A stretch of 64,000 nucleotides of DNA from Promicromonospora soli (GTDB lineage Bacteria; Actinomycetota; Actinomycetes; Actinomycetales; Cellulomonadaceae): assembly GCF_014653785.1 (NCBI RefSeq), contig NZ_BNAS01000006.1, positions 248,001 through 312,000 of the forward strand, in the 5' to 3' direction. This document shows positions 1 to 64,000 of the stretch, piece by piece; position 1 is the first letter of the stretch, and every line of letters starts with the position of its first letter. Position numbers and translations under genes: made by a program. The notes beneath the pieces are model-generated. The model had not been told where the DNA came from and searched no databases. It saw nothing but the letters and a program-made list of their open reading frames with translations.

Positions 1-47
1 TGCACGACCGGAGCGTCGAGAAGCGGCTCGCTGAAGCAGAGATCTGA
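1..47 (+). CDS. C-terminal fragment of an upstream gene (unidentified, possibly tatC)
   Basis: The frame starting at base 3 reads 14 residues, HDRSVEKRLAEAEI, then TGA at 45-47. The charged, helical tail would suit the cytoplasmic end of TatC, which precedes helY in many actinobacteria. That is only context: 14 residues cannot identify a protein. The hairpin at 85-121 lies just after it, which supports a real gene end here. Confidence 0.35.
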   Translation, partial: HDRSVEKRLAEAEI

Positions 48-84
48 CAGCTCGTCCCGCCCCGCGGCCTCGGCCGTCGAGGAA

Positions 85-121
85 CCGTGCCCGGCCAGCC
101 ATGAGCGCAGGCTGGGCACGG
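85..121 (+). terminator. Hairpin terminator between upstream gene and helY
   Basis: CCGTGCCC (85-92) pairs with GGGCACGG (114-121), and inside it AGCC (97-100) pairs with GGCT (110-113). There is no T-tract, as is common in high-GC actinobacteria. Confidence 0.5.
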
Positions 122-154
122 TCATGTGACGTTCGGGGTGTCGGAGAGTGACCG

Positions 155-169
155 TAGGCTGTGCCCATG
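155..169 (+). promoter_or_regulatory. Leaderless -10 box of helY
   Basis: TAGGCT at 155-160 lies 6 nt before ATG 167. This spacing puts the transcription start at or next to the A of the ATG. It favours ATG 167 over GTG 161. Confidence 0.6.
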
Positions 170-3133
170 AGCGACCTGAGCCCCGCCGAGCGGTACACGG
201 CCTTCCGGTCACAGAGCCGTTCAGCGGCCGAGCACCCCGAGCTGACCCTCTTCCGGGAGGTCATCGGGTTCGAGCTCGACGACTTCCAGGTCCAGGCCTG
301 CGAGGCCCTCGAACAGGGCCGCGGCGTGCTGGTCGCGGCCCCCACCGGGGCGGGAAAGACCGTCGTGGGCGAGTTCGCCGTCCACCTGGCCCTCGCCGGC
401 GGCCGCAAGGCGTTCTACACGACGCCCATCAAGGCCCTGTCCAACCAGAAGTACTCCGACCTCGCGCGCCGCCACGGCCTCGAGAACGTCGGCCTGCTCA
501 CCGGGGACACCACGATCAACGGCGACGCGCCGGTGGTGGTCATGACCACCGAGGTGCTGCGCAACATGCTGTACGCCGGGTCGTCCACCCTGGACGGGCT
601 CGCCTACGTGGTCATGGACGAGGTGCACTACCTCGCCGACCGCTTCCGCGGACCCGTCTGGGAAGAGGTCATCATCCACCTCTCCGACGACGTGCAGCTC
701 GTCTCCCTGAGCGCCACCGTGTCCAACGCCGAGGAGTTCGGCGACTGGCTCGAGATGGTGCGCGGCGACACCGCCGTCGTCGTCTCCGAGCGCCGGCCCG
801 TGCCCCTGTGGCAGCACGTCCTCATGTCGTCGCCCGAACCGCGCGGCAAGCCGAGCCTCCTGGACCTGTACGCCGGGCACGTCGACCCGACCGACCCCGG
901 CACCAGCCCGCCCATCAACCCCGACCTGTCCGCGGCCTTCCGGTCCGGGCGCAGCGGCAACCGGCCCGGCGACCGTGGCGGCTCAGGTGGCGGACGAGGC
1001 CGCGGCCGCGGACGGGGCGACCGCGGGTACCGCGGAGGCAACGGGCGTCGGAACAGTGACGGCGGGCAGGGCGGCATCGGGCCGAACCGGCGCACCCCGC
1101 CCCGGTTCATCGTCATCGACGCCCTGGGCGCGGACGACCTGCTGCCCGCGATCTACTTCGTGTTCTCCCGCGCGGGCTGCGAGGCCGCCGTCGACCAGTG
1201 CCTCAAGGCCGGGCTGCGCCTGACCAGCCCGCAGGAGGAGGCGACCATCCGCGCCGTCGTGGAGGAGCGCACCGCCGCCATCCCGCCCGAGGACCTCGAC
1301 GTGCTCGGCTACTGGTCCTGGTCGCAGGCCCTGGCCCGCGGCGTCGCCGCCCACCACGCCGGCATGCTGCCCGTGTTCAAGGAGACCGTCGAGGACCTGT
1401 TCTCGCGCGGCCTGGTCAAGGTCGTGTTCGCCACCGAGACCCTCGCGCTCGGCATCAACATGCCCGCCCGGTCCGTCGTCCTGGACAAGCTCGTCAAGTG
1501 GGACGGCGCCAGCCACGTCCCGGTCACGCCCGGTGAGTTCACCCAGCTCACCGGCCGCGCCGGACGCCGGGGCATCGACATCGAGGGCCACGCCGTCGTC
1601 GTCGACCACCCCGCGCTGGACCCCGTGGCCCTCGCCGGCCTCGCGTCCAAGCGCCTGTACCCCCTCAAGTCCAGCTTCCGGCCCACCTACAACATGGCCG
1701 TCAACCTCGTGGCCCAGGTCGGCCGCGACCGCGCACGCGAAGTCCTGGAGACCTCGTTCGCGCAGTTCCAGGCCGACCGCGGCGTCGTCGGCCTGGCCAA
1801 GCAGGCCCAGGCCCACGCCGAAGCCCTCGACGGGTACGCCAAGGCCATGTCCTGCGACGTCGGCGACTTCGGCGAGTACATGGACCTGCGCCGCGCCATC
1901 AAGGACCGCGAGCGCGAGCTGTCGCGCGTAGCGTCCGGCGCCCGGCGGGCCGAGGTCGTGGCATCCCTGGAACAGCTGCGCCGCGGCGACATCGTCGAGG
2001 TGCCTTCCGGCCGGCGGCGCGGGTACGTCCTCGTGCTCGACCCCGGCGAGCCCGGCGGGTTCGACGGGCCGCGCCCGACCGTGCTGACCCAGGAACGCCA
2101 GGTCAAGAAGCTGACCCTGGCCGACGCGCCCGCCGGCCTCGAGACCGTCACGAGCGTCAAGATCCCCAAGGCGTTCAACCCTCGCAAGCCCGACGCACGC
2201 CGCGACATGGTCTCGACCATGCGCAACGCACTGGGCGCCCTGGCCGACGACGTCCCCTCCGCCCACTCGACCAGCAGCCCTGCGGACAGCCCGGCCAGCA
2301 GGGCCGCACGCGGCGGAGCCCTGCCCGGGCGCCGCGGCGACGCCTCCACGGACAACGAGCTCGCCCGCCTGCGCAAGGCCCTCAAGGCCCACCCGTGCCA
2401 CGCCTGCCCCGAGCGCGACGACCACGCCCGCTGGGCCGAGCGCTGGAACAAGCTCAAGCGGGAGCACGACCAGCTCGTGCGCCGCGTCGAGGGACGCACC
2501 GGCTCCATCGCCCGCACGTTCGACCGCACGCTCGACGTGCTGCTCACCCTCGGCTACCTGCAGCACACCGGGGCCGGAAACGGGCAGGGCGGCGCAAGCC
2601 GGGGCAGCGCCGGCCGGATCCGGGTGACCGACGACGGCCGCTGGCTGCGCCGCCTCTACGCCGAGAACGACCTGCTGCTGGCCGAATGCCTCCGCCGCGG
2701 GGTGTGGGACGGCCTCGACCCGGCCGGCCTGGCCGCCGTCGTCTCCACCGTCGTGTACCAGGGGCGGCGAGACGACGCCCCCGACCCGTACATCCCCGGT
2801 GGACCCACCGGCCGCCTCGCGGGCATCCTGGACGACACGCAGCGCGTGTGGTCCGAGGTGGACGACCTCGAGGAGGCGCACGGCATCGAGGCCACCGGAC
2901 CGCTCGACATGGGCTTGGTCGGCGCTATGTACCGGTGGGCGTCCGGCAAGGGGCTGGACAGCGTGCTGCGCGGCTCCGACCTCGCCGCGGGCGACTTCGT
3001 GCGCTGGTGCAAGCAGGTCATCGACGTGCTGGACCAGCTCGGCGGCGCCGCGCCGTCGGACAAGCTGCGCACGACCGCGCGCAAGGCGCAGGACGCGGTC
3101 CTCCGGGGAGTCGTGGCCTACTCCAGCATCTGA
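167..3133 (+). CDS. helY: Ski2/Mtr4-type DEAD/DEAH-box RNA helicase HelY
   Basis: A 988-residue superfamily 2 helicase, predicted to unwind RNA using ATP in the cytoplasm. Visible motifs are Walker A APTGAGKT (about 58-65), DEVHY (about 151), LSATVSN (about 180) and motif VI QLTGRAGRRG (about 460). A CHACPER cysteine motif and the DSHCT-type C-terminal region follow. An Arg/Gly-rich insertion at about 260-300 (GRGRGRGRGDRGYRGG) lies between the two RecA lobes and resembles an RGG RNA-binding tail; it may be lineage-specific. Length and order match actinobacterial HelY (M. tuberculosis Rv2092c). It stands alone behind a leaderless promoter. Start ATG 167 was chosen from the TAGGCT box; GTG 161 is the alternative. 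Confidence 0.93.
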   Translation: MSDLSPAERYTAFRSQSRSAAEHPELTLFREVIGFELDDFQVQACEALEQGRGVLVAAPTGAGKTVVGEFAVHLALAGGRKAFYTTPIKALSNQKYSDLARRHGLENVGLLTGDTTINGDAPVVVMTTEVLRNMLYAGSSTLDGLAYVVMDEVHYLADRFRGPVWEEVIIHLSDDVQLVSLSATVSNAEEFGDWLEMVRGDTAVVVSERRPVPLWQHVLMSSPEPRGKPSLLDLYAGHVDPTDPGTSPPINPDLSAAFRSGRSGNRPGDRGGSGGGRGRGRGRGDRGYRGGNGRRNSDGGQGGIGPNRRTPPRFIVIDALGADDLLPAIYFVFSRAGCEAAVDQCLKAGLRLTSPQEEATIRAVVEERTAAIPPEDLDVLGYWSWSQALARGVAAHHAGMLPVFKETVEDLFSRGLVKVVFATETLALGINMPARSVVLDKLVKWDGASHVPVTPGEFTQLTGRAGRRGIDIEGHAVVVDHPALDPVALAGLASKRLYPLKSSFRPTYNMAVNLVAQVGRDRAREVLETSFAQFQADRGVVGLAKQAQAHAEALDGYAKAMSCDVGDFGEYMDLRRAIKDRERELSRVASGARRAEVVASLEQLRRGDIVEVPSGRRRGYVLVLDPGEPGGFDGPRPTVLTQERQVKKLTLADAPAGLETVTSVKIPKAFNPRKPDARRDMVSTMRNALGALADDVPSAHSTSSPADSPASRAARGGALPGRRGDASTDNELARLRKALKAHPCHACPERDDHARWAERWNKLKREHDQLVRRVEGRTGSIARTFDRTLDVLLTLGYLQHTGAGNGQGGASRGSAGRIRVTDDGRWLRRLYAENDLLLAECLRRGVWDGLDPAGLAAVVSTVVYQGRRDDAPDPYIPGGPTGRLAGILDDTQRVWSEVDDLEEAHGIEATGPLDMGLVGAMYRWASGKGLDSVLRGSDLAAGDFVRWCKQVIDVLDQLGGAAPSDKLRTTARKAQDAVLRGVVAYSSI

Positions 3134-3178
3134 CGAGGTCGCGGCCCCGGACAGGGGACATCGGCTGAGGTGATCGCA

Positions 3179-3194
3179 TACAGTTCCCACCGTG
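3179..3194 (+). promoter_or_regulatory. Leaderless -10 box of amidohydrolase gene
   Basis: TACAGT (3179-3184) lies 7 nt before GTG 3192. No Shine-Dalgarno sequence is present. Confidence 0.55.
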
Positions 3195-4973
3195 AGCCAG
3201 CCAGCCCGATCGATCCTGTACCGCAACGGAGTCGTCCACTCCGCGGCCGACCCGTTCGCCGAGGCAATCCTCGTGGACGACGGGGTCGTTGCGTGGCTGG
3301 GTGCCGACGACACGGCCGCAGGGCTCGCCGCGCGCGCGGACCGGGTGATCGACCTCGACGGCGCGCTGGTGACCCCCGGGTTCGTCGACGCGCACGCCCA
3401 CGTGCTGGAGACCGGCCTGTCGGCCGACTCCGTGGACCTCACGACCGCCGGGGGCGTGCACTCGCTCGCCGACGCGCTGGCCGCCCTGTACGTGGGCGCC
3501 CGCCGGCTGGCGGCGACCGACCCGTCCGGCGACGAGGTGCTGCTCGCCTACGGCTGGGACGAGCAGGCCTGGCCCGAGCGGCGCGCCTTCACCCGCGAGG
3601 AGCTGGACGCCGCCTGCGGCGGACGTCCTGTGTACGCGGCACGCGTGGACGTCCACTCGGCGGTGGTCTCCACCGCCATGGCCGCGCGCGCCGGCATCCA
3701 GCAGGACCCCGCCTGGACCGGGATGGGCCTGTCCGGCTCCGGGTGGTCCGACGCCCCCGCCGACACCGGCCTCGTCACGGCCGCCCTGCACCACACCGTG
3801 CGCGACGTCGCCCACGCCCTGTCGCCCGAGCGCCGCAGCAGGATCTACCGCGACACGCTCACCGCGTGGGCGGCCCGCGGCATCGTGTCCGTGCACGAGA
3901 TGAGCGGCGAGCACCTCGACACCCGCGCCGGGCTGGCCGAGCTGTACGCCATGACGGCGAGCTCGGTGACGCCGGAGGCCCTCGCGGAGCCGGGCGCGCC
4001 CGCCCTGCCGCACCTGGTCGCCTACCGCGGCGAGCTCTGCGAGAGCGCCGACGACGCCCGCGCCCTGCTCGCCGAGCTTCCGTTCCTCACCGGGATCGGC
4101 GGAGACCTCAACGTCGACGGGTCGATCGGCTCGCGCACCGCGGCCCTGCGCAGCCCCTACGCGGACCTGCCCGCCGACCCGTCCACCGGCACCTTCGCCG
4201 GCGCCCTGACCAACGCCGACGGCACCCCGTGGACCGGCAACCTGTACCTGTCCGCCGACCAGATCGCCACCCACCTGGCGGCTGTGCAGGGCGCCGGCGT
4301 CCAGGCCGCGTTCCACGTCATCGGGGACCGGGCGATGGACACCATGGTGCTCGGACTCCAGATCGCCGCCCAGACGACCGGGGAGAGCGCGCTGCGCGCC
4401 GGGCACCACCGCATCGAGCACGGGCTGTTCGTGGACGCGGTGACCCTCGCCGCGCTCCTGGTGCACGGCGTCGGGCTGTCGGTGCAGCCGGCGTTCGACT
4501 CGGTGTTCGGCGGGACCAAGGGCGTGTACGCCTCCCGGCTCGGCCCCATGCGCGCCGGATCGCTCATGCCGTTCGCCGACCTCGCGCAGGCCGGCGTGCC
4601 GCTCGCGTTCGGCTCCGACACACCGGTCACGCCCGTCGACCCCTGGCAGGGTGTGCGCGCCGCGACCAGCCACGAGGACCCGGAACAGCGCATCTCCGCG
4701 GGCGCCGCGTTCCGCGCCCACACCCGCGGCGGCTGGCGCCTCGCGGGCCTGGACCACACCGGCGCCGGCCAGCTCCGGGTGGGCGCACCCGCGCACCTCG
4801 CCGTCTGGCGGGCCGAGCAGCTCGGCGTGCAGGCCGCACCCGGACGGCTCAGCTCCTGGAGCGAGGAGGCGCGAGCCGGAACGCCCCTGCTGCCCGACCT
4901 CTCGCCCGACGCCGTCGACCCGGAGTGCCTGCACACGATGCGCGACGGCGTCGTCCTGCACGACGCACTGTAG
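3192..4973 (+). CDS. YtcJ-type metal-dependent amidohydrolase (amidohydrolase 3 family)
   Basis: A 593-residue cytoplasmic TIM-barrel hydrolase. The metal-binding HxH is in VDAHAHVLE (H68, H70). Later ligands fit AAFHVIGDRAMD, HHRIEHGLF and the FGSDTPV aspartate near the C-terminus, the usual order in the YtcJ/amidohydrolase_3 group. N- and C-terminal strands form the small beta-sandwich. Substrates in this family are diverse imide or amide bonds and cannot be predicted here. The gene is monocistronic, between helY and lnt, with a leaderless start. Family certainty is high; substrate is unknown. Confidence 0.88.
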   Translation: MSQPARSILYRNGVVHSAADPFAEAILVDDGVVAWLGADDTAAGLAARADRVIDLDGALVTPGFVDAHAHVLETGLSADSVDLTTAGGVHSLADALAALYVGARRLAATDPSGDEVLLAYGWDEQAWPERRAFTREELDAACGGRPVYAARVDVHSAVVSTAMAARAGIQQDPAWTGMGLSGSGWSDAPADTGLVTAALHHTVRDVAHALSPERRSRIYRDTLTAWAARGIVSVHEMSGEHLDTRAGLAELYAMTASSVTPEALAEPGAPALPHLVAYRGELCESADDARALLAELPFLTGIGGDLNVDGSIGSRTAALRSPYADLPADPSTGTFAGALTNADGTPWTGNLYLSADQIATHLAAVQGAGVQAAFHVIGDRAMDTMVLGLQIAAQTTGESALRAGHHRIEHGLFVDAVTLAALLVHGVGLSVQPAFDSVFGGTKGVYASRLGPMRAGSLMPFADLAQAGVPLAFGSDTPVTPVDPWQGVRAATSHEDPEQRISAGAAFRAHTRGGWRLAGLDHTGAGQLRVGAPAHLAVWRAEQLGVQAAPGRLSSWSEEARAGTPLLPDLSPDAVDPECLHTMRDGVVLHDAL

Positions 4974-5006
4974 AAGCCCACAACTAAGGGATCATCTCTA
5001 CGCCGG

Positions 5007-5021
5007 TAGGCTGCGATGGTG
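5007..5021 (+). promoter_or_regulatory. Leaderless -10 box of lnt
   Basis: TAGGCT (5007-5012) is 6 nt before GTG 5019 but only 3 nt before ATG 5016. The spacing used elsewhere in this window favours GTG 5019. Confidence 0.55.
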
Positions 5022-6740
5022 CGCCTGCGTGAGCCGTCCCGGCTGCTGTCCTTGTTCCTCGCGGTGACCGGTGGCCTCATCCTCTGGTCGGCGTTCCCCG
5101 ACGCCGGCGTCTGGCCCGCCGCGTTCGTCGCGGTCGCGGTCCTGTACTGGTCGCTCGGCCGCGACAACGCCTGGTGGAACTTCCTCGTCGGGTTCCTGTT
5201 CGGCATCACGTTCTTCCTGCCGCACCTGTGGTGGGCGCACGAGTCGACCGAGACCGCCCCGTGGATAGCGGTGGCGACCGTCGAGTCGCTGTTCCTCGCC
5301 CTTTTCGGCGCGCTGTGGACCTGGGTCCGCCGCGCCCCGTTCCTGCGCCGCCGCGGCTGGTGGCTCGCCGCCGCGTTCGCCGTGCTCTACGTCGCCGTCG
5401 AGCAGCTGCGCGCCGAGTTCCCGTTCGGCGGGTTCCCCTGGGGCCGCCTCGCGTGGGCCATGGCCGGCACCCCGACGGGGCGTGCCGCCTGGCTCGGCGG
5501 CACCGTCGCGGTGAGCCTGCTCGTCGCGTTCGCCGGCGTGCTGCTCGCGCTGGCCGTGGCGGGCCTGGTCCGGGCGGCGCGCCGCCGGAGCCGGCAGACG
5601 CAGGCCGAGGGTCAGCACAGCGTCCTGCCCGAGGTTGGCCGCTCCGTGGGCGCCCTCGCGCTGGGTGCCGCGGTCGCCGTCGCGCCGCTGGTGCTGCCGC
5701 TGCCCACGTCCGCGAGCGCCGGGGCCGTCGAGACGCCGGAGGGCAACGAGGTGTACGACGCCGGGAGCGACCTTGCCGAGGACGGTCAGCTGTGGGCGGG
5801 TGCGGTCCAGGGCGACGTGGGGGAGCCGGGCCTTGGTGCGTTCGCGAACCGGGCGGAGGTGCTGAACAACCACCTGGAGGGCACGTACACGCTGGCCGAG
5901 GACTATGCGGGTGAGCTGGACGTGGTGCTGTGGCCGGAGAACGGTTCGGACCTGGATCCGCAGACGGCACCTGATGTCGCGCACGGGCTGGACGAGGCGT
6001 CGAAGGCTGTGGGGGCGCCGATCCTGGTGGGGGCGCAGGAGTTCCCGGAGACGGGTGGGCGGTACAACGTGCTGCTGATGTGGCAGGCGGGCAACGGTGT
6101 GATCGGGCGGTATGCGAAGCAGCATCCGGCGCCGTTCGGTGAGTACATCCCGATGCGGTCGTTCCTGCGGCTGCTCTCGGACCAGGTGGACCGGGTGACG
6201 ACGGACATGATCCCGGGGGTGAACCCGCCGGTGGTGGATGTGCCGAGCAGGCTCGGTCAGGGTGACTACCGGCTGGGCACCATCATCTGCTTCGAGGTGG
6301 CGTACGACGAGATCATCCGGGACGCGGTGGTCGAGGGGGCGCAGGTGCTGGTGATCCCGACGAACAACGCGTCGTTCGGGTTCACTGCGGAGTCGACGCA
6401 GCAGCTGGCGATGTCACGGATGCAGGCGATCACGACGGGGCGGGCGGCGGTGCAGATCTCGACGGTGGGTGTGTCGGGTGTGATCACCCCTGACGGCACC
6501 GTGGTGCGGCGGACCGGTCTGTTCACTGCTGACGAGTTCGTGACGAACCTGCCGCTGCGGTCCTCGATCACGCCGGCGGTGGCCGCCGGCTACTGGCCGG
6601 GCTGGGTGGTCGGTGGTCTTGCCGGTGTGCTCCTGGTCGCGGGTGTCGTGGGCGGGATCGGCGCGCGGCGGGGGCGCGCGAGCGGGGCCCCTGCAGAGGG
6701 CGGAGCAGGTAAGACGGAGCTGGTCGGGCAGGGCCGGTAG
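5019..6740 (+). CDS. lnt: Apolipoprotein N-acyltransferase
   Basis: Transfers an acyl chain to the N-terminal cysteine of lipoproteins in the membrane. The protein has 573 residues: about six N-terminal membrane helices, a periplasm-facing CN-hydrolase domain and a final C-terminal helix. The catalytic triad is visible: Glu in VLWPENGSD, Lys in YAKQHPAPFGEYIP and Cys in TIICFEVAYDE. Lnt is established in actinobacteria (M. tuberculosis Ppm1 N-domain, Streptomyces). No Ppm1 synthase domain is fused. Two lipoproteins with clear lipoboxes (10906 and 47296) are possible substrates. GTG 5019 is preferred over ATG 5016 from promoter spacing. The gene ends before a strong terminator. Confidence 0.92.
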   Translation: MRLREPSRLLSLFLAVTGGLILWSAFPDAGVWPAAFVAVAVLYWSLGRDNAWWNFLVGFLFGITFFLPHLWWAHESTETAPWIAVATVESLFLALFGALWTWVRRAPFLRRRGWWLAAAFAVLYVAVEQLRAEFPFGGFPWGRLAWAMAGTPTGRAAWLGGTVAVSLLVAFAGVLLALAVAGLVRAARRRSRQTQAEGQHSVLPEVGRSVGALALGAAVAVAPLVLPLPTSASAGAVETPEGNEVYDAGSDLAEDGQLWAGAVQGDVGEPGLGAFANRAEVLNNHLEGTYTLAEDYAGELDVVLWPENGSDLDPQTAPDVAHGLDEASKAVGAPILVGAQEFPETGGRYNVLLMWQAGNGVIGRYAKQHPAPFGEYIPMRSFLRLLSDQVDRVTTDMIPGVNPPVVDVPSRLGQGDYRLGTIICFEVAYDEIIRDAVVEGAQVLVIPTNNASFGFTAESTQQLAMSRMQAITTGRAAVQISTVGVSGVITPDGTVVRRTGLFTADEFVTNLPLRSSITPAVAAGYWPGWVVGGLAGVLLVAGVVGGIGARRGRASGAPAEGGAGKTELVGQGR

Positions 6741-6785
6741 GGCACGGCCCGCGAACCGAGCAGACCGCAGATCAGTAGACGCAGA

Positions 6786-6829
6786 ACGACCGTCGGGTCC
6801 GGGCCTTGTGGCCCGGACCCGACGGTCGT
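6786..6829. terminator. Bidirectional intrinsic terminator between lnt and rbpA
   Basis: A perfect 20-bp stem (6786-6805 with 6810-6829) closes a TTGT loop. T-rich sequence TGTTCTTGCTTT follows on the plus strand. It sits between the convergent ends of lnt and rbpA. Confidence 0.9.
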
Positions 6830-6867
6830 TGTTCTTGCTTTCAGCCGCGGCTGTCAGTCGAGGACTG

Positions 6868-7212
6868 TCAGGCGGAGCGGCGGAGCTTGCCGGCGCGCAG
6901 CAGCTCGAGACGCTCGTCGAGGAGGTCCTCGAGCTCCTTCACCGTGCGGCGCTCCAGCAGCATGTCCCAGTGGGTGCGCTGCGGCTTGGTCGCCTTGGGC
7001 TCCGGCTTCTCGGCGTCGCGCAGCAGCGCCTCCTCGCCGCAGCGGCACTCCCAGATCGGGGGCACGTCAGCGTCTGTGGCAAAGGGCAGGATGATGGTGT
7101 GGCCGTTGGGGCAGTCGTAGTAGGCCTGGAACCGAGGGGCGAAGTCAACGCCCTCGTCGGACTCCATGCTCTTACTACCGATGCTCATACCGCGCAGGGA
7201 CCGGTCAGGCAC
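6868..7212 (-). CDS. rbpA: RNA polymerase-binding protein RbpA
   Basis: A 114-residue actinobacterial transcription factor that binds principal sigma factors and core polymerase and stabilises open complexes. The start VPDRSLRGM, the zinc-ribbon-like core (YDCPNGH ... WECRCG) and the sigma-interacting tail THWDMLLERRTVKELEDLL follow the family order. GTG 7212 is preceded by GGAGG at 5 nt, so longer readings are rejected. Upstream lies a GGAAC-N18-GTT element, the SigR/SigH oxidative-stress consensus; rbpA is a known SigR target in Streptomyces. That implies thiol-stress induction here. Confidence 0.96.
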   Translation of the reverse strand: MPDRSLRGMSIGSKSMESDEGVDFAPRFQAYYDCPNGHTIILPFATDADVPPIWECRCGEEALLRDAEKPEPKATKPQRTHWDMLLERRTVKELEDLLDERLELLRAGKLRRSA

Positions 7213-7265
7213 GATGTCCTCCAGAGGGTTGTCGGGATAGGTGGCGGAAAAAGGTCCACATAGCC

Positions 7266-7291
7266 AACGCAGGGACCCTCTGTGATGTTCC
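7266..7291 (-). promoter_or_regulatory. SigR/SigH-type promoter of rbpA
   Basis: On the minus strand GGAAC (7291-7287) is followed by exactly 18 nt and GTT (7268-7266), matching GGAAT/C-N18-GTT. The start codon is about 54 nt downstream. A second GGAAC lies 9 nt further upstream. Confidence 0.8.
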
Positions 7292-7465
7292 AGCCGTTCC
7301 AGCCGTCTGATGACCAGCCGTCTGATCAGGCTACGCGTCGGACGTGCGCGCGCAAGCGCACTCCGGGCAAACTGGGCGCCGATGTGCGCGATCTCACGTA
7401 GGTCGCGGCGGGTGGGAGATGGCACCGCGGGAACAATCGACCATAGCAGCCTGTTGAGGCCCATG

Positions 7466-7479
7466 TGCATGTAGATGCA
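7466..7479. promoter_or_regulatory. Inverted repeat upstream of the CE1758-type oxidoreductase
   Basis: TGCAT-GTAG-ATGCA is a perfect 5-bp inverted repeat 35 nt before the start at 7514. It is a candidate operator; no regulator gene is adjacent. The rest of 7213-7513 holds only the rbpA promoter. Confidence 0.35.
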
Positions 7480-7513
7480 TGAACCAGCCAACCAGATGGG
7501 GGAGCGCAGCATC

Positions 7514-8671
7514 ATGCAGTTCGGGATCTTCAGTGTCAGCGACGTGACGACGGACCCGACCACGGGGCACACTCCGGACGACACCGAGCGTGTCCGGGCC
7601 ATGCTCACGATCGCGAAGCACGCGGACGAGGCAGGCCTCGACGTCTTCGCCACCGGTGAGCACCACAACCCGCCGTTCGTGGCCTCCAGCCCGACGACGA
7701 TGCTCGGCTACCTGGCCGGCGTCACCCAGAACATCACCCTGTCCACGGCGACGACGCTGATCACGACCAACGACCCGGTCCGCATCGCCGAGGAGTACGC
7801 GATGCTCCAGGTCATCTCCGACGGCCGGATGGACCTCATGATGGGCCGCGGCAACACGGGCCCCGTGTACCCGTGGTTCGGTCAGGACATCCGCCAGGGC
7901 ATCCCGCTCGCGATCGAGAACTACGCGCTCGTGCGCCGGCTCTGGACCGAGGACGTCGTGGACTGGGAGGGCAAGTTCCGTACCCCGCTGCAGGGCTTCA
8001 CCGCCACGCCGCGCCCGCTGGACGGCGTGCCGCCCTTCGTGTGGCACGGCTCGATCCGCAGCCCCGAGATCGCGGAGCAGGCCGCCTACTACGGCGACGG
8101 ATTCCTGCACAACAACATCTTCTGGCCCATGAGCCACACCAAGCAGATGGTCCAGTTCTACCGCCAGCGGTTCGAGCACTACGGCCACGGCCGTGCCGAC
8201 CAGGCGATCGTGGGCCTCGGTGGCCAGGCCTTCATCCGCAAGAACAGCCAGGACGCCTGGGACGAGTTCCGCCCGTACTTCGACAACGCGCCCGTCTACG
8301 GGCACGGCCCCACCATGGAGGACTTCACGCGCGACACGCCGCTCACCGTCGGCTCCCCGCAGCAGGTCATCGACCGCTACGGGTCCTTCATCGACGAGGT
8401 CGGCTACTACCAGCGCCAGATGTTCCTCACGGACCACGCGGGCCTGCCGCTCAAGACGGTCCTGGAGCAGATCGACATCCTCGCCTCCGACGTCGTGCCG
8501 GAGCTGCGCAAGATCGCCGACGCCAAGCGGCCGCAGGACGTGCCGGCCAACCCGCCCACGCACGCCGAGCGCGTGGCCGCGGCGCGGGCCACGGGCGAGG
8601 CCGGCACCACCCACGTCGGCGACGGCGGGGACGAGTACACCGGCAAGCTGGCCGAGGAGGCCCTCTCGTGA
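7514..8671 (+). CDS. Luciferase-like (LLM) FMN-dependent monooxygenase, CE1758-type
   Basis: A 385-residue TIM-barrel flavin enzyme that should use reduced FMN and oxygen on an unknown small substrate. It starts MQFGIFSVSDVTTDP and carries GEHHNPPF and SDGRMDLMMGRGNTGPVYPW, typical of the bacterial luciferase fold. The next gene encodes an FMN reductase and overlaps it by GTGA. This two-gene arrangement is the one seen for Corynebacterium efficiens CE1758/CE1759-type pairs, so the neighbour probably supplies FMNH2. ATG 7514 follows GGGGGAG at 9 nt. The C-terminal 50 residues are Ala/Gly-rich and probably disordered. Confidence 0.9.
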   Translation: MQFGIFSVSDVTTDPTTGHTPDDTERVRAMLTIAKHADEAGLDVFATGEHHNPPFVASSPTTMLGYLAGVTQNITLSTATTLITTNDPVRIAEEYAMLQVISDGRMDLMMGRGNTGPVYPWFGQDIRQGIPLAIENYALVRRLWTEDVVDWEGKFRTPLQGFTATPRPLDGVPPFVWHGSIRSPEIAEQAAYYGDGFLHNNIFWPMSHTKQMVQFYRQRFEHYGHGRADQAIVGLGGQAFIRKNSQDAWDEFRPYFDNAPVYGHGPTMEDFTRDTPLTVGSPQQVIDRYGSFIDEVGYYQRQMFLTDHAGLPLKTVLEQIDILASDVVPELRKIADAKRPQDVPANPPTHAERVAAARATGEAGTTHVGDGGDEYTGKLAEEALS

Positions 8672-9342
8672 CCGTTGTTCCTGAGTCTGTTGTTACTGAG
8701 ACCGACGAGGACCGGCGCACCATCGCCGTCGTCCACGCAGGGCTGGGGCAGCCCTCGTCCACGCGACTGCTGGCGGACCGCCTTGCCGACGCCACGGCGC
8801 GCGAGCTCGAGGCCCTCGGCCACGAGGTGACCGTCGAGGTCGTCGAGCTGCGCGACCACGGCCACGCGATCGTGGACGCCATGCTCACCGGGTTCCCCAC
8901 GGGCGACCTCGCCCGCGCCATCGAGACGATCACCCAGGCCGACGGCGTCATCGCCGTCACCCCGCTGTTCACCACCACCTACTCGGGGCTGTTCAAGTCG
9001 TTCGTCGACATCCTCGACAAGGAAGCGCTCACGGGCATGCCCGTGCTGCTCGGCGCCACCGGCGGCACACCGCGACACTCGCTCGCGCTCGAGTACTCCC
9101 TCCGGCCCCTGTTCACCTACCTGCGAGCCGACGTCGTCACGACGTCGGTCTTCGCGGCCACGGACGACTGGGCCCAGGCCGGCGGCGAGGAGCACGACGA
9201 CGGCGGCAGCTCCCTGCCGCAGCGCATCGAGCGGGCGGGCCGGTCCCTGGCCGGCGTCGTGTCCGCGCGGGGCGAGCACGCCAAACCGGCCGACCCGTTC
9301 TCGAGCACCCCGAGCTTCCTCGACCTGCTCGGCGGGGACTGA
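8668..9342 (+). CDS. NAD(P)H-dependent FMN reductase, CE1759-type
   Basis: A 224-residue flavodoxin-like protein. It begins with a short variable tail, then IAVVHAGLGQPSSTR, where the FMN phosphate should bind. ITQADGVIAVTPLFTTTYSG and MPVLLGATGGTPRHSL fit the NADPH-dependent FMN reductase family. GTG 8668 overlaps the stop of the monooxygenase (GTGA), so translation is coupled and the two proteins should be made in similar amounts. Likely role: regenerating FMNH2 for the partner. The C-terminus FSSTPSFLDLLGGD suits the CE1759 subgroup. Confidence 0.88.
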   Translation: MTVVPESVVTETDEDRRTIAVVHAGLGQPSSTRLLADRLADATARELEALGHEVTVEVVELRDHGHAIVDAMLTGFPTGDLARAIETITQADGVIAVTPLFTTTYSGLFKSFVDILDKEALTGMPVLLGATGGTPRHSLALEYSLRPLFTYLRADVVTTSVFAATDDWAQAGGEEHDDGGSSLPQRIERAGRSLAGVVSARGEHAKPADPFSSTPSFLDLLGGD

Positions 9343-9346
9343 GACG

Positions 9347-9378
9347 CGGCGCGGGCAGGTCATTCCTGCTCCGCGCCG
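9347..9378 (+). terminator. Hairpin after the FMN reductase gene
   Basis: CGGCGCGG+GCAGG (9347-9359) pairs with CCTGC+CCGCGCCG (9365-9378) with a one-base bulge and a TCATT loop. There is no T-tract. Confidence 0.55.
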
Positions 9379-9544
9379 CCCGCGCGGACCCGCGCTCAAG
9401 GGCTCTGGCCTGCGCGTCTTGCGCTTTCGTGACTGTCTTTGTGATCTGACCATGCCCGGGGCTTGCACGCCCAGGGCATGGCGGGGAACATATGGGACAG
9501 CGGTCGCCTCAGGTCGTGGCCGGGACGACGGTGAGGGAGCGGTC

Positions 9545-10585
9545 ATGGCGGACAGCACGGCGGGCGAGGTCTCGGACGACGCGAGCGCCGACGACCTGAG
9601 CTCGGACAGCCTGATTGCGGACAGCCCCTTCGCGGACAGCCCCTTCGCGGACGGCTCCGGTGCGGGCAGCCCTGGTGCGATCGAGTCGAGTGCCGCCGGC
9701 TCGAACCCGACCCGATCGAACGCAGGCGACCTGAGCGGCGACACCGGGCGAGTCGCCCGGATCGTCGCGGCGCTGCGGAAGGCCCACGCCGAGCAGGCCG
9801 CGACTGCGGCTGCTGGTCCTGGTGCTGGTTCTGTTGTCGAATCCACCGCCGGTTCCGTCGCAGGCTCCGGTGTTCCGTCTCCCGCCTCCGACATGACGGC
9901 GCAGATGGCTGATACCGGGACCGCTGAACCAGTGCCGGCAGCCGCGGATGCCGGCACCGGTTCCCCTGCCGGTCCCGGTACCGAGACCAGCGCGCTGGAC
10001 GCTCCCGCTCCCCGCCGCGAGAGCACCGGGGTGCGGCCGCCCGCGCCGAGCACGCCGACCCTGCGCTGGAACCCCGGTGCCCGCTACCGCGCATCGAAGC
10101 TCGCGAACGGCCCGGCCCCGCACGCACCTTCTCACGCTCCTTCTGGAGCGGGCGGCGCTTCCGCGGCTTCCGCGGCCCACCCGGCCCCGGCGCCCTCCGT
10201 CCCCGCTCCGCCTGTCCCCGCTCCGCCCGTGGCCGGAGCGCCCGTTGCACCGGCGGCACCTTGCCCTCCGGTACCCCTTCCTCCTGTCCCGGCTCCGCCT
10301 GTTCCAGCTCCGCCCGTACCCGCCGCCGCCTCTCCCGCGCCCACACCGCCGCCGTACGTGCACGCGCCCGTCCCCCCGCCACCTGGCCTCGCCGGCCGCC
10401 TGTACCGCGGACCCGCCCGCCGGACCGCCGTCTTCGAGCGGGAGATCTGGTACCCCGTGGCGCGATCCTCACGCGTACCCCGGGACGTCGGCGAGGCGCT
10501 CGTCGCCGCCGTCGAGCGTTACCGCAAGGGTTCGATCTCGACGTCGGGCCTCGTGCGCGCGATCGGCAAGGCGCACGCCGCCTGA
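9545..10585 (+). CDS. Ala/Pro/Ser-rich protein of unknown function with a conserved-looking C-terminus
   Basis: I do not recognise this 346-residue protein. Residues 1-130 are acidic and Ser/Ala/Gly-rich with a tandem DSPFADSPFAD repeat. The middle is an Ala/Pro linker with many PAPPVPAPP units. Only the last 65 residues look folded: REIWYPVARSSRVPRDVGEA followed by a Lys/Arg-rich helix ending IGKAHAA. There is no signal peptide or membrane helix. The layout suggests a long flexible tether with a small C-terminal binding domain. ATG 9545 was chosen because the upstream in-frame sequence has no good start signal. A strong hairpin follows. Confidence 0.6.
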   Translation: MADSTAGEVSDDASADDLSSDSLIADSPFADSPFADGSGAGSPGAIESSAAGSNPTRSNAGDLSGDTGRVARIVAALRKAHAEQAATAAAGPGAGSVVESTAGSVAGSGVPSPASDMTAQMADTGTAEPVPAAADAGTGSPAGPGTETSALDAPAPRRESTGVRPPAPSTPTLRWNPGARYRASKLANGPAPHAPSHAPSGAGGASAASAAHPAPAPSVPAPPVPAPPVAGAPVAPAAPCPPVPLPPVPAPPVPAPPVPAAASPAPTPPPYVHAPVPPPPGLAGRLYRGPARRTAVFEREIWYPVARSSRVPRDVGEALVAAVERYRKGSISTSGLVRAIGKAHAA

Positions 10586-10610
10586 CGGACCACCCGTCCG
10601 GCTGGTCCGA

Positions 10611-10656
10611 CCGGGCCCTGACTCGGCTTACCTGGTGCGCCGAGTCAGGGGCCCGG
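10611..10656 (+). terminator. Strong hairpin terminator after the Ala/Pro-rich gene
   Basis: CCGGGCCCTGACTCGGC (10611-10627) pairs with GCCGAGTCAGGGGCCCGG (10639-10656) with one bulge, followed by TCCTGCTGTCCCT. The rest of the 320-nt gap (10586-10905) has only a small CGAACCC/GGGTTCG hairpin. Confidence 0.75.
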
Positions 10657-10905
10657 TCCTGCTGTCCCTCGTGACCTCAGTTCCCGCCTGCCGTTCGTCG
10701 GCTACCCCTCGGGTTTTCACATCGCGCCAAACTAGCCGCCCGAACCCGTCGGGTTCGCCCAGTCAAGCCCTTGTCCCGGGTTCTCGCAGCGGAGGACCAT
10801 TCGTTGCACTGCAAGCCGACGCACCCGGGGATGCGTCCCGTCGCTCCTTCGATGAGAGGCGGCGGACGGGCATCTGACGACCAGGACGAGGGGGCGCGAG
10901 AGCCG

Positions 10906-11658
10906 ATGCACAAGCACGTGTGGGCATTGCTCGGCGCGCTTGCCGTGTTCGTCGTCGCAGGGCTGCTCAGCAGCTGCATGACGGACGCCAGCACCGCCAA
11001 CTTCACGGCGCCGGAGGAGTACGCGACGGTCGAGCAGCTCGTCGCCGACGCCGACGTCGTCGCCCTGGTGCGGGCCGGTGGCTCGCGGGTCGACATCGTC
11101 GATGACGTGCCGTACACCCGCACCGAGCTCCAGCTGCGCAAGGTGCTGCTGGGCGCGGTGGGGAAGCACGCGGAGCTGGCGGTCACCCAGGTCGGGTCCG
11201 GCTCGTCGCCACCCGGGGCAGGCCTGCCGTCCGTCCTGCGGGACGGCCACGAGTACGTGGTCGCGCTGAACCGCACCGCGGCGGGGGAGTTCGAGGTGGT
11301 GGGCCCCGGCGTCTGGCGGGCCGACACCATGGGCGCGAGCCTCACGCTGCACACGGCCAAGCCGACCTCCGTCCCGGCGGCCATCCCGCACGTGACCACG
11401 CCCTGGGAGCTCGAGGTGGAGCTCGGCAAGGTACGGGAATCCCTGGGAACGAGCGTCGTCGGCCGGCCGAGCCAGGAGCAGGCCGAGTCGCCAGGCGCGT
11501 CGCAAGGCCAGGAGCAGAGCCGGTCACACGGCCAGGAACGGGGCCAGCCACGGGGCCAGGAACACGGCCAGGAACACGGCCGCCAGCAGGGCGAGTCACG
11601 AGGACCGCCTGGGCCAGACTGGGCGCATGACCCGAAGCCTCGTCCTCACCGCCGATGA
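10906..11658 (+). CDS. Putative lipoprotein with Gln/His/Gly repeat tail
   Basis: A 250-residue predicted lipoprotein of unknown function. The N-terminus has MHKHVW, a hydrophobic stretch (about 7-21) and lipobox LSSC with the lipidated cysteine at residue 24. Residues 30-170 look globular and mostly beta, with two sets of value/charge alternation typical of a small exported domain. The tail from about 190 is low-complexity (GQEQ, GQER, GQEH units) encoded by a 12-bp tandem repeat. The last 32 nt overlap the ChbG-like gene on the same strand, so the repeat may have grown into it. ATG 10906 gives the only sensible signal peptide. Confidence 0.65.
   Translation: MHKHVWALLGALAVFVVAGLLSSCMTDASTANFTAPEEYATVEQLVADADVVALVRAGGSRVDIVDDVPYTRTELQLRKVLLGAVGKHAELAVTQVGSGSSPPGAGLPSVLRDGHEYVVALNRTAAGEFEVVGPGVWRADTMGASLTLHTAKPTSVPAAIPHVTTPWELEVELGKVRESLGTSVVGRPSQEQAESPGASQGQEQSRSHGQERGQPRGQEHGQEHGRQQGESRGPPGPDWAHDPKPRPHRR
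11554..11577 (+). repeat. 12-bp tandem repeat in lipoprotein tail
   Basis: GGCCAGGAACAC occurs twice in tandem, flanked by degenerate GGCCAG copies from about 11530 to 11585. It encodes repeating GQEH residues. Confidence 0.7.
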
Positions 11659-12451
11659 CGCAGGGACCGACCCCGACGCCGACCGCGAGATCGCCGCACT
11701 CCTGGCCGGGTCGCCGCTGACGGCGGTCGGCGTGGTCACCGCTGATCCGGAAGCCGGCCGGGCGAGCTGGCCGGCGAACGGGTGGGAGAACCCTGGCGCC
11801 GCGCGAGCCGTCCGGCTCATCGCCGCCTCCGCTCCGGCCGTCGCCCCCGGCGTGCACGTTGTGCTCCCAGCGCCTGGGCCGGACGGCGGTCTCGACGACG
11901 TCGTCGACCGGATCACGGCTCAGCTCGACGCCCTGACCCGCGCCACGACTGCCGCCGGCGCGCCCGCGCCGGACCGCCTGGACTCCCACCAGGGCACGCT
12001 GTACGGGCTGCTGGGCCGCTCCTACCTCGCCGAGGCGATCGGTCTGTGCGCCGCGCGCGGCCTGGCGTTCCGCCTGCCGCGCAGCCTGGACCTGTACGGC
12101 GACGACGACCCGGTGCTTGCCCTGCCCGACGTCCGATCGCGGCACGCGAGCGCCGTCGCTGCCGCCGACGACGCCGGGGTGCGCATGCCGCAGGTCATCG
12201 CCACCCACCGTGGCAGCGACGCCGAGGCCCTGGACTACACGACGCTGCGTGACCACTACCTGCGCCTGCTGGAGCGGCTGCCCGAGGGGACGAGCGAGAT
12301 CTTCCTGCATCCCGCACCGGATACGGCGCGCCTGCGGGAGCTGTCGTCGGGGTGGTGGCGCAAGCGGACGTGGGAGCTGCGCCTGCTGGGCGATCCGGTC
12401 TTCACCCGCGAGATCGAGCGGCAGGGCATCGACCTGGTCAGCCGGTGGTGA
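11627..12451 (+). CDS. ChbG/YdjC-family carbohydrate deacetylase
   Basis: A 274-residue predicted metal-dependent deacetylase of N-acetylated sugars such as chitooligosaccharides. Family signatures are TADDAG (about 8-13), GVHVVLPAP (normally GxHxxL, a metal histidine) and LDSHQGTLYG (second histidine). Thus the Asp-His-His site seems intact, although ADDAG replaces the usual ADDFG. It overlaps the lipoprotein tail by 32 nt, and a GPH-type sugar transporter starts 15 nt downstream. I infer uptake and deacetylation of an amino-sugar oligomer. CAGACT 6 nt before the ATG could be a weak leaderless promoter. Confidence 0.8.
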   Translation: MTRSLVLTADDAGTDPDADREIAALLAGSPLTAVGVVTADPEAGRASWPANGWENPGAARAVRLIAASAPAVAPGVHVVLPAPGPDGGLDDVVDRITAQLDALTRATTAAGAPAPDRLDSHQGTLYGLLGRSYLAEAIGLCAARGLAFRLPRSLDLYGDDDPVLALPDVRSRHASAVAAADDAGVRMPQVIATHRGSDAEALDYTTLRDHYLRLLERLPEGTSEIFLHPAPDTARLRELSSGWWRKRTWELRLLGDPVFTREIERQGIDLVSRW

Positions 12452-12452
12452 G

Positions 12453-12468
12453 TAGGCTCGCCAGCGTG
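12453..12468 (+). promoter_or_regulatory. Leaderless -10 box of GPH transporter gene
   Basis: TAGGCT (12453-12458) lies 7 nt before GTG 12466, right after the ChbG stop codon. It fixes the start at 12466. Confidence 0.6.
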
Positions 12469-13878
12469 GAGCCCGAGGACGCCGTGGACGTGCCGAAGGC
12501 AGGACCAGGTCCGTCGCCAACCAGGACGTCGCCGCTGCGCTACGGCGCGGGCATGTTCGGCACCTCGCTGCCGATCAACCTCGTCAAGGGCTCGATGCTC
12601 TACGTCTACGTGGAGCTGCTTGGCCTGGACGCCGCCATCTACGCGACCGTCTACGCGGTATACGGGGTGCTGGATGCGCTGGACAACCCCGTCTTCGGGC
12701 ATCTGTCGGACCGGACGCGGTCCCGGTGGGGGCGGCGCCGGCCGTATCTCGTGACGGGTGCGCTGGTGCTGGCCGTTACGACGATCGCCCTGTTCTCCGT
12801 GCCGGGACCGGTGGCCGACTCCGCGGTGGGCCTCGCGGTGTGGTTCGCCGTCTTCGCGATCACCACCGAGATGGCCGACTCTCTGATCAACGCCAGCTAC
12901 GGCGCGCTGCTGCCCGAGCTGTTCTCCCACGAGAAGCGCCGGGCGACGGCGAACGCGGTGCGGCAGGGCGCGCAGCTGATCGCCCTGGTGATCGCGCTGG
13001 CGATGACGCCCGTCCTGGCGCGGAACGTCCTTGGCACCGAGGGCTCCGCCGTCGGCTACGGGCGACTCGCGATCATCTTCGGCGTGGTCTCTGCGGCCGT
13101 GATCCTGTGGACGGCGTTCGGCGTGCGGGAGGATCCGGCGCTGAACGCCGAGGCCAAGCCGCTGTTCTTCCGGTCGGTCAGACAGATCCTCTCGACGTCG
13201 CAGTTCTGGACGGTCGGGCTCGTCAACGCCTGCTACGGCGCCGCGATGGCGCTGGTCCTGGGCGGGCTGCAGCTCTACGTTCACCACACGCTGGGCGGCT
13301 CGGCGCTGGACGCGAGCATCCTGCAGCTCGTCGTGATCGCCGTGTCGATCGGGATGCTGAGCGTGTGGGCCGCCGTCGTGCGGCGCAAGGGGGCCGCGTG
13401 GACGTGGCGGCTCGCACTGCCGGTCGCCGCGGTCGGGTTCGTGCCGATGTACTTCGCGACGGACCTGATCACCGGGATCCTCGCGGGCCTGACGGTGGCG
13501 GTCGGGTACTCCGGCGTGCTCGCCACGAACGACCTGGTCATCGCCCGCGTGCTCGACGCCGACGCCGCCCGCCACGGCACCCACCGCAGCGGGCTGTTCC
13601 TGGCGGCGTTCGGTGTGCTGGGCCGCCTCAACGGCCTGGTGACGGCGGCGGCGCTGGCTTCGCTCACGGTGTGGTTCGGCTACCGGTCCGGCGCCGACCC
13701 CGGGCCCGACCCCGGGCAGGCGTTCCGCGTCTACCTGTCGCTGTACCCGTTCGCGCTGCTCGTCATCGGCACGACGGTCTCGCGGTTCATCCGCCTGCCC
13801 GTCGCACCGCAGGAGATGACCGGCGGGGAGCCCGGCGGCGGAACACAGGCCGAGCCGGTCCCAGGCCCCGTCAGCTGA
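12466..13878 (+). CDS. MFS transporter, glycoside-pentoside-hexuronide:cation symporter type
   Basis: A 470-residue membrane protein with about 12 helices. SDRTRSRWGRRRPYLVTGAL in the loop between helices 2 and 3 is the hallmark of the GPH sugar:cation symporter family (melibiose and xyloside carriers). NASYGALLPELF and the later VGYSGVLATNDLV stretch also fit. It probably imports a glycoside or oligosaccharide by proton or sodium symport. The ChbG-like deacetylase upstream suggests an N-acetylated sugar. Its last 8 nt overlap the convergent VOC gene. Confidence 0.85.
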   Translation: MEPEDAVDVPKAGPGPSPTRTSPLRYGAGMFGTSLPINLVKGSMLYVYVELLGLDAAIYATVYAVYGVLDALDNPVFGHLSDRTRSRWGRRRPYLVTGALVLAVTTIALFSVPGPVADSAVGLAVWFAVFAITTEMADSLINASYGALLPELFSHEKRRATANAVRQGAQLIALVIALAMTPVLARNVLGTEGSAVGYGRLAIIFGVVSAAVILWTAFGVREDPALNAEAKPLFFRSVRQILSTSQFWTVGLVNACYGAAMALVLGGLQLYVHHTLGGSALDASILQLVVIAVSIGMLSVWAAVVRRKGAAWTWRLALPVAAVGFVPMYFATDLITGILAGLTVAVGYSGVLATNDLVIARVLDADAARHGTHRSGLFLAAFGVLGRLNGLVTAAALASLTVWFGYRSGADPGPDPGQAFRVYLSLYPFALLVIGTTVSRFIRLPVAPQEMTGGEPGGGTQAEPVPGPVS

Positions 13879-14290
13879 TCTGCCCAAGCTGCTCCAGGTA
13901 GTGCGGGTTGTACATGACCCCGAGCACGTTCCCGAAGGGGTCCACGACAGCAGCCGTGACGAACCCCTCCTCGCCCCGCGGCGTGATGGGCTGGTACTCG
14001 GTCGCGCCCAGCTCCAGCAGGCGAGCGACCATGCCCTCCAGGTCGTCGACGTGCCAGTACATGACCGCGCCGCCGGGCTCCGTGGACGCACCCGGCGGCG
14101 CGAATGCCCGGCTGACCAGGCCGAGCTCGGCCTCGGTGTCCCCGATCCGGAACTCGGCGTAGGCGAGCGCGCCGTCCGGGCCGGGCCGCTTGAAGTACGG
14201 TTCGACACCGACCAGCTCCGTGTACCAGGCGGCGGCCGCGCTGACGTCGTCGGCCCAATAGCTGATGGTGGCAAATCCTCGAAGGTTCAT
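13871..14290 (-). CDS. VOC-family (glyoxalase/bleomycin-resistance fold) protein
   Basis: A 139-residue protein with paired beta-alpha-beta-beta-beta modules. It begins MNLRGFATISYWADDVSAAA, with GAVMYWHVDDLEGMVARLL and VVDPFGNVLGVMYNP marking the second module. The fold binds a metal or drug-like ligand; glyoxalase, dioxygenase and drug-binding functions all occur. His/Glu ligands are not clearly spaced, so a reaction cannot be named. It is convergent with the transporter. The start at 14290 has no good ribosome site. Confidence 0.75.
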   Translation of the reverse strand: MNLRGFATISYWADDVSAAAAWYTELVGVEPYFKRPGPDGALAYAEFRIGDTEAELGLVSRAFAPPGASTEPGGAVMYWHVDDLEGMVARLLELGATEYQPITPRGEEGFVTAAVVDPFGNVLGVMYNPHYLEQLGQIS

Positions 14291-14374
14291 GTGGCCATCA
14301 CAGCACCAGACACTGACAGTGGACGTCGGCCCGGCCACCGAAGGGGAAGCCGGGCCCCGCACAACAGCGGCCCG

Positions 14375-15343
14375 TCAGCTCTTCGAAGGCTCCGGTGTCG
14401 GCGCCACGGCCTCCAGCGCCTTCAGTGCCTCCCGTAGCCCCGCAGCCGTACCCTCGGCCTGGGCCTGGCCGGCGATCGCGGCGATCCGCGCCTGCTCGGC
14501 ATCCGCCGTCTGCTTGCGCGCCGACCCCAGCGCGTCGCGCGAGGCGGAGAGCTCACCCTCGAGCCGCGCCACCGACGCCTCAGCGGCGGCGCGCGCGGCG
14601 TCCGCTGTGGCACGGTCACGGTGCGCCTGGGCGACGTCGCCCCGTGCGGCCTCGAGCGCGCTGCGCACGTCCGCCAGGGACTCCCGCAGCCCGACGGCGG
14701 CGCCCTCCGCCTGCGCGCGGGCCGCCTCGGCGTCGGACCGGGCGCGCTCCGCGGCCGCGGCGGTGGCCCGCTCCTGGACGAGCTCGTCGCGCACGCCGTC
14801 GAGCGCCTGCCGCGCGGCGGCGACCTCGCCCTCCATGCGAGCCTTCTCCGTCGCGGCGTCGGCGCGGGCCTTCTCCGCCGTGCTGCGCTCCTCCTCCGCG
14901 GAGCGTGCGTGCTCCCGTGCGCTCTCCAGCGCCGCCCTGAGCTGCGCGAGCTCTGCATCCGCCTCGTCCACACGTGCGGCGAGGGCGTCCGCCTCGCCGA
15001 CGACGGCGGTCAGCGCCTCGTCCGACGCCGCAGCGGCCGCCTCGTGCTCCGCGCGCGCCACCTCGACCGCCGCGCCCCACAGAGCCTCCAGGCCCCGCTC
15101 CGCCAGGGCACTCACCGCGGTGGGCAGCTCCGGGAGGGCTCGCCGCGCCTCGTTCTCCGCCGCCTTCGTGTCGCGCCACTCCCGCAGATACTTCGTCGCC
15201 GTGGCGTTGGAGCAGCCGGCACGCTCGCGCACGTTCGTCACCGTGACCGGCGCACCCTCGGCCGTCAGCGCCTCCGCTGCCTGGAAGACCCGTTCCTTGT
15301 CTCGCACGTTGTTCCCCGCTCGCTTCGTCGCGTCCTTCTCCAC
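14375..15343 (-). CDS. KfrA-like DNA-binding coiled-coil protein
   Basis: A 322-residue protein. Residues about 15-60 form a KfrA_N-type helix-turn-helix (VTVTNVRERAGCSNATATKY). The rest is an uninterrupted Ala/Glu/Arg coiled coil of about 240 residues. KfrA proteins of broad-host-range plasmids bind palindromes in their own promoter and polymerise to help plasmid stability. This copy is chromosomal in context. GTG 15343 was chosen because the repeats at 15352-15434 would then lie immediately upstream, where autoregulatory operators belong. The downstream GTG at about 15304 remains possible. The role may be nucleoid organisation or plasmid-derived. Confidence 0.75.
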   Translation of the reverse strand: MEKDATKRAGNNVRDKERVFQAAEALTAEGAPVTVTNVRERAGCSNATATKYLREWRDTKAAENEARRALPELPTAVSALAERGLEALWGAAVEVARAEHEAAAAASDEALTAVVGEADALAARVDEADAELAQLRAALESAREHARSAEEERSTAEKARADAATEKARMEGEVAAARQALDGVRDELVQERATAAAAERARSDAEAARAQAEGAAVGLRESLADVRSALEAARGDVAQAHRDRATADAARAAAEASVARLEGELSASRDALGSARKQTADAEQARIAAIAGQAQAEGTAAGLREALKALEAVAPTPEPSKS

Positions 15344-15351
15344 CCACCCGT

Positions 15352-15369
15352 AGTAGTACGAGTAGTACG
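15352..15369. repeat. Two tandem AGTAGTACG copies, candidate KfrA operator
   Basis: AGTAGTACG occurs at 15352-15360 and 15361-15369, directly next to the proposed KfrA start. On the minus strand TAGGAT just upstream may be the -10 box. Confidence 0.6.
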
Positions 15370-15399
15370 GGAATCCTACTCCTACTCCGGGCCTCACAA

Positions 15400-15434
15400 A
15401 GTACGCACCCGCTTTCCTGAAGCGGGTGCGTACT
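15400..15434. repeat. 15-bp perfect inverted repeat upstream of the KfrA-like gene
   Basis: AGTACGCACCCGCTT (15400-15414) and AAGCGGGTGCGTACT (15420-15434) are exact inverse copies around TCCTG. The pair could be an operator or a transcription terminator; no T-tract follows on either strand. Confidence 0.7.
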
Positions 15435-15539
15435 CGCAGCCACAACGGCTAGTTCACAGGGATTCTGGACCCTACGAGCCGCGCGATATCGCTCACCTGG
15501 AGCACATAGTGAGCATCGAAGACGCCGGATGTGCCGGGC

Positions 15540-16262
15540 TCACTTCAGGTGCCGGCCGAAGAACCGGTCCCCGTCCTCCCGCTCGAACCACGGGGTACCG
15601 AGGTGTCCGCCCAGGTTGGCGTGCAGCGTCTTCTCCGTGCTGCCGAAGGCGTCGAACAGGTCCAGGGCCCGCTGCCGGGGGTTGCCCTCGTCGTCCCACT
15701 GCAGCAGGAGCAACAGCGGGACGGTGACCTGCCGGGCCTCCTCGCGCTGGGCGTGGGGCACGTAGCCCCCGGCGAAGAAGCCGGCGACCGAGATGCGCGG
15801 CTCGGCCACCGCCAGCCGGATGCCGAGGGCGGTCCAGCCCGAGTACCCGACCGGCCCGCCGATCTCGGGCAGCTCAACGAGGGCGTCCAGGGTGGTCTGC
15901 CAGTCCGGGACCGCGTTCTCGACCAGCGGGCCGATGAACGACTCGAAGACCTCGTCTACGGGCGCGCCTGCCTGCATCGCCCGACGGAAGTCGGCGCGAG
16001 CGCGCTCCTCGTCGGGGGAGCGCGGCCGGTCGCCGCACCCGCGGGCGTCGATGGAGGCGACCGCGTAGCCGGCCGCCGCGGACAGCCGGGCCCGCGCCAC
16101 CAGCCGGGAGTCGCCCTTGGGCAGACCGTTGTTGTGGGCCGTCAGGATCAGCGGGACCGGCGCGGCGGACTCAGGCGTCCAGAGGGTGCCGGGGATCTCG
16201 CCGAGGGTGAACTCGCGTTCGAGGACGCCGTCGTCGAGGCGATGTTCAGAAGTGAATCGCAT
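15540..16262 (-). CDS. Alpha/beta-hydrolase, dienelactone-hydrolase-like
   Basis: A 240-residue cytoplasmic alpha/beta-hydrolase. LILTAHNNGLPKGD holds the oxyanion region, VGYSGWTALG the probable nucleophile elbow (Ser, with Trp in place of the usual last Gly), and NLGGHLGTPWFERED the catalytic histidine. LLLLLQWDDEGNP carries the likely acid. Esterase or lactonase activity is expected; the substrate is unknown. ATG 16262 follows GAAAGG. A 17-codon leader ORF and a 6-bp hairpin (GAGTGC/GCACTC) lie upstream, which may attenuate expression. Confidence 0.8.
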   Translation of the reverse strand: MRFTSEHRLDDGVLEREFTLGEIPGTLWTPESAAPVPLILTAHNNGLPKGDSRLVARARLSAAAGYAVASIDARGCGDRPRSPDEERARADFRRAMQAGAPVDEVFESFIGPLVENAVPDWQTTLDALVELPEIGGPVGYSGWTALGIRLAVAEPRISVAGFFAGGYVPHAQREEARQVTVPLLLLLQWDDEGNPRQRALDLFDAFGSTEKTLHANLGGHLGTPWFEREDGDRFFGRHLK

Positions 16263-16306
16263 GGTCGTGCCTTTCGAGAGAGTGCGTGAAGGCACTCCCG
16301 GACGAC

Positions 16307-16360
16307 CTATCGCCCGACCATGACCCCGTAGGGGAGCACCCATGTCGATACTGCGTTCAC
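16307..16360 (-). CDS. Candidate 17-codon leader ORF
   Basis: GTG 16360 to TAG 16307 encodes MNAVSTWVLPYGVMVGR. A very strong GAGGAGGT ribosome site lies 7 nt before the GTG. The following 44 nt include the stem GAGTGC-CTTCAC-GCACTC before the hydrolase start. No run of one amino acid points to a classical attenuator. Ribosome position could still affect the hairpin. It is also possible that this is chance. Confidence 0.4.
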   Translation of the reverse strand: MNAVSTWVLPYGVMVGR

Positions 16361-16464
16361 GGGTACCACCTCCTCGTTCTCTTGCACGGCCACCGGAAGA
16401 CTAACAGCGGACGCCGGTGGTCTGTGCAGGGAATTTCGCCGGTTCCGGCGCGCAGGCGCGGTAC

Positions 16465-17700
16465 CTACCCTGGTATCTGGCCAGGCTGGACGTCCCTGAC
16501 GAACACCAGGGCGTCGTTGTCCGCAAGGTGCTCAGGATCTAGCGGGGAGTAGCCGAACCAGGACGACTCGCGGGCCGACGGCGTGTCGGCCCGTCCTGCG
16601 CCCAGCGCAGCGGCCAGGCCAGGCGCGTCAACAACGCAGCGGTCCTTGCCGAGCTCGTACAGGAGCCCCTCGACCGTGTCAGACGGCGGGACGTCCACGC
16701 CCTGGTGCCGGATCGTGCCGAGCGCCGTGGCCAGGAAGGCGTACTCCCGACCCAGGCGGGCACTGACGAGCGCACCGGCCCCCCACCACTCCAGCCGCGG
16801 GTGGTCCCACATGCTCATGGTGCTCTTGTGCCGCTGCAGGTGGCCGTTCTGGGCGTTCACCAGCACCGGGCCGCGCTCCGCGAGGGCGAGCAGGTTGTCC
16901 GCCATCATCGAGTCGCGAACGCCCAGCAGCCAGGTCATGCGGCCCGGCGAGGGCTCGGCCATCCAGAAGTGGTAGCGCAGCAGGCCGGTGGCGGTGCGCC
17001 CGTACAGGCGGGCCCGGTCCCAGTCGTCCGGCGAGGACGTCGCGACGAGGTGCGGCGCGTGCGCCTCGAGCAGGGCCACGAGGTCGTCGGCGAGCAGCCG
17101 CAGCTCCCGGGCCTCCGCGGACTGCCCCACGGACCGGGACGGGTCCATCATCGCGTCCGGGTCGGTCCAGCGGTCGTCCGCGCCGACCAGGCGGTCGAGC
17201 ACCTCCGCGGTGCAGGGCAGCAGGTGTGCGTCTACCCGTGCGGACAGGTACTCATGGAGCGCGTTGAGCACGGGTCGAGGGCTGGCGGCGCCCGTGATCT
17301 CCAGCGGGCCGTCGAACCCGGCGAAGCGGAGCCGGTCGGGAGCGGGCCGGCCCTCGTTGTAGGCACGCACCCAGCGCACCAGCTCGCGGTTGCCCGGGAA
17401 GGCGCCCCACTCGTGGCTGAAGCCGCGTTCCATGACCTCGTCCAGGTCGAGACCGGAGTCGCCCTCACCCGTGACGTAGTCGTCCACGAGCATGCCCCTC
17501 AGGCAGTCGGTCTCCAGAGCGATGGTGCGGTAGCCCTCCCGCTCGACGAGCTCCTGGAAGAGCTCGTTGCGCAGACCGAGCAGAGTCTCCGCGCCATGGG
17601 TGGGCTCACCCAGCGCGAGCAGCCGGGGCCGGGCGGGAAGCAGGCCCACGATCGCGGAGGAGTCCATGGGATGAGCTGTGTCCTTGATGTCTCTCGCCAT
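16465..17700 (-). CDS. Erythromycin esterase-family protein
   Basis: A 411-residue protein of the EreA/EreB-like superfamily. Signature positions are ALGEPTHG (catalytic-site histidine region), IALETD, and VNAQNGHLQRHKST near the C-terminus. True Ere enzymes hydrolyse the macrolide lactone; many actinobacterial relatives have no tested function. The gene is divergent from a double-MerR regulator, with a palindrome over its -10 box. Drug-responsive control is therefore likely. ATG 17700 is 7 nt after TACCGT, so it is probably leaderless. It has no signal peptide. Confidence 0.82.
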   Translation of the reverse strand: MARDIKDTAHPMDSSAIVGLLPARPRLLALGEPTHGAETLLGLRNELFQELVEREGYRTIALETDCLRGMLVDDYVTGEGDSGLDLDEVMERGFSHEWGAFPGNRELVRWVRAYNEGRPAPDRLRFAGFDGPLEITGAASPRPVLNALHEYLSARVDAHLLPCTAEVLDRLVGADDRWTDPDAMMDPSRSVGQSAEARELRLLADDLVALLEAHAPHLVATSSPDDWDRARLYGRTATGLLRYHFWMAEPSPGRMTWLLGVRDSMMADNLLALAERGPVLVNAQNGHLQRHKSTMSMWDHPRLEWWGAGALVSARLGREYAFLATALGTIRHQGVDVPPSDTVEGLLYELGKDRCVVDAPGLAAALGAGRADTPSARESSWFGYSPLDPEHLADNDALVFVRDVQPGQIPG

Positions 17701-17713
17701 TCCCTCAACGGTA
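17698..17713 (-). promoter_or_regulatory. Leaderless -10 box of the esterase gene
   Basis: TACCGT (minus strand, 17713-17708) ends 7 nt before ATG 17700. Confidence 0.6.
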
Positions 17714-17720
17714 TCGTTGA
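17705..17720. promoter_or_regulatory. Palindromic operator between esterase and MerR genes
   Basis: TCAACG-GTAT-CGTTGA is a perfect 6-bp inverted repeat covering the esterase -10 box. GTTGAA is repeated 11 nt further on. The divergent MerR-type protein is the obvious candidate ligand. Confidence 0.6.
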
Positions 17721-17769
17721 AGTCTCGGTTGAAACTCTGCTCGGACACCGGCCTGGCACAGGGGGGACA

Positions 17770-18579
17770 ATGACGCAGAACCCTCAAAGCGCGCCTCGGC
17801 TCCGACCGATCGACCTGGCGCGGGAGCACGGTCTGTCCACGCAGGCGGTCCGGAACTACGAGGACGCCGGCATCCTGCCGGCCGCCGTCCGCACGCCCGC
17901 CGGATACCGCGCCTACACCGGGCTGCACGCGCAGGCGCTGCGCGCCTTCCTCGCCCTGATACCCGGCCACGGCCACCCGGTGGCGACGGCGATCATGCGG
18001 GCCGTGAACGACGGTGCCGACGCCGACGCGTTCGGCCTCATCGACGAGAGCCACGCCCAGCTCCTCGACGATCGCCGAACCCTCCAGGCCGTCGAGCGCG
18101 CACTGCGCGACCTGGAGTCCGCCACCTCAGCCACCTCCGCGGCCGCCGCCGGGCCCGCCCGGGTAGCGGCGTCCGGGCCGTCGCCCGGTTCCATGCGCGG
18201 TTACGTGCCCCGCGGAACGTCGGCGCCCAGGACCGGCGACACGTTCATCGGACCCCTCGCCGCACAGCTCCGCCTCCGGCCCGCGACCCTGCGCACCTGG
18301 GAGCGCTCCGGCCTGGTGCGCCCGCGCCGCGACCCGCAGACCGGCTACCGGGTCTACGACGAGGCAGCGGTGCGCGACGTCAAGCTGACCCACCAGCTCA
18401 GACGCGGCGGCTACCTCCTGGAGCAGATAGCTCCGCTGATCGCGCAGGTGCGGTCGGCCGGCGGCCTGGAACCGCTGGAGGCCGCGCTGCGGGACTGGCA
18501 CGGCCGGTTGTCCGACCGCGGACGGGCGATGCTGGCCGGCGCCGCGGCGTTGCAGGCGTACCTCGACCAGCGGCCCTGA
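17770..18579 (+). CDS. Double-MerR (TioE-like) transcriptional regulator
   Basis: A 269-residue regulator with two MerR-type winged helices. The first covers about 12-55 (LSTQAVRNYEDAGILPAAVR); the second, after an Ala/Pro linker, covers about 165-225 (LRPATLRTWERSGLVRPRRD, then TGYRVYDEAAVRDVKL). Most MerR proteins have one such domain followed by a ligand domain. Two in one chain is typical of TioE-like drug-responsive regulators. ATG 17770 has a GGGGGG ribosome site 3 nt upstream. It is divergent from the esterase gene and probably controls it through the 17705-17720 palindrome. Confidence 0.82.
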   Translation: MTQNPQSAPRLRPIDLAREHGLSTQAVRNYEDAGILPAAVRTPAGYRAYTGLHAQALRAFLALIPGHGHPVATAIMRAVNDGADADAFGLIDESHAQLLDDRRTLQAVERALRDLESATSATSAAAAGPARVAASGPSPGSMRGYVPRGTSAPRTGDTFIGPLAAQLRLRPATLRTWERSGLVRPRRDPQTGYRVYDEAAVRDVKLTHQLRRGGYLLEQIAPLIAQVRSAGGLEPLEAALRDWHGRLSDRGRAMLAGAAALQAYLDQRP

Positions 18580-18602
18580 CCCGCCGGGCGTCGGCGCGTC
18601 GT

Positions 18603-18623
18603 CCGGCACCGCTAGGGTGCCGG
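18603..18623. terminator. Bidirectional hairpin between MerR and ECF42 genes
   Basis: CCGGCACC (18603-18610) pairs with GGTGCCGG (18616-18623) around GCTAG, between two convergent gene ends. Confidence 0.6.
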
Positions 18624-18667
18624 CCGCGGACCTGTTGGCGTCAAGAGCGGACGACGGCCGCCGTCGT

Positions 18668-19837
18668 TCAGGCCTGAGCTCGCAGCCGCGCCGCCTGCTT
18701 GATGAGGTGGGTGCGCTCCGCTGCGCTGGTGGCCCGGTCCGCGGCAGCCGTGTAGTGCTGGATCGCGCGGCCGACGTCGTCGGCGCGCTCGTACAGGTGG
18801 GCCGCTACAGCGTCCCACCGCGCCAGGCCGGGGTCGACGTCGCCCAGGGCGGCGAGGCCCGCACGCGGGCCGTCGACCTGCCCGACGGCGACAGCACGGT
18901 TGAGCGCGACGACGGGGCTGCTGGTGAGCCGGGCCAGCTCGTCGTACCACTCCAAGATCTGTGGCCAGTCGGTCTCGTCGGCCGTGGGGGCGTCGTCGTG
19001 CAGGGCGGCGATCGCGGCCTGCGCCTGGTACTCCCCGAGGCGGTCCCGGGCCAGGGCGTCCTGCAGGACGGCGACTCCCTCGGCGATCATCGCCGTGTCC
19101 CACCGGGAACGGTCCTGCTGGTCCAGCGGCACCAGCTCGCCCGAGGCGGTGTACCGGGCGTCCCGGCGAGCGTGGTGCAGCAGCATCAGGGCGAGCAGCC
19201 CGGCGATCTCGGGGTCCATGCGCACCGGTTCGGCGGCCTCTGCGGCGACGAGCTGGCGGGTCAGCCGGATCGCCTCGTCGGCGAGCGATATCTCCCCGGT
19301 GAAGCCCTCGTTGAAGATCAGGTACAGCACGCGCAGCACCGCGCGGACGTCGCCTGGCGTGTCGAACCGCTCGCCGGCGATGGTGCGCTTGGCGCGGGAG
19401 ATCCGTTGCGCCATCGTCGCCTCGGGGACCAGGAAGGCACGCGCGATCTGTGCGGTGGTGAGCCCGCCGACGGCGCGCAGCGTCAGGGCCACCGCCGACG
19501 CCGGGCTCAGCGCCGGGTGACAGCAGCGGCTCAGCAGGAGCAGCGTGTCGTCCGACTGCTCGGTGGGCCCCGGCGGCGGCTCGTCGTGGACCCGTTGCTC
19601 CCGCCGGCGTCGGGCGGCCTCGGAACGCTGCGCGTCGATCAGCTTGCGGCCGGCGACGCGCAGGAGCCAAGCCTTCGGGTCGTCCGGGAGACTGTCGGAC
19701 CAGTGCTGCACGGCCTCGATGAGGGCTTCCTGGACTGCGTCCTCGGCGCCTGCGAAATCTGCTCCGCGACGGACGAGGATGCCGAGGACCTGCGGCGCGA
19801 GCGTCCGCAGCAGGTCGTTCACCTGGCCTGTGTGCAT
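18668..19837 (-). CDS. ECF42-type RNA polymerase sigma factor with C-terminal TPR-like extension
   Basis: A 389-residue extracytoplasmic-function sigma factor. Sigma region 2 is at about 10-75 (FAGAEDAVQEALIEAVQHW), region 4 at about 115-165 (LTTAQIARAFLVPEATMAQR). A roughly 200-residue helical C-terminal domain of TPR type follows. That extension defines the ECF42 group, which has no anti-sigma factor and depends on its extension. A YCII-type gene lies 14 nt upstream, the standard ECF42 neighbour. A TGTCGA-N17-CGTC element precedes the operon, matching the ECF42 promoter, so autoregulation is likely. Confidence 0.92.
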   Translation of the reverse strand: MHTGQVNDLLRTLAPQVLGILVRRGADFAGAEDAVQEALIEAVQHWSDSLPDDPKAWLLRVAGRKLIDAQRSEAARRRREQRVHDEPPPGPTEQSDDTLLLLSRCCHPALSPASAVALTLRAVGGLTTAQIARAFLVPEATMAQRISRAKRTIAGERFDTPGDVRAVLRVLYLIFNEGFTGEISLADEAIRLTRQLVAAEAAEPVRMDPEIAGLLALMLLHHARRDARYTASGELVPLDQQDRSRWDTAMIAEGVAVLQDALARDRLGEYQAQAAIAALHDDAPTADETDWPQILEWYDELARLTSSPVVALNRAVAVGQVDGPRAGLAALGDVDPGLARWDAVAAHLYERADDVGRAIQHYTAAADRATSAAERTHLIKQAARLRAQA

Positions 19838-19851
19838 GCTGCAGTCCTGAC

Positions 19852-20268
19852 CTACTCGGCCGTGGCCTGCAGCTCGGCGAAGAATGGCCGCACCTCGAGC
19901 CACTCGTAGATCGGGCGCCCACCCTGACCGGGCGCCGCGGAGAGCTCGGCGGCTGCCTCGTAGGCCCGCTCCTGGGACTCGACGTCGATGATCATGAATC
20001 CCGCGATGAGGTCCTTGGTCTCTGCGAACGGCCCGTCCGTCACCGGCGGCCGGCCCTCACCGTCGTATCGGACGAACGTGCCCTCCGGCGAGAGCGCGCC
20101 CTCGCTGACGAACTCGCCGCTCTCCACCAGCTTCTCGGCGAACCGGTTCATGTACTCGATGTGCGCCGTGATCTCCTCGGGCGTCCACTGGTCCATCATC
20201 GCCTCGGTGCCGGGAACGGGCTTCGGGCCGCTGTGCCGGTAGTGCTTGAGCAGCAGGTACTTCGCCAT
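19852..20268 (-). CDS. YCII-related (DGPF) protein, ECF42 partner
   Basis: A 138-residue protein with the ferredoxin-like YCII fold. The defining VTDGPFAETKDLIAGFMIID is at about 75-95, and KYLLLKHYRHSG opens the chain. YCII/DGPF proteins are the usual targets of ECF42 sigma factors; their activity is unknown. ATG 20268 has GGGAGAAG at 3 nt. It is the first gene of the two-gene ECF42 operon. Confidence 0.9.
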   Translation of the reverse strand: MAKYLLLKHYRHSGPKPVPGTEAMMDQWTPEEITAHIEYMNRFAEKLVESGEFVSEGALSPEGTFVRYDGEGRPPVTDGPFAETKDLIAGFMIIDVESQERAYEAAAELSAAPGQGGRPIYEWLEVRPFFAELQATAE

Positions 20269-20341
20269 GATCTTCTCCCTGGGTCGAGGGCCCCGCACGA
20301 GGCCCTGCGTCATGGACGCTGTTCGCGCCCTTCGACCCTAG

Positions 20342-20368
20342 GACGGAGCCGTCCCGACCGTCTCGACA
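20342..20368 (-). promoter_or_regulatory. ECF42-type promoter of the YCII-sigma operon
   Basis: On the minus strand TGTCGA (20368-20363), 17 nt, then CGTC (20345-20342). ECF42 promoters are described as TGTCGA at -35 and CGA/TC at -10. Confidence 0.75.
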
Positions 20369-20428
20369 TCAGGATCGCCGATTCGCAGAAAGAACTTCGC
20401 GGAGATACTGCGCGGCGCCGGAGCCTCG

Positions 20429-21952
20429 TCAGCCTGCGGCCCGGGCCCGCGCGCCGGCCCCGATCGCGGTGACGTTCGCAGTGCCCACCACCGCGCCGGC
20501 CGGCGCAGGCCCCGGCACGACGGCGGCCGCCTGGAACGCCGCGCTCATCGTCTCGCCGAGCGCATCGAGGTCGTCCTCGAACAGGCCCGCGTAGGTGGAC
20601 AGGGTGAGCACCGGGGACTCGTGCCCGAGCATGCGCTGCACCGCCTTGACCGTGGCGCCGCCGGAGATGGCGAGCGACGCGGCGGTGTGGCGCAGGTCGT
20701 GCAGCGTGAGCGTGTCGAAGTCCTCGGCGCCCGGACCGAGCGTGGTGCCCGAGAGTGTCGTCAGCAGCCGGGTGCGGCTCATCTTCTCGCCACGGGTCAT
20801 CGCCCTCGGCACGACCGCGGACGTCCCCGTGGCCCGCACGGTCCGCCCGTCCCGGCGCGCACGGTCGACGTCGGCCACCAGGGGCCAGGTCGCCGGATCG
20901 CAGATGCCCGTGGGCTCGAGCCCGCCGTCGAGCTGGAGCCGGCGGACCGCGGCGACCACCTCGTCGTCGTACAGGCCTGGACCCGGCAGGCCCAGGGCGC
21001 CGCGGAGCGTGCGGACCGCACGGCCGGCCGCCAGGACGGCGGGCCGGAACGCCGACCGGTCGAAGCTCTCGCGGCGCAGCGGTCCGCCCCGCGTACCGGT
21101 GAACAGCAGGTCGGCGGGCGCCCGGCCGGCGGCCTGCGCCGCGACGGACTCGGTGAGGGTGGCGGGCAGCGGGACCTCACGACGGGCGTGGGTCTTGGTG
21201 TCGCCGAGCAGCACGGTTCCGTCGTCGAGGCGCGTGTAGGCCTTGGTGACGTGCACGCGGCGGCGCAGGGGGTCGACGTCGGCCACCGTGAGGGCGCTGA
21301 CCTCGCCCCAGCGCAGGCCCGTCAGGGCGGTGAGCAGGATGAGCGTGCGCGCCTGGCCGTGCGCCCCGGTGCCGCGCAGGCTCGCGTCCGCGACGCGGCG
21401 CAGCTGCTCGTGGGAGAGGTAGCGGTGGGGTTTGGTCTTGGGCGCACGCGGCAGGGCGGGCACCTTGCCCGACGGCGTCCGCGCCGGGTTGCTGCGCAGG
21501 CGCCGGGCGTCGACGGCGGCGTCGAGCAGGGCGACCAGGAGGCGTGCCGCGTCGCGGCGCCGGGCCGGCGAGGCGGTCTCGCCGGTGACCGGGGAGGTCA
21601 TGGTGGCGGCCCAGCGGGCGACGTCCTCGTGCGTGACCTGCCGCAGCGGCCGGTCGCCGAACGTGGGGGCGACCAGGGAACGAAAGCGCTCGCACTCGCC
21701 CTCGATGGTGCGGGGCGCTCGGTCGACGCGCGCCTCCTGCCAGGTCGCGAACCATTCGGCGACCGTGACCCGGCCGGCGGCGGGATCGACCCACTCGGCG
21801 TGCTTGCCCGCCTCCTCCTGACGCCGGGCCTCGGCGAGCGCCTCGCGCTTGGCGGTGAAGCGGCGGGTGCTGCGCAGGCGCCCGTCGACCCGGAACCGGC
21901 CGACGTAGCCGGTGCGGCCCGCGGAGTCGGTGCGCTGCTCGGTGTACGCCAC
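20429..21952 (-). CDS. Tyrosine recombinase/integrase with a peptidoglycan-binding-like insertion
   Basis: A 507-residue site-specific recombinase. N-terminal SAM-like DNA-binding segment about 60-150; catalytic domain 175-465. Active residues are R214 (LTGLRWGE), a lysine near 253, H418/R421 (HDLRHTAAS), H444 (MLGHESP) and Y454. Between the two catalytic halves, residues about 316-358 match a PG_binding_1 repeat (GPGLYDDEVVAAVRRLQ, then GGLEPTGICDPATWPL). This is not usual for integrases. No xis gene, phage genes, tRNA or clear att repeats are nearby. GTG 21952 is leaderless. Confidence 0.88.
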   Translation of the reverse strand: MAYTEQRTDSAGRTGYVGRFRVDGRLRSTRRFTAKREALAEARRQEEAGKHAEWVDPAAGRVTVAEWFATWQEARVDRAPRTIEGECERFRSLVAPTFGDRPLRQVTHEDVARWAATMTSPVTGETASPARRRDAARLLVALLDAAVDARRLRSNPARTPSGKVPALPRAPKTKPHRYLSHEQLRRVADASLRGTGAHGQARTLILLTALTGLRWGEVSALTVADVDPLRRRVHVTKAYTRLDDGTVLLGDTKTHARREVPLPATLTESVAAQAAGRAPADLLFTGTRGGPLRRESFDRSAFRPAVLAAGRAVRTLRGALGLPGPGLYDDEVVAAVRRLQLDGGLEPTGICDPATWPLVADVDRARRDGRTVRATGTSAVVPRAMTRGEKMSRTRLLTTLSGTTLGPGAEDFDTLTLHDLRHTAASLAISGGATVKAVQRMLGHESPVLTLSTYAGLFEDDLDALGETMSAAFQAAAVVPGPAPAGAVVGTANVTAIGAGARARAAG

Positions 21953-21964
21953 GAGCCGAGGGTA
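21950..21964 (-). promoter_or_regulatory. Leaderless -10 box of the integrase gene
   Basis: TACCCT (minus strand, 21964-21959) is 6 nt before GTG 21952. Confidence 0.55.
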
Positions 21965-22030
21965 TCCGCCGTGACGGCGCAGGTCAGGGAGCGACGCGGT
22001 ATCGCCCGCCCGGATTCGGACGGGGCAGCC

Positions 22031-22711
22031 TCAGAACGCGCGAGCCTGCCCGGTCAGGGTGTTCCACCCCAGGCGTCCGCCGAAGGCCAGCAGCACCACT
22101 CCCGTCACACGGTCGGTGACCCGAGCGATCGCTCGCCCGGACAGCCAGCGCTTCGCCAGGCCGGCCGCGTTGATCAGGAGGGCCAGCCAGGCGAACCCGA
22201 GGACGTCGTGCTCGATCGCCAGCAGCAGGCCCATGAACAGGTGGGGCACACCGTCGGGCAGGAACTGGGGGATGGTGGCGAGGTAGAAGACGCCGACCTT
22301 TGGGTTCAGCAGGTTCGTCGTGGCGCCGATGGTGAACGAGCGCCAGAGGGAGCGGGTGCCGCCGGCCACGGGGACGTCGCTGGACAGAGCGCCGTCGGGC
22401 AGCGCGTCGTAGCGCGCGGGGCGGAAGCTGGACCACAGCATCTGGCCGCCGAGCCACAGGAGGTAGGCGGCGCCGGCGAGCGTGAGCGCGCGGTAGGCGG
22501 TCTCGGAGGCGGCGAGGACCGCCGTCGCGCCGACCGCGGCGGCCGCCCCCCACGCCAGGACGCCCGCGTTGATCCCGAGCGCCGTCGCATAGGCGTGCTT
22601 GCGGCCGCTGACGACGGCGGTGCGCAGCACGAGCGCACTGTCCAGGCCCGGCATGATCGTCAGCGGGATCGCGACGAGCGCGAACAGGAACATGGCCTCG
22701 GGTACGGTCAC
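22031..22711 (-). CDS. LysE/RhtB-family exporter
   Basis: A 226-residue membrane protein with about six helices. The N-terminal IPLTIMPGLDSALVLRTAVV and the later NLLNPKVGVFYLATIPQFLP are typical of the LysE/RhtB translocator family, which exports amino acids or derivatives by proton antiport. The substrate is unknown. GTG 22711 follows TACCGT at 5 nt. It runs divergently from galE, 54 nt apart. Confidence 0.88.
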   Translation of the reverse strand: MTVPEAMFLFALVAIPLTIMPGLDSALVLRTAVVSGRKHAYATALGINAGVLAWGAAAAVGATAVLAASETAYRALTLAGAAYLLWLGGQMLWSSFRPARYDALPDGALSSDVPVAGGTRSLWRSFTIGATTNLLNPKVGVFYLATIPQFLPDGVPHLFMGLLLAIEHDVLGFAWLALLINAAGLAKRWLSGRAIARVTDRVTGVVLLAFGGRLGWNTLTGQARAF

Positions 22712-22722
22712 GCGCGCGACGG
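22709..22722 (-). promoter_or_regulatory. Leaderless -10 box of the LysE-type gene
   Basis: TACCGT (minus strand, 22722-22717) is 5 nt before GTG 22711. Confidence 0.45.
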
Positions 22723-22753
22723 TACCAGCGCCCGCTCGCCCCGCACCACCCGG

Positions 22754-22768
22754 TAGTTTGGGACCATG
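22754..22768 (+). promoter_or_regulatory. Leaderless -10 box of galE
   Basis: TAGTTT (22754-22759) is 6 nt before ATG 22766. Confidence 0.6.
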
Positions 22769-23788
22769 CGCGTTCTCGTCTCCGGTGGGGCCGGCTACAT
22801 CGGCTCACACACCGTCCTTGCCCTGGTAGCCGCCGGTCACGACGTCATCGTGGTCGACGACTTCTCCAACTCGAAGCCCTCGGTGAAGGGCCGCCTGGAG
22901 GCACTCGCTGGTCGCGAGATCCCGTTCCACGCGTTCAACCTGACCGACGCCGACAAGACCGAGTCGCTGTTCGCGCACGAGCGGATCGACGCGGTGATCC
23001 ACTTCGCCGGGTTCAAGGCGGTGGGGGAGTCGGTCGCCAAGCCGCTGGAGTACTACCGCAACAACCTCGACTCCACGTTCGCCCTGGCCACGTCGATGAC
23101 GAAGTACGGGGTGACGAAGCTGGTGTTCTCGTCGTCGGCCACCGTGTACGGGGAGAACGCTCCCGTGCCGTACGTGGAGGACTACGAGTACCTGTCCTCC
23201 TCGTCGCCCTACGGGCAGACCAAGGTCATGATCGAGCGGGTCCTGTCGGACATCGCGCAGATCTCCGAGGGCTGGAAGGTGGCGCTGCTGCGGTACTTCA
23301 ACCCGGTCGGGGCGCACGAGAGCGGCGACATCGGCGAGGACCCGCAGGGCATCCCGAACAACCTGATGCCGTTCATCGCGCAGGTCGCCGTGGGGCGCCG
23401 CGACAAGCTCACGGTGTTCGGGAACGACTACCCGACCGCCGACGGCACGGCCGAGCGGGACTACCTGCACGTCACCGACCTCGCGGCCGGGCACGTGGCG
23501 GCTCTCGAGCACCTGGACGACATGAAGGAGCCGGCACGCGCGTTCAACCTCGGCACCGGCACGGGGACGTCGGTGCTGGAGCTGCTGAAGGCGTTCGAGC
23601 GGGCGGTCGGCCGCGAGCTGCCCTACGAGTTCGGCCCGCGCCGGGCCGGTGACCTCGCCGCGTTCTGGGCCGACCCGACCCGCGCGAACACCGAGCTCGG
23701 CTGGCGCGCGACCAAGACCATCGACGACATGTGCGCCGACACGTGGCGCTGGCAGTCCAAGAACCCGAAGGGCTTCCCGGACGCCTGA
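22766..23788 (+). CDS. galE: UDP-glucose 4-epimerase
   Basis: Interconverts UDP-glucose and UDP-galactose with bound NAD+. The 340-residue protein has the extended SDR layout: SGGAGYIGSH (about 6-15) for NAD+, FAGFKAVGES, a catalytic Ser in FSSSATVYGE, and YGQTK (Tyr about 150, Lys about 154). RYFNPVGAHESGDIGEDP and the C-terminal substrate region complete a full-length GalE. It is not linked to galK or galT, so its main job is probably making UDP-galactose for cell-surface glycans. Confidence 0.96.
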   Translation: MRVLVSGGAGYIGSHTVLALVAAGHDVIVVDDFSNSKPSVKGRLEALAGREIPFHAFNLTDADKTESLFAHERIDAVIHFAGFKAVGESVAKPLEYYRNNLDSTFALATSMTKYGVTKLVFSSSATVYGENAPVPYVEDYEYLSSSSPYGQTKVMIERVLSDIAQISEGWKVALLRYFNPVGAHESGDIGEDPQGIPNNLMPFIAQVAVGRRDKLTVFGNDYPTADGTAERDYLHVTDLAAGHVAALEHLDDMKEPARAFNLGTGTGTSVLELLKAFERAVGRELPYEFGPRRAGDLAAFWADPTRANTELGWRATKTIDDMCADTWRWQSKNPKGFPDA

Positions 23789-23793
23789 CCCGG

Positions 23794-25137
23794 TCAGATC
23801 ACCGGGTTGCCGATGGGCGGCGTCTCCAGCCGGTCGAACTCGAGCTGGGGCACGCCCTCGTCGGGGTCCGGCCCCGGAGCGCGACGGGTGGCGTGCCGGC
23901 CGGCGGGCCTGGTGCCCGGCAGCTGGATCGGCCGCAGCCTCGGTCCGGCAGCGGGCCTGGAGTCCTGCCGGGGCGTCGGCTCCTCGCGCACGGTCGGGCG
24001 CACCGTCCGGTCCACCGGCTCGCCGTGCGCCTCCTCGAAGGCCCGCACGATCGACCAGGGCAGCCGGATGTAGCCCTCGACGTCGAACCCGTTGGCGATC
24101 GCCCAGGCACGCATCTGCGCGGGTGTCGCCACGCTGCGGCCGTCGGTCGGCTTCTTGGTCCCCGTCTCTTCCACGAGCTTGGGGAACTCCACCGGCGTCG
24201 CCTCGACGATCGGCTCGATCACGGCGTCGCGCGGGCACCCGAGGGTGTCCGCGACGCGCCACAGCTCCTGGCGGGCCTCCAGGTGGTAGCGGTCGGCCGT
24301 GATCGCCTGGTGCACGAGCGCGTCGAAGACCGCCCTGCGGGCGGTCGCCGCAGCTTCGGAGGTCAGCCGGTAGAGCGGCTCGGCCTCGGTCAGCCCGGCG
24401 GCCGTCTCCGGCGTCAGACGGCCGTCCTGCAGCGTCTCGCCGAGGAGCGACAGGTAGCCGTGGGTGCGCAGGTCGGCGACGGCGGCTATCGCGTCGGCGA
24501 GCGGCTGCCCGCTGAGCGTCGTCAGGATTCCCTGACCGCGACGGCCGGGCCAGGCGCGCGGGGCGTCAGGTGCCCGGCCAGGTCCGGCGGGCCAGGGGTA
24601 GACCCACGCGCGGAGCGTGACCTGGAGCAGCTCGGGCAGGTCCGGCACCCCGGCCACGCCCTGCAGGAACCGGGCCAGCAGCCCGGCCACGGCGCGTGCC
24701 TCGCTCACCGGGCTGGAGTGCGGCGGGTTGCCCTCGAACGGCACCCCGGCGGCGGTGCAGCAGTCCGACAGCCGGCGGTGCACCAGGCCGGGCAGGTAGT
24801 GGTAGCTCGCGTCGATGATCGTCAGCTGGGCGAGCGCGGGCAGCTCCCAGCCCAGATGGGACAGCTCGGCCCGCAGCACCTCGATACCGACCCGGCCGTT
24901 GTGCGTCACGATCGCCATCTGCGACAAGCGCTCACGCAGGGTGGAGGCGACGTCGGCCAGCGCGATCCACGCGCCGTCGGGGTGCAGGACCGCCGACCAC
25001 TCGTCGACGACGGCGCCCCGCTCGTCGACGCGCACGACGGCTATCTCTCGCAGGCGCGCCCCGGCCAGATTGATGCCGGTTATCCGGGTCGATACCGCTG
25101 CGTACGCGGGCTTGCCCACGCGTTCGTCCCTCGCCAT
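23794..25137 (-). CDS. Degenerate DnaQ-like exonuclease domain fused to an Lsr2-type DNA-binding domain
   Basis: A 447-residue protein. Residues about 10-165 follow the DEDDh exonuclease pattern, but the first acidic motif (normally FDxETTG) reads VSTRITGINLAG, THNGRVGIEVL lacks the usual aspartate, and the last motif is HSSPVSEAR. Catalysis is therefore doubtful. Residues about 335-372 (TPAQMRAWAIANGFDVEGYI, then LPWSIVRAFEEAHG) resemble the C-terminal AT-hook-like domain of Lsr2. The Pro/Arg-rich tail is disordered. I infer a nucleoid or foreign-DNA-binding factor. ATG 25137 has GAAAGGA upstream, and AT-rich DNA precedes it. Confidence 0.7.
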   Translation of the reverse strand: MARDERVGKPAYAAVSTRITGINLAGARLREIAVVRVDERGAVVDEWSAVLHPDGAWIALADVASTLRERLSQMAIVTHNGRVGIEVLRAELSHLGWELPALAQLTIIDASYHYLPGLVHRRLSDCCTAAGVPFEGNPPHSSPVSEARAVAGLLARFLQGVAGVPDLPELLQVTLRAWVYPWPAGPGRAPDAPRAWPGRRGQGILTTLSGQPLADAIAAVADLRTHGYLSLLGETLQDGRLTPETAAGLTEAEPLYRLTSEAAATARRAVFDALVHQAITADRYHLEARQELWRVADTLGCPRDAVIEPIVEATPVEFPKLVEETGTKKPTDGRSVATPAQMRAWAIANGFDVEGYIRLPWSIVRAFEEAHGEPVDRTVRPTVREEPTPRQDSRPAAGPRLRPIQLPGTRPAGRHATRRAPGPDPDEGVPQLEFDRLETPPIGNPVI

Positions 25138-25305
25138 GCGCGTCCTTTCTCGACAGCCGTGCCGCCGGTGGCGCTACGACGCGCCACAGCGTGTCATCAC
25201 CGCGAGAGTCCTGAAAGTGGAGATAGTACGAATATGTCGGATTCTGTGAAAATCACTACCAAAGATAGCGGATCGCCCCCGGATTATTAACACTTGCGGA
25301 GGGTG

Positions 25306-25332
25306 TTTGGCCACTGCCTGGGGTAGGCCAAA
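25306..25332. repeat. Inverted repeat in an AT-rich intergenic stretch
   Basis: TTTGGCC (25306-25312) and GGCCAAA (25326-25332) are inverse copies. They lie just downstream of about 60 nt of unusually AT-rich sequence (25225-25290), between the Lsr2-fusion gene and the small membrane protein gene. Lsr2 domains prefer such DNA. Confidence 0.5.
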
Positions 25333-25345
25333 AGGGGAGGTCACG

Positions 25346-25681
25346 GTGTTGTCGAAGCTCTCGATCATGGACTGGCGCGCGATCGCGGCGCTTGCGTTCG
25401 CCCTGCCGTACGCCGCGCTGGTCCTCTGGGGGGAGCGGTTGGGGTGGCTCCAGCCATCGGCGTCCGACACGCTGACCAGCCCAATCACCATCGTGACACT
25501 GGGTTGTCTGCTTGCCGGTGCGGCCCTCGCGTTCGCTCCCGTGCTGCAGGACGGGACGTACCCGGTCCTGAACATCCTCGTCGGCGCGGCCATGCTGGCC
25601 GGCTTCGCCTGGGCGGTTCTTGTGCTCGCCCAGGCGCGGTACGGCTGCGACCCGCTGAATCTGTTGCCAAGCTGCGGGTGA
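25346..25681 (+). CDS. Small membrane protein of unknown function
   Basis: A 111-residue protein with three predicted membrane helices: about 10-30 (IAALAFALPYAALVLW), 45-65 (ITIVTLGCLLAGAALAF) and 75-97 (LNILVGAAMLAGFAWAVL). A short C-terminal tail has two cysteines (YGCDPLNLLPSCG), which could form a disulfide if outside. I do not recognise the family. GTG 25346 was chosen for the GGGGAGG ribosome site at 5 nt; longer readings lack one. Confidence 0.65.
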   Translation: MLSKLSIMDWRAIAALAFALPYAALVLWGERLGWLQPSASDTLTSPITIVTLGCLLAGAALAFAPVLQDGTYPVLNILVGAAMLAGFAWAVLVLAQARYGCDPLNLLPSCG

Positions 25682-25762
25682 TCTTTCGCAAATTTTGTTC
25701 CAACCCCGCGCCGCGGGGAATTTCCTGGGTCCGTTGCGGCGTCCTCAGGACAGAATGCGAGC

Positions 25763-26719
25763 GTGTTCCAGCGTCCCGCCAACCACCGTGTCTCGAGCCG
25801 TGAGCTCGTTGCCCTCGGTACCGCCAGCCAGGTGCCGACGAGGACCCGCAACCACAACGGCTACGTGCTGTTCTGGGACGACGAGGTCATCCTGTTCGAC
25901 CCCGGCGAGGGATCCCAGCGCCAGATGCTGTACGCGGGGATCTCGGCGTCGGCGCTGACCCGGATCGCGATCACCCACCTGCACGGGGACCACAGCCTCG
26001 GCCTGGCGGGCGTCGTGCAGCGCATCAGCCTCGACGCCGTGCCGCAGACCGTGCCGGTCACTTTTCCGGCGTCGGGCCGCCGCTGGATCGAGGCGCTGTG
26101 CGACGCCACCGCGTACTTCCACCAGGAACGTCTTGCGCTGCAGGGGCTGTCGCGCGACGGGGCGGTGCCGCGCGTGCCCGGTGAGCTGCACGGTCCGGCG
26201 ACGCTCCGGGCGGCGCGGCTGGACCACTCGCTGGAGGCGTACGGCTACCGGCTCGACGAGCCGGACGGCCGGCGTATGGACCCGGTCCGGCTGGCCGCCG
26301 CGGGCATCTCCGGGCCTGACGTCGGACGGCTCGCCCGGGAGGGAACGCTCCGGACCCGGCACGGCACGGTGCGGCTCGATGACGTCAGCGAGCCACGCCC
26401 GGGCCAGTCCTTCGCGTTCGTCATGGACACCCGGATGTGCGACACCGTGTGGAGCCTCGCCGACGGCGTCGACCTGCTCGTCATCGAGTCCACCTTCCTG
26501 GACCGCGACCGAAACCTCGCCCGCGACCACGGCCACCTGACCGCCCTGGAGGCGGCAACCGTTGCTGCCCGGTGCGGGGTGCGCAGCCTCGTGCTGACCC
26601 ACTTCTCGCAGCGCTACACCGACGCCGCGGAGTTCGAGAAGGAAGCCCGCTCCGTGTACGACGGCGAGCTCACCGTAGCGGCCGACCTGGACCGGGTGCC
26701 GGTGCCACGACGAAGGTGA
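25763..26719 (+). CDS. rnz: Ribonuclease Z
   Basis: Matures the 3' end of tRNA precursors. The 318-residue protein has the beta-lactamase fold with [10 protein letters not shown] (H72, H74, D76, H77), a downstream zinc aspartate in FVMDTRMCD, and LTHFSQRY near the C-terminus, the RNase Z signature. The exosite region is short. GTG 25763 lies 6 nt after CAGAAT, a weaker leaderless box. The gene is alone on its strand between a small membrane protein and a phosphatase. Confidence 0.88.
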
Positions 26720-26805
26720 GCTGCTGAGAAGGCTCGGCCCCTCCCGGCGTCCAGGGGCAGTTCTCCCCGTTGACCTGCACCTGGACCCGAACCACGATGC
26801 CGGGC

Positions 26806-27612
26806 ATGAGCAACCCAGCGAACCCCCAGGCCTGGGACGGCGCCGTCAACCTCCGCGACCTCGGCGGCCTCCCGCTCGACGACGGCGAGGCCACAGCGCG
26901 CGGGCGCATCTGGCGCTCCGGGGCGCCCGAGCCGATCACCCCCACCGGCTGGGCGGAGGCGCTCGACGCCGGGCTCTGCGCCGTCGTGGACCTGCGCAAC
27001 GCCGGTGAGATCGCCCAGGCGCGCGATCTCATGCCCGACGCAGCACGGCCTGGCGAGATCGCCACCCGCAACAGTCCCACCGAGGACCCGGGCGACCCGC
27101 ACTTCCTTCAGGCCTGTGGGCCCTGGCTCGACCACCCGCGCTCCTATGCGCCCAACATCGCGATGTACCCGCACCTGTTCGCCGCCGTCTTCCGGGCGAT
27201 CGCGGACGCGCCGGGTCCCGTGCTGGTGCACTGCTCCGCCGGCCGGGACCGCACCGGGATGATCACGGCGATGCTGCTGGCCCTGACCGGCGTCGAGCAC
27301 GGGGCGATCGCCGAGGACTACGAGCAGGCTTTTCGCGGGACCACGCACCGTGGCGGCATCGCCTACGACGTCGAGCGGGGAGCCTGGGTCCAGCACCCCG
27401 GCGAGACGTGGACGGCCCAGCAGCTGGACGTGCGCGTCCGCGAGCGCCGGGCGGCGCTCCTGGAGTGGCTCGCGGACCTGGACCCGGCCGCCTATCTCCG
27501 GTACGCCGGGCTCGACGAGCAGCGCATCAGGAGCCTGCGCGGCCGCCTGCGGCAGCGGACCGGTCAGCAGAGCTCCGAGCAGGCTGGGATCCCGGCAGGT
27601 CCAGGGTCATGA
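26806..27612 (+). CDS. Tyrosine/serine protein phosphatase (DSP-like)
   Basis: A 268-residue phosphatase. NLRDLGGLPLDDG opens the domain and VLVHCSAGRDRTGM (H142, C143, R149) is the Cx5R active-site loop of the bacterial Tyr/Ser phosphatase family (MptpB-like). The catalytic nucleophile is Cys143. It probably acts in the cytoplasm on phosphotyrosine, phosphoserine or phosphoinositide. ATG 26806 is 7 nt after CACGAT. The last 86 nt overlap the convergent GNAT gene, so one of the two tails may be a recent extension. Confidence 0.85.
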   Translation: MSNPANPQAWDGAVNLRDLGGLPLDDGEATARGRIWRSGAPEPITPTGWAEALDAGLCAVVDLRNAGEIAQARDLMPDAARPGEIATRNSPTEDPGDPHFLQACGPWLDHPRSYAPNIAMYPHLFAAVFRAIADAPGPVLVHCSAGRDRTGMITAMLLALTGVEHGAIAEDYEQAFRGTTHRGGIAYDVERGAWVQHPGETWTAQQLDVRVRERRAALLEWLADLDPAAYLRYAGLDEQRIRSLRGRLRQRTGQQSSEQAGIPAGPGS

Positions 27613-28063
27613 ACACGCTGTTCGGGTCCACGGTGTAGCTCGCGAACGGGCCGCACTGGACGAACCCGTGCCGGGCGTACAGGCGGCGGGCGGGCGCGAA
27701 GTAGTCCTGCGTCCCGGTCTCCAGGCTCACGCGTGTGTACTTGCGGCGCTCCGCCTCGGCCAAAACTGCTCCCAGCAGTGCTGTCGCCACGCCCTTGCCA
27801 CGGGCCTGCGCCGTGGTGCGCATGGACTTGATCTCGCCCTCGCGCGGCTCGGTACCCGGGTCGAGCTCGCTCAGCGCTCCGCAGCCGAGGAGCGTGTCGT
27901 CGTCGTCCCGCGCGGTCCAGAAGGTGACCGACGGCGCGAGCAGCGCCGAGTGGTCCAGTGCGTGCACGCTCTCGGGCGGGGAGGTGGCGAACATGTCGGT
28001 GAGGTGCTCGTCGAGCAGCCGGCGGACGTCGTCACGAGTGGGGGGCTCGGGGGAGATGTTCAC
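27527..28063 (-). CDS. GNAT-family N-acetyltransferase
   Basis: A 178-residue acetyltransferase. MRTTAQARGKGVATALLGAV carries the acetyl-CoA-binding R/QxxGxG/A loop. RRLYARHGFVQCGPFASYTV then matches the PhnO/ElaA-like end of the fold, where the domain normally stops. The extra 20 residues (ending AAAGGRAGS) overlap the phosphatase gene. GTG 28063 follows GAAGAT at 6 nt. The substrate is unknown. Confidence 0.8.
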   Translation of the reverse strand: MNISPEPPTRDDVRRLLDEHLTDMFATSPPESVHALDHSALLAPSVTFWTARDDDDTLLGCGALSELDPGTEPREGEIKSMRTTAQARGKGVATALLGAVLAEAERRKYTRVSLETGTQDYFAPARRLYARHGFVQCGPFASYTVDPNSVFMTLDLPGSQPARSSADRSAAAGGRAGS

Positions 28064-28193
28064 TGCACCATCTTCTGCGAGCGGGTCGGCGGTTCCGTCC
28101 GCATCGCGGGCTCGTGTGGCGCACGTCACGTCGCACCGGTAGGAATGTCTCTTCGTGCGCGGGCTTCCGCGCGTGTCACCAAGGAGAACCGCG

Positions 28194-29570
28194 ATGTCGC
28201 TGCCCAGCCCGAGCTACACCATCACCCTGCGTGTGGAGGTGGCCGCGTCGCAGCGTGCCACGAGCACGGTGGTAGCAGCGGTAGCCGACGCCGGGGGCGC
28301 CGTCATGGGCGTGGACATCGCGCACTCGACGTCGCACGGCCTGGTCGTGGACGTCACGTGCGACACGATCGACGCGGAGCACGGCGAGCGTGTGGTGGCG
28401 GCCGTGAACGCGATCGAGGGCGCGGAGGTGCTCAAGTCGAGCGACTCGACGTTCCTGATGCACCTGGGCGGCAAGATCGAGGTCACGAACAAGGTGCCCC
28501 TCAAGACGCGCCGTGATCTCTCGCGGGCGTACACGCCGGGGGTGGCGCGGGTGTGCCTGGCCATCGCGGAGAAGCCCGAGGACGCCCGCCGGCTGACGAT
28601 CAAGCGCAACACGGTGGCGGTGGTCACGGATGGCACAGCTGTGCTCGGCCTCGGCGACATCGGCCCGGCCGCGGCGCTGCCCGTGATGGAGGGCAAGGCG
28701 GCGCTGTTCAAGGAGTTCGGCGGGGTGGACGCCTGGCCGGTGTGCCTGGACACGACCGACACCGACGAGATCGTGCGGATCGTCAAGGCGATCGCCCCGG
28801 TCTACGGGGGCGTGAACCTGGAGGACATCGCGGCGCCGCGCTGCTTCGAGATCGAGGCCCGGCTGCGCGAGGAGCTGGACATCCCCGTCTTCCACGACGA
28901 CCAGCACGGTACGGCGATAGTGGTGCTGGCCGCGATGGTCAACGCCCTGAAGGTGGTCGACAAGAAGCTCGAGGACGTGCGGATCGTCGTGTCGGGCGTG
29001 GGCGCGGCGGGCAATGCGATCATCCGGCTGCTCAAGGCCCAGGGCGCGCGGCACATCGTGGCGTTCGGGCGTGACGGCGCCCTGCACCCCGGGGTGCGGA
29101 CCGAGGACCCGCACCGGCGCTGGATCGTGGAGAACACCAACGTTGACGGGTTCGCCGGCACGCTCCAGGAGGGCCTCAAGGGCGCCGACGTGTTCGTCGG
29201 GGTCTCGGCGGGCGGCATCCTGTCGGGTTCGGACGTGGCTCAGATGGCCGACGACGCGATCGTGTTCGCCCTGGCGAACCCGACACCGGAGGTGGACCCG
29301 CAGGAGGCCGCCGAGACGGCCGCCGTGGTGGCGACCGGGCGCAGCGACTACCCGAACCAGATCAACAACGTGCTTGCCTTCCCGGGCCTGTTCCGGGGCC
29401 TGCTCGACACGGGCGCCACGGACATCACCACGGAGCTGCTGCGGGTGGCGGCGGTGGCGATCGCGGAGGTCGTCGCACCGGACGAGCTGAACAGCGCCTA
29501 CATCATCCCGGGTGTGTTCGACCACCGGGTTGCCGACGCCGTGGCCGACGCGGTACGCAGGCAGGCGTGA
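28194..29570 (+). CDS. Malic enzyme (oxaloacetate-decarboxylating malate dehydrogenase) with ACT-like N-domain
   Basis: Converts malate to pyruvate and CO2 with NAD(P)+. Residues about 5-80 resemble an ACT regulatory domain. The catalytic part shows SRAYTPGVARV (Tyr), VMEGKAALFKEFGGVDAW (Lys), NLEDIAAPRCFEIE and PVFHDDQHGTAIV (metal site), then SGVGAAGNAIIRLL for the dinucleotide. This short bacterial form is 458 residues. The ACT-like part suggests amino-acid control. ATG 28194 has AAGGAG at 7 nt. The DUF2867 gene overlaps its stop, so the two are coupled. Confidence 0.93.
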   Translation: MSLPSPSYTITLRVEVAASQRATSTVVAAVADAGGAVMGVDIAHSTSHGLVVDVTCDTIDAEHGERVVAAVNAIEGAEVLKSSDSTFLMHLGGKIEVTNKVPLKTRRDLSRAYTPGVARVCLAIAEKPEDARRLTIKRNTVAVVTDGTAVLGLGDIGPAAALPVMEGKAALFKEFGGVDAWPVCLDTTDTDEIVRIVKAIAPVYGGVNLEDIAAPRCFEIEARLREELDIPVFHDDQHGTAIVVLAAMVNALKVVDKKLEDVRIVVSGVGAAGNAIIRLLKAQGARHIVAFGRDGALHPGVRTEDPHRRWIVENTNVDGFAGTLQEGLKGADVFVGVSAGGILSGSDVAQMADDAIVFALANPTPEVDPQEAAETAAVVATGRSDYPNQINNVLAFPGLFRGLLDTGATDITTELLRVAAVAIAEVVAPDELNSAYIIPGVFDHRVADAVADAVRRQA

Positions 29571-30001
29571 GGTCACTCGCGATCGACGCGTGCCCCGACC
29601 CGGACATCATCGATGTCCAGGCTCTCCCGCTGCCGCCCGGCGCCCCGACGGACGCCGGGTGGTGGCTGGGAGAGATGTTCGGCTTCCGGCACCCGTCGCT
29701 CGCGACGCGCGCCCTGTTCGGCGCGCGTCGCCTGCTGGCGGTCGTGGTCGGAGCGAACACGCGCCCCGACCTGGCGTGCGTGTTCGCTCCCGTCGCCGCC
29801 GACGACCGCGAGGTCATGGCCCACGAGGCGGACCGCCACCTGGACTTCTGGCTGGGCGTCGCGGCCGACGACGGGCTGCTGCAGGTCACCTCGGTGGTGC
29901 GCCTGCACGGCTGGCGCGGGCGCCTGTACTGGCTGCCCGTCGGTGCGCTGCACGGTCCGGTGACCCGCCGGATGATGCGCCGGGCGGTCTCCCGGATCTA
30001 G
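29567..30001 (+). CDS. DUF2867-family protein
   Basis: A 144-residue protein. GWWLGEMFGFRHPS and the C-terminal VVRLHGWRGRLYWLPVGALH, then TRRMMRRAV, are typical of DUF2867, which usually sits in the cytoplasm or as the tail of SDR proteins. Function is unknown. GTG 29567 overlaps the malic enzyme stop (GTGA), so it is translated from the same message. Confidence 0.8.
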   Translation: MRSLAIDACPDPDIIDVQALPLPPGAPTDAGWWLGEMFGFRHPSLATRALFGARRLLAVVVGANTRPDLACVFAPVAADDREVMAHEADRHLDFWLGVAADDGLLQVTSVVRLHGWRGRLYWLPVGALHGPVTRRMMRRAVSRI

Positions 30002-30035
30002 TAGCCGGAAGAACCCCGACGGGGCCACACCCGGT

Positions 30036-30065
30036 GGGATTCAGCCGAGCGGGATTCAGCCGATG
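30036..30065. repeat. 15-bp tandem duplication covering a stop codon
   Basis: GGGATTCAGCCGAGC (30036-30050) is followed by GGGATTCAGCCGATG (30051-30065). The second copy contains the stop codon of the small minus-strand gene. Confidence 0.65.
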
Positions 30066-30253
30066 CCGCTGATGGTCGCGTTCACGACCTCGCTGATCAC
30101 GGCGGCGGTGCCGAGCACCAGCACGAGCAGCGCTCCGGTGGAGGCCACTAGGGGGATCCACCAACGGACGGGCTCCGGCTCGGTGTGCCGGAAGGGGTAC
30201 GGGTTGTCGGTGCGGTCGAGGAAGGCGTGCTTGTTGTTCAGACTGTTGCTCAC
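30056..30253 (-). CDS. Small single-span membrane protein
   Basis: A 65-residue protein. A polar N-terminus (NKHAFLDRTDNPYPFRHTEP) precedes one membrane helix at about 35-58 (WWIPLVASTGALLVLVLGTA). I do not recognise the family. GTG 30253 is the only start giving this simple topology; no ribosome site is evident. A longer upstream reading in the same frame is low-complexity and is rejected. Confidence 0.5.
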   Translation of the reverse strand: MSNSLNNKHAFLDRTDNPYPFRHTEPEPVRWWIPLVASTGALLVLVLGTAAVISEVVNATISGIG

Positions 30254-30364
30254 ACTGGTAGAGACGCTCGGGAGACGGGAAACGATGCCCGTGCACCGAT
30301 AACAGTTCGGGAACGGTCCACCACGGCGGGACGGGGTGCGCACCCCGGGGGAGTTGAGGTCAGC

Positions 30365-31387
30365 GTGAAGAACATCGGGTTCCTGTCCTTCGGTCACTGG
30401 ACGCCGCATCCGCAGTCGGGCACCCGCTCGGCGTCGGACGCCCTGCTGCAGTCGATCGACCTGGCCGTGGCCGCCGAGGAGCTGGGCGCCGACGGCGCCT
30501 ACTTCCGTGTGCACCACTTCGCGCGCCAGCTCGCGTCGCCGTTCCCGCTGCTGGCGGCGATCGGCGCGCGAACGAGCCGGATCGAGATCGGTACGGCCGT
30601 GATCGACATGCGCTACGAGAACCCCCTGTACATGGCGGAGGACGCCGGGGCCGCGGACCTGATCTCGGGCGGCCGGCTGCAGCTCGGCATCAGCCGTGGG
30701 TCACCCGAGGAGGTCATCGACGGGTACCGGTACTTCGGCTACGAGCCGGCGCCTTCCGACGCCGGCGCCGCCGACCTGGCCCGCGAGCACACCGCCCGCT
30801 TCCTGGAGGTGCTCGACGGCGAGGGGTTCGCCGAGCCGAACCCGCGCCCGATGTTCCCCAACCCGCCCGGGCTGCTGCGGATCGAGCCGCACTCCGAGGG
30901 GCTGCGCCGGCGCATCTGGTGGGGTGCGGGCTCGCGCGCGACCGCCGAGTGGACGGCAGCGCAGGGCATGAACCTCATGTCCTCGACGCTGCTCACCGAG
31001 GACACGGGAGTGCCGTTCCACCGGCTGCAGGCCGAGCAGATCCAGCGGTTCCGCGACGCCTGGGCCGCGGCGGGGCACGAGCACGAGCCGCGCGTGTCCG
31101 TCAGCCGCAGCATCTTCCCGATCACCGACCAGCGCGACCGCCAGTACTTCGGCATGGAGGTCCACAGCTCGGACCAGGTGGGCCACCTCGACACCGGCCC
31201 TGCGCGGTTCGGCAAGACGTACGCGGGCGAGCCCGACCAGCTCGTCGAGGACCTGCGCGGCGACGAAGCCCTCGCGGCCGCCGACACGCTCCTGCTGACG
31301 GTGCCCAACCAGCTCGGCGTCGACTACAACGCGCACGTCATCGAGAACATCCTGAAGCACGTGGCGCCGGCGCTCGGCTGGCGGTAG
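30365..31387 (+). CDS. Luciferase-like (LLM) flavin-dependent oxidoreductase
   Basis: A 340-residue TIM-barrel flavin enzyme. It starts VKNIGFLSFGHWTP and shows YFRVHHFARQLASPFPLLAA and ISGGRLQLGISRGSPEEVID, matching the bacterial luciferase superfamily. The substrate is unknown. No FMN reductase gene is adjacent, unlike the pair at 7514-9342, so it may use F420 or a shared FMN pool. GTG 30365 has TTGAGGT at 4 nt. Confidence 0.88.
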   Translation: MKNIGFLSFGHWTPHPQSGTRSASDALLQSIDLAVAAEELGADGAYFRVHHFARQLASPFPLLAAIGARTSRIEIGTAVIDMRYENPLYMAEDAGAADLISGGRLQLGISRGSPEEVIDGYRYFGYEPAPSDAGAADLAREHTARFLEVLDGEGFAEPNPRPMFPNPPGLLRIEPHSEGLRRRIWWGAGSRATAEWTAAQGMNLMSSTLLTEDTGVPFHRLQAEQIQRFRDAWAAAGHEHEPRVSVSRSIFPITDQRDRQYFGMEVHSSDQVGHLDTGPARFGKTYAGEPDQLVEDLRGDEALAAADTLLLTVPNQLGVDYNAHVIENILKHVAPALGWR

Positions 31388-31423
31388 GCCCAGGGGCGGG
31401 GCCCGACCGGTGACCGCCGGGTG

Positions 31424-32119
31424 CTAGGCGGCGCTCGGCCGGTCGGCGTCCCGGGCCTCGCCGGGGTGCGTCCGAGGCGTGCCCGCCGCCACGACGTCGG
31501 TGCGGCGCCGGGCCAGGTCGCGCACCTGCCGGTACGCGTCGCAGCGAGGCATCAGGTACACGCTCGACCACGGGCCGCGCGGCCCGCCGTCGGACGCCGC
31601 GAGCGCCGAGCGCTGCGCCGTCCACCGCTCCCAGTGCCGCACGAACTCGTCCGGCTGCACGACGCGGCCCCGGTCCAGCTGCCCGTCGAGGGCGTCCTCC
31701 AGCGAGACGTCGACGGCGACCAGCACGGGGTCCCAGCCGCGCACGCGGGCCAGCAGGCCCAGGGACTCTCGCCGGCGTTCACGGGTAGCGGTGTCGTGCA
31801 CCAGGAGCGGGGCGTCCGTGCGCGGTCCGCGCACCACGTTGGCCAGGGTCGCGACGGCGTGCAGGGTGTGCACCGCCCACCGGTAGGTGTCGTACGGGAC
31901 CCAGGAGGGCAGCCGCCCGGCGATCCGACGCCGGTGGCGGTCGGGGTCGAGCACGACGCCGCCGGGGACGTCGTCGGCGACGCGGGCCAGCAGGGTGCTC
32001 TTGCCCGCCCCCGGCACACCGCCCACCACGATCATCAACGGGCCGGGAGCGCGGCCGGGAGTGCCGCTGGGGGAGCCGGGAACCGGGCGCAGCCCGGGAA
32101 GTAGTGCGGGTGATGTCAC
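31424..32119 (-). CDS. P-loop AAA-type nucleoside/small-molecule kinase-like protein
   Basis: A 231-residue P-loop protein. Walker A is GGVPGAGKSTLLARV (about 33-47). LDPDRHRRRIAGRLP and VVHDTATRERRRESLG fit the AAA-33 kinase group, which phosphorylates sugars, nucleosides or RNA ends. DVSLEDALDGQLDRGRVV may hold the lid. The substrate is unknown. GTG 32119 was preferred for GGAGG at 5 nt; ATG 32131 would add four residues. Confidence 0.7.
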   Translation of the reverse strand: MTSPALLPGLRPVPGSPSGTPGRAPGPLMIVVGGVPGAGKSTLLARVADDVPGGVVLDPDRHRRRIAGRLPSWVPYDTYRWAVHTLHAVATLANVVRGPRTDAPLLVHDTATRERRRESLGLLARVRGWDPVLVAVDVSLEDALDGQLDRGRVVQPDEFVRHWERWTAQRSALAASDGGPRGPWSSVYLMPRCDAYRQVRDLARRRTDVVAAGTPRTHPGEARDADRPSAA

Positions 32120-32360
32120 GTGGTCCTCCATTCGTAGGGGGCCGGGTGAGCAGCATCGCGCGAGCCGATCCAGGATCGCCGGGAGCGCACTGAGAGGACG
32201 CTGTACCGGCTTCGCGGACCGGCGCGAACCTCGGCGTCGGGCACCGGGCAGTAATCTGTTCGCTCAAGACGCGCCGGAGAGATGCTCATTCCACCGATAG
32301 AACGCATGAAAAGGTCCGGTTTGTTCCCCGTTTTTAGCACGAATCCTGGCTGTTGAGGTC

Positions 32361-32376
32361 TAGAGTCAGCCGCGTG
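32361..32376 (+). promoter_or_regulatory. Leaderless -10 box of the 32374 gene
   Basis: TAGAGT (32361-32366) is 7 nt before GTG 32374. The preceding 240 nt (32120-32360) contain no other gene that I can support. Confidence 0.55.
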
Positions 32377-32739
32377 AAACGCTTCCTCCTTGGCGCGGCC
32401 TCCGGTGTGCTGGCCGCCCTGATCGGCGTCGGTGTCTGGGTGACGGTCGCCGACCACCTCCGGCCCCGCCTCGTCCAGGAGGTGTGCGACCCCGGCGCCG
32501 ACTCCGCGCCGCTGTGCGTGCAGCTACGCGACGACGGCACACCGGGCGGAGTTCTGTGGGTCGCACACAAGGACCCGGACTTCGGCCCGCGGGTCACCTA
32601 CGCCGCCAGCCCGTTCACCGACCTCGAGTTCGGCACGGCCGAACAGATCGACGTGACGTTCGAGCCCGGCCAGATCGTGGTGCAGGGGAACGAGGGCTCG
32701 GAGCTGATCCTCACCGAGGAGTTCTACGCGCTCGACTGA
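32374..32739 (+). CDS. Membrane-anchored hypothetical protein
   Basis: A 121-residue protein. One N-terminal helix (about 3-25, RFLLGAASGVLAALIGVGVW) should anchor it, with an outside domain of mostly beta structure ending IVVQGNEGSELILTEEFYAL. Two cysteines (EVCDPGADSAPLC) could form a disulfide. No family was recognised. It has its own leaderless promoter. Confidence 0.6.
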   Translation: MKRFLLGAASGVLAALIGVGVWVTVADHLRPRLVQEVCDPGADSAPLCVQLRDDGTPGGVLWVAHKDPDFGPRVTYAASPFTDLEFGTAEQIDVTFEPGQIVVQGNEGSELILTEEFYALD

Positions 32740-32799
32740 GCACCACTTTCACCCGCCACACAGGGACAACCCCGCTGCCGACGTGCCACGATCGTGCAC

Positions 32800-33258
32800 G
32801 TGACCAGCACGCCCGCCCCCGACCAGCACCTGCGCGACCTCGCCCTGCTGCGCCGCGTCCGCGACCGCATGGACCGCGAGTACGCCCAGCCGCTGAACGT
32901 CGAGGCCCTCGCGGCCGGCGTCCACATGTCGGCCGGGCACCTTTCCCGCCAGTTCAAGGCAGCCTACGGGGAGTCCCCGTACAGCTACCTCATGACGAGG
33001 CGCGTCGAGCGGGCCATGGCGCTGCTACGCCGCGGAGACCTCAGCGTGACCGAGGTCTGCTTCGCCGTCGGCTGCTCGTCCCTCGGCACGTTCAGCACCC
33101 GCTTCACCGAGCTGGTCGGCGTCCCGCCCAGCGTCTACCGGAACGACCCGATGCTGGCCGCCGAATCGATCGACACCGCGGGACTGCCGGCCTGCATAGC
33201 CAAACAGGTCACCAGACCGGTCAGGAATCGAGAAGCGCCGCTCGAGGCCCGGACCTAG
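32800..33258 (+). CDS. AraC-family transcriptional regulator
   Basis: A 152-residue AraC/XylS-type regulator consisting almost only of the DNA-binding part. Helix-turn-helix 1 is in LNVEALAAGVHMSAGHLSRQ, helix-turn-helix 2 in LSVTEVCFAVGCSSLGTFST, ending in the usual RFTELVGVPPSVYR. No ligand domain is present. GTG 32800 follows CACGAT at 7 nt. A VOC gene and a UvrA2-like gene follow on the same strand and are its likely targets, on the logic of Streptomyces-type AraC-VOC pairs. Confidence 0.88.
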   Translation: MTSTPAPDQHLRDLALLRRVRDRMDREYAQPLNVEALAAGVHMSAGHLSRQFKAAYGESPYSYLMTRRVERAMALLRRGDLSVTEVCFAVGCSSLGTFSTRFTELVGVPPSVYRNDPMLAAESIDTAGLPACIAKQVTRPVRNREAPLEART

Positions 33259-33268
33259 CGTGACTGCC

Positions 33269-33271
<3 letters not shown>
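33256..33271 (+). promoter_or_regulatory. Leaderless -10 box of the VOC gene
   Basis: TAGCGT (33256-33261) overlaps the AraC stop codon and is 7 nt before ATG 33269. Confidence 0.55.
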
Positions 33272-33688
<417 letters not shown>

Positions 33689-33907
33689 ACCACGGACGAT
33701 GTGCATCCCAGGTCTGACCGCATACGCCGCCTCGGCGGGGACGCTTCGTCCCCGCCGCCCGCCGGCCGACGCCGGCCGACCGGGCGCGACGACGCCCGAC
33801 CTCCCACCACAGGCCGTCGCGCGCCCGCCCGCTGGAACAACCACCCGTCAAGAGCAGAAGATGGAACCCCGGACCGCACCCAGGGTGACCGTCATGGAAG
33901 GTCGAGC

Positions 33908-36415
<2,508 letters not shown>

Positions 36416-37068
36416 GCGCAGACCACCATCTGCGTCCGGTCGCGCAGGTCGAGCTTGTTCAGGATGCGCGACACGTGCGTCTTGACCGTCTGCTCGGCGA
36501 GGTGCAGCTCGGCGGCGATCTCGGCGTTCGACCGGCCGGCGGCGACGTGCTTCATGACGTCCAGCTCGCGGTCGGTCAACGCGGACAGGGTGGCGTCCGG
36601 TGTGGCGGGCCGCGCCGGACGCGCCGCGTAGTCGGCGATGAGAGTGCGCGTGATCTTGGGGGACAGGAGTGCGTCGCCCGCGGCCACCGTACGCACGGCG
36701 TGGGTGAGCTCCTCGGGCGGGGAGTCCTTGAGCAGGAACCCGCTCGCACCCGCGCGCAGAGCCGAGAACACGTACTCGTCGGCGTCGAACGTGGTCAGCA
36801 TGATCACCTTCGGCGGAGTGCCGGGCATACCCATGATCGTGCGGGCCGCGTCCAGCCCGTTGACCTTCGGCATGCGGATGTCCATCAGCACGACGTCGGG
36901 CTGCGTACGACGCACGACATCGGAGATCCCGGCGCCGTCGTCGCTCGTGCCGACCACCGTGATCCCCTCGTCCGCGTTCAGGAGGGCCGCGAACCCGGCG
37001 CGGATCATCGACTGGTCGTCGACGATCAATACCCGGATGGTGTGCTCGGGGACGTCGGGGGCTGGCGG

Positions 37069-37083
37069 CATGGGAACAACCTA
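37069..37083 (-). promoter_or_regulatory. Leaderless -10 box of the response regulator gene
   Basis: TAGGTT (minus strand, 37083-37078) is 6 nt before ATG 37071, back to back with the kinase promoter. Confidence 0.6.
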
Positions 37084-37148
37084 ACCGAGACCCGAAAGTC
37101 TGACGGCGGTTCACTCTTCCGGGTGACGCGGCGGCGGGACCGACCGCA

Positions 37149-37164
37149 TAACCTGCAGACGATG
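37149..37164 (+). promoter_or_regulatory. Leaderless -10 box of the kinase gene
   Basis: TAACCT (37149-37154) is 7 nt before ATG 37162. Confidence 0.6.
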
Positions 37165-38481
37165 GACCACCCACATGACGCCCCGCCGGCACCGGGCGCC
37201 CCGCCGGTCCCGGGCAACCAGGCGACCGCCCGCGGCCCGCGCTTGCGGCGCAAGCCGCCCTCCGTGCTGCGCTTCCTGACCCGGCTCGACCTGACCACCG
37301 TCTCCATCGCGCGGCGCGAGGTCGTGTGGATGTGGACCGTCGTCCTGATCGCCGCGGTCACGCTCGTCGCCGTCGGGTGGCCCGTGACCGCGTCCGGGTA
37401 CGGCACCCACCCCGCGGCGGCGATGACCTTCACCATCGTGCACTGCGCAGCCGCCATCCTGGCCGTGCGGTGGCCGTGGGCCGGCCTCGGGGCATCAGTC
37501 GTAGGAGCACTGGCCCTGATGGTGGTGACCGCCGACGCCGCACCCCAATGGCCCTGGCCGTGGCCGGTCACCGTGCTGCTCGCACACTGCCTGACCGTCT
37601 TCGTGCTCGCCCTGCGCCACACCTGGTACTGGGCGGCGTCACTGTGGTCGGCCGGCGCGATGCTGACCGTCCTCGCACCGGCGGTGATCACCCACGGCGC
37701 CGACGCGCACGCCGTGGCCAACGGCGTCGTGCTGGTCTCCCTCAGCGGTGGCATCGCGCTGGTCGGCATCATCATCCGGCTGTGGATCCTGAGCATGGTC
37801 CGCATGGAACAGGTCGAACGGCTCAGCGCCGAGGAGACGGGCCGCCGCCGGGAGCTCGAGGAACGCAACAGGATCGCCCGCGAGCTGCACGACGTCGTCG
37901 CACACAGCATGTCGGTCATCACCGTCCAGGCCTCGACCGCGCGCTACCGCCTGCCCGGGCTGGATGACGCCGTGCAGCAGGAGTTCGAGGAGATCGCGGC
38001 CTCGTCACGACGCGCACTGGGGGAGATGCGCGGGCTCCTCGGCATCCTGCGCGGCCAGGACACCGCACCCACCGCGCCACTGCCCAACCTGTCCGACGTC
38101 GCCGAGCTCGTCGAGTCCACCCGCGCCTCCGGTGCCGTGATCACCTACGTGGGCACCGACACCGTCGTGCCCGACGCCGTCGGCCTCACCGCCTTCCGCG
38201 TCGTCCAGGAAGCCCTGAGCAACGCCCTGCGCCACGCCCCCGGGTCCACCATCGCCGTCACCATCACCGGCGACGGGCACGACCTGCGGGTCCGCGTCAC
38301 CAACACGGCCCCCGCACGCAGCGAAGACCCCACGCCAGGCGCACGGCTGGGCCTGGCCGGCATCCGGGAACGCGCCGCCGCCCTCGGCGGCACGGTCACG
38401 GCCGGCCCCACACCGGACGGCGGCTTCGAGCTCACCGCCACGCTCCCCGTCGTGGAGGACGACCACCCACTACTCACGTAG
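37162..38481 (+). CDS. NarL-type sensor histidine kinase (HisKA_3)
   Basis: A 439-residue membrane kinase. After a Pro-rich cytoplasmic start, four to five helices cover about 55-210. The dimerisation helix RNRIARELHDVVAHSMSVI carries the phosphorylated H243. The HATPase domain ends with GARLGLAGIRERAAALGG. The few-helix sensor with no extracellular domain resembles DesK, which reads membrane fluidity. A fatty-acid desaturase follows 62 nt downstream and a NarL-type regulator is divergent, the same set as B. subtilis desK-desR-des. The signal is inferred. Confidence 0.92.
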   Translation: MDHPHDAPPAPGAPPVPGNQATARGPRLRRKPPSVLRFLTRLDLTTVSIARREVVWMWTVVLIAAVTLVAVGWPVTASGYGTHPAAAMTFTIVHCAAAILAVRWPWAGLGASVVGALALMVVTADAAPQWPWPWPVTVLLAHCLTVFVLALRHTWYWAASLWSAGAMLTVLAPAVITHGADAHAVANGVVLVSLSGGIALVGIIIRLWILSMVRMEQVERLSAEETGRRRELEERNRIARELHDVVAHSMSVITVQASTARYRLPGLDDAVQQEFEEIAASSRRALGEMRGLLGILRGQDTAPTAPLPNLSDVAELVESTRASGAVITYVGTDTVVPDAVGLTAFRVVQEALSNALRHAPGSTIAVTITGDGHDLRVRVTNTAPARSEDPTPGARLGLAGIRERAAALGGTVTAGPTPDGGFELTATLPVVEDDHPLLT

Positions 38482-38530
38482 GGGGTCAAGTTGGCTCCCG
38501 CGGGGGACGCGCGCACCACAAGCCGGTTCT

Positions 38531-38546
38531 TAGGTTGACAACCATG
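38531..38546 (+). promoter_or_regulatory. Leaderless -10 box of the desaturase gene
   Basis: TAGGTT (38531-38536) is 7 nt before ATG 38544. The desaturase therefore has a promoter of its own. Confidence 0.6.
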
Positions 38547-39632
38547 ACGACCCTGACCGACGCGCCGCCCCGCTCGGCCCGCCAGCCCCGCACCGCGCGC
38601 AACAAGCAGACCAACGACTACTTCGACCTCGCCGAACGCGCCACCGCGGCAGGCCTGATGGGGCGTCGCGTCGGCTGGTACGCCGGCCGCACAGCCGCCC
38701 TCGCGGCGGGCCTGGCGCTCGCGTTCGTGCTGCTGTTCACGCTGGGGGACACCTGGTGGCAGCTCGCGGTGGCCGTCCTCTTCGGTGTCGTGTTCACCCA
38801 GGGCGCCTTCCTCGGCCACGACGCCGGACACCTCCAGATCTTCCGCTCCGGGCGGCGCAACGAGTGGTTCGCACGGATCATCGCCAACCTCGTCGTCGGG
38901 CTCAGCCACGGCTGGTGGACCCGTAAGCACAACAAGCACCACGCGAACCCGAACGTGATCGGCAAGGACGGCGACATCGCCACCGGTGTGCTCGTGTTCG
39001 TTCCGGGCGAGGAGACCGGGCGTACCGGGTTCATGGGCTGGGTCACCCGCCGCCAGGGCTGGCTCTTCTTCCCGATGCTCACGCTGTTCGGCCCGGTACT
39101 GCACGCCAACGCCGTCCAGACCCTCGCCACGACGCCGGCGATCAAGCACCGCGCGGCGGAGATCTGGCTCCTGAGCCTGCGGCTCATCGGGTTCCCGACC
39201 CTCGTCTTCCTCACGCTCGGCCCTGCCCTCGGCGCGGCCTTCATGGTCGTGCAGCTCGCCGTGTTCGGCCTGTACATGGGCGCGACCTTCGCGCCGAACC
39301 ACAAGGGGATGCCGCTGATCCCGAAGGACGTCAAGGTCGACTTCCTGCGCCGCCAGGTGCTCACGTCCCGCAACATCCGCGGCGGCTGGTTCGTCGACGT
39401 GGCCATGGGCGGGCTCAACTACCAGATCGAGCACCACGTCTTTCCCCGGATGGCCAGCGTCAACCTGCGGCACGCCCGCCCGATCGTGCAGGCGTTCTGC
39501 GCCGAGCGCGACATCCCGTACACCGAGACCGGGCTGTTCGAGTCGTACGGGATCATCACCGCCTACCTGAACCGCGTCGGGCTCGGTGAGGCCAACCCGA
39601 TGGACTGCCCGATCGTCGCGCAGTACCGATAG
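38544..39632 (+). CDS. Membrane fatty-acid desaturase
   Basis: A 362-residue integral di-iron desaturase that adds a cis double bond to acyl chains. All three histidine boxes are present: HDAGH (92-96), HNKHH (129-133) and QIEHH (294-298), with the QIEHH form typical of front-end or acyl-lipid desaturases. About four helices span the membrane. No cytochrome b5 domain is fused. Adjacent kinase and regulator genes suggest control by membrane fluidity. Confidence 0.92.
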   Translation: MTTLTDAPPRSARQPRTARNKQTNDYFDLAERATAAGLMGRRVGWYAGRTAALAAGLALAFVLLFTLGDTWWQLAVAVLFGVVFTQGAFLGHDAGHLQIFRSGRRNEWFARIIANLVVGLSHGWWTRKHNKHHANPNVIGKDGDIATGVLVFVPGEETGRTGFMGWVTRRQGWLFFPMLTLFGPVLHANAVQTLATTPAIKHRAAEIWLLSLRLIGFPTLVFLTLGPALGAAFMVVQLAVFGLYMGATFAPNHKGMPLIPKDVKVDFLRRQVLTSRNIRGGWFVDVAMGGLNYQIEHHVFPRMASVNLRHARPIVQAFCAERDIPYTETGLFESYGIITAYLNRVGLGEANPMDCPIVAQYR

Positions 39633-39653
39633 GCGGCGGGACCGCGGAGCGGT

Positions 39654-40577
39654 TCAGCCAGCGGGCCGGACGACGTCGGCGACAGCCAGCGGCGCCCGGC
39701 CCGTCAGCCGCCGCACCTCGTCCGAGACGACGCTCCACCGGTCCTGGTGGACGGACGCGAACATGCTCGAGTACGCGTACGTCCACCAGGGATCCTCGCC
39801 GGAGCGGGCCAGCTCCTCGACCAGCGCCTGCGGCGGCACGTCGGTATAGCTCACCCGGTTCCCCCTGATCTGCGTGAGCGCACCGGCCATCGCGTCGAGC
39901 GTCATCGCCTCCGGACCGGTCAGATCGTGGTGCCGGCCGCTCGGCGGCAGCAGGGCCAGCGCGGCCAGGCACCGTCCCACGTCGCCGCGCGAGACCAGCG
40001 AGACCCGCCCGCTCCCTGCGGGCACACGCAGCTCGCCGGACGTCAGCGCCGGGCGCAGGAATGCGGCGAAGAACTCCGTGAACAGCGAGGCCCGGGCGAA
40101 CGAGAAGGCGCAGCCGCTCTCCACGAGCAGCCGCTCGGTGTACCCGTTGGTGAAGGCGTAGCAGAACGGCGACGCCAGGTCCGCGTCCACGCCGCTCAGG
40201 TACACGACATGCCCCACCCCGTTGGCTGCCGCCGCCCCCACCACGTTCTGGTGATGGACCATCATCCGGGCCGCTTCGCCGTCGCTGGAGATGAACACGA
40301 GCACGTCGACGCCGCGCAGCGCCAACCGCAGCGACGCGACGTCGTCGTAGTCGGCATACACCGGCACCACCCCGGCGGCCCGCCGTCCCAGGTTCAGCGC
40401 CGCCGCCACCGCGGCCGGACGACGGGCGAGCGCCAGCACCTCGTGCCGAGCGTCGTGACCGCCGTCGCCTGCCTCCTGACCCGCGGACGTGCGCTCGGCC
40501 GGGCCCGCGGCCTTGGCCAGAATGCCGACGACCTGGCTCCCGAGCGTGCCGGTCGAGCCGGTAACCGCAATCCTCAC
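39654..40577 (-). CDS. NmrA-like atypical SDR (NAD(P)-binding) protein
   Basis: A 307-residue protein of the atypical SDR group. VRIAVTGSTGTLGSQVVGIL carries the GxxGxxG nucleotide site. LVFISSDGEAARMMVHHQNV and the Tyr-poor active region place it with NmrA/TMR-like reductases rather than classical SDRs. The substrate is unknown. GTG 40577 is preferred because TAACGT ends 7 nt upstream; GTG 40586 would start within that box. Confidence 0.82.
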   Translation of the reverse strand: MRIAVTGSTGTLGSQVVGILAKAAGPAERTSAGQEAGDGGHDARHEVLALARRPAAVAAALNLGRRAAGVVPVYADYDDVASLRLALRGVDVLVFISSDGEAARMMVHHQNVVGAAAANGVGHVVYLSGVDADLASPFCYAFTNGYTERLLVESGCAFSFARASLFTEFFAAFLRPALTSGELRVPAGSGRVSLVSRGDVGRCLAALALLPPSGRHHDLTGPEAMTLDAMAGALTQIRGNRVSYTDVPPQALVEELARSGEDPWWTYAYSSMFASVHQDRWSVVSDEVRRLTGRAPLAVADVVRPAG

Positions 40578-40590
40578 GGCGGTCACGTTA
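40575..40590 (-). promoter_or_regulatory. Leaderless -10 box of the NmrA-like gene
   Basis: TAACGT (minus strand, 40590-40585) is 7 nt before GTG 40577. Confidence 0.6.
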
Positions 40591-40626
40591 CCCGGGCGCC
40601 GGCGCTCGCAGGAGCAGCGGGCCCCG

Positions 40627-40665
40627 TCAGCTGGTCGTGTCAGCTGGTCGTGTCAGCTGGTCGTG
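40627..40665 (+). repeat. Three tandem copies of a 13-bp repeat
   Basis: TCAGCTGGTCGTG occurs three times without change (40627, 40640, 40653), then a partial copy. It fills the promoter region of the YjbR-like gene (start 40692). Confidence 0.9.
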
Positions 40666-40691
40666 TCAGTGGCTGGTGCAAGACTCCTGCC

Positions 40692-41075
40692 GTGACCGAA
40701 CGCGCAACCGTGCCGACCGAGACCGTCCTGCGGCTGGCCGCGATCTTCGAACGCCTTCCGGAGTGCAACGAGACCGACGCCTGGACCGGAGTGGTCTGGA
40801 AGACCCGCGACGCCACGGTCGCGCACGTCTTCGGCGGCGAGGACGGCTTGGTCCGGGTCACCTTCCGGGCAGAGCCCGACGAGGTCCAGGCGTTCCAGCA
40901 CCTCGGTCCGCAGTACTTCAAGGCGAGCTGGGGCAGCAACGTCGTCGGGATGGTCCTGGACGAACGCACCGACTGGGAGGAGCTGGCCGAGCTGCTCACG
41001 GACTCGTACTGCATCCAGGCGCCGCAGAAGCTTGCGGAGCAGGTGAGCCGGCCCGCCGTCCCGGGTGCCGACTGA
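40692..41075 (+). CDS. MmcQ/YjbR-family protein
   Basis: A 127-residue protein of the MmcQ/YjbR double-wing fold. KTRDATVAHVFGGEDGLVRV, FKASWGSNVVGMVLDER and the closing DWEELAELLTDSYCIQAPQK match the family. DNA binding is suggested for some members but not proven. GTG 40692 follows AAGACT at 6 nt. The 13-bp repeat array is just upstream. Confidence 0.85.
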   Translation: MTERATVPTETVLRLAAIFERLPECNETDAWTGVVWKTRDATVAHVFGGEDGLVRVTFRAEPDEVQAFQHLGPQYFKASWGSNVVGMVLDERTDWEELAELLTDSYCIQAPQKLAEQVSRPAVPGAD

Positions 41076-41076
41076 G

Positions 41077-41091
41077 TAGGCTCGTGACATG
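41077..41091 (+). promoter_or_regulatory. Leaderless -10 box of the SnoaL-like gene
   Basis: TAGGCT (41077-41082) is 6 nt before ATG 41089. Confidence 0.6.
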
Positions 41092-41487
41092 ACGGAACGT
41101 GCGGCGGTCGAGGCCTGGGTCCGCGACTACGAACGGCTCTGGCGGACGGCGGGGACGGACGGCCTCTCCGAGCTCTTCACTGCCGACGCCTCATACCTGG
41201 CGTCGCCCTGGGCGCAGCCCATCGTGGGGCTGCCGGCGATCGCGGAGTTCTGGGAGTCCGAGCGCACCGGGCCCGACGAGTCGTTCACCATGGCGTCCAA
41301 GGTGATCGCCGTGGACGGTTCGACGGCGATAGTGCGGGTGAGTGTCGAGTACGACGCATCCGGCAGCCGCTGGCGTGACCTGTGGATCCTCGAGCTCGGC
41401 GATGACGGGCGCTGTGCAGCCTTCGAGGAATGGCCGTTCGCACCGGGCCAGTCCGACGGTCACGACCAGCTCGGGACGAGCCAGTAG
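41089..41487 (+). CDS. SnoaL-like / NTF2-fold protein
   Basis: A 132-residue cone-shaped NTF2-like protein. VEAWVRDYERLWRTAGTDGL, then YLASPWAQPIVGLPAIAEFW and the closing LWILELGDDGRCAAFEEWPF fit the SnoaL-like group, which includes isomerases, hydrolases and ligand binders. Function cannot be named. It follows the YjbR-like gene by 13 nt with its own promoter. Confidence 0.82.
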   Translation: MTERAAVEAWVRDYERLWRTAGTDGLSELFTADASYLASPWAQPIVGLPAIAEFWESERTGPDESFTMASKVIAVDGSTAIVRVSVEYDASGSRWRDLWILELGDDGRCAAFEEWPFAPGQSDGHDQLGTSQ

Positions 41488-41720
41488 CCACGATCCGGTG
41501 CGGCCGCCGACGTCGGACAAAGTCCATCCGGTGGGGTCATCGACATACATCCGATAATGCACATTATGTCATTACGGCGGGGGCGTCGGCATGGAACCAC
41601 GCCCCTGCGCTGCGCGCCCGTCGGGCCGTCGCGCACGTGCTGAGTGCTCAGGCTCCCCGTTCGCCCGCACGATCGACCCGGGCCAGGCTCGCTGACTTCG
41701 GTCGGCTGCTGGCTGCGTCA

Positions 41721-41792
41721 CGTGACTTCGGTCGGTCGTCTCGACATCGGTCATTCGATGGACCGATGTCGAGACAGCTGACCGAAGTCACG
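41721..41792. repeat. Large two-part inverted repeat in a gene-free region
   Basis: Outer arms CGTGACTTCGGTC (41721-41733) and GACCGAAGTCACG (41780-41792), inner arms CTCGACATCGGTC (41740-41752) and GACCGATGTCGAG (41761-41773), each 13 bp and perfect, with 6-nt internal loops and an 8-nt loop. TGACTTCGGTCGG occurs again as a direct copy at 41693-41705. The surrounding 41488-42038 holds no gene I can support. Confidence 0.85.
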
Positions 41793-41926
41793 AGCCAGCC
41801 CTGCACACCGGACCGAACTAGCGAGCTCAGCCGCGTCCGAACAAAGCCGCGAACCAGTGCACCGAACGCGCATCGACCAGCCACGAGCCGCGCCCCCACC
41901 AGTTGCCCGCCAACATGTCTAAAGCA

Positions 41927-41946
41927 TTGTGTATAGCGCAACACAA
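41927..41946. promoter_or_regulatory. TTGTGT/ACACAA inverted repeat, candidate operator
   Basis: TTGTGT (41927-41932), 8 nt, ACACAA (41941-41946) lie in AT-richer DNA about 95 nt before the TOPRIM gene. Confidence 0.35.
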
Positions 41947-42038
41947 CTGTCTTTCACTACCAAGTACGACCAACACGGTAGCAACCCCGAAAATCCTGCA
42001 GGCTCTCCCCGCGCCCGAGGCATACGATCCTTCAGACC

Positions 42039-42617
42039 ATGAACCTTGCCGGAGTCCTCGCCGCCTCCACGAGCACCGCGGTGCTCGTGGAGGGCGAGAG
42101 CGACCGCGCGGCCGTCGAGACGCTCGCCGCCCGGCTGGGCCTGCCCCTCGCCGACCTCGGCGTGCAGGTCGTGGCGATGGGCGGGATCACCAACATCGGC
42201 CACCACCTCGTCGCCCTGGGCGGCCAGGACATCCGGCTCGGTGGCCTGTACGACGCCGCGGAGGAACGCTTCGTCATCAAGGGCCTCGACCGGGTGGGCC
42301 TGCGGCCGTTCGACGCGACCACTCCCCTGACCGACCTCGGCTTCTTCCGCTGCGACCGGGACCTCGAGGACGAGCTGATCCGGGCCGTCGGGACCGACGG
42401 GTTCCTCGCCCTCATCGCTGCCGAGGGCGAGCTGCGGAGCTTCTCGCGGCTGCAGGGCCAGCCGGCCCAGCGCGAACGCACCGCTACCCAGCAGCTGCAC
42501 CGCTTCATCGGCTCGAAGGGCGGCCGGAAGGAGCGCTACGGGCGCCGCCTGGCCGAGGTGCTCCCGCTGGACCGGGTGCCGGCCCCGCTCGACGCCGTAC
42601 TGCGCTGGGCCACCTGA
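42039..42617 (+). CDS. Stand-alone TOPRIM-domain (OLD-like) protein
   Basis: A 192-residue protein. TAVLVEGESDRAAVETLAAR is the TOPRIM signature, with the catalytic glutamate in VEGESD, and LGFFRCDRDLEDELIRAVG may supply the DxD equivalent. It resembles the OLD-family nuclease TOPRIM domain without the ATPase. DNA or RNA nicking is possible. TACGAT lies 10 nt before the ATG, longer than elsewhere. The upstream region is the gene-free stretch with the large inverted repeat. Confidence 0.72.
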   Translation: MNLAGVLAASTSTAVLVEGESDRAAVETLAARLGLPLADLGVQVVAMGGITNIGHHLVALGGQDIRLGGLYDAAEERFVIKGLDRVGLRPFDATTPLTDLGFFRCDRDLEDELIRAVGTDGFLALIAAEGELRSFSRLQGQPAQRERTATQQLHRFIGSKGGRKERYGRRLAEVLPLDRVPAPLDAVLRWAT

Positions 42618-42657
42618 GTCCCGCCTGAGCCCCTGCCAGAGACACACACCAGTACGG

Positions 42658-43722
42658 TCACGCCCTTCGCGGGTCGAGCACCACCATCCCGGCGCGCGGC
42701 GCGGAGTCCATGGTGGGTACGAGCTGGGCCGCCTCCGCCATGCCGACCACCCGGTCGAGCAGGTCCTGGGGCCGCAGCGCACCGGAGGCGACGAGGTCGA
42801 GCATCTCGGGGTAGTCCGCGGCCGCCATGCCGTGGCTGCCGAGCACGTCCAGCTCCCACGCGATCACGCGGCCCATCGGCACGCGCGGACCGCCGTCGAC
42901 GGGCGCGAACAGCCCCACCTGCACGTGCCGTCCCCGGCGGCGCAGGCTCCCGATCGCGTCGGCGCACGTCTGCTCGCTCCCGACGGCGTCCACCGAGACG
43001 TGCGCTCCGCCGTCGGTCAGCTGGTGCACGAGGGCGGGCACGTCGAGCCCGTCGGCGAGCGCCGCGTCGTCTGCCAGCACCGTGCGCTCCGCGCCGGCGT
43101 GCTGTGCGGCTACCAGCGCCCCTTCCGACCGGTCGACGGCGAGCACGTGTGCCCCTCGGGCCACCGCGACCATGATCGCGCTGAGCCCGACCCCGCCCGC
43201 GCCGACGACCACCACCCACTCCCCTGCTCGCACCAGTGCGCGCCCGGCCACCGCCCGGTAGGCGGTGGCGAAGCGGCAGCCGAGGCTTGCCGCGGCGTCG
43301 AGCGAGACGCCGTCGGGTACCGCGACGAGATTCGCGTCTGCCGCGTGCAGCACGACGAGCTCGGCGTACGAGCCCCAGTGCGTGAAGCCGGGCTGGGTCT
43401 GGTCGGGGCAGACCTGCGCCTGGCCACTGCGGCACCACTCGCAGGTGCCGCACCCGCTCACGAACGGCACGGTGACCCGGTCCCCCACGCGCCACTTCGT
43501 CACGCCGGCGCCCACCTCCGCGACGGTGCCCGCGAGCTCGTGGCCGGGGACGTGCGGCAGGGCGGTGATGTCGGCGTCGTGCCCGGCCCAGGCGTGCCAG
43601 TCGCTCAGGCACAGGCCTGTGGCGTGCACCCGCACGACCACGCCGCCCTCGGGGGCCCGCGGGTCGGGAACCTCGCGGACGTCGGTAGGGCCTTGGAACT
43701 GGTCGAAGAGAATGGCTCGCAC
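42658..43722 (-). CDS. Zinc-dependent alcohol dehydrogenase
   Basis: A 354-residue medium-chain dehydrogenase. Catalytic zinc ligands are in GLCLSDWHAWAG (Cys) and VPGHELAGT (His/Glu); the structural zinc uses CGTCEWCRSGQAQVC. VVVGAGGVGLSAIMVA binds NAD(P). The exact alcohol or aldehyde is unknown. GTG 43722 gives the standard N-terminus VRAILFDQFQGP. The gene is divergent from the XerC-like recombinase. Confidence 0.92.
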   Translation of the reverse strand: MRAILFDQFQGPTDVREVPDPRAPEGGVVVRVHATGLCLSDWHAWAGHDADITALPHVPGHELAGTVAEVGAGVTKWRVGDRVTVPFVSGCGTCEWCRSGQAQVCPDQTQPGFTHWGSYAELVVLHAADANLVAVPDGVSLDAAASLGCRFATAYRAVAGRALVRAGEWVVVVGAGGVGLSAIMVAVARGAHVLAVDRSEGALVAAQHAGAERTVLADDAALADGLDVPALVHQLTDGGAHVSVDAVGSEQTCADAIGSLRRRGRHVQVGLFAPVDGGPRVPMGRVIAWELDVLGSHGMAAADYPEMLDLVASGALRPQDLLDRVVGMAEAAQLVPTMDSAPRAGMVVLDPRRA

Positions 43723-43905
43723 GCTCGGATTCAACCACGCGAGCCGTGCACTCCTGGCGAGTGGGCGCTGTTGACCGTAGCGGCGTACACCGTGGGCCCG
43801 TCCGCGACGGTCCGGAGCGTGATGCGCCGACGCGACCTGGTCTGAGCGGTCTCGTTGCAGGTCAGCGGCATTTTCCGGCATATCGGGAGTGTCAGTGGTC
43901 CCGCC

Positions 43906-43921
43906 TAGGGTGGCGCTCATG
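43906..43921 (+). promoter_or_regulatory. Leaderless -10 box of the XerC/D-like gene
   Basis: TAGGGT (43906-43911) is 7 nt before ATG 43919. Confidence 0.6.
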
Positions 43922-44950
43922 GTCGCTCCTCCGCGCCTCGAGCGCGTCACCGTCGCCGAAGCCGCCCGCCGTTATCTCGCGGCGGTCGAGGTCGAGACGA
44001 TCCGCGGCGTCCTGTCCCCCGCCACGGCGCGCAGCTACACGCGTGACGTCACCGAGTTCGGGCGGCTGACCGGCCGCGACCGGATCCTCGACGACGTCAC
44101 GGGGGCCGACGTCGACAGCGTGCTCGTGCGCTACCAGTCCGCGCCTGACGCCCGGTACACCGACCCGGACCGCAAGCCCGGCCCCGGGCGCAGCACCGCC
44201 ACCGTCAACCGGTTCCGGCAGTCGGTCACCCGGTTCTTCGCGTACGCGGCGCGCGAGTGCTGGGTCCAGGCCGACCCGATGCAGTGGGCCGCGCCGCCGG
44301 CCAAGGTGCGCGGCACCCTGCGCACCGCTCGCACCGCCCTGTCGGCGGGAGCGGCCCGCAGCCTGCTGGCCACCTCGCCGTCGGACACGCCCGCCCGCAC
44401 CGACCAGGACCTCGCCCTGCGCGACCGGCTGGTGGTCGCGCTGCTGCTGGTCCTGGGTCCGCGCGTCTCGGAGCTCGCCCGTACCGACGTCGACGACGTC
44501 GCCCGCGAGCCCGAGCGCGCCACCTGGCGCATCCGCGGCAAGGGCGGCAACACCCGCACCGTAACCCTCTCACCGCCCCTGGCCGGTGCCCTGGACGACT
44601 ACCTCACCCTGCTCCGCCCTGCCCTTGCCGCGAAACGCCCCCAGGACGACGACGCCCAGCGTGCCCTCCTGCTGTCCTGGCGGGGCCGGCGCATCGACAC
44701 CCAGGCCATCCGCGCCCTCCTGGCCCGCGCCGTCAGCCGCATGCCCGCGCCCTACCAGCGCGAGGCCACCCCGCACGCGCTGCGGCACACCACAGCGACC
44801 CTGCTGGTCGCCGACGGCTGGGACGTGAAGGTCGTCGCGGAGCTCCTCGGGCACGCCTCGATCGCCACCACCGGTGTCTATCTCGACCGCATCGAGGGTG
44901 AGCTCACGGCCGCCATCCGGTCCCACCCGCTGGCGGCCGCGATCGAATGA
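43919..44950 (+). CDS. XerC/D-like tyrosine recombinase
   Basis: A 343-residue tyrosine recombinase. SAM-like domain about 8-120; catalytic residues in LVLGPRVSELART (Arg), GKGGNTRTVTL (Lys), HALRHTTATLL (His/Arg), LLGHASIATTGVYLDR (His and Tyr). It resembles XerC/XerD, but sits at the start of a glycan/signalling cluster rather than with replication genes. It may be the cluster's integrase. ATG 43919 is leaderless. The ATP-grasp gene follows on the same strand. Confidence 0.88.
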   Translation: MVAPPRLERVTVAEAARRYLAAVEVETIRGVLSPATARSYTRDVTEFGRLTGRDRILDDVTGADVDSVLVRYQSAPDARYTDPDRKPGPGRSTATVNRFRQSVTRFFAYAARECWVQADPMQWAAPPAKVRGTLRTARTALSAGAARSLLATSPSDTPARTDQDLALRDRLVVALLLVLGPRVSELARTDVDDVAREPERATWRIRGKGGNTRTVTLSPPLAGALDDYLTLLRPALAAKRPQDDDAQRALLLSWRGRRIDTQAIRALLARAVSRMPAPYQREATPHALRHTTATLLVADGWDVKVVAELLGHASIATTGVYLDRIEGELTAAIRSHPLAAAIE

Positions 44951-45025
44951 GCGCAGGGCTCGGAATGCGCTGCGACCCGTCGCGGGTGAAACTCGCAGCA
45001 GAACCCGGACCAAGGAGCCAGCCCG

Positions 45026-45043
45026 ATGCGGACCCAGCCATGA
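45026..45043 (+). CDS. Five-codon leader ORF coupled to the ATP-grasp gene
   Basis: ATG 45026 encodes MRTQP, with AAGGAG 8 nt upstream. Its TGA overlaps ATG 45040 (ATGA). The ATP-grasp gene itself has no ribosome site, so termination-reinitiation is likely. It may simply be a device for loading ribosomes. Confidence 0.5.
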   Translation: MRTQP

Positions 45044-46008
45044 CGTCCGTCCTCGTGACCGGCGCGGGGGGTCCTGCGGGCCGTGCGCTCGGAGCACAGC
45101 TCACCTCCCGCGCCGCAGAAGGCGCAGACCTCACCTGGGTCGGTGTCGACATCGTCCCCGTGACCGACCCCAGCTTCCCGGTCACCGATCTCGCCCCCCG
45201 AGCCGACGCCTTCGACTACGCCACCGGCATGCGCGACCTCATCGACAAGTACGCCCCCGACCTCGTGCTGCCCACCGTGCAGGACGAGCTGCCCCAGGTT
45301 GCCGTGCTCGCCCAGGCCCTCGGCCGCCGGGCGGGCCGCAGTGCTCCGGCAACGTCCCGCGCTGCCGACACATCGGGCACGGTAGTGATCGCCGCCCCGG
45401 GATCCACCGCGATCGCGGCCGACAAGCTGCTCACCATGCTCGCGCTCGACCGCAGCGGGGTGCCGATCCCCCGGTACGCCCTCGCCACCGACTTCGCCGG
45501 CTCACGGGACGCACTCGCCTGGGCCGGCGGGCCGATAGTGGTCAAGCCGCGGGTCTCCCGCGGCGGCCGCGGGGTGCGGCTGATCGAGTCGCACACCGGC
45601 CCCGCCGGCACAGCCGACTGGGCCGACCTGGACGCGTCCTGGATCGTCCAGTCGTTCGCCTGCGGCACCGAGTACGGCCCACAGGTGTACCGGTCCCCCA
45701 CCGGCCACAGCACGGTCGTGGTGCTGGAGAAGACCGCGCTCAAGCAGGGCCGGGTAGGCAACGCCGCCGCCGTCGTACGCCCGCTCGCCGGTGCCGCACC
45801 CGACATCGAGGAGACGGCCCGACAGGCCGTCGAGGCACTCGGCCTCGTCGGCCCCGTGGACCTGGACATCCGCCGCGACGCGACGGGAGCGCCTGTGGTC
45901 CTGGAGGTCAACAGCCGCTTCGGCGCCAACAGCGCCCACGCCCCCGAGCTGCTGGACGCGGTGCTCGCCCAGTGGGGGCCACCCCGACCCGGCAGCCGAC
46001 CCAGATGA
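45040..46008 (+). CDS. ATP-grasp protein
   Basis: A 322-residue ATP-grasp enzyme, which joins a carboxylate to an amine or thiol using ATP. MTSVLVTGAGGPAGRALG is the N-terminal lobe, IVVKPRVSRGGRGVRLIES the ATP lid, and PVVLEVNSRFGANSAHAPEL the metal-binding end. Substrate is unknown; carbamoyl-phosphate-synthase-like and polysaccharide-linked types both occur. A start at ATG 44947 (overlapping the recombinase stop) is possible, but the leader ORF supports 45040. Confidence 0.82.
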   Translation: MTSVLVTGAGGPAGRALGAQLTSRAAEGADLTWVGVDIVPVTDPSFPVTDLAPRADAFDYATGMRDLIDKYAPDLVLPTVQDELPQVAVLAQALGRRAGRSAPATSRAADTSGTVVIAAPGSTAIAADKLLTMLALDRSGVPIPRYALATDFAGSRDALAWAGGPIVVKPRVSRGGRGVRLIESHTGPAGTADWADLDASWIVQSFACGTEYGPQVYRSPTGHSTVVVLEKTALKQGRVGNAAAVVRPLAGAAPDIEETARQAVEALGLVGPVDLDIRRDATGAPVVLEVNSRFGANSAHAPELLDAVLAQWGPPRPGSRPR

Positions 46009-46021
46009 GACGGACCCCACG

Positions 46022-47299
46022 ATGACAGAGATCCTGGCCGCAACGGCACTGGTGTTCGGCATGACGATGCTCGCCGTCGGCATCGTCCGACTGCTCATGC
46101 TCCCGTTCGCCCTCCGGTACGAGATGCGCCGCTCGCACCTACCGCCCGACGCCCCGCCGCACGCCGGAACGTTCTTCGACCGCCCAGGCCGCACGTCACC
46201 GCCCTCGATCTCGGTCATCGTGCCCGCCTACAACGAGGGCGTCGTGGTGGAGACCTGCGTGCGCTCCATCGCGCGCACCCGCTACCCCGACTTCGAGGTC
46301 GTGTGCGTCGACGACGGCTCCAGCGACGACACCTACGCCAAGCTCCAGGCGCTCGCCGCCGAGCTACCCGGTGTCCACGCGTACACGCAGCCCAACCGAG
46401 GCAAGGGCGCCGCGCTCAACCACGGCCTCAGCTACGCCCGGGGCGAGATCCTGGTGCTGGTCGACGCGGACGGCGTGTTCGGGCCCGACACCCTCACCGA
46501 GATGGTCCGCGGCTTCACCGACGAGCGCATCGGCGCAGTGTGCGGGGACGACCGCACCGTGAACCTCGACCGCGTGCAGACCCGTTTCCTCGCCATGATC
46601 AACCACGTAGGCACCGGACTGGTGCGCCGCGCACTGACCGTGCTGCACTGCCTGCCGATCGTCTCCGGCAACACCGGGGCATTCCGCCGCGACGTGCTGG
46701 AACGCACCGGCCCGCTCCGCGAGGACACCATCGGCGAGGACCTCGAGCTCACCTGGCGGGTCTACCGGGCCGGATACCGCGCCGCCTTCGCACCGCGCGC
46801 GCTGGTCTACGCCGAGTCACCGTCCACGCTGCCCGCGCTATGGAACCAGCGCGTGCGCTGGGGACGTGGCCTGCTGCAGACCATACGCCTGCACCACGAC
46901 ATGACCGGTAACCCGCGCTACGGATCGTTCGGCCCCTACCTGGCGTTCAACCTCATCGCCCAGGTGCTGGGCCCCGTGCTCCAGGTCGCCGCGCTCGCGG
47001 TGTTCGTGGCGCTGGCGTTCCTCGGCGACCCGGGCGTCCTGCCAGCCACCTTCTGGCAGGTGCTCCTGCTCCTCAGCGTGCCGCTCTCGGTCGCCCTGCT
47101 CGTGCTCGCCGTCCTCGTGGACCGCTCACCCGGCGACCTGCGGCACGCGTGGACCCTGCCGCTGTGGCCGTTCTTCTCGACGGTGATGAGCCTGGTCATG
47201 CTGCGCGCGATCTGGCTGGAGCTGCGCGGTGCCGAGAGCCGGTGGAACAAGATGGATCGAAGCGGGACGATCTCCGTCGACACGGGACAGGGCTCATGA
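46022..47299 (+). CDS. Processive family 2 glycosyltransferase (PgaC-like)
   Basis: A 425-residue membrane enzyme that probably extends a polysaccharide across the membrane. One N-terminal helix, GT2 domain about 60-300 with ISVIVPAYNEG, VCVDDGSSDD, VLVDADGVFG, GEDLELTWR and NQRVRWGRG (the Q/RxxRW motif of processive synthases), then three to four helices. It resembles PgaC/IcaA poly-N-acetylglucosamine synthase, but the polymer is not proven. It starts 13 nt after the ATP-grasp gene, and the lipoprotein overlaps its stop (ATGA). Confidence 0.9.
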   Translation: MTEILAATALVFGMTMLAVGIVRLLMLPFALRYEMRRSHLPPDAPPHAGTFFDRPGRTSPPSISVIVPAYNEGVVVETCVRSIARTRYPDFEVVCVDDGSSDDTYAKLQALAAELPGVHAYTQPNRGKGAALNHGLSYARGEILVLVDADGVFGPDTLTEMVRGFTDERIGAVCGDDRTVNLDRVQTRFLAMINHVGTGLVRRALTVLHCLPIVSGNTGAFRRDVLERTGPLREDTIGEDLELTWRVYRAGYRAAFAPRALVYAESPSTLPALWNQRVRWGRGLLQTIRLHHDMTGNPRYGSFGPYLAFNLIAQVLGPVLQVAALAVFVALAFLGDPGVLPATFWQVLLLLSVPLSVALLVLAVLVDRSPGDLRHAWTLPLWPFFSTVMSLVMLRAIWLELRGAESRWNKMDRSGTISVDTGQGS

Positions 47300-48513
47300 C
47301 CGATCACCACGCACCCCGCGCCAGGAGAATCCTCGCTGCCGCAGCCCTCGCCGCCACGCTCGCCACGACCCTCGCCGCCTGCAGCCCGGATGCCGTCACC
47401 GTGGACCGGCCGCTGGTGCAGTCGGACCACCGGCAGTCGATCAGCCTCGGCATCGAGGACGTCGCGGACCCCGACCAGGACTGGGACGCCGTCAGGCAGC
47501 GGCTCGACGAGGCGAACGCCAACATGGTGACCCTCGCGGCCGGCCGCGTCGAGTTCACGGCCTTCGACTGGTCCGCCCACCCCGACGCCGCGGCAGAGGC
47601 CGGCCGGGACCACCTCGCCCACGCGATCAACGAGACGGCACGAGGGCCCGACGACGAGCCACGACTCGTCGACCTCCTGATCGACGCCCTGATCCCCAGC
47701 TGGATCAAGCAGGACCCAACGGTGGCAGGAGTCCGCGCCGACGGCTCCCGCTCGCGATACTTCCCGTCCGCCACCGCGCTGCACGACGGCCCCGTCGGTG
47801 AACGCTACCTCGAGCTCCTGGAAGAGCTCGCCCGCCGCTACCAGCCCGACCAGATCACCTTCACGGAGTTCAAGTTCGACGACGAGACCTACGGCGACGA
47901 CGACGCCGCCCTCTACCGCGAGATGACGGGCGCGCAGGACTGGCCCCGACTACCCGACGGGAGCATCGACGAGGATGCGCCCGAGATCGCCGCCTGGCGC
48001 TCGCAGGTGGTCGCCGACTTCCTGGAGCGCGCGGGTGCGGTGCTGGACGACGTGGCCGCCGAGACCGGCAAGCGAACCGACCTCGCGATGGACGCACTGA
48101 TCGACTGGGACAACCCGGACGTGGGGCGGCCCGACGCCGGTCTCAGCTACCCCCTGCTCGCCCGGCACGCCGATCGGGTCGTGCTGTGGGTCTACCTCGG
48201 CATCGGCAACCACACGTCCGACGACGTCGAGCCGCTCACCGCGGCACTTGCCCGCTCCGATCTCCCGACCGACAAGCTCACCCTCTCCGTGGGGCTCTGG
48301 GACCACGGCACACCGAAGGACTCGATCTCGCCGCAGGTGATGGCCGACGCCGCCCGGGCCGCGCGCACGAACGGCATCACGTCGGTCAACGTCACGCCGT
48401 ACACACTGATGACGGCGGAGCACTGGAGCGCGCTCAGCGAGGTGTGGACTCGGCTTCCACCGACGAGCTCGTCGGAGAGTCCGTCGACGACGCCGTCGGC
48501 AGAGTCACCGTGA
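47296..48513 (+). CDS. Lipoprotein with TIM-barrel/glycoside hydrolase-like domain
   Basis: A 405-residue lipoprotein. The signal ends in lipobox LAAC (Cys29). The remaining TIM-barrel-like domain (GIEDVADPDQDWDAVRQRLD, QITFTEFKFDDETYG, VVLWVYLGIGNH) resembles the C-terminal glycan hydrolase domain of PgaB and related GHL proteins. The placing after a PgaC-like synthase supports glycan processing, but catalytic residues cannot be confirmed. The last 80 nt overlap the convergent kinase gene. Confidence 0.7.
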   Translation: MTDHHAPRARRILAAAALAATLATTLAACSPDAVTVDRPLVQSDHRQSISLGIEDVADPDQDWDAVRQRLDEANANMVTLAAGRVEFTAFDWSAHPDAAAEAGRDHLAHAINETARGPDDEPRLVDLLIDALIPSWIKQDPTVAGVRADGSRSRYFPSATALHDGPVGERYLELLEELARRYQPDQITFTEFKFDDETYGDDDAALYREMTGAQDWPRLPDGSIDEDAPEIAAWRSQVVADFLERAGAVLDDVAAETGKRTDLAMDALIDWDNPDVGRPDAGLSYPLLARHADRVVLWVYLGIGNHTSDDVEPLTAALARSDLPTDKLTLSVGLWDHGTPKDSISPQVMADAARAARTNGITSVNVTPYTLMTAEHWSALSEVWTRLPPTSSSESPSTTPSAESP

Positions 48514-49777
48514 CCCTGGTCCCCGCACCGGGCGAGCTGCCGACCCCCATGGTGCCGCCGTGCGCGTCCACGATGGCCTGCACGACCGGCAGACCGAGCC
48601 CGAACCCCAGGATCGTATGGCCCTTGGCGGCGCGATAGCGGTCGAGCCGTTCGGTGAGCCGGCCGAGCTCGTCGGGCCCCATGCCGACTCCCGTGTCGGC
48701 GACCTCGATCACCGCCTCCTGGGTCGCCACACCACGCAGACCGGCCCGCACCGTCACCGCACCGCCGCGCGGCGTGCGCCTGATCGCGTCGTCCAGCAGG
48801 ATGGTGATCGCCTGCGCCAGGAGCTCCGGGTCTCCCGAGACCGCAACCGGTCCGGGCGTCACCACCGTGAGCGACAACCCGGCGGCCCACGCCGTCGGGC
48901 CCAGCTCGTCGCCGCAGGCGCGCGACACCCGGACCAGGTCCACGTTCTTCCGGGCGATGCTGTGCTGCCCGGCCGCCAGCCGCACGCTCATCAGCAGCTC
49001 GTCGATGAGCCGCAGCTGGCGGCGCCCGCTGCGCTCGATGACGTCCGCATAGGTGTGCTGGTCGTCGGTCAGGGAGCCTGCGCCCAGGAGCTGGGCGTAC
49101 CCGAGCACCGTGGTCAGGGGCGAGCGCAGCGCATGTCCGACCATGCCGATGACCTCGTCCTGCGGCCGCTCGGTCGTGTCAGCTTCGGTGGCCTCGGTGG
49201 TGACGGCCCGTGCGTGCCGGGCCACAGCGGCCGTGCCGAACGCGATCAGGAAGGCGACCACCGGCACCACGGCACGCGGTACGGCCGGCTCAGCGATGAG
49301 CTCGGGTCCACCGAGCACCAGCCCCACCTGCACCCCCACCGTACCGGCGGTTGCCAGCACCACAGCGGACCTCGTCGCCTGCAGCCCGAGGCTCACCACC
49401 GGAAGCAGGAGCAGCGCATCGACCGACGCCACGGCCGCGCCAGACCCGTGCTGCAGCGCGACGAGCGCACCCATCTGGACCAGTGGCAGCACCGACTGCC
49501 ATGCGGCCGGGATGCGGTCCCACGGGATGAGCACACCTGCGACCTGCGCGCCCAGCACCATCACCAGACCCAGCCACATCTCGAACCAGGCCACGGTTCC
49601 GCCCGACGCCATAGATGCCGACGGCAGGGGTACCAGCACCCATGACATCGTGTAGACGACGGTGAACGCGACCAGGCGTAGCCCTACGGCATCTGGCGCG
49701 AGGAGGCGCTCAGTGAAGCGGTCCAGCTGGCCGTCCAGGTGGCCGTCCCAGGCCGTGTGCGGTCTCGGCGCGCTCAC
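48434..49777 (-). CDS. Membrane sensor histidine kinase
   Basis: A 447-residue HisKA kinase. About six helices at 35-185 form the sensor with no large outside domain. The dimerisation helix has H215 (VGHALRSPLTTVLGYAQLL). The HATPase domain shows EVADTGVGMGPDEL and TILGFGLGLPVVQAIV. GTG 49777 overlaps the REC-PIG-L stop (GTGA), so the pair is coupled and very likely cognate. The 80-nt overlap with the lipoprotein end is convergent. Confidence 0.93.
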   Translation of the reverse strand: MSAPRPHTAWDGHLDGQLDRFTERLLAPDAVGLRLVAFTVVYTMSWVLVPLPSASMASGGTVAWFEMWLGLVMVLGAQVAGVLIPWDRIPAAWQSVLPLVQMGALVALQHGSGAAVASVDALLLLPVVSLGLQATRSAVVLATAGTVGVQVGLVLGGPELIAEPAVPRAVVPVVAFLIAFGTAAVARHARAVTTEATEADTTERPQDEVIGMVGHALRSPLTTVLGYAQLLGAGSLTDDQHTYADVIERSGRRQLRLIDELLMSVRLAAGQHSIARKNVDLVRVSRACGDELGPTAWAAGLSLTVVTPGPVAVSGDPELLAQAITILLDDAIRRTPRGGAVTVRAGLRGVATQEAVIEVADTGVGMGPDELGRLTERLDRYRAAKGHTILGFGLGLPVVQAIVDAHGGTMGVGSSPGAGTRVTVTLPTASSTDSPTSSSVEAESTPR

Positions 49778-50847
49778 CCGTCCGCAGGTTTTCCGGGCGC
49801 ATGGTCCGCGGACACCTGTTCCGGTGCCGACGTGAGCCGCATCGTGGACCGAACGGTCTCCAGCGGCTCCGCGTAGTGGCCCCGCATGTACCGCGACCAG
49901 TACCTGGCGGTGGCTCGCACGACGTCCTCAGCCATGTAGTCCCGGTGCGCCTGCGAGGTGAACATGCGCAGCATCCGCAGCTTGGTCTCCAGGTGCTCGG
50001 CGATGTCCACGAACCGGTCCGGCCGGTAGTCGACGGTCGACGACGGGCTCTGGAAGCACGCCAGGTCCGCGACGTCGCGGGACGCGACCTGGACCGCCTG
50101 GTGCACCGCGCGATGGTCCTGGTGCCGGTCATGGTTGCTGTGCGTGTAGACCCGATCCGGCCGGACGTCCCGGATCACCTCTTCCAGCGCCGTGATCGGG
50201 CCCGACGCCGAGTCCAGGTGGGTGTCCTCGAAGCCCAGGTGGATGAGCCGCGCACCGATGATCTGGGCAGCCGCCTTCGCCTCCACGTACCGCGCCTCCG
50301 CATACCCGCCCGCCGAGCCGCCTGACATCGTCAGGATCACCAACCGGTCTCCGCTGCTCGCGTGCGCGGCGAGCGCGCCGCCCACGCCGAGCTCGACGTC
50401 GTCCGGGTGGGCACCCACCGCCAGCACCGTCTTGGTGCGGTCCGCGCGCCACGCCCGGCCTCGGCGCGCGAGCGCGGTTGCCCGTTCGACGAGCAGCGCC
50501 ATGTCGACTGGCTTGACCAGGAAGTCGTCCACGTCGCCGCGCAGGGCGTCCACGGCATAGTCGACGCGATTGTGCGCCGTCAGGATGATGACGGGGACGC
50601 CCGCGGCCAGCTGGTGCACCTCCGGCAGGATCTCCAGGCCGGAGCGCCCGGGCAGCTCGATATCGATCAGCACGAGGTCGAAGCTCTCGGCCCGCAGGAC
50701 CGCCAGCGCGCTCTCCGCGTCGCCGGCGATGACGGCGTGCATCCCGGCGTGCTGCTCGAGCACCGTGCGCGTGAACTCACCCGCGTCGGGATCGTCCTCG
50801 ACGACCAGCGCCGACCAGGTGCCGGACGAAGCCTTGTCTCTTGCCAT
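49774..50847 (-). CDS. Response regulator with PIG-L/LmbE deacetylase output domain
   Basis: A 357-residue fusion. REC domain about 13-128: D18/D19, phosphoacceptor D62 (LVLIDIELPGRSG) and K112 (FLVKPVD). PIG-L domain about 140-340: AVGAHPDDVELG (H147, D149, D150) and RHQDHRAVH (H245), the zinc and catalytic residues of LmbE, MshB and PIG-L N-deacetylases. Phosphorylation should therefore gate a deacetylase rather than DNA binding. The gene is coupled to its kinase and faces a glycan synthesis operon. The substrate could be an N-acetylglucosamine glycolipid or polymer. Start ATG 50847 follows GGGGGAGGG. Confidence 0.9.
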   Translation of the reverse strand: MARDKASSGTWSALVVEDDPDAGEFTRTVLEQHAGMHAVIAGDAESALAVLRAESFDLVLIDIELPGRSGLEILPEVHQLAAGVPVIILTAHNRVDYAVDALRGDVDDFLVKPVDMALLVERATALARRGRAWRADRTKTVLAVGAHPDDVELGVGGALAAHASSGDRLVILTMSGGSAGGYAEARYVEAKAAAQIIGARLIHLGFEDTHLDSASGPITALEEVIRDVRPDRVYTHSNHDRHQDHRAVHQAVQVASRDVADLACFQSPSSTVDYRPDRFVDIAEHLETKLRMLRMFTSQAHRDYMAEDVVRATARYWSRYMRGHYAEPLETVRSTMRLTSAPEQVSADHAPGKPADG

Positions 50848-51014
50848 CGGCCCTCCCCCCAGTCAGGGAGCGCCCTCGCCCGTGGTCGCCCCGCCTACCT
50901 GACGGTACGCACGAATACGGCAAGCCGCCTGTCGTCGGCATGGTTCTCCGCTCGACAACGGGCGCGGGCGCGCGTGGCCTGGCACGATTACTGGCTAGAA
51001 GCGTTTTTTAACCC

Positions 51015-51098
51015 GTGTCGTTGGACCGACCGCGCGAGGAGGTAGGACGGCAGATGCTGGAACTACTCGAGACGGTAATGACGGAGGCGGCCCGATGA
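51015..51098 (+). CDS. Candidate 27-codon leader ORF
   Basis: GTG 51015 opens a 27-codon frame ending QMLELLETVMTEAAR. A shorter start, ATG 51054, has AGGAGGT upstream. The TGA at 51096-51098 overlaps ATG 51095 of the REC gene (ATGA). The peptide is acidic and could form an amphipathic helix. It may be translational coupling only. Confidence 0.4.
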   Translation: MSLDRPREEVGRQMLELLETVMTEAAR

Positions 51099-51472
51099 AC
51101 CGCCGGATACTCGTGGTCGACGACGAGGAGGCGATCCGTGAAGTCGTGCGGATCAGCCTCGAGGTGGCTACCGAATGGAAGGTGGACGTCGCCACCAACG
51201 GAGCCGAGGCAGTTTCCCTGTGCACCGATGATCCACCGGACGCGGTCCTGCTGGACGTCATGATGCCCACGATGGACGGGCCGACCACGTTCGCCCGGCT
51301 CCAGGAGGACGCACGTACGCGCAGCGTCCCCGTGATCCTGTTGACCGCCAAGGTACAGCCCTCGGAGCGGCGCCGGTATGAAGACCTCGCCGTCGCCGGC
51401 GTGCTCGCCAAGCCGTTCGACCCGATCGCCCTTCCGGAACAGATCACCGACCTCCTCGGATGGCGCGGGTGA
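51095..51472 (+). CDS. Single-domain (CheY-like) response regulator
   Basis: A 125-residue receiver with no output domain. ILVVDDEEAIREV holds the acidic pocket, DAVLLDVMMPTMDGPT the phosphoacceptor aspartate and GVLAKPFDPI the lysine. ATG 51095 has ACGGAGG at 7 nt. The hybrid kinase starts within its stop codon (GTGA). It may be the kinase's phosphate relay or a diffusible partner. Confidence 0.9.
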   Translation: MNRRILVVDDEEAIREVVRISLEVATEWKVDVATNGAEAVSLCTDDPPDAVLLDVMMPTMDGPTTFARLQEDARTRSVPVILLTAKVQPSERRRYEDLAVAGVLAKPFDPIALPEQITDLLGWRG

Positions 51473-54450
51473 CCGCCCGCTCCCCCGGGGTCGGCGATGG
51501 TGGCCTCCCCTTGGAGAGCGTGTGGTCAGGAAGCGCTGCCGCGCGGTCATGGAGCAGGTTCGTCCGCTGGTCCTGGGTGGCCGGCATCGCGGTCCTCCTG
51601 GTCGTCCTCCTGCTCCTGGGCCCCTTCGACCAGGCGACGCGCGAACAGATCTCCATGGTGGCGATCGCCGCCGCGGGTGTCGTCGCGGCGGCGAGCTGTG
51701 GGCGGCGCGCGGTGCAGTCGACGGGTCGTCGCCGGCGGGCGTGGGGCATCCTCTCCCTGGGCGGAGTCGTCGGGCTCGCCGGCAACGTCTACGCGGGGCT
51801 GGTCGGCGACCCCGAGACCGGGGACGCCGCCTACATCGCCGCTCTCGCGCTCGGCGTGGTGGGCATGTCGCTCTTCCCGGCTGTCCGACCGCGCGGCCGC
51901 GAGATGGTGCGCATGCTGCTGGACAGCATCGTGGTCGGCGGCTCCGTCCTGTACATCGCGCTCTTCGCCGTCGTACTGGATGGGGACGCACTGGCGGCGC
52001 AGCCGACGCTCACTGCCTACGCCCTGCCCGTGGTCGACGCCCTGCTCGCGACTCTCGCGGTCCTCGTCATGACCCGCTCGAGCGCCGCCGAACGTGTGCC
52101 GCTCGTGCTCGTGGGCGGCGGGTTCGTCCTGTACGCCGTTGCGGACGTGGCTTTCGCGCTGCTGACCGCGGCAGGTGGCTTCATGTTCGGCAGCCCGGTC
52201 GACGTCGGCTGGATCGGCGGATATGTCGCCATCGCGCTCGCCGCGCGCCATCCGGCGGCCTCCGGCACCTCGGTCGTCGGCCGGCCCGGGGACGGGACGC
52301 CGGTGCTCGGCACGATCGTGACGTTCTGCCTGTTCCTCACAGCGGCGCTGGTGCGCGTCGTCCAGGCGGGCCAGGGACTACCCGGGGTGGCCAACGCGCT
52401 GTGGGTCGCCGTGCTCGTCGCGGTCGTCGTGCGCCAGATCCTGGTCGTCGCGGACAACGCGTCCCTGCGTCACGGGCTCGAGCGGCGCGTCCAGGAACGC
52501 ACCACGCAGCTGCGCTCGCTCGCGAGCGAACGTGAGCGGACGCTGGAGTCGGTGGCCGACGGGATCTACGGGGTGGACCCCGAAGGGCTGGTGACGTTCA
52601 TCAACGCGGCCGCGGCGCAGTCGCTCGGTACGTCCGCCGCGGACCTCGTGGGGCGCAACGCGCACGCCACCTTCCACGCGCTGGCCGAGGACGGCAGCTC
52701 CCACCCCGTGGAACACTGCTACATCACCGAGGCCCTGCGCTACGGGATCACCGCCACGGCCGAGCAGGACGTCTACCGGTGCCTGGACGGGACGGGGAAC
52801 GAAGTGCCCGTCGAGGTCACCGCGAGCCCACTGCGCGACGACGGAGGGATCCGCGGCGCGGTCGTCGCCTTCCGCGACGTCACGGAGCGGCGCGAGATGG
52901 AGCGCATCAAGGACGAGTTCGTGTCCGTGGTCAGCCACGAGCTGCGAACCCCGCTGACGGCGATCCGAGGCGCGCTCGGGCTCATCGACAGCAACGCTCT
53001 CGATGACAAACCCGAGCAGGCGGCGCGCATGATCCACATCGCGCTGACGAGCAGCGAGCGGCTCGGTCGGCTCGTGGACGACATCCTCGACACCGAGCGC
53101 TTGAACGCGAGCACGACACGGCTCGAGCTCGAGGAGCACCGGGTCGATGCACTCGTGGCCACGGCGGTGGACCAGGTTGCGGTCCTGGCGAACGAGGCCG
53201 GGGTGGCCCTCCGGCCCGTCGGATCCTCGGAGGTCGTCCGTGCGGATGGCGAGCGCATCGTGCAGACGCTCACCAACCTGCTGGGCAACGCCGTCAGGTT
53301 CTCCCCGCACGGCAGCACCGTCCGCGTGACAGCCATGCCGGTCGGTGACTATGTCGAGCTGCGTGTCGACGACGAGGGCCGCGGCATCCCGCCGGACAAG
53401 CTAGAGGCAATCTTCGGCCGGTTCGAACAGGTTGATGCCTCCGACACGCGCGAGCGGGGCGGCAGCGGGCTCGGCCTGACCATCGCCCGCAGCATCGTCG
53501 AGCGGCACGGCGGGCGGTTGTGGGCGGTCAGCGAGGGCGAGGGCCGAGGTTCGAGCTTCCGGTTCACTCTCCGTCGCGTCACCCTGGATGTGAACCGCAC
53601 CGCGGAGGAGTCGCTGGAGGAGGCTCCCGCAGCGACGCGGGTGGTCGTCGTGGACGACGAGCCGCACGTCGTCGACATGTTCCGCAGGGTCCTGGAGGAG
53701 CGGGGGTACGACGTCGTCGGCGTCACAGACGGAAGTGCGGCGCTCGAAGCGATCGACGAGGAGCGGCCCGCCGCGATCGTGCTCGACCTCGCGATGCCGG
53801 GCACCAGCGGGGCTGAGGTGCTGGGCCGGCTGCGGCAGTCCGCCGCGACCGCCGGACTGCCCGTCGTCGTGGTGTCCGGGACGCGTCCGACGGACGCGCT
53901 GGAGACCGCCGTGCTGGCCGACGGCTGGCTCGTCAAGCCCGTGGACCCCGGCCGTCTCATCGAGACCGTCCGGGAGGTCATCCGCCGGCGGCCGACCCAC
54001 AACCGGGTCCTGGTCGTCGAGGACGACGACAACCTGCGAACCGTCGTGGCGACGGTCCTGGAGAACGGCGGGCTCTCCGTCACCCAGGCGCGTTCGGTGA
54101 GTGAGGCTCGGGACGCTCTCGCCAGTGGCGCCGAGCCGGACCTCGTCCTTCTCGACCTCAAGCTCCCCGGCGCCAACGGGCAGGAGCTCGTCGCCGATCT
54201 GCGTCGCCACGGCCGCCTCCGCGAGGTCCCCCTCGTCGTCTATTCGGGCGCGGAGGTCAGCTTGGAGGAGCGCGAGGACCTTCAGCTGGGCCGGACGGTC
54301 TTCCTCACCAAGAGCCACACCACGCCGGACGCCGTCCTGCGTTCCGTGCTCGACCTCCTGGATGTCGTCGCCGGTCGCACTGTCGCAAGTCGCACAGGCG
54401 CCGGCGACGGCGGCGAGACCGGAGAACCCCCCTCATCGAGGACCTCATGA
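51469..54450 (+). CDS. Large hybrid histidine kinase: MASE-like, PAS, HisKA, HATPase, REC, REC
   Basis: A 993-residue membrane kinase. Eight to nine helices (about 30-320) form an unrecognised MASE-like sensor; a coiled coil (about 325-355, QLRSLASERERTLESVADGI) leads to a PAS domain (about 355-470). HisKA carries H about 490 (SVVSHELRTPLTAIRG). The HATPase has RGIPPDKLEAIFGRFEQVD and GGSGLGLTIARSIV. Two REC domains follow, with Asp about 772 (IVLDLAMPG) and about 894 (VLLDLKLPG). GTG 51469 overlaps the REC gene stop; ATG 51460 is an alternative. The next gene overlaps by ATGA. Confidence 0.9.
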   Translation: MTARSPGVGDGGLPLESVWSGSAAARSWSRFVRWSWVAGIAVLLVVLLLLGPFDQATREQISMVAIAAAGVVAAASCGRRAVQSTGRRRRAWGILSLGGVVGLAGNVYAGLVGDPETGDAAYIAALALGVVGMSLFPAVRPRGREMVRMLLDSIVVGGSVLYIALFAVVLDGDALAAQPTLTAYALPVVDALLATLAVLVMTRSSAAERVPLVLVGGGFVLYAVADVAFALLTAAGGFMFGSPVDVGWIGGYVAIALAARHPAASGTSVVGRPGDGTPVLGTIVTFCLFLTAALVRVVQAGQGLPGVANALWVAVLVAVVVRQILVVADNASLRHGLERRVQERTTQLRSLASERERTLESVADGIYGVDPEGLVTFINAAAAQSLGTSAADLVGRNAHATFHALAEDGSSHPVEHCYITEALRYGITATAEQDVYRCLDGTGNEVPVEVTASPLRDDGGIRGAVVAFRDVTERREMERIKDEFVSVVSHELRTPLTAIRGALGLIDSNALDDKPEQAARMIHIALTSSERLGRLVDDILDTERLNASTTRLELEEHRVDALVATAVDQVAVLANEAGVALRPVGSSEVVRADGERIVQTLTNLLGNAVRFSPHGSTVRVTAMPVGDYVELRVDDEGRGIPPDKLEAIFGRFEQVDASDTRERGGSGLGLTIARSIVERHGGRLWAVSEGEGRGSSFRFTLRRVTLDVNRTAEESLEEAPAATRVVVVDDEPHVVDMFRRVLEERGYDVVGVTDGSAALEAIDEERPAAIVLDLAMPGTSGAEVLGRLRQSAATAGLPVVVVSGTRPTDALETAVLADGWLVKPVDPGRLIETVREVIRRRPTHNRVLVVEDDDNLRTVVATVLENGGLSVTQARSVSEARDALASGAEPDLVLLDLKLPGANGQELVADLRRHGRLREVPLVVYSGAEVSLEEREDLQLGRTVFLTKSHTTPDAVLRSVLDLLDVVAGRTVASRTGAGDGGETGEPPSSRTS

Positions 54451-54953
54451 CCGATCCCCTGACTATTCGTGTGAGTGTCGGCACGGGCACCGGCCGGACC
54501 ACGCTTGCCGCCTTCGACGCCGCTCTCGCCGACGCAGGCGTGAGCGACTTCAACCTCCTCCGGCTCAGCTCCATCGTCCCGCCCGGTAGCCGGGTCCTCG
54601 AGGTGGACGGTAGGGAACAGCTGAAAGGCGACCACGGTGACGCCCTGTACTGCGTGTATGCGCGTGCGCACGCACTGCTCGCGGGGCACGAGGCCTGGGC
54701 CGGGGTCGCCTGGTCCCGGCGCGACGACGGCAGCGGTGCGGGCCTCTTCGTCGAGCACGAAGGTCCCTCGCGCGAGCAGGTCTCGACGGACCTCACGCAC
54801 AGCCTCGAGGACCTCTCGGCCACGCGCGGCGGCACCTATCACCCGGAGGGCCGTCGGGTCGCAGGCATCACCTGCGTCACGCTGCCCGTGTGTGCAGTGG
54901 TCGTCGCGACCTTCCGTCGCACGGGCTGGGAGGAGGTCCACCGTGGGTTCTGA
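54447..54953 (+). CDS. Pyruvoyl-dependent arginine decarboxylase
   Basis: Converts arginine to agmatine and CO2. The 168-residue proenzyme has SDFNLLRLSSIVPPGSRVLE; the family cleaves itself between two serines here (S41/S42), turning Ser42 into the pyruvoyl cofactor. GLFVEHEGPSREQVSTDL and the closing EEVHRGF fit archaeal-type PvlArgDC. ATG 54447 overlaps the hybrid kinase stop. Co-translation of a polyamine enzyme with a kinase is unusual. Polyamine synthesis under direct signalling control is inferred. Confidence 0.88.
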   Translation: MTDPLTIRVSVGTGTGRTTLAAFDAALADAGVSDFNLLRLSSIVPPGSRVLEVDGREQLKGDHGDALYCVYARAHALLAGHEAWAGVAWSRRDDGSGAGLFVEHEGPSREQVSTDLTHSLEDLSATRGGTYHPEGRRVAGITCVTLPVCAVVVATFRRTGWEEVHRGF

Positions 54954-55485
54954 AGTGGCCTTCGAGGCTACCGTGACCGGCGAGGTCGCCGATCGCTTCT
55001 GGGAGCTGTACCTCGAGGCCTTCGGTCCGTTGCGCACACGCGCCGCCGCTCGGCACGTGCTGCATCGCGAGGAGTTCGACGAGGAGATGGCTGACCGCCG
55101 AGTGACGAAGCTCCTCGCACATGACGAGCGAGGCGAGGCGGTCGGGCTGACCACGCTCGCGACGGACCTCGCCGCGGTGCCGTGGGTGAGCCCGGAGTTC
55201 TTCGCCGCGCGCTATCCGGAGCAGGCGGCGCGCGGGGCGGTCTGGTACATCGGGTTCACGCTCGCGCACCCGAGCCGACGCTCCACGCGCACCTTCATGG
55301 ACATGATCGATGCTCTCGTTGCCCACCTCGCCGAGCACCGTGTGGTGTGTGCCTACGACATCTCCCGCTTCAACGACGACTCCCTGCGGTTCGCCGACAA
55401 CCTGCGCCGCCACCTCGAACGCACCCAGGATGTCACCGTCGAGCCCGTGGACCAGCAGACGTACTACGCGACGACATTCCACTGA
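54943..55485 (+). CDS. GNAT-like protein of unknown function
   Basis: A 180-residue protein with an acetyltransferase-like layout: RFWELYLEAFGPLRTRAAAR at the start, LLAHDERGEAVGLTTLATDL as the central strand and WYIGFTLAHPSRRSTRTFMD where acetyl-CoA would bind. The Q/RxxGxG loop is not clear, so the fold assignment is tentative. GTG 54943 has AGGAGGT at 5 nt and overlaps the arginine decarboxylase stop by 11 nt. Agmatine or a related amine could be its substrate. Confidence 0.6.
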   Translation: MGSEVAFEATVTGEVADRFWELYLEAFGPLRTRAAARHVLHREEFDEEMADRRVTKLLAHDERGEAVGLTTLATDLAAVPWVSPEFFAARYPEQAARGAVWYIGFTLAHPSRRSTRTFMDMIDALVAHLAEHRVVCAYDISRFNDDSLRFADNLRRHLERTQDVTVEPVDQQTYYATTFH

Positions 55486-55552
55486 CATGCGTGACCGCTT
55501 GGGCCGACACGGCCGGCCGGCCGTTATCCGGGTTCGTAGAAGTGAGACCGGG

Positions 55553-55567
55553 TACCGTAAGCGCGTG
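55553..55567 (+). promoter_or_regulatory. Leaderless -10 box of the PLD gene
   Basis: TACCGT (55553-55558) is 6 nt before GTG 55565. Confidence 0.6.
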
Positions 55568-56857
55568 GCGTCTCGCAAGGTCCCCGGCAACTTCCCGAAG
55601 CTCACGCTCGACATCCCGTCCGGCTTCATGTCCCGTGCCCGCACGATAGCGACCCGGGCGGCCGTCGTCGCCGCCGCCGTACCGGTCGGGGCAGCCATCG
55701 CGCTCATGGTGACCGACAAGATCCGGCGCCGCGTGCACCCGCTCACTGCGAATTTCCCCACGGAGAAGCCGCTCACCGAGCACATCGACGAGACCGCCAC
55801 CACTGTCTACACCTACGGTGCCGACCTGTACGAGGCGATGCTCGAGGCCATCCACGGGGCGCGCAAGACCGTGATGCTGGAGTCCTACATCTGGAAGAGC
55901 GACCAGATGGGCCGGCGGTTCAAGCAGGCGCTCATCGACGCCGCTGCCCGCGGTGTCGACGTCTACGTCATCGTGGACGGCTTCGCCAACCTCGTGGTCC
56001 CGTACACGTTCTTCCGCTTCCCGCCGAGCGTGCACGTGCTGCGCTTCCCCGTGCTGCGCCCCGGAATGGCCTACCTCAACATCCGCACCTCGGGCCGCGA
56101 CCACCGCAAGATCCTCGTGGTCGACGACGAGACCGGGTTCGTCGGCGGGTACAACATCGGCTCCCTGTACGCCACGCAGTGGCGCGACACCCACGTACGG
56201 CTCGAAGGGCCGTCCGTGTGGGAGCTGCGCAACGCGTTCGTCGACTTCTGGAACCGCCACCGCAAGCCGCGCCACCCCATCCTGTCCGACGTCGGCTCCA
56301 AGACCTGGCTGCCCCACCTCAAGGCCGCCCGCAACGCGCCCTCCGAGCTCGTGTTCCCCATCCGCGGGATCTACCTCGACGCGATCGACCGGGCCACCAG
56401 CCACATCTACATCACCCAGGCGTACTTCATCCCCGACCACGACATCCACGCCGCGCTGCTCGCCGCGGCCACGCGCGGCGTCGACGTCCGCGTCCTGGTG
56501 CCGCACCGCTCCAACCACGTCGTGGCCGACTGGCTCGCCCGCGGGCACTACGCCTCCCTGCTGCGCGGCGGCGTACGGATCTTCCTGTACCAGGGCGCCA
56601 TGGTGCACGCGAAGACCGCGACCATCGACCGCCGCTGGACCACGATCGGCACCGCCAACATCGACCGGCTCAGCCTCACGGGCAACTACGAGGTCAACCT
56701 CGAGATCGTCGACCCGGGCCTGGCCGGCCGCATGGAGGACGTGTTCGCCATGGACCTGTCCAACGCCAAGGAGCTCACGCTCGACCAGTGGGTCGAACGC
56801 GGCGCGCTCGCCAAGATCGGCGAATATCTCCTGATCCCGCTGCGCCCGCTCCTGTAA
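55565..56857 (+). CDS. Cardiolipin synthase/phospholipase D-like protein
   Basis: A 430-residue membrane-linked PLD protein. One N-terminal helix (about 22-42) anchors it. Two HxKx4D motifs are present: SGRDHRKILVVDDETGFVGG and AMVHAKTATIDRRWTTIGTA. Such enzymes make cardiolipin from phosphatidylglycerol or act as phospholipases. The C-terminal LIPLRPLL is typical of bacterial cardiolipin synthases. It follows the GNAT-like gene by 79 nt with its own promoter. Cardiolipin synthase is the best name, but PLD cannot be excluded. Confidence 0.85.
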   Translation: MASRKVPGNFPKLTLDIPSGFMSRARTIATRAAVVAAAVPVGAAIALMVTDKIRRRVHPLTANFPTEKPLTEHIDETATTVYTYGADLYEAMLEAIHGARKTVMLESYIWKSDQMGRRFKQALIDAAARGVDVYVIVDGFANLVVPYTFFRFPPSVHVLRFPVLRPGMAYLNIRTSGRDHRKILVVDDETGFVGGYNIGSLYATQWRDTHVRLEGPSVWELRNAFVDFWNRHRKPRHPILSDVGSKTWLPHLKAARNAPSELVFPIRGIYLDAIDRATSHIYITQAYFIPDHDIHAALLAAATRGVDVRVLVPHRSNHVVADWLARGHYASLLRGGVRIFLYQGAMVHAKTATIDRRWTTIGTANIDRLSLTGNYEVNLEIVDPGLAGRMEDVFAMDLSNAKELTLDQWVERGALAKIGEYLLIPLRPLL

Positions 56858-56924
56858 CCGACGACGCCACGCCTGCCCGGGTCTCCTCGGGAGTGCGCAG
56901 GCTGGGGCATGTCATGATCGGCGG

Positions 56925-57014
56925 ATGGTGAGCATCAGGCTGGCCGGCCCTACGGACGTGTCCTGGCTGAGCGAGCGGGACCGGCATATCGACCCTGGAC
57001 CTGCTCGCTTCTGA
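56925..57014 (+). pseudogene. Remnant of a GNAT acetyltransferase gene
   Basis: A 29-codon frame beginning MVSIRLAGPTDVSWLSERDR then HIDPGPARF and a stop. The first 20 residues look like the start of a GNAT domain, but the rest of the domain is missing: the next 20 nt reach the end of the convergent MBL gene. CATGAT lies 6 nt before the ATG, so a promoter-like box remains. It is probably a deletion remnant. Confidence 0.55.
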
Positions 57015-57034
57015 CGGACAACACTGACGCCGGG

Positions 57035-57736
57035 CTAGACCGCCAGCGACTCCCCCACCGACAGCCTCGTGTACGTGTAGTCCCCGCCGACGCGCGACGT
57101 GTCCAGCCACCGGCCGGTCAGCGCATGCCCGGCCTCGGACAGGAACACGTCGTGGATCGGCACGACGGTCCCGGCCGGGACCGACCGCGCGAAGTCGATG
57201 GCCTCCCGCATCTTCATCCACGGCGCCGACACGGGCACCAGCAGCACATCCACCCCGGCACGCCGGATCGGGCCCGTCGAGATCTCGGGCAGCCGGGCCG
57301 GCACCTCGTACGAGTCGCCCGGGTGGAACACGCTCGCCCCGTCGACCTCGACGAGGTACGTGACGTTCACCGCGCGCGGGACCTCGGGGTGGATCAGCGC
57401 GTGGTCGCCGCCGCCCACCGTGACGCGCGCGCCGGCGACGTCCAGCACCTGGCCGGGCGAGACCTCGTGCACCCGGTCCGCCGGGGCGCCGCCCTCTCGC
57501 AGCGCACTCGTGGCGGGGCCGGTGGCCCACACCGGGACGTCCGGGTTCGCGTCGAGGAAAGGGACGAGCGTGGGTACGTCCACGTGGTCGAAGTGGTCGT
57601 GGGTGATCAGCACTGCCGCGGCGCCCGTGAGCGCGGACGCGGTGTCACTGAAGGTGCCGGGGTCGATGACGAGCGTGCCTCCGGCGTCGGGCAGGCTGAT
57701 GGAGACGCACGCGTGACCGTGGAAGGTGAGCCGCAT
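57035..57736 (-). CDS. MBL-fold metallo-hydrolase (UlaG/RomA-like)
   Basis: A 233-residue beta-lactamase-fold hydrolase. MRLTFHGHACVSI opens the fold, LITHDHFDHVD carries the HxHxDH zinc site and VVPIHDVFLSEAGH a later ligand. The small size and the HGHAC start resemble UlaG/YtkL-type proteins. Substrate is unknown. ATG 57736 is leaderless. It is divergent from nothing; the MerR gene lies just upstream on the same strand. Confidence 0.85.
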   Translation of the reverse strand: MRLTFHGHACVSISLPDAGGTLVIDPGTFSDTASALTGAAAVLITHDHFDHVDVPTLVPFLDANPDVPVWATGPATSALREGGAPADRVHEVSPGQVLDVAGARVTVGGGDHALIHPEVPRAVNVTYLVEVDGASVFHPGDSYEVPARLPEISTGPIRRAGVDVLLVPVSAPWMKMREAIDFARSVPAGTVVPIHDVFLSEAGHALTGRWLDTSRVGGDYTYTRLSVGESLAV

Positions 57737-57748
57737 GCTCGCAGGTTA
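57734..57748 (-). promoter_or_regulatory. Leaderless -10 box of the MBL gene
   Basis: TAACCT (minus strand, 57748-57743) is 6 nt before ATG 57736. Confidence 0.6.
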
Positions 57749-57760
57749 CGCCAGCCGGGG

Positions 57761-58351
57761 TCAGACGGCGGACCTGGCGGCCCGCCGCTGGGCGAGCTCG
57801 TCGCCCTCGACGGCAGGGACGTCGCCGGGTTCGCCCTGGTCGAGCGTCTCGGTCGGCATCTGGGCGAGGGTGCCCTCGATCTCGCGCCACACTCGCCCGA
57901 CGGCGATGCCGAACACGCCCTGGCCGCCGGCGACGAGATCGACTACCTCGTCCGGTGAGGTGCACTCGTACACGCTCGCGCCGTCGGACATGAGGGTGAT
58001 CTGCGCGAGGTCGTCGACGCCGCGCTCGCGCAGTGCCGTGACCGCGGTGCGGATCTGCTGCAGCGAGACGCCGGTGTCGAGCAGCCGCTTGACCACCTTG
58101 AGCACCAGGATGTCCCGGAAGCTGTACAACCGGTGTGTCCCGGATCCCGTGGCCGGCTTGATGCTCGGCTCGACGAGGCCGGTGCGGGCCCAGTAGTCGA
58201 GCTGACGGTACGTGATGCCGGCAATGTGGCACGCCGTGGTGCCGCGGTAGCCCGTCGTGGCGTCCTGTTCCGTCAGGTCCTCACCGAAGAGGAGACCCTG
58301 CGCGCCGTGCGGGACCGTAGCGCGTGTGGCTCTCTCACCGCTGGTGTTCAC
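57761..58351 (-). CDS. MerR-family regulator, Rv1830 (ResR/McdR)-like
   Basis: A 196-residue MerR regulator. The winged helix is in ITYRQLDYWARTGLVEPSIK and the second part in LYSFRDILVLKVVKRLLDTG. It follows DUF151 and FtsR genes in the same order as M. tuberculosis Rv1828-Rv1830, where the last gene (ResR/McdR) affects growth recovery and division. GTG 58351 has GGAGG at 4 nt. Orthology is from context. Confidence 0.88.
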   Translation of the reverse strand: MNTSGERATRATVPHGAQGLLFGEDLTEQDATTGYRGTTACHIAGITYRQLDYWARTGLVEPSIKPATGSGTHRLYSFRDILVLKVVKRLLDTGVSLQQIRTAVTALRERGVDDLAQITLMSDGASVYECTSPDEVVDLVAGGQGVFGIAVGRVWREIEGTLAQMPTETLDQGEPGDVPAVEGDELAQRRAARSAV

Positions 58352-58451
58352 TGTGCCTCCTGGGGTGTCGTGGCCACGCTATGGCGCGTCGAAGGTGATT
58401 TCAAAGATGCGCGCCGTGAAAGCTCTCGGCGTGTCGCGGTTCACACGGCTT

Positions 58452-58979
58452 TCACCCGGTCCGTCCGCCACCCTGGTTGCCTCCGCCCGGGGGTCCGAGG
58501 AAGTCCTCGGGAGTCACGTGGTCGAGGAAGTCGCGGAACCGCTCGACCTCCGCCTGCTGGTCGACGTCGACGATCTCGACGCCGGCCAGTGCCACGATCT
58601 CCGCCGAGCACAGGACGGGGCTGCCGGTGCGCACGGCCAGCGCGATCGCGTCCGAGGCCCGCGAGTCGAGGTGCACCCCGTTGCTCAGGACGAGCTCCGC
58701 GAAGTAGATCCCGCCCTCGAGCGCGACGATCTCGACCCGTACGAGCGTGACGCCGACGGCGCCCAGCACGTCCCTGAGCAGGTCGTGCGTCATGGGGCGG
58801 GGTGTGGCGAGGCCTGCCTGCGCCATCGCTATCGCGCTGGCCTCGCGTGCCCCGATGACTATCGGGATCGCCAAGTCGGCGGCACTGTCCAGCAGCAGCA
58901 CCACGATCTCCTGATCGCGCTGCTGCTGTCGAACGCCGAGGATCTCCACGGGGACCATCGGCACGTCGTCCGGCCTCAC
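58452..58979 (-). CDS. DUF151 bifunctional nuclease family protein
   Basis: A 175-residue protein of the DUF151 family, whose plant member was reported as a nuclease. IPIVIGAREASAIAMAQAG and HLDSRASDAIALAVRTGSPV are the family blocks. It sits between FtsR and the Rv1830-like MerR gene, as in M. tuberculosis (Rv1829). GTG 58979 is leaderless; ATG 58958 is a possible alternative. The Gly-rich tail (GPPGGGNQGGG) is disordered. Confidence 0.88.
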   Translation of the reverse strand: MRPDDVPMVPVEILGVRQQQRDQEIVVLLLDSAADLAIPIVIGAREASAIAMAQAGLATPRPMTHDLLRDVLGAVGVTLVRVEIVALEGGIYFAELVLSNGVHLDSRASDAIALAVRTGSPVLCSAEIVALAGVEIVDVDQQAEVERFRDFLDHVTPEDFLGPPGGGNQGGGRTG

Positions 58980-58991
58980 GCTTTCACCGTA
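58977..58991 (-). promoter_or_regulatory. Leaderless -10 box of the DUF151 gene
   Basis: TACGGT (minus strand, 58991-58986) is 6 nt before GTG 58979. Confidence 0.6.
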
Positions 58992-59111
58992 CGGCGTGCA
59001 GCCGCCACTCGTCGCGCGCTCGGGCTAAATTTTTGGTAATGGACCAGTAGTTCATCCGCAAAGCCGGGTGAAATCTTGCCGCGCCCGGCCAATGGGAGGG
59101 CTTGGTCAGGC

Positions 59112-59915
59112 TCAGCCGAGGTCTTCGATCCCTTGGCGAACCCACGCGGCGTGCAGGCGCGTGAACAGCTCGCCCATCTCGCCGGCGAGGCTCGCGGCGC
59201 GGCCGCGTGCGGCGCTGGCCTGCTGGCTGCGCAGCGGCGCCACCACCTGGTCCACGAGGCCGACCTCGCGGTCGGCGGCGGTGCGGAAGGAACGCAGGTG
59301 GCGCGGCTCGATGCCGAACTCGGCCAGGGCGCCCGCGATCCGGGCGACCTCGACGGCGCCCGCCCCGAACGTGCTGCTCGACGCCGGCAGGAGGCCGCCC
59401 CGGACCAGGCTCTGCACGAACTCCTCGGTGACGCCCGCCGCGTCGGCCACCGACGCGGCCGTCCAGCGGCGTCGCGCGGGCGACCCCTCGCCCGCGAGGC
59501 GCGGCGCGGGGTGCTCGGCCGAGTCGGGGTCGGCGTCCATCGCCGCGAGGCGTTCCTTGATCACCTTGAGCGGCATGTAGCTGTCGCGCTGCTCGGTGAG
59601 CACAAAACGCAGGCGCTCGACGTCGGCCTGGCTGTACTGGCGGTAGCCCGACGGCGTGCGCACAGGGTGGATCAGGCCCTGCTCCTCCAGGAAGCGGAGC
59701 TTGGAGTGCGAGACGGACGGGAACTCCTGGCCCAGGGCACGCAGCACGTCGCTGATGCGCATCGTGGCCTGGCGGGAGATCCCGCGGGGCCAGGGCGCGC
59801 CTGCCTCAGGGTCCTGGCCGCGCTCGTCGTCGTGTGCACGGTCGCCGTCATGAAGGGGGCGCGGGTCGGTGCCGCGGTCGACCCCACGATGGTCGCGTGC
59901 GGCGCCGGTCGTCAC
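59112..59915 (-). CDS. ftsR: MerR-type cell-division regulator FtsR
   Basis: A 267-residue MerR-family protein, homologue of Rv1828 and corynebacterial FtsR, which activates ftsZ. MRISDVLRALGQEFPSVSHS, RFLEEQGLIHPVRTPSGYRQ and LRFVLTEQRDSYMPLKVIKE match. A second helical C-terminal region holds the VADAAGVTEEFVQSLVRGG block. GTG 59915 overlaps the GarA stop (GTGA) and keeps the 50-residue N-terminal extension ending PWPRGISRQ; ATG 59762 is the shorter alternative. Confidence 0.88.
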   Translation of the reverse strand: MTTGAARDHRGVDRGTDPRPLHDGDRAHDDERGQDPEAGAPWPRGISRQATMRISDVLRALGQEFPSVSHSKLRFLEEQGLIHPVRTPSGYRQYSQADVERLRFVLTEQRDSYMPLKVIKERLAAMDADPDSAEHPAPRLAGEGSPARRRWTAASVADAAGVTEEFVQSLVRGGLLPASSSTFGAGAVEVARIAGALAEFGIEPRHLRSFRTAADREVGLVDQVVAPLRSQQASAARGRAASLAGEMGELFTRLHAAWVRQGIEDLG

Positions 59916-60385
59916 GGGGCGGGTGTCCCCGCGCCCCACTGCGCCGGCGACTGCGGGCTGGCGTGGAAGGTCAGGCGGAACTTGCCGATCTGCACCTCGT
60001 CGCCGGTGACCAGGGTGGCGGCGTCGATGCGTCCACGGTTGACGTAGGTGCCGTTCAGCGAGCCGATGTCGCGCACGACGAACGAGTCGCCCTCGCGCAC
60101 GAACTCGGCATGCTTGCGGGACACCGTGACATCGTCCAGGAAGATGTCTGCCTGCTCGCTGCGGCCGGCGACCGAACGCGCGGTGTCCAGGAGGAACCGT
60201 GCGCCGAATCCCGGGCCGCGCTGCACGATGAGCAGCGCGGAGTGCCGCGGGAGGGCGGCGACCGCGGCGGCTTCCTCCGGGCTGAGCGCCGTACGGGGCG
60301 CCTGCTCGTCTGAGGTCGGGAACGCGATGCGACCCAGGTTGGCCGTGGTATCGGGCCCGACCGGATGGGCGCTGTGGTCCGTCAT
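59912..60385 (-). CDS. garA: FHA-domain regulator GarA/OdhI
   Basis: A 157-residue FHA protein that, in mycobacteria and corynebacteria, inhibits 2-oxoglutarate dehydrogenase and controls glutamate metabolism. FHA residues are AGRSEQADIFLDDVTVSRKH and DIGSLNGTYVNRG. The phosphosite normally written ETTSVF appears only as a divergent DTTANLGRIAF near residue 12, so PknB/PknG-type control may differ. ATG 60385 has GAGGAGA at 4 nt. It overlaps ftsR. Confidence 0.9.
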   Translation of the reverse strand: MTDHSAHPVGPDTTANLGRIAFPTSDEQAPRTALSPEEAAAVAALPRHSALLIVQRGPGFGARFLLDTARSVAGRSEQADIFLDDVTVSRKHAEFVREGDSFVVRDIGSLNGTYVNRGRIDAATLVTGDEVQIGKFRLTFHASPQSPAQWGAGTPAP

Positions 60386-60491
60386 CAGGTCTCCTCGGGT
60401 GCGGTGGTGGTGAGCTGGTTCCTACGCTCGGACAACGGCCGGGGCCACGTCCGGGTTCCACTCAACCTACCCCGATCGGGATAGACGCGGA

Positions 60492-60520
60492 AACCTAAGT
60501 TGGGAAACCAACTCGGATAA
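60492..60520 (-). promoter_or_regulatory. Candidate garA promoter with palindromic spacer
   Basis: Minus strand: TTATCC (60520-60515), 17 nt, TAGGTT (60497-60492). The spacer contains the perfect palindrome AGTTGG-gaaa-CCAACT (plus-strand 60498-60513). MerR-family proteins, such as the FtsR made from this operon, bind spacer palindromes. Confidence 0.5.
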
Positions 60521-60606
60521 AAATACCCACGTCAGAGCGGTTCCGCATGCCAGTTCGGCAGCCCGGCCGTGGTTCCCGCCCGAGCACCGCGCGAACGTGG
60601 CGGGCG

Positions 60607-61644
60607 TCACTCCTCGTCGGCGGGTTCAGCGAACTCCGGCTCGCCCGGGATGCGCACGGCGTCGACGGTCACCTCGTCCTCGATCGAGGTGGTCGCGACG
60701 CCGCCCTCCTCGCGGATCCGGGGCAGCGCGCCGCCGGGAATCTCGAGCGCACGGTCGATCGTCTCCGGGTCGCCGATCACCGTCCACTCGTACGGGGAGG
60801 CGATAGCGGCACCGTCGAGCACCACGCCGCCGCCCGAGTCCACGAAGTAGCTGGTCGTGACGAGCCGAACCCCGTTGACCTCCATCGCCTCCGCCCCGGC
60901 GTTACGCAGCTCCTCGAGCAGGTTGAACAGGACCTGCGCTTCGAGCGGCCGCCCGCCGTCGGCCACGTGGATCTGCACGCCCGGGCCGTGGGCCCGGAGC
61001 CGGCCCGACAGGATGCCCTCCTGCTCCGCGCGCTGCTGCGCGAGATCCCGCGCCGCCTGGTCGCGCCCGTCCTCCGACCGCAGGTCGTCGCGGATCTCCT
61101 CCAGGTCCGCGACCTCGGCATCCAGCTGCTCGGCCCGCTGCGTCACCTCGTCCAGCAGCCGCACCAGCTCGTCCTCCCGCAGGCTGCTCAGCTGGTCCCC
61201 CGTCGACTGCCCCACCTGCACCGCCAGGGCGAACCCCAGCGCCAGGCACAGCAGGCCCGTCAGCAGCTCCGAGCGTGTGCCGCGCGGCCGCATCAGCTCC
61301 GCCACCCGCTTCCAGCCCGACGCCGGTTCGGGGCCGAACGCCGGTTCCGGGTCGGACGGCGGTTCCGGGTCGGACGGCGTCGGCTCCGCGGCGGCCTCCG
61401 CTCCGGCGTCGGCCGCGCCAGCCTGCTCGGTCGGGCCCGCCGCGACGACCTCGGCCTCGACTATCTCGGTCGCGACTGGCTCGACCTCCACCGGCTCAGG
61501 CTCCACCGTCTCGGCCTTCTCCGGTTCGGTCGCGACGGTCTCCGCCCGAGGCTCGGGCGTCACGCCGGCCCGGTGCTCCGGCTTCTCCTCAGCCTGTTCC
61601 TCGGCCCTGTCTTCGGCCTGATCCTTGTCGCTGCTCATGCTCAC
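60607..61644 (-). CDS. DUF881 coiled-coil membrane protein
   Basis: A 345-residue protein, Rv1825-like. A very acidic Glu/Pro/Val-rich cytoplasmic region (about 1-110), one membrane helix (about 125-145, LLTGLLCLALGFALAVQVG), a coiled coil (about 155-200) and the DUF881 domain with AHGPGVQIHVADGG and NGVRLVTTSYFV. It may link to division or envelope. GTG 61644 overlaps the stop of the 64-residue ORF (GTGA); ATG 61638 is the alternative. Confidence 0.88.
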   Translation of the reverse strand: MSMSSDKDQAEDRAEEQAEEKPEHRAGVTPEPRAETVATEPEKAETVEPEPVEVEPVATEIVEAEVVAAGPTEQAGAADAGAEAAAEPTPSDPEPPSDPEPAFGPEPASGWKRVAELMRPRGTRSELLTGLLCLALGFALAVQVGQSTGDQLSSLREDELVRLLDEVTQRAEQLDAEVADLEEIRDDLRSEDGRDQAARDLAQQRAEQEGILSGRLRAHGPGVQIHVADGGRPLEAQVLFNLLEELRNAGAEAMEVNGVRLVTTSYFVDSGGGVVLDGAAIASPYEWTVIGDPETIDRALEIPGGALPRIREEGGVATTSIEDEVTVDAVRIPGEPEFAEPADEE

Positions 61645-61835
61645 GCCTTGAACATGTCGGAGGAGCGCTGACCGGCGGTTTCGCCGAGGCGGGACCGCTT
61701 GCAGGGGAATGTCGGGGAGACAGTCCCTCGCACGAGCGTACCGAGGCGGATGTCCGGCGAGATCCCCGACGGGACTCGTCGTAGGTCTTGTGGCACGGAG
61801 AAGCCATGCCCGTGGGTGCTGATCTCTCCGTACAT
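61641..61835 (-). CDS. Unrecognised 64-residue ORF coupled to the DUF881 gene
   Basis: ATG 61835 to TGA 61641 encodes a basic 64-residue protein starting MYGEISTHGHGF and ending SSDMFKA. It has no membrane helix; one cysteine. TACAGT is 7 nt before the ATG. The stop overlaps the DUF881 start (GTGA). In relatives a small membrane protein (Sbp) sits near this place, but this one is not similar. I cannot name it. Confidence 0.5.
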   Translation of the reverse strand: MYGEISTHGHGFSVPQDLRRVPSGISPDIRLGTLVRGTVSPTFPCKRSRLGETAGQRSSDMFKA

Positions 61836-61848
61836 CGCCACCACTGTA
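61833..61848 (-). promoter_or_regulatory. Leaderless -10 box of the 64-residue ORF
   Basis: TACAGT (minus strand, 61848-61843) is 7 nt before ATG 61835. The remaining 61849-62234 is a divergent intergenic region with no gene I can support. Confidence 0.55.
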
Positions 61849-62234
61849 CTCAGTGAGTCTCGGAACCCGTGGGCCGACGCGGTGCTGGCAGCGACGCATC
61901 GGCATACCCGGGTAGGCGCGGCCGCCCTCACCATGGCGGACGTGTCCGGCGGTAGACTCCAGGTTCTCCGGAGATCAAGCAGGGCAACGCCCGTGCCCCG
62001 CGGTGGATTCACGGAGACACCCGGCGGCGTGTCACCATCGGCGTGAGGGCCGGGCCGCGGGCGGCGCGAGCGGAGACGCTGCGCGGTGACCCAGCAGCCG
62101 ATCGGAGCGCCCTGGCCCGGGCTGCCTGCCTCACGGGGCGGTCGTCCGACGTTCGACCGGTCCTGGGGCCGGCCGCGGGCGTGGCAGGGAGCTCTGCGCC
62201 GCAGTCGCGGTACAGATGCAGCGAAGGAGGAGAT

Positions 62235-64000
62235 GTGGCACGACCAGGCCAACGCCGGTCCGGTCGCGCGCGGACAGGGTCCGGCGCCCAGCGCCGTCGC
62301 GCCCCGCGACCCGCCGAGCAAGGGATCATCCCGGTGCTCGCGGAGGTGACTCGCGAGGTCGACGGCGCCGTGCGGCGACCGCCGACGCGCGCCGCGGTGC
62401 GCACGAAGTTCCAGGTCGTCGCGCTGCTCATGCGGCAGGAGCGGGCCCGCGTAAGGGTCGACGGCGCCCTGACAGAGTCCCAGCGGGCCAAGCAGCTCAA
62501 GCGGCTCGACGAGGTGGCGACGCTGCTCGCAAGGATCGCTGCCCGGGACACGTCGCTGCTCGAGCTGCTCGCCGAGGATGCCCGCGTCTCCGACGCGGCC
62601 CGCGCCTTCATGGCGACCGTGATGCGCGCCGGCGGACTGGAGCCGCCCGAGGAGCCCCCGCCGGCCGCGCCGGCCGCGCCAGTGCCCGGTGCTGAGAAGC
62701 GGGTGGTGCCCCGCTCGGTGATCTCGCGCCAGCTGGCGAACCCGTTCCTCGCCCCGGACTTCGAGGCCGCGGCCGAGCGGCTGGCTCCGCGGGCCCGCCG
62801 ACTGGCCGGCTGGGAGCTGCTCGAGCCGCTCTTCCGTTCCTTCGAGTACGCCGGCCCCGGCGCGACCGCCTGCATGCCGCTGCCCGAGGCCCGCCCGGTG
62901 TCCGCTCCCCACGGCCGGGAGCTGATGCCGCACCAGGCGCAGGTCGTCGAGGCCGCGGCCCGCGGGCATCGCACCTTCCTGCTCGCCGACGAGCCCGGGC
63001 TCGGCAAGACCGCCCAGGCACTGCTGGCCGCCGAGGTGGCCGACGCCTACCCGCTGCTGGTCGTGGTGCCCAACGTGGTGAAGACGAACTGGGCGCACGA
63101 GGTAGGGATGTGGACGCCGCGGCGTCGGCCGACGGTGGTCCATGGCGACGGCGAGCGGGTCGACGGGTTCGCGGACGTCGTGATCGTGAACTACGAGCTC
63201 CTGGACCGGCACGTCGGCTGGCTCGGTGACCTCGGGTTCCGCGGCATGGTCGTCGACGAGGCGCACTTCATCAAGAACAAGAGCTCCCAGCGATCCCAAC
63301 ACGTGCTGGCCGTCTCCGAGCGAATCCGCGCCCGGACCGCCCGGCCGCTCCTGATGGCGCTCACCGGCACCCCGCTGATCAACGACATCGAGGACTTCCG
63401 AGCAATCTGGCAGTTCCTCGGGTGGATCGACGACACCAAGCCGGTCGCCGCGCTGCTGACCGCCCTCGAGGGCACCGAGCTCACCCCGGCCGACCCGGGG
63501 TTCTACGCCGCCGCCCGGGCCAGCGTGATCGACATGGGCATCGTGCGCCGCCGCAAGGTCGACGTGGTCGCCGACATCCCCGCCCGCCGGGTGGCGGACC
63601 TGCCGGTCGAGCTCGATGGCGCGGTGGGCCGCTCGATCCGTGCCGCCGAGGCCGCGCTCGCCCGCCGTCTGGTCGGTCGCTACCGGTCCGCCGTGGAGGC
63701 GCGCGCCGACGACGTCGTCGTGGACGGGGTCGACCTCGACCTCGCGCGCCGGGTGGCGGCGGCGGAGCTGAAGGACTCGAGCTCTCGGGCCGGTGGCGAG
63801 AACGTGTTCACGATGGTCCGCCGGATCGGCCAGGCCAAGGCCGGGCTGGCCGCCGACTACGCCGCGCAGCTGGCCCGCAACGTCGGCAAGGTGGTGTTCT
63901 TCGCCAAGCACGTCGACGTGATGGATCAGGCCGAGCAGACCTTCGCCGATCGCGGCATCGGCTACGCCTCGATCCGCGGCGACCAGACGCCCAAGGTGCG
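62235..64000 (+). CDS. SNF2-family helicase (SMARCAL1-like), truncated by window end
   Basis: The first 588 codons of a helicase that continues past the right edge. A basic N-terminus and an unrecognised helical region (about 30-200) lead to the SNF2 ATPase: LLADEPGLGKTAQALLAAEV is motif I, VVDEAHFIKN motif II and LMALTGTPLIND motif III. The second RecA lobe begins at about 555 (KVVFFAKHVDVMDQ). Annealing or remodelling of DNA is likely. GTG 62235 follows AAGGAGG at 4 nt. It is divergent from the DUF881 operon. Confidence 0.85.
   Translation, partial: MARPGQRRSGRARTGSGAQRRRAPRPAEQGIIPVLAEVTREVDGAVRRPPTRAAVRTKFQVVALLMRQERARVRVDGALTESQRAKQLKRLDEVATLLARIAARDTSLLELLAEDARVSDAARAFMATVMRAGGLEPPEEPPPAAPAAPVPGAEKRVVPRSVISRQLANPFLAPDFEAAAERLAPRARRLAGWELLEPLFRSFEYAGPGATACMPLPEARPVSAPHGRELMPHQAQVVEAAARGHRTFLLADEPGLGKTAQALLAAEVADAYPLLVVVPNVVKTNWAHEVGMWTPRRRPTVVHGDGERVDGFADVVIVNYELLDRHVGWLGDLGFRGMVVDEAHFIKNKSSQRSQHVLAVSERIRARTARPLLMALTGTPLINDIEDFRAIWQFLGWIDDTKPVAALLTALEGTELTPADPGFYAAARASVIDMGIVRRRKVDVVADIPARRVADLPVELDGAVGRSIRAAEAALARRLVGRYRSAVEARADDVVVDGVDLDLARRVAAAELKDSSSRAGGENVFTMVRRIGQAKAGLAADYAAQLARNVGKVVFFAKHVDVMDQAEQTFADRGIGYASIRGDQTPKV

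Follow-up and report, generated by a model that had tools for sequence, protein, structure and literature searches.

Here, we show that a response regulator of Promicromonospora soli carries a PIG-L/LmbE deacetylase as its output domain and that this REC-PIG-L fusion is a real and conserved architecture, recovered at 51 related loci. The fusion is encoded in the window, the 64,000-nucleotide stretch of contig NZ_BNAS01000006.1 analyzed in this work, to whose numbering all coordinates refer. We consider it fairly probable that REC-PIG-L is a signal-gated N-deacetylase, set by phosphorylation and acting at the cytoplasmic membrane face in a conserved amino-sugar glycan pathway, together with a GT2 enzyme and an ATP-grasp ligase. 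No published REC-PIG-L fusion was found in a literature search of open-licence PMC papers.

The fusion (357 amino acids; 49774-50847, minus strand) comprises a receiver (residues ~11 to 116), a linker helix (116 to 136), and a PIG-L/LmbE deacetylase domain (~140 to 333), as assigned from Pfam, conserved residues, an AF2 model, and PDB fold matches. Both domains score far above their Pfam cut-offs (Response_reg, 91.8 versus 30.2 bits; PIG-L, 94.8 versus 28.2 bits), and the residues named in the initial annotation, which had claimed an intact receiver and a complete catalytic set, are all in place: D62 and K112 in the receiver, which also has E17, D18, and T90, and H147, D149, D150, and H245 in the PIG-L domain, which has AHPDD and HxDH motifs. 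Among the 51 fusion proteins, H147, D149, D150, D244, and H245 are kept in every one, H242 and D62 in 50 each, and all five receiver residues, with D/E and T/S exchanges allowed, in 43. The AF2 model (mean pLDDT 91, pTM 0.73) matched BC1534, BshB, diacetylchitobiose deacetylases, and receiver domains in the PDB, with PorX also listed; VIA-align comparison covered Foldseek's top 1000 chains. In the window fusion, neither a DNA-binding domain (Pfam) nor a predicted transmembrane segment was found. When eight of the 51 fusions were scanned with Pfam, the receiver was found in six (the window, L026, L030, L036, L038, and L041); L042 and L043, in which it was absent, are fusions with degenerate receivers by alignment, and the other receivers were assigned by alignment.

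Response regulators with enzyme outputs include the CheB, GGDEF/EAL, PP2C, and PorX types. REC-PIG-L resembles them in joining a receiver to a catalytic output without a Pfam DNA-binding domain, but here the output is a carbohydrate de-N-acetylase inside what appears to be its own pathway operon. A PIG-L gene adjoining a response regulator gene has been described in Clostridioides difficile under a biofilm-related title (PMC12613277); in the available portion of that source, the two are separate genes and the regulator is a transcription factor.

The fusion gene shares a GTGA overlap with a histidine kinase gene (447 amino acids, GTG start; 48434-49777, minus strand), whose product has five hydrophobic segments on a simple scale followed by HisKA (49.7 bits, cut-off 26.9) and HATPase_c (77.0 bits, cut-off 26.4), so the proposed start-stop coupling to a membrane kinase is borne out. 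Three plus-strand genes converge on this pair, as had also been claimed. They encode an ATP-grasp ligase of the PRK12767/ATP-grasp_3 type with its LEVNSR motif kept (322 amino acids; 45040-46008) and a PgaC-like membrane GT2 with a QRVRW motif (425 amino acids; 46022-47299), both assigned by Pfam, NCBIfam, and motif, and a lipoprotein (47296-48513; lipobox LAAC, Cys29), whose gene overlaps the kinase gene by 80 bases, tail to tail. The start at 43919 given for the system in the initial annotation falls within a tyrosine-recombinase gene (~43895-44950), which we do not count as part of it. A promoter/terminator scan gave no signal exceeding that of shuffled sequence.

Across the 51 fusion loci, 46 have a related ATP-grasp gene, 40 a related GT2 gene, 39 a kinase gene, and 29 PHP, counts that lean upward since the family profiles were built from the same loci; distances and the control are unaffected by this. 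The ATP-grasp gene lies directly downstream of the fusion, within 150 bases, in 35/51 loci, compared with none within 1.5 kb and three anywhere at 39 control loci with a REC-less PIG-L. Linkage spans three phyla, Actinomycetota, Pseudomonadota, and Myxococcota. Of the gene set named in the initial annotation, ATP-grasp and GT2 stay with the fusion across phyla, but the lipoprotein was found in a narrow clade only (8/59 relatives; 7/51 loci). Within the genus, co-occurrence is exact, the fusion, the lipoprotein, and ATP-grasp each being found in 7 of 13 genomes, the same seven in every case. What is widely shared is REC-PIG-L with ATP-grasp and GT2, to which PHP or a histidine phosphatase is often added. 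The window proteins are the best matches in their own genome to the respective cassette profiles (ATP-grasp, 98.8 bits, next 52.7; GT2, 152.4 bits, next 34.7).

For this comparison, 80 loci were split into 41 fusions (L005 to L044 and L059) and 39 controls. Long upstream frames or matches prompted a check of three of these controls (L052, L063, and L081), and Pfam found no receiver in their PIG-L genes; the genome's own REC-less paralog (L111) was left out of the fusion set, and the genes of L007, L008, and L028 were read straight from coordinates. Identity reaches 90% or more in four pairs of the 51 (L011, L012, and L016 mutually, and L103/L104). Distances between fusion, ATP-grasp, and GT2 are correlated (r = 0.74, 0.59, and 0.92), values that we set aside as evidence because ancestry alone yields them.

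When the cassette ATP-grasp profile was run class-wide, with neighbors read from ~1.5-kb flanks, it matched 17 of 296 genomes at E 1e-50, that of the window not being among them. Four of the 17 carry PIG-L, ATP-grasp, and PHP, three with REC (one of these, G063, has the same sequence as L041 and hence is not independent) and one REC-less. Eleven have no PIG-L in the flank, so the cassette-type ATP-grasp also occurs apart from the fusion; in 10 of these, a neighbor gene was found that Pfam names inositol monophosphatase in the three scanned (L136, L137, and L148). In the remaining two, a longer ATP-grasp protein is encoded beside a GTRPE-type gene. Genes of that type also occur at four other PIG-L/GT2/ATP-grasp loci (L045, L048, L050, and L124); that of L124, the one scanned, carries the Pfam name UDP-GlcNAc 2-epimerase. 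The same cassette is found with a REC-less PIG-L at L122, and at L120 with a PIG-L bearing three hydrophobic segments at its N terminus; their first loop is rich in Arg, so that the positive-inside rule would put the catalytic domain on the inner side. REC therefore appears to have been added to a pathway of the cytoplasmic face.

In the mechanism that we favor, the PgaC-like GT2 would polymerize or transfer N-acetylhexosamine, and the PIG-L domain would free the amine of a nucleotide-, lipid-, or nascent-chain-bound sugar at the cytoplasmic membrane face, its metal-dependent N-deacetylase activity being set, in either direction, by phosphorylation of its own receiver. In many lineages the phosphate would come from the linked kinase. 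Since a receiver-bearing enzyme must meet its kinase, the PIG-L domain is predicted to be cytoplasmic, which makes a precursor or nascent chain a likelier substrate than an exported polymer. ATP-grasp would couple an amine, probably the one freed by PIG-L, to a carboxylic or amino acid; its wide presence in the cassette suggests that the freed amine is re-acylated or aminoacylated rather than left bare. A phosphatase-type gene often belongs to the set, PHP or, in some Proteobacteria, a histidine phosphatase. In the window's lineage, the PgaB-hydrolase-like lipoprotein may trim or guide the exported chain, and because of it the locus resembles a pga operon in which a phospho-switched PIG-L on the inside would take the place of the outside CE4 deacetylase.

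The likeness to pgaABCD and icaADBC lies in the PgaC-like GT2 and in the lipoprotein, a predicted TIM barrel whose best fold match, among the chains compared, was the C-terminal glycan-hydrolase (GH153) domain of PgaB. The description of this lipoprotein as GHL-like holds at the fold level but not in Pfam, where no match was found at E 1; there was no PDB profile match either, and hhalign gave a probability of 0.2 in a comparison with E. coli PgaB alone, so that no sequence-level relationship to PgaB was found. Its invariant E191 follows strand 187-190 of the predicted model; in the accessible part of the report on Bordetella bronchiseptica PgaB, the catalytic Asp is D474 (PMC5933820). In some proteobacterial loci, a ~50-amino-acid transmembrane protein and a TPR protein encoded near GT2 recall the positions of PgaD and PgaA, and the C-termini of the TPR proteins, barrel-like by eye, point to export. 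Unlike in the pga and ica systems, no CE4 deacetylase was found among the window proteins scanned (42 to 54 kb), and the sole PF01522 match of the genome sits on contig C3; instead, a PIG-L predicted to be cytoplasmic is placed under a receiver, and ATP-grasp and phosphatase-type genes are conserved beside it. Among NCBIfam models, the window GT2 matches TIGR03937 (PgaC_IcaA) best, but its score (171.9 bits) is far below the equivalog cut-off of 422.3, so that we do not regard it as a certified PgaC; the GT2s of L006 (123.0 bits) and L030 (117.4 bits) also stay below this cut-off.

These likenesses bear on the original proposal of a switch on polymer deacetylation, in which PIG-L would deacetylate poly-GlcNAc as GT2 makes and extrudes it, setting its charge as PgaB or IcaB do for PNAG, with ATP-grasp only supporting precursor supply. 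The PgaC model match, the fold match of PIG-L to chitobiose deacetylases, and a lipoprotein fold nearest the PgaB domain that, in the part of the source available, cleaves deacetylated PNAG (PMC5933820) are in its favor. However, in the biofilm hexosamine polymers known so far, deacetylation follows extrusion, as one partly available source describes (PMC6307706), while a REC-bearing enzyme without a transmembrane segment is expected inside, and the widespread ATP-grasp would be left without a role. We thus regard deacetylation of the polymer itself as unlikely.

The product might instead be a small glycoconjugate, possibly a glycolipid, made in a mycothiol- or bacillithiol-like order of sugar transfer, dephosphorylation, deacetylation, and amide ligation by GT, phosphatase, PIG-L, and ligase. 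In the BshB and MshB pathways, deacetylation is followed by amide ligation, and the set of PIG-L, ATP-grasp, phosphatase, and GT2 parallels this logic. The fusion PIG-L shares domain family, fold, and catalytic residues with BshB/MshB, and its best NCBIfam model is BshB1, although it is receiver-fused and scores below the cut-off (93.7 versus 182.5 bits). Those pathways use a soluble GT and the Bsh/Msh ligases, whereas a membrane GT2 and ATP-grasp are found here. The cassette GT2s (24 aligned) keep the D, D, D, QxxRW signature typical of processive enzymes and have several transmembrane segments, and the small transmembrane partner and the TPR proteins with barrel-like ends, which suggest a synthase-export machine, together with the PgaB-like lipoprotein in the window's lineage, likewise make a small product quite unlikely.

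Receiver integrity tracks a nearby kinase gene, as a post-translational switch would predict: a kinase gene lies within 5 kb of 37/43 intact receivers and 0/8 degenerate ones (Fisher 4.7e-6, uncorrected for relatedness and reflecting three changes on the tree; 37/43 versus 0/6 without L042 and L043), and the eight degenerate-receiver stretches gave no kinase-profile match at E 1e-5. The 'kinase-controlled' element of the initial annotation is nevertheless shaky in the window's own genus. The N-box Asn is a key residue of histidine kinases. All 12 wide-cassette kinases aligned (from a cluster of 28) keep it, as does L108, but it is Asp in the window kinase, as the sole motif change; the phospho-accepting His is retained. 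Most of the readable sister copies in the genus have lost more. They lack the transmembrane part, and in L104, L105, and L106 the N-box and part of G1 are also changed, with HATPase_c still above cut-off, while the gene of L107 is reduced to PAS and HisKA with no HATPase_c match; L103 was left out of the motif reading.

This series could mean that the coupled kinase is a decaying remnant in the window's genus and no longer switches the receiver, PIG-L being constitutive or subject to chance cross-talk. Such an outcome appears improbable, as all seven same-genus copies retain both the phosphohistidine motif and GTGA coupling, the receiver residues are intact in 8/8 window-type fusions, the L102 sister keeps both N-box Asn and G1, and truly degenerate receivers come without any kinase gene. 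Loss of the window N-box Asn and shrinkage of the sisters, one to PAS plus a phosphohistidine domain, rather suggest that the kinase acts in a phosphotransferase-like relay; decaying toward a phosphotransferase, it may pass on phosphate from another kinase. Spo0B, ChpT, and PhyT, described in part of one source as kinase-derived phosphotransferases with a kept phosphohistidine domain and a degenerate ATPase domain (PMC5898713), resemble the sister copies L104, L105, L106, and L107 in these features; here, the series is graded within one genus and the putative transfer target is an enzyme. That the neighborhood is accidental and the fusion an unrelated regulator is extremely improbable, for although ATP-grasp is missing from five fusion loci, 46/51 against 3/39 control loci across three phyla leads us to reject chance linkage.

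Divergent from the fusion, Pfam identified a single-domain response regulator (51095-51472, plus strand) and a hybrid membrane kinase, PAS-HisKA-HATPase-REC-REC (51460-54450, plus strand). The regulator's cluster is represented in the stretches of all seven same-genus fusion loci, the window's own included, and directly upstream of the fusion in six, making it a possible relay component. The hybrid kinase, a candidate phosphate source, occurs in 7/7 same-genus genomes with the fusion and also in 3/6 without it, which weakens the case for a dedicated partner. It is tempting, if doubtful, to extend the favored mechanism to a phosphorelay running from hybrid kinase through phosphotransferase-like kinase and receiver to the cytoplasmic sugar deacetylase, which would gate ligase loading and chain export without transcription. 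ATP-grasp would charge the freed amines with amino acids or other acids, the PgaC-like synthase would export the chain, and the charge of the chain would follow the signal; a single fusion event would have spread across the three phyla, and receivers would have decayed in lineages that lost the kinase.

Most two-component systems act via transcription, and where an enzyme output is known, its usual task is the synthesis or breakdown of a second messenger or the modification of proteins. One cassette type with intact, decayed, or no REC provides a natural experiment, the kinase gene is seen at several stages of ATPase-domain loss, and the placement of an ATP-grasp family beside a deacetylase makes an amine-ligation role testable. 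If our reading is true, a receiver-fused carbohydrate deacetylase in its own glycan operon would constitute a direct switch from signal to surface chemistry.

The REC-PIG-L fusion, a response regulator receiver (REC) joined to a PIG-L/LmbE deacetylase domain, is encoded on the minus strand at 49774-50847 (Pfam: Response_reg, 91.8 bits; PIG-L, 94.8 bits), and Pfam detected no DNA-binding domain in it. The kinase gene (48434-49777, minus strand) starts within a GTGA overlap with the fusion gene and lies tail to tail with the lipoprotein gene (47296-48513), the last of a compact plus-strand run comprising the ATP-grasp gene (45040-46008), the GT2 gene (46022-47299), and the lipoprotein gene. Gene calls, Pfam, and a residue check confirmed the observation made in the initial annotation, with the fusion and all features named alongside it being present. 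A tyrosine recombinase gene ahead of the run (about 43895-44950) was left outside the system. Divergent from the fusion lie genes (51095-54450) for a single-domain regulator and for a hybrid kinase that combines PAS with two receivers. A 192-amino-acid protein encoded at 42039-42617 has an OLD-like TOPRIM match (Pfam, 33.0 bits; cut-off, 23.2).

A protein-guided scan of genome contigs yielded at least 80 PIG-L loci, and 41 among those listed encode PIG-L with a REC or REC-derived N terminus. Together with nine same-genus or same-family loci and the window, these formed a set of 51 fusions, in whose alignment H147, D149, D150, D244, and H245 of PIG-L (window numbering) were invariant, H242 and D62 were each present in 50 sequences, and K112 was present in 46. 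Fold matches of the window fusion include BC1534, BshB, and diacetylchitobiose deacetylases. In the PIG-L tree, the fusions formed one clade spanning Actinomycetota, Pseudomonadota, and Myxococcota with moderate support (87/89, below the tool's mark for strong support), and the window fusion grouped with Cellulomonas fusions and same-family genomes, which points to a likely origin of the window in an actinomycete of the Cellulomonas family. Nested in this clade were two PIG-L proteins to which no REC was assigned, L111 and L121. L111 (L111:9815-10507, on G000 contig C2), a lone PIG-L paralogue from the window's genome (20 contigs, 5.38 Mb), lacks REC, is 64% identical to the PIG-L domain of the window fusion, and carries AHPGD in place of the AHPDD of the fusions; it may descend from the fusion and have altered catalysis. 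Two further architectures were seen: a 487-amino-acid fusion with two Response_reg stretches preceding PIG-L (L041:9998-11461) and a 542-amino-acid frame from a Planctomycetota MAG (L063:990-2618) with PIG-L at 309-425 and no Pfam match in its N-terminal part.

Gene content at the 51 fusion loci was established by clustering and profile searches on genes predicted with a home-made caller. ATP-grasp was found in 46 of them, GT2 in 40, the kinase in 39, PHP in 29, a TPR protein in 10, the lipoprotein in 7, and a histidine phosphatase in 6; in 35/51, ATP-grasp starts at most 150 bases downstream of the fusion on the same strand. Among 39 control loci with REC-less PIG-L taken from the contig scan described above, three doubtful-looking ones being examined separately, this ATP-grasp was present within 1.5 kb in none and anywhere in the stretch in three. 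Thus, the linkage across genomes proposed as a test in the initial annotation broadly held (ATP-grasp at 46/51 fusion versus 3/39 control loci). The usual actinobacterial order is REC-PIG-L, ATP-grasp, PHP, GT2, a protein of about 50 amino acids (with a transmembrane segment in both of two tested), an optional single-domain regulator, and the kinase; in several Proteobacteria, GT2, a small protein, and a TPR protein precede REC-PIG-L, ATP-grasp, and histidine phosphatase. The five loci lacking ATP-grasp comprise a Myxococcales MAG (L031), a contig break (L103), and three Microbacteriaceae (L025, L028, and L032), where neither ATP-grasp nor GT2 accompanies the fusion and regulator and kinase genes are linked. 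The stretches of these three also carry a carbon-nitrogen hydrolase gene and an aminotransferase gene, whose clusters have L013 members assigned to PF00795 and PF00155, respectively. Related ATP-grasp genes without PIG-L in the flank occur in 11 genomes of a single family, f35 (L136-L142, L144-L146, and L148). In 10 of these loci a similar gene adjoins, matching inositol monophosphatase by Pfam in the scanned L136, L137, and L148; they represent another pairing of ATP-grasp with a phosphatase.

An equal gene set also occurs without REC: L122 encodes a REC-less PIG-L (212 amino acids), ATP-grasp, PHP, and GT2, and L120 a PIG-L with three N-terminal hydrophobic segments, ATP-grasp, and GT2. REC therefore looks like an add-on to the PIG-L/ATP-grasp/GT2 set. 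By the positive-inside rule, the Arg-rich first loop of the L120 protein would place its catalytic domain inside. L124 encodes PIG-L, GT2, ATP-grasp, and a UDP-GlcNAc 2-epimerase (Pfam), and L045, L048, and L050 resemble it by eye and profile, REC being unassigned in all four; these loci constitute a second PIG-L/GT2/ATP-grasp set with a UDP-GlcNAc 2-epimerase-like gene. Taken together, the REC-less sets suggest that the cassette pathway is probably located at the inner face and related to N-acetylhexosamines.

In the window, five same-genus loci (L102 and L104-L107), and L108, the fusion faces a convergent run of lipoprotein, GT2, and ATP-grasp genes; PHP was not found at these loci. L103 is truncated by a contig end, and a second contig of the same genome terminates with a GT2 and a lipoprotein gene. 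Among 59 relatives, the lipoprotein profile matched 8 (7 of 13 same-genus genomes and G021); the window ATP-grasp found matches in these 8 and in G030 (42% identity), and REC-bearing fusions occur in the same 8. G030 and G031 also encode such fusions, with 50-59% identity. The window ATP-grasp is only 24-33% identical to wide-cassette ATP-grasp. Because the window ATP-grasp and GT2 are by a clear margin their genome's best matches to the wide-cassette profiles (98.8 versus 52.7 bits and 152.4 versus 34.7 bits for the next match, respectively), they are probably counterparts of the wide-cassette genes, though diverged.

All five key receiver residues are intact in 43/51 fusions, and a kinase gene lies within 5 kb of 37 of these but of none of the eight degenerate receivers (Legionella, two; Alphaproteobacteria, four; Occultella and Serinicoccus, two), counted on either strand with the cassette-kinase profile at 120 bits. 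The Fisher p of 4.7e-6 overstates the case, since the eight loci represent three changes on the tree, two of them forced by strong branches, rather than eight events. At E 1e-5 this profile likewise had no match in the eight degenerate-receiver stretches, where other kinase types could escape it. The direction of the association fits phosphorylation-dependent control.

In the window's genus, the coupled kinases form a reduction series. Each of the 12 wide-cassette kinases that were aligned, from a cluster of 28, has the N-box Asn, as does L108; in the window kinase, Asp takes its place. Kinase frames of L102 and L104-L106 have 18-44 residues ahead of the H-box, too few for a transmembrane part; those of L104-L106 additionally lack the N-box Asn and the final Gly of G1, and Pfam still scores their HATPase domains above cut-off, at 48-56 bits. 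Among the readable same-genus copies, reduction goes furthest in the fusion-coupled L107:8773-9327, which retains only PAS and HisKA by Pfam, without the ATPase domain; the L103 copy is unreadable owing to N runs. All seven same-genus copies retain the phospho-accepting His and the GTGA coupling. The pattern resembles kinase-derived phosphotransferases such as Spo0B, ChpT, and PhyT (PMC5898713). In 6/7 same-genus loci, the regulator and hybrid kinase (window 51095-54450) immediately precede the fusion on its upstream side; in L107 they occur elsewhere within the stretch. The hybrid kinase is a candidate phosphate source, since it also occurs in three of six same-genus genomes without the fusion.

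Searches of open-licence PMC papers turned up neither a described REC-PIG-L fusion nor this cassette. The initial annotation had proposed a signal-dependent posttranslational switch on polymer deacetylation. For the biofilm hexosamine polymers known so far, deacetylation follows extrusion (PMC6307706). As it bears a receiver and no transmembrane segment was predicted in the window REC-PIG-L, the predicted deacetylase must act inside the cell. Hence, a phospho-switched deacetylation on the inside is favored over a switch on an exported polymer. This step would be linked to the action of an ATP-grasp ligase and of a PgaC-like synthase.
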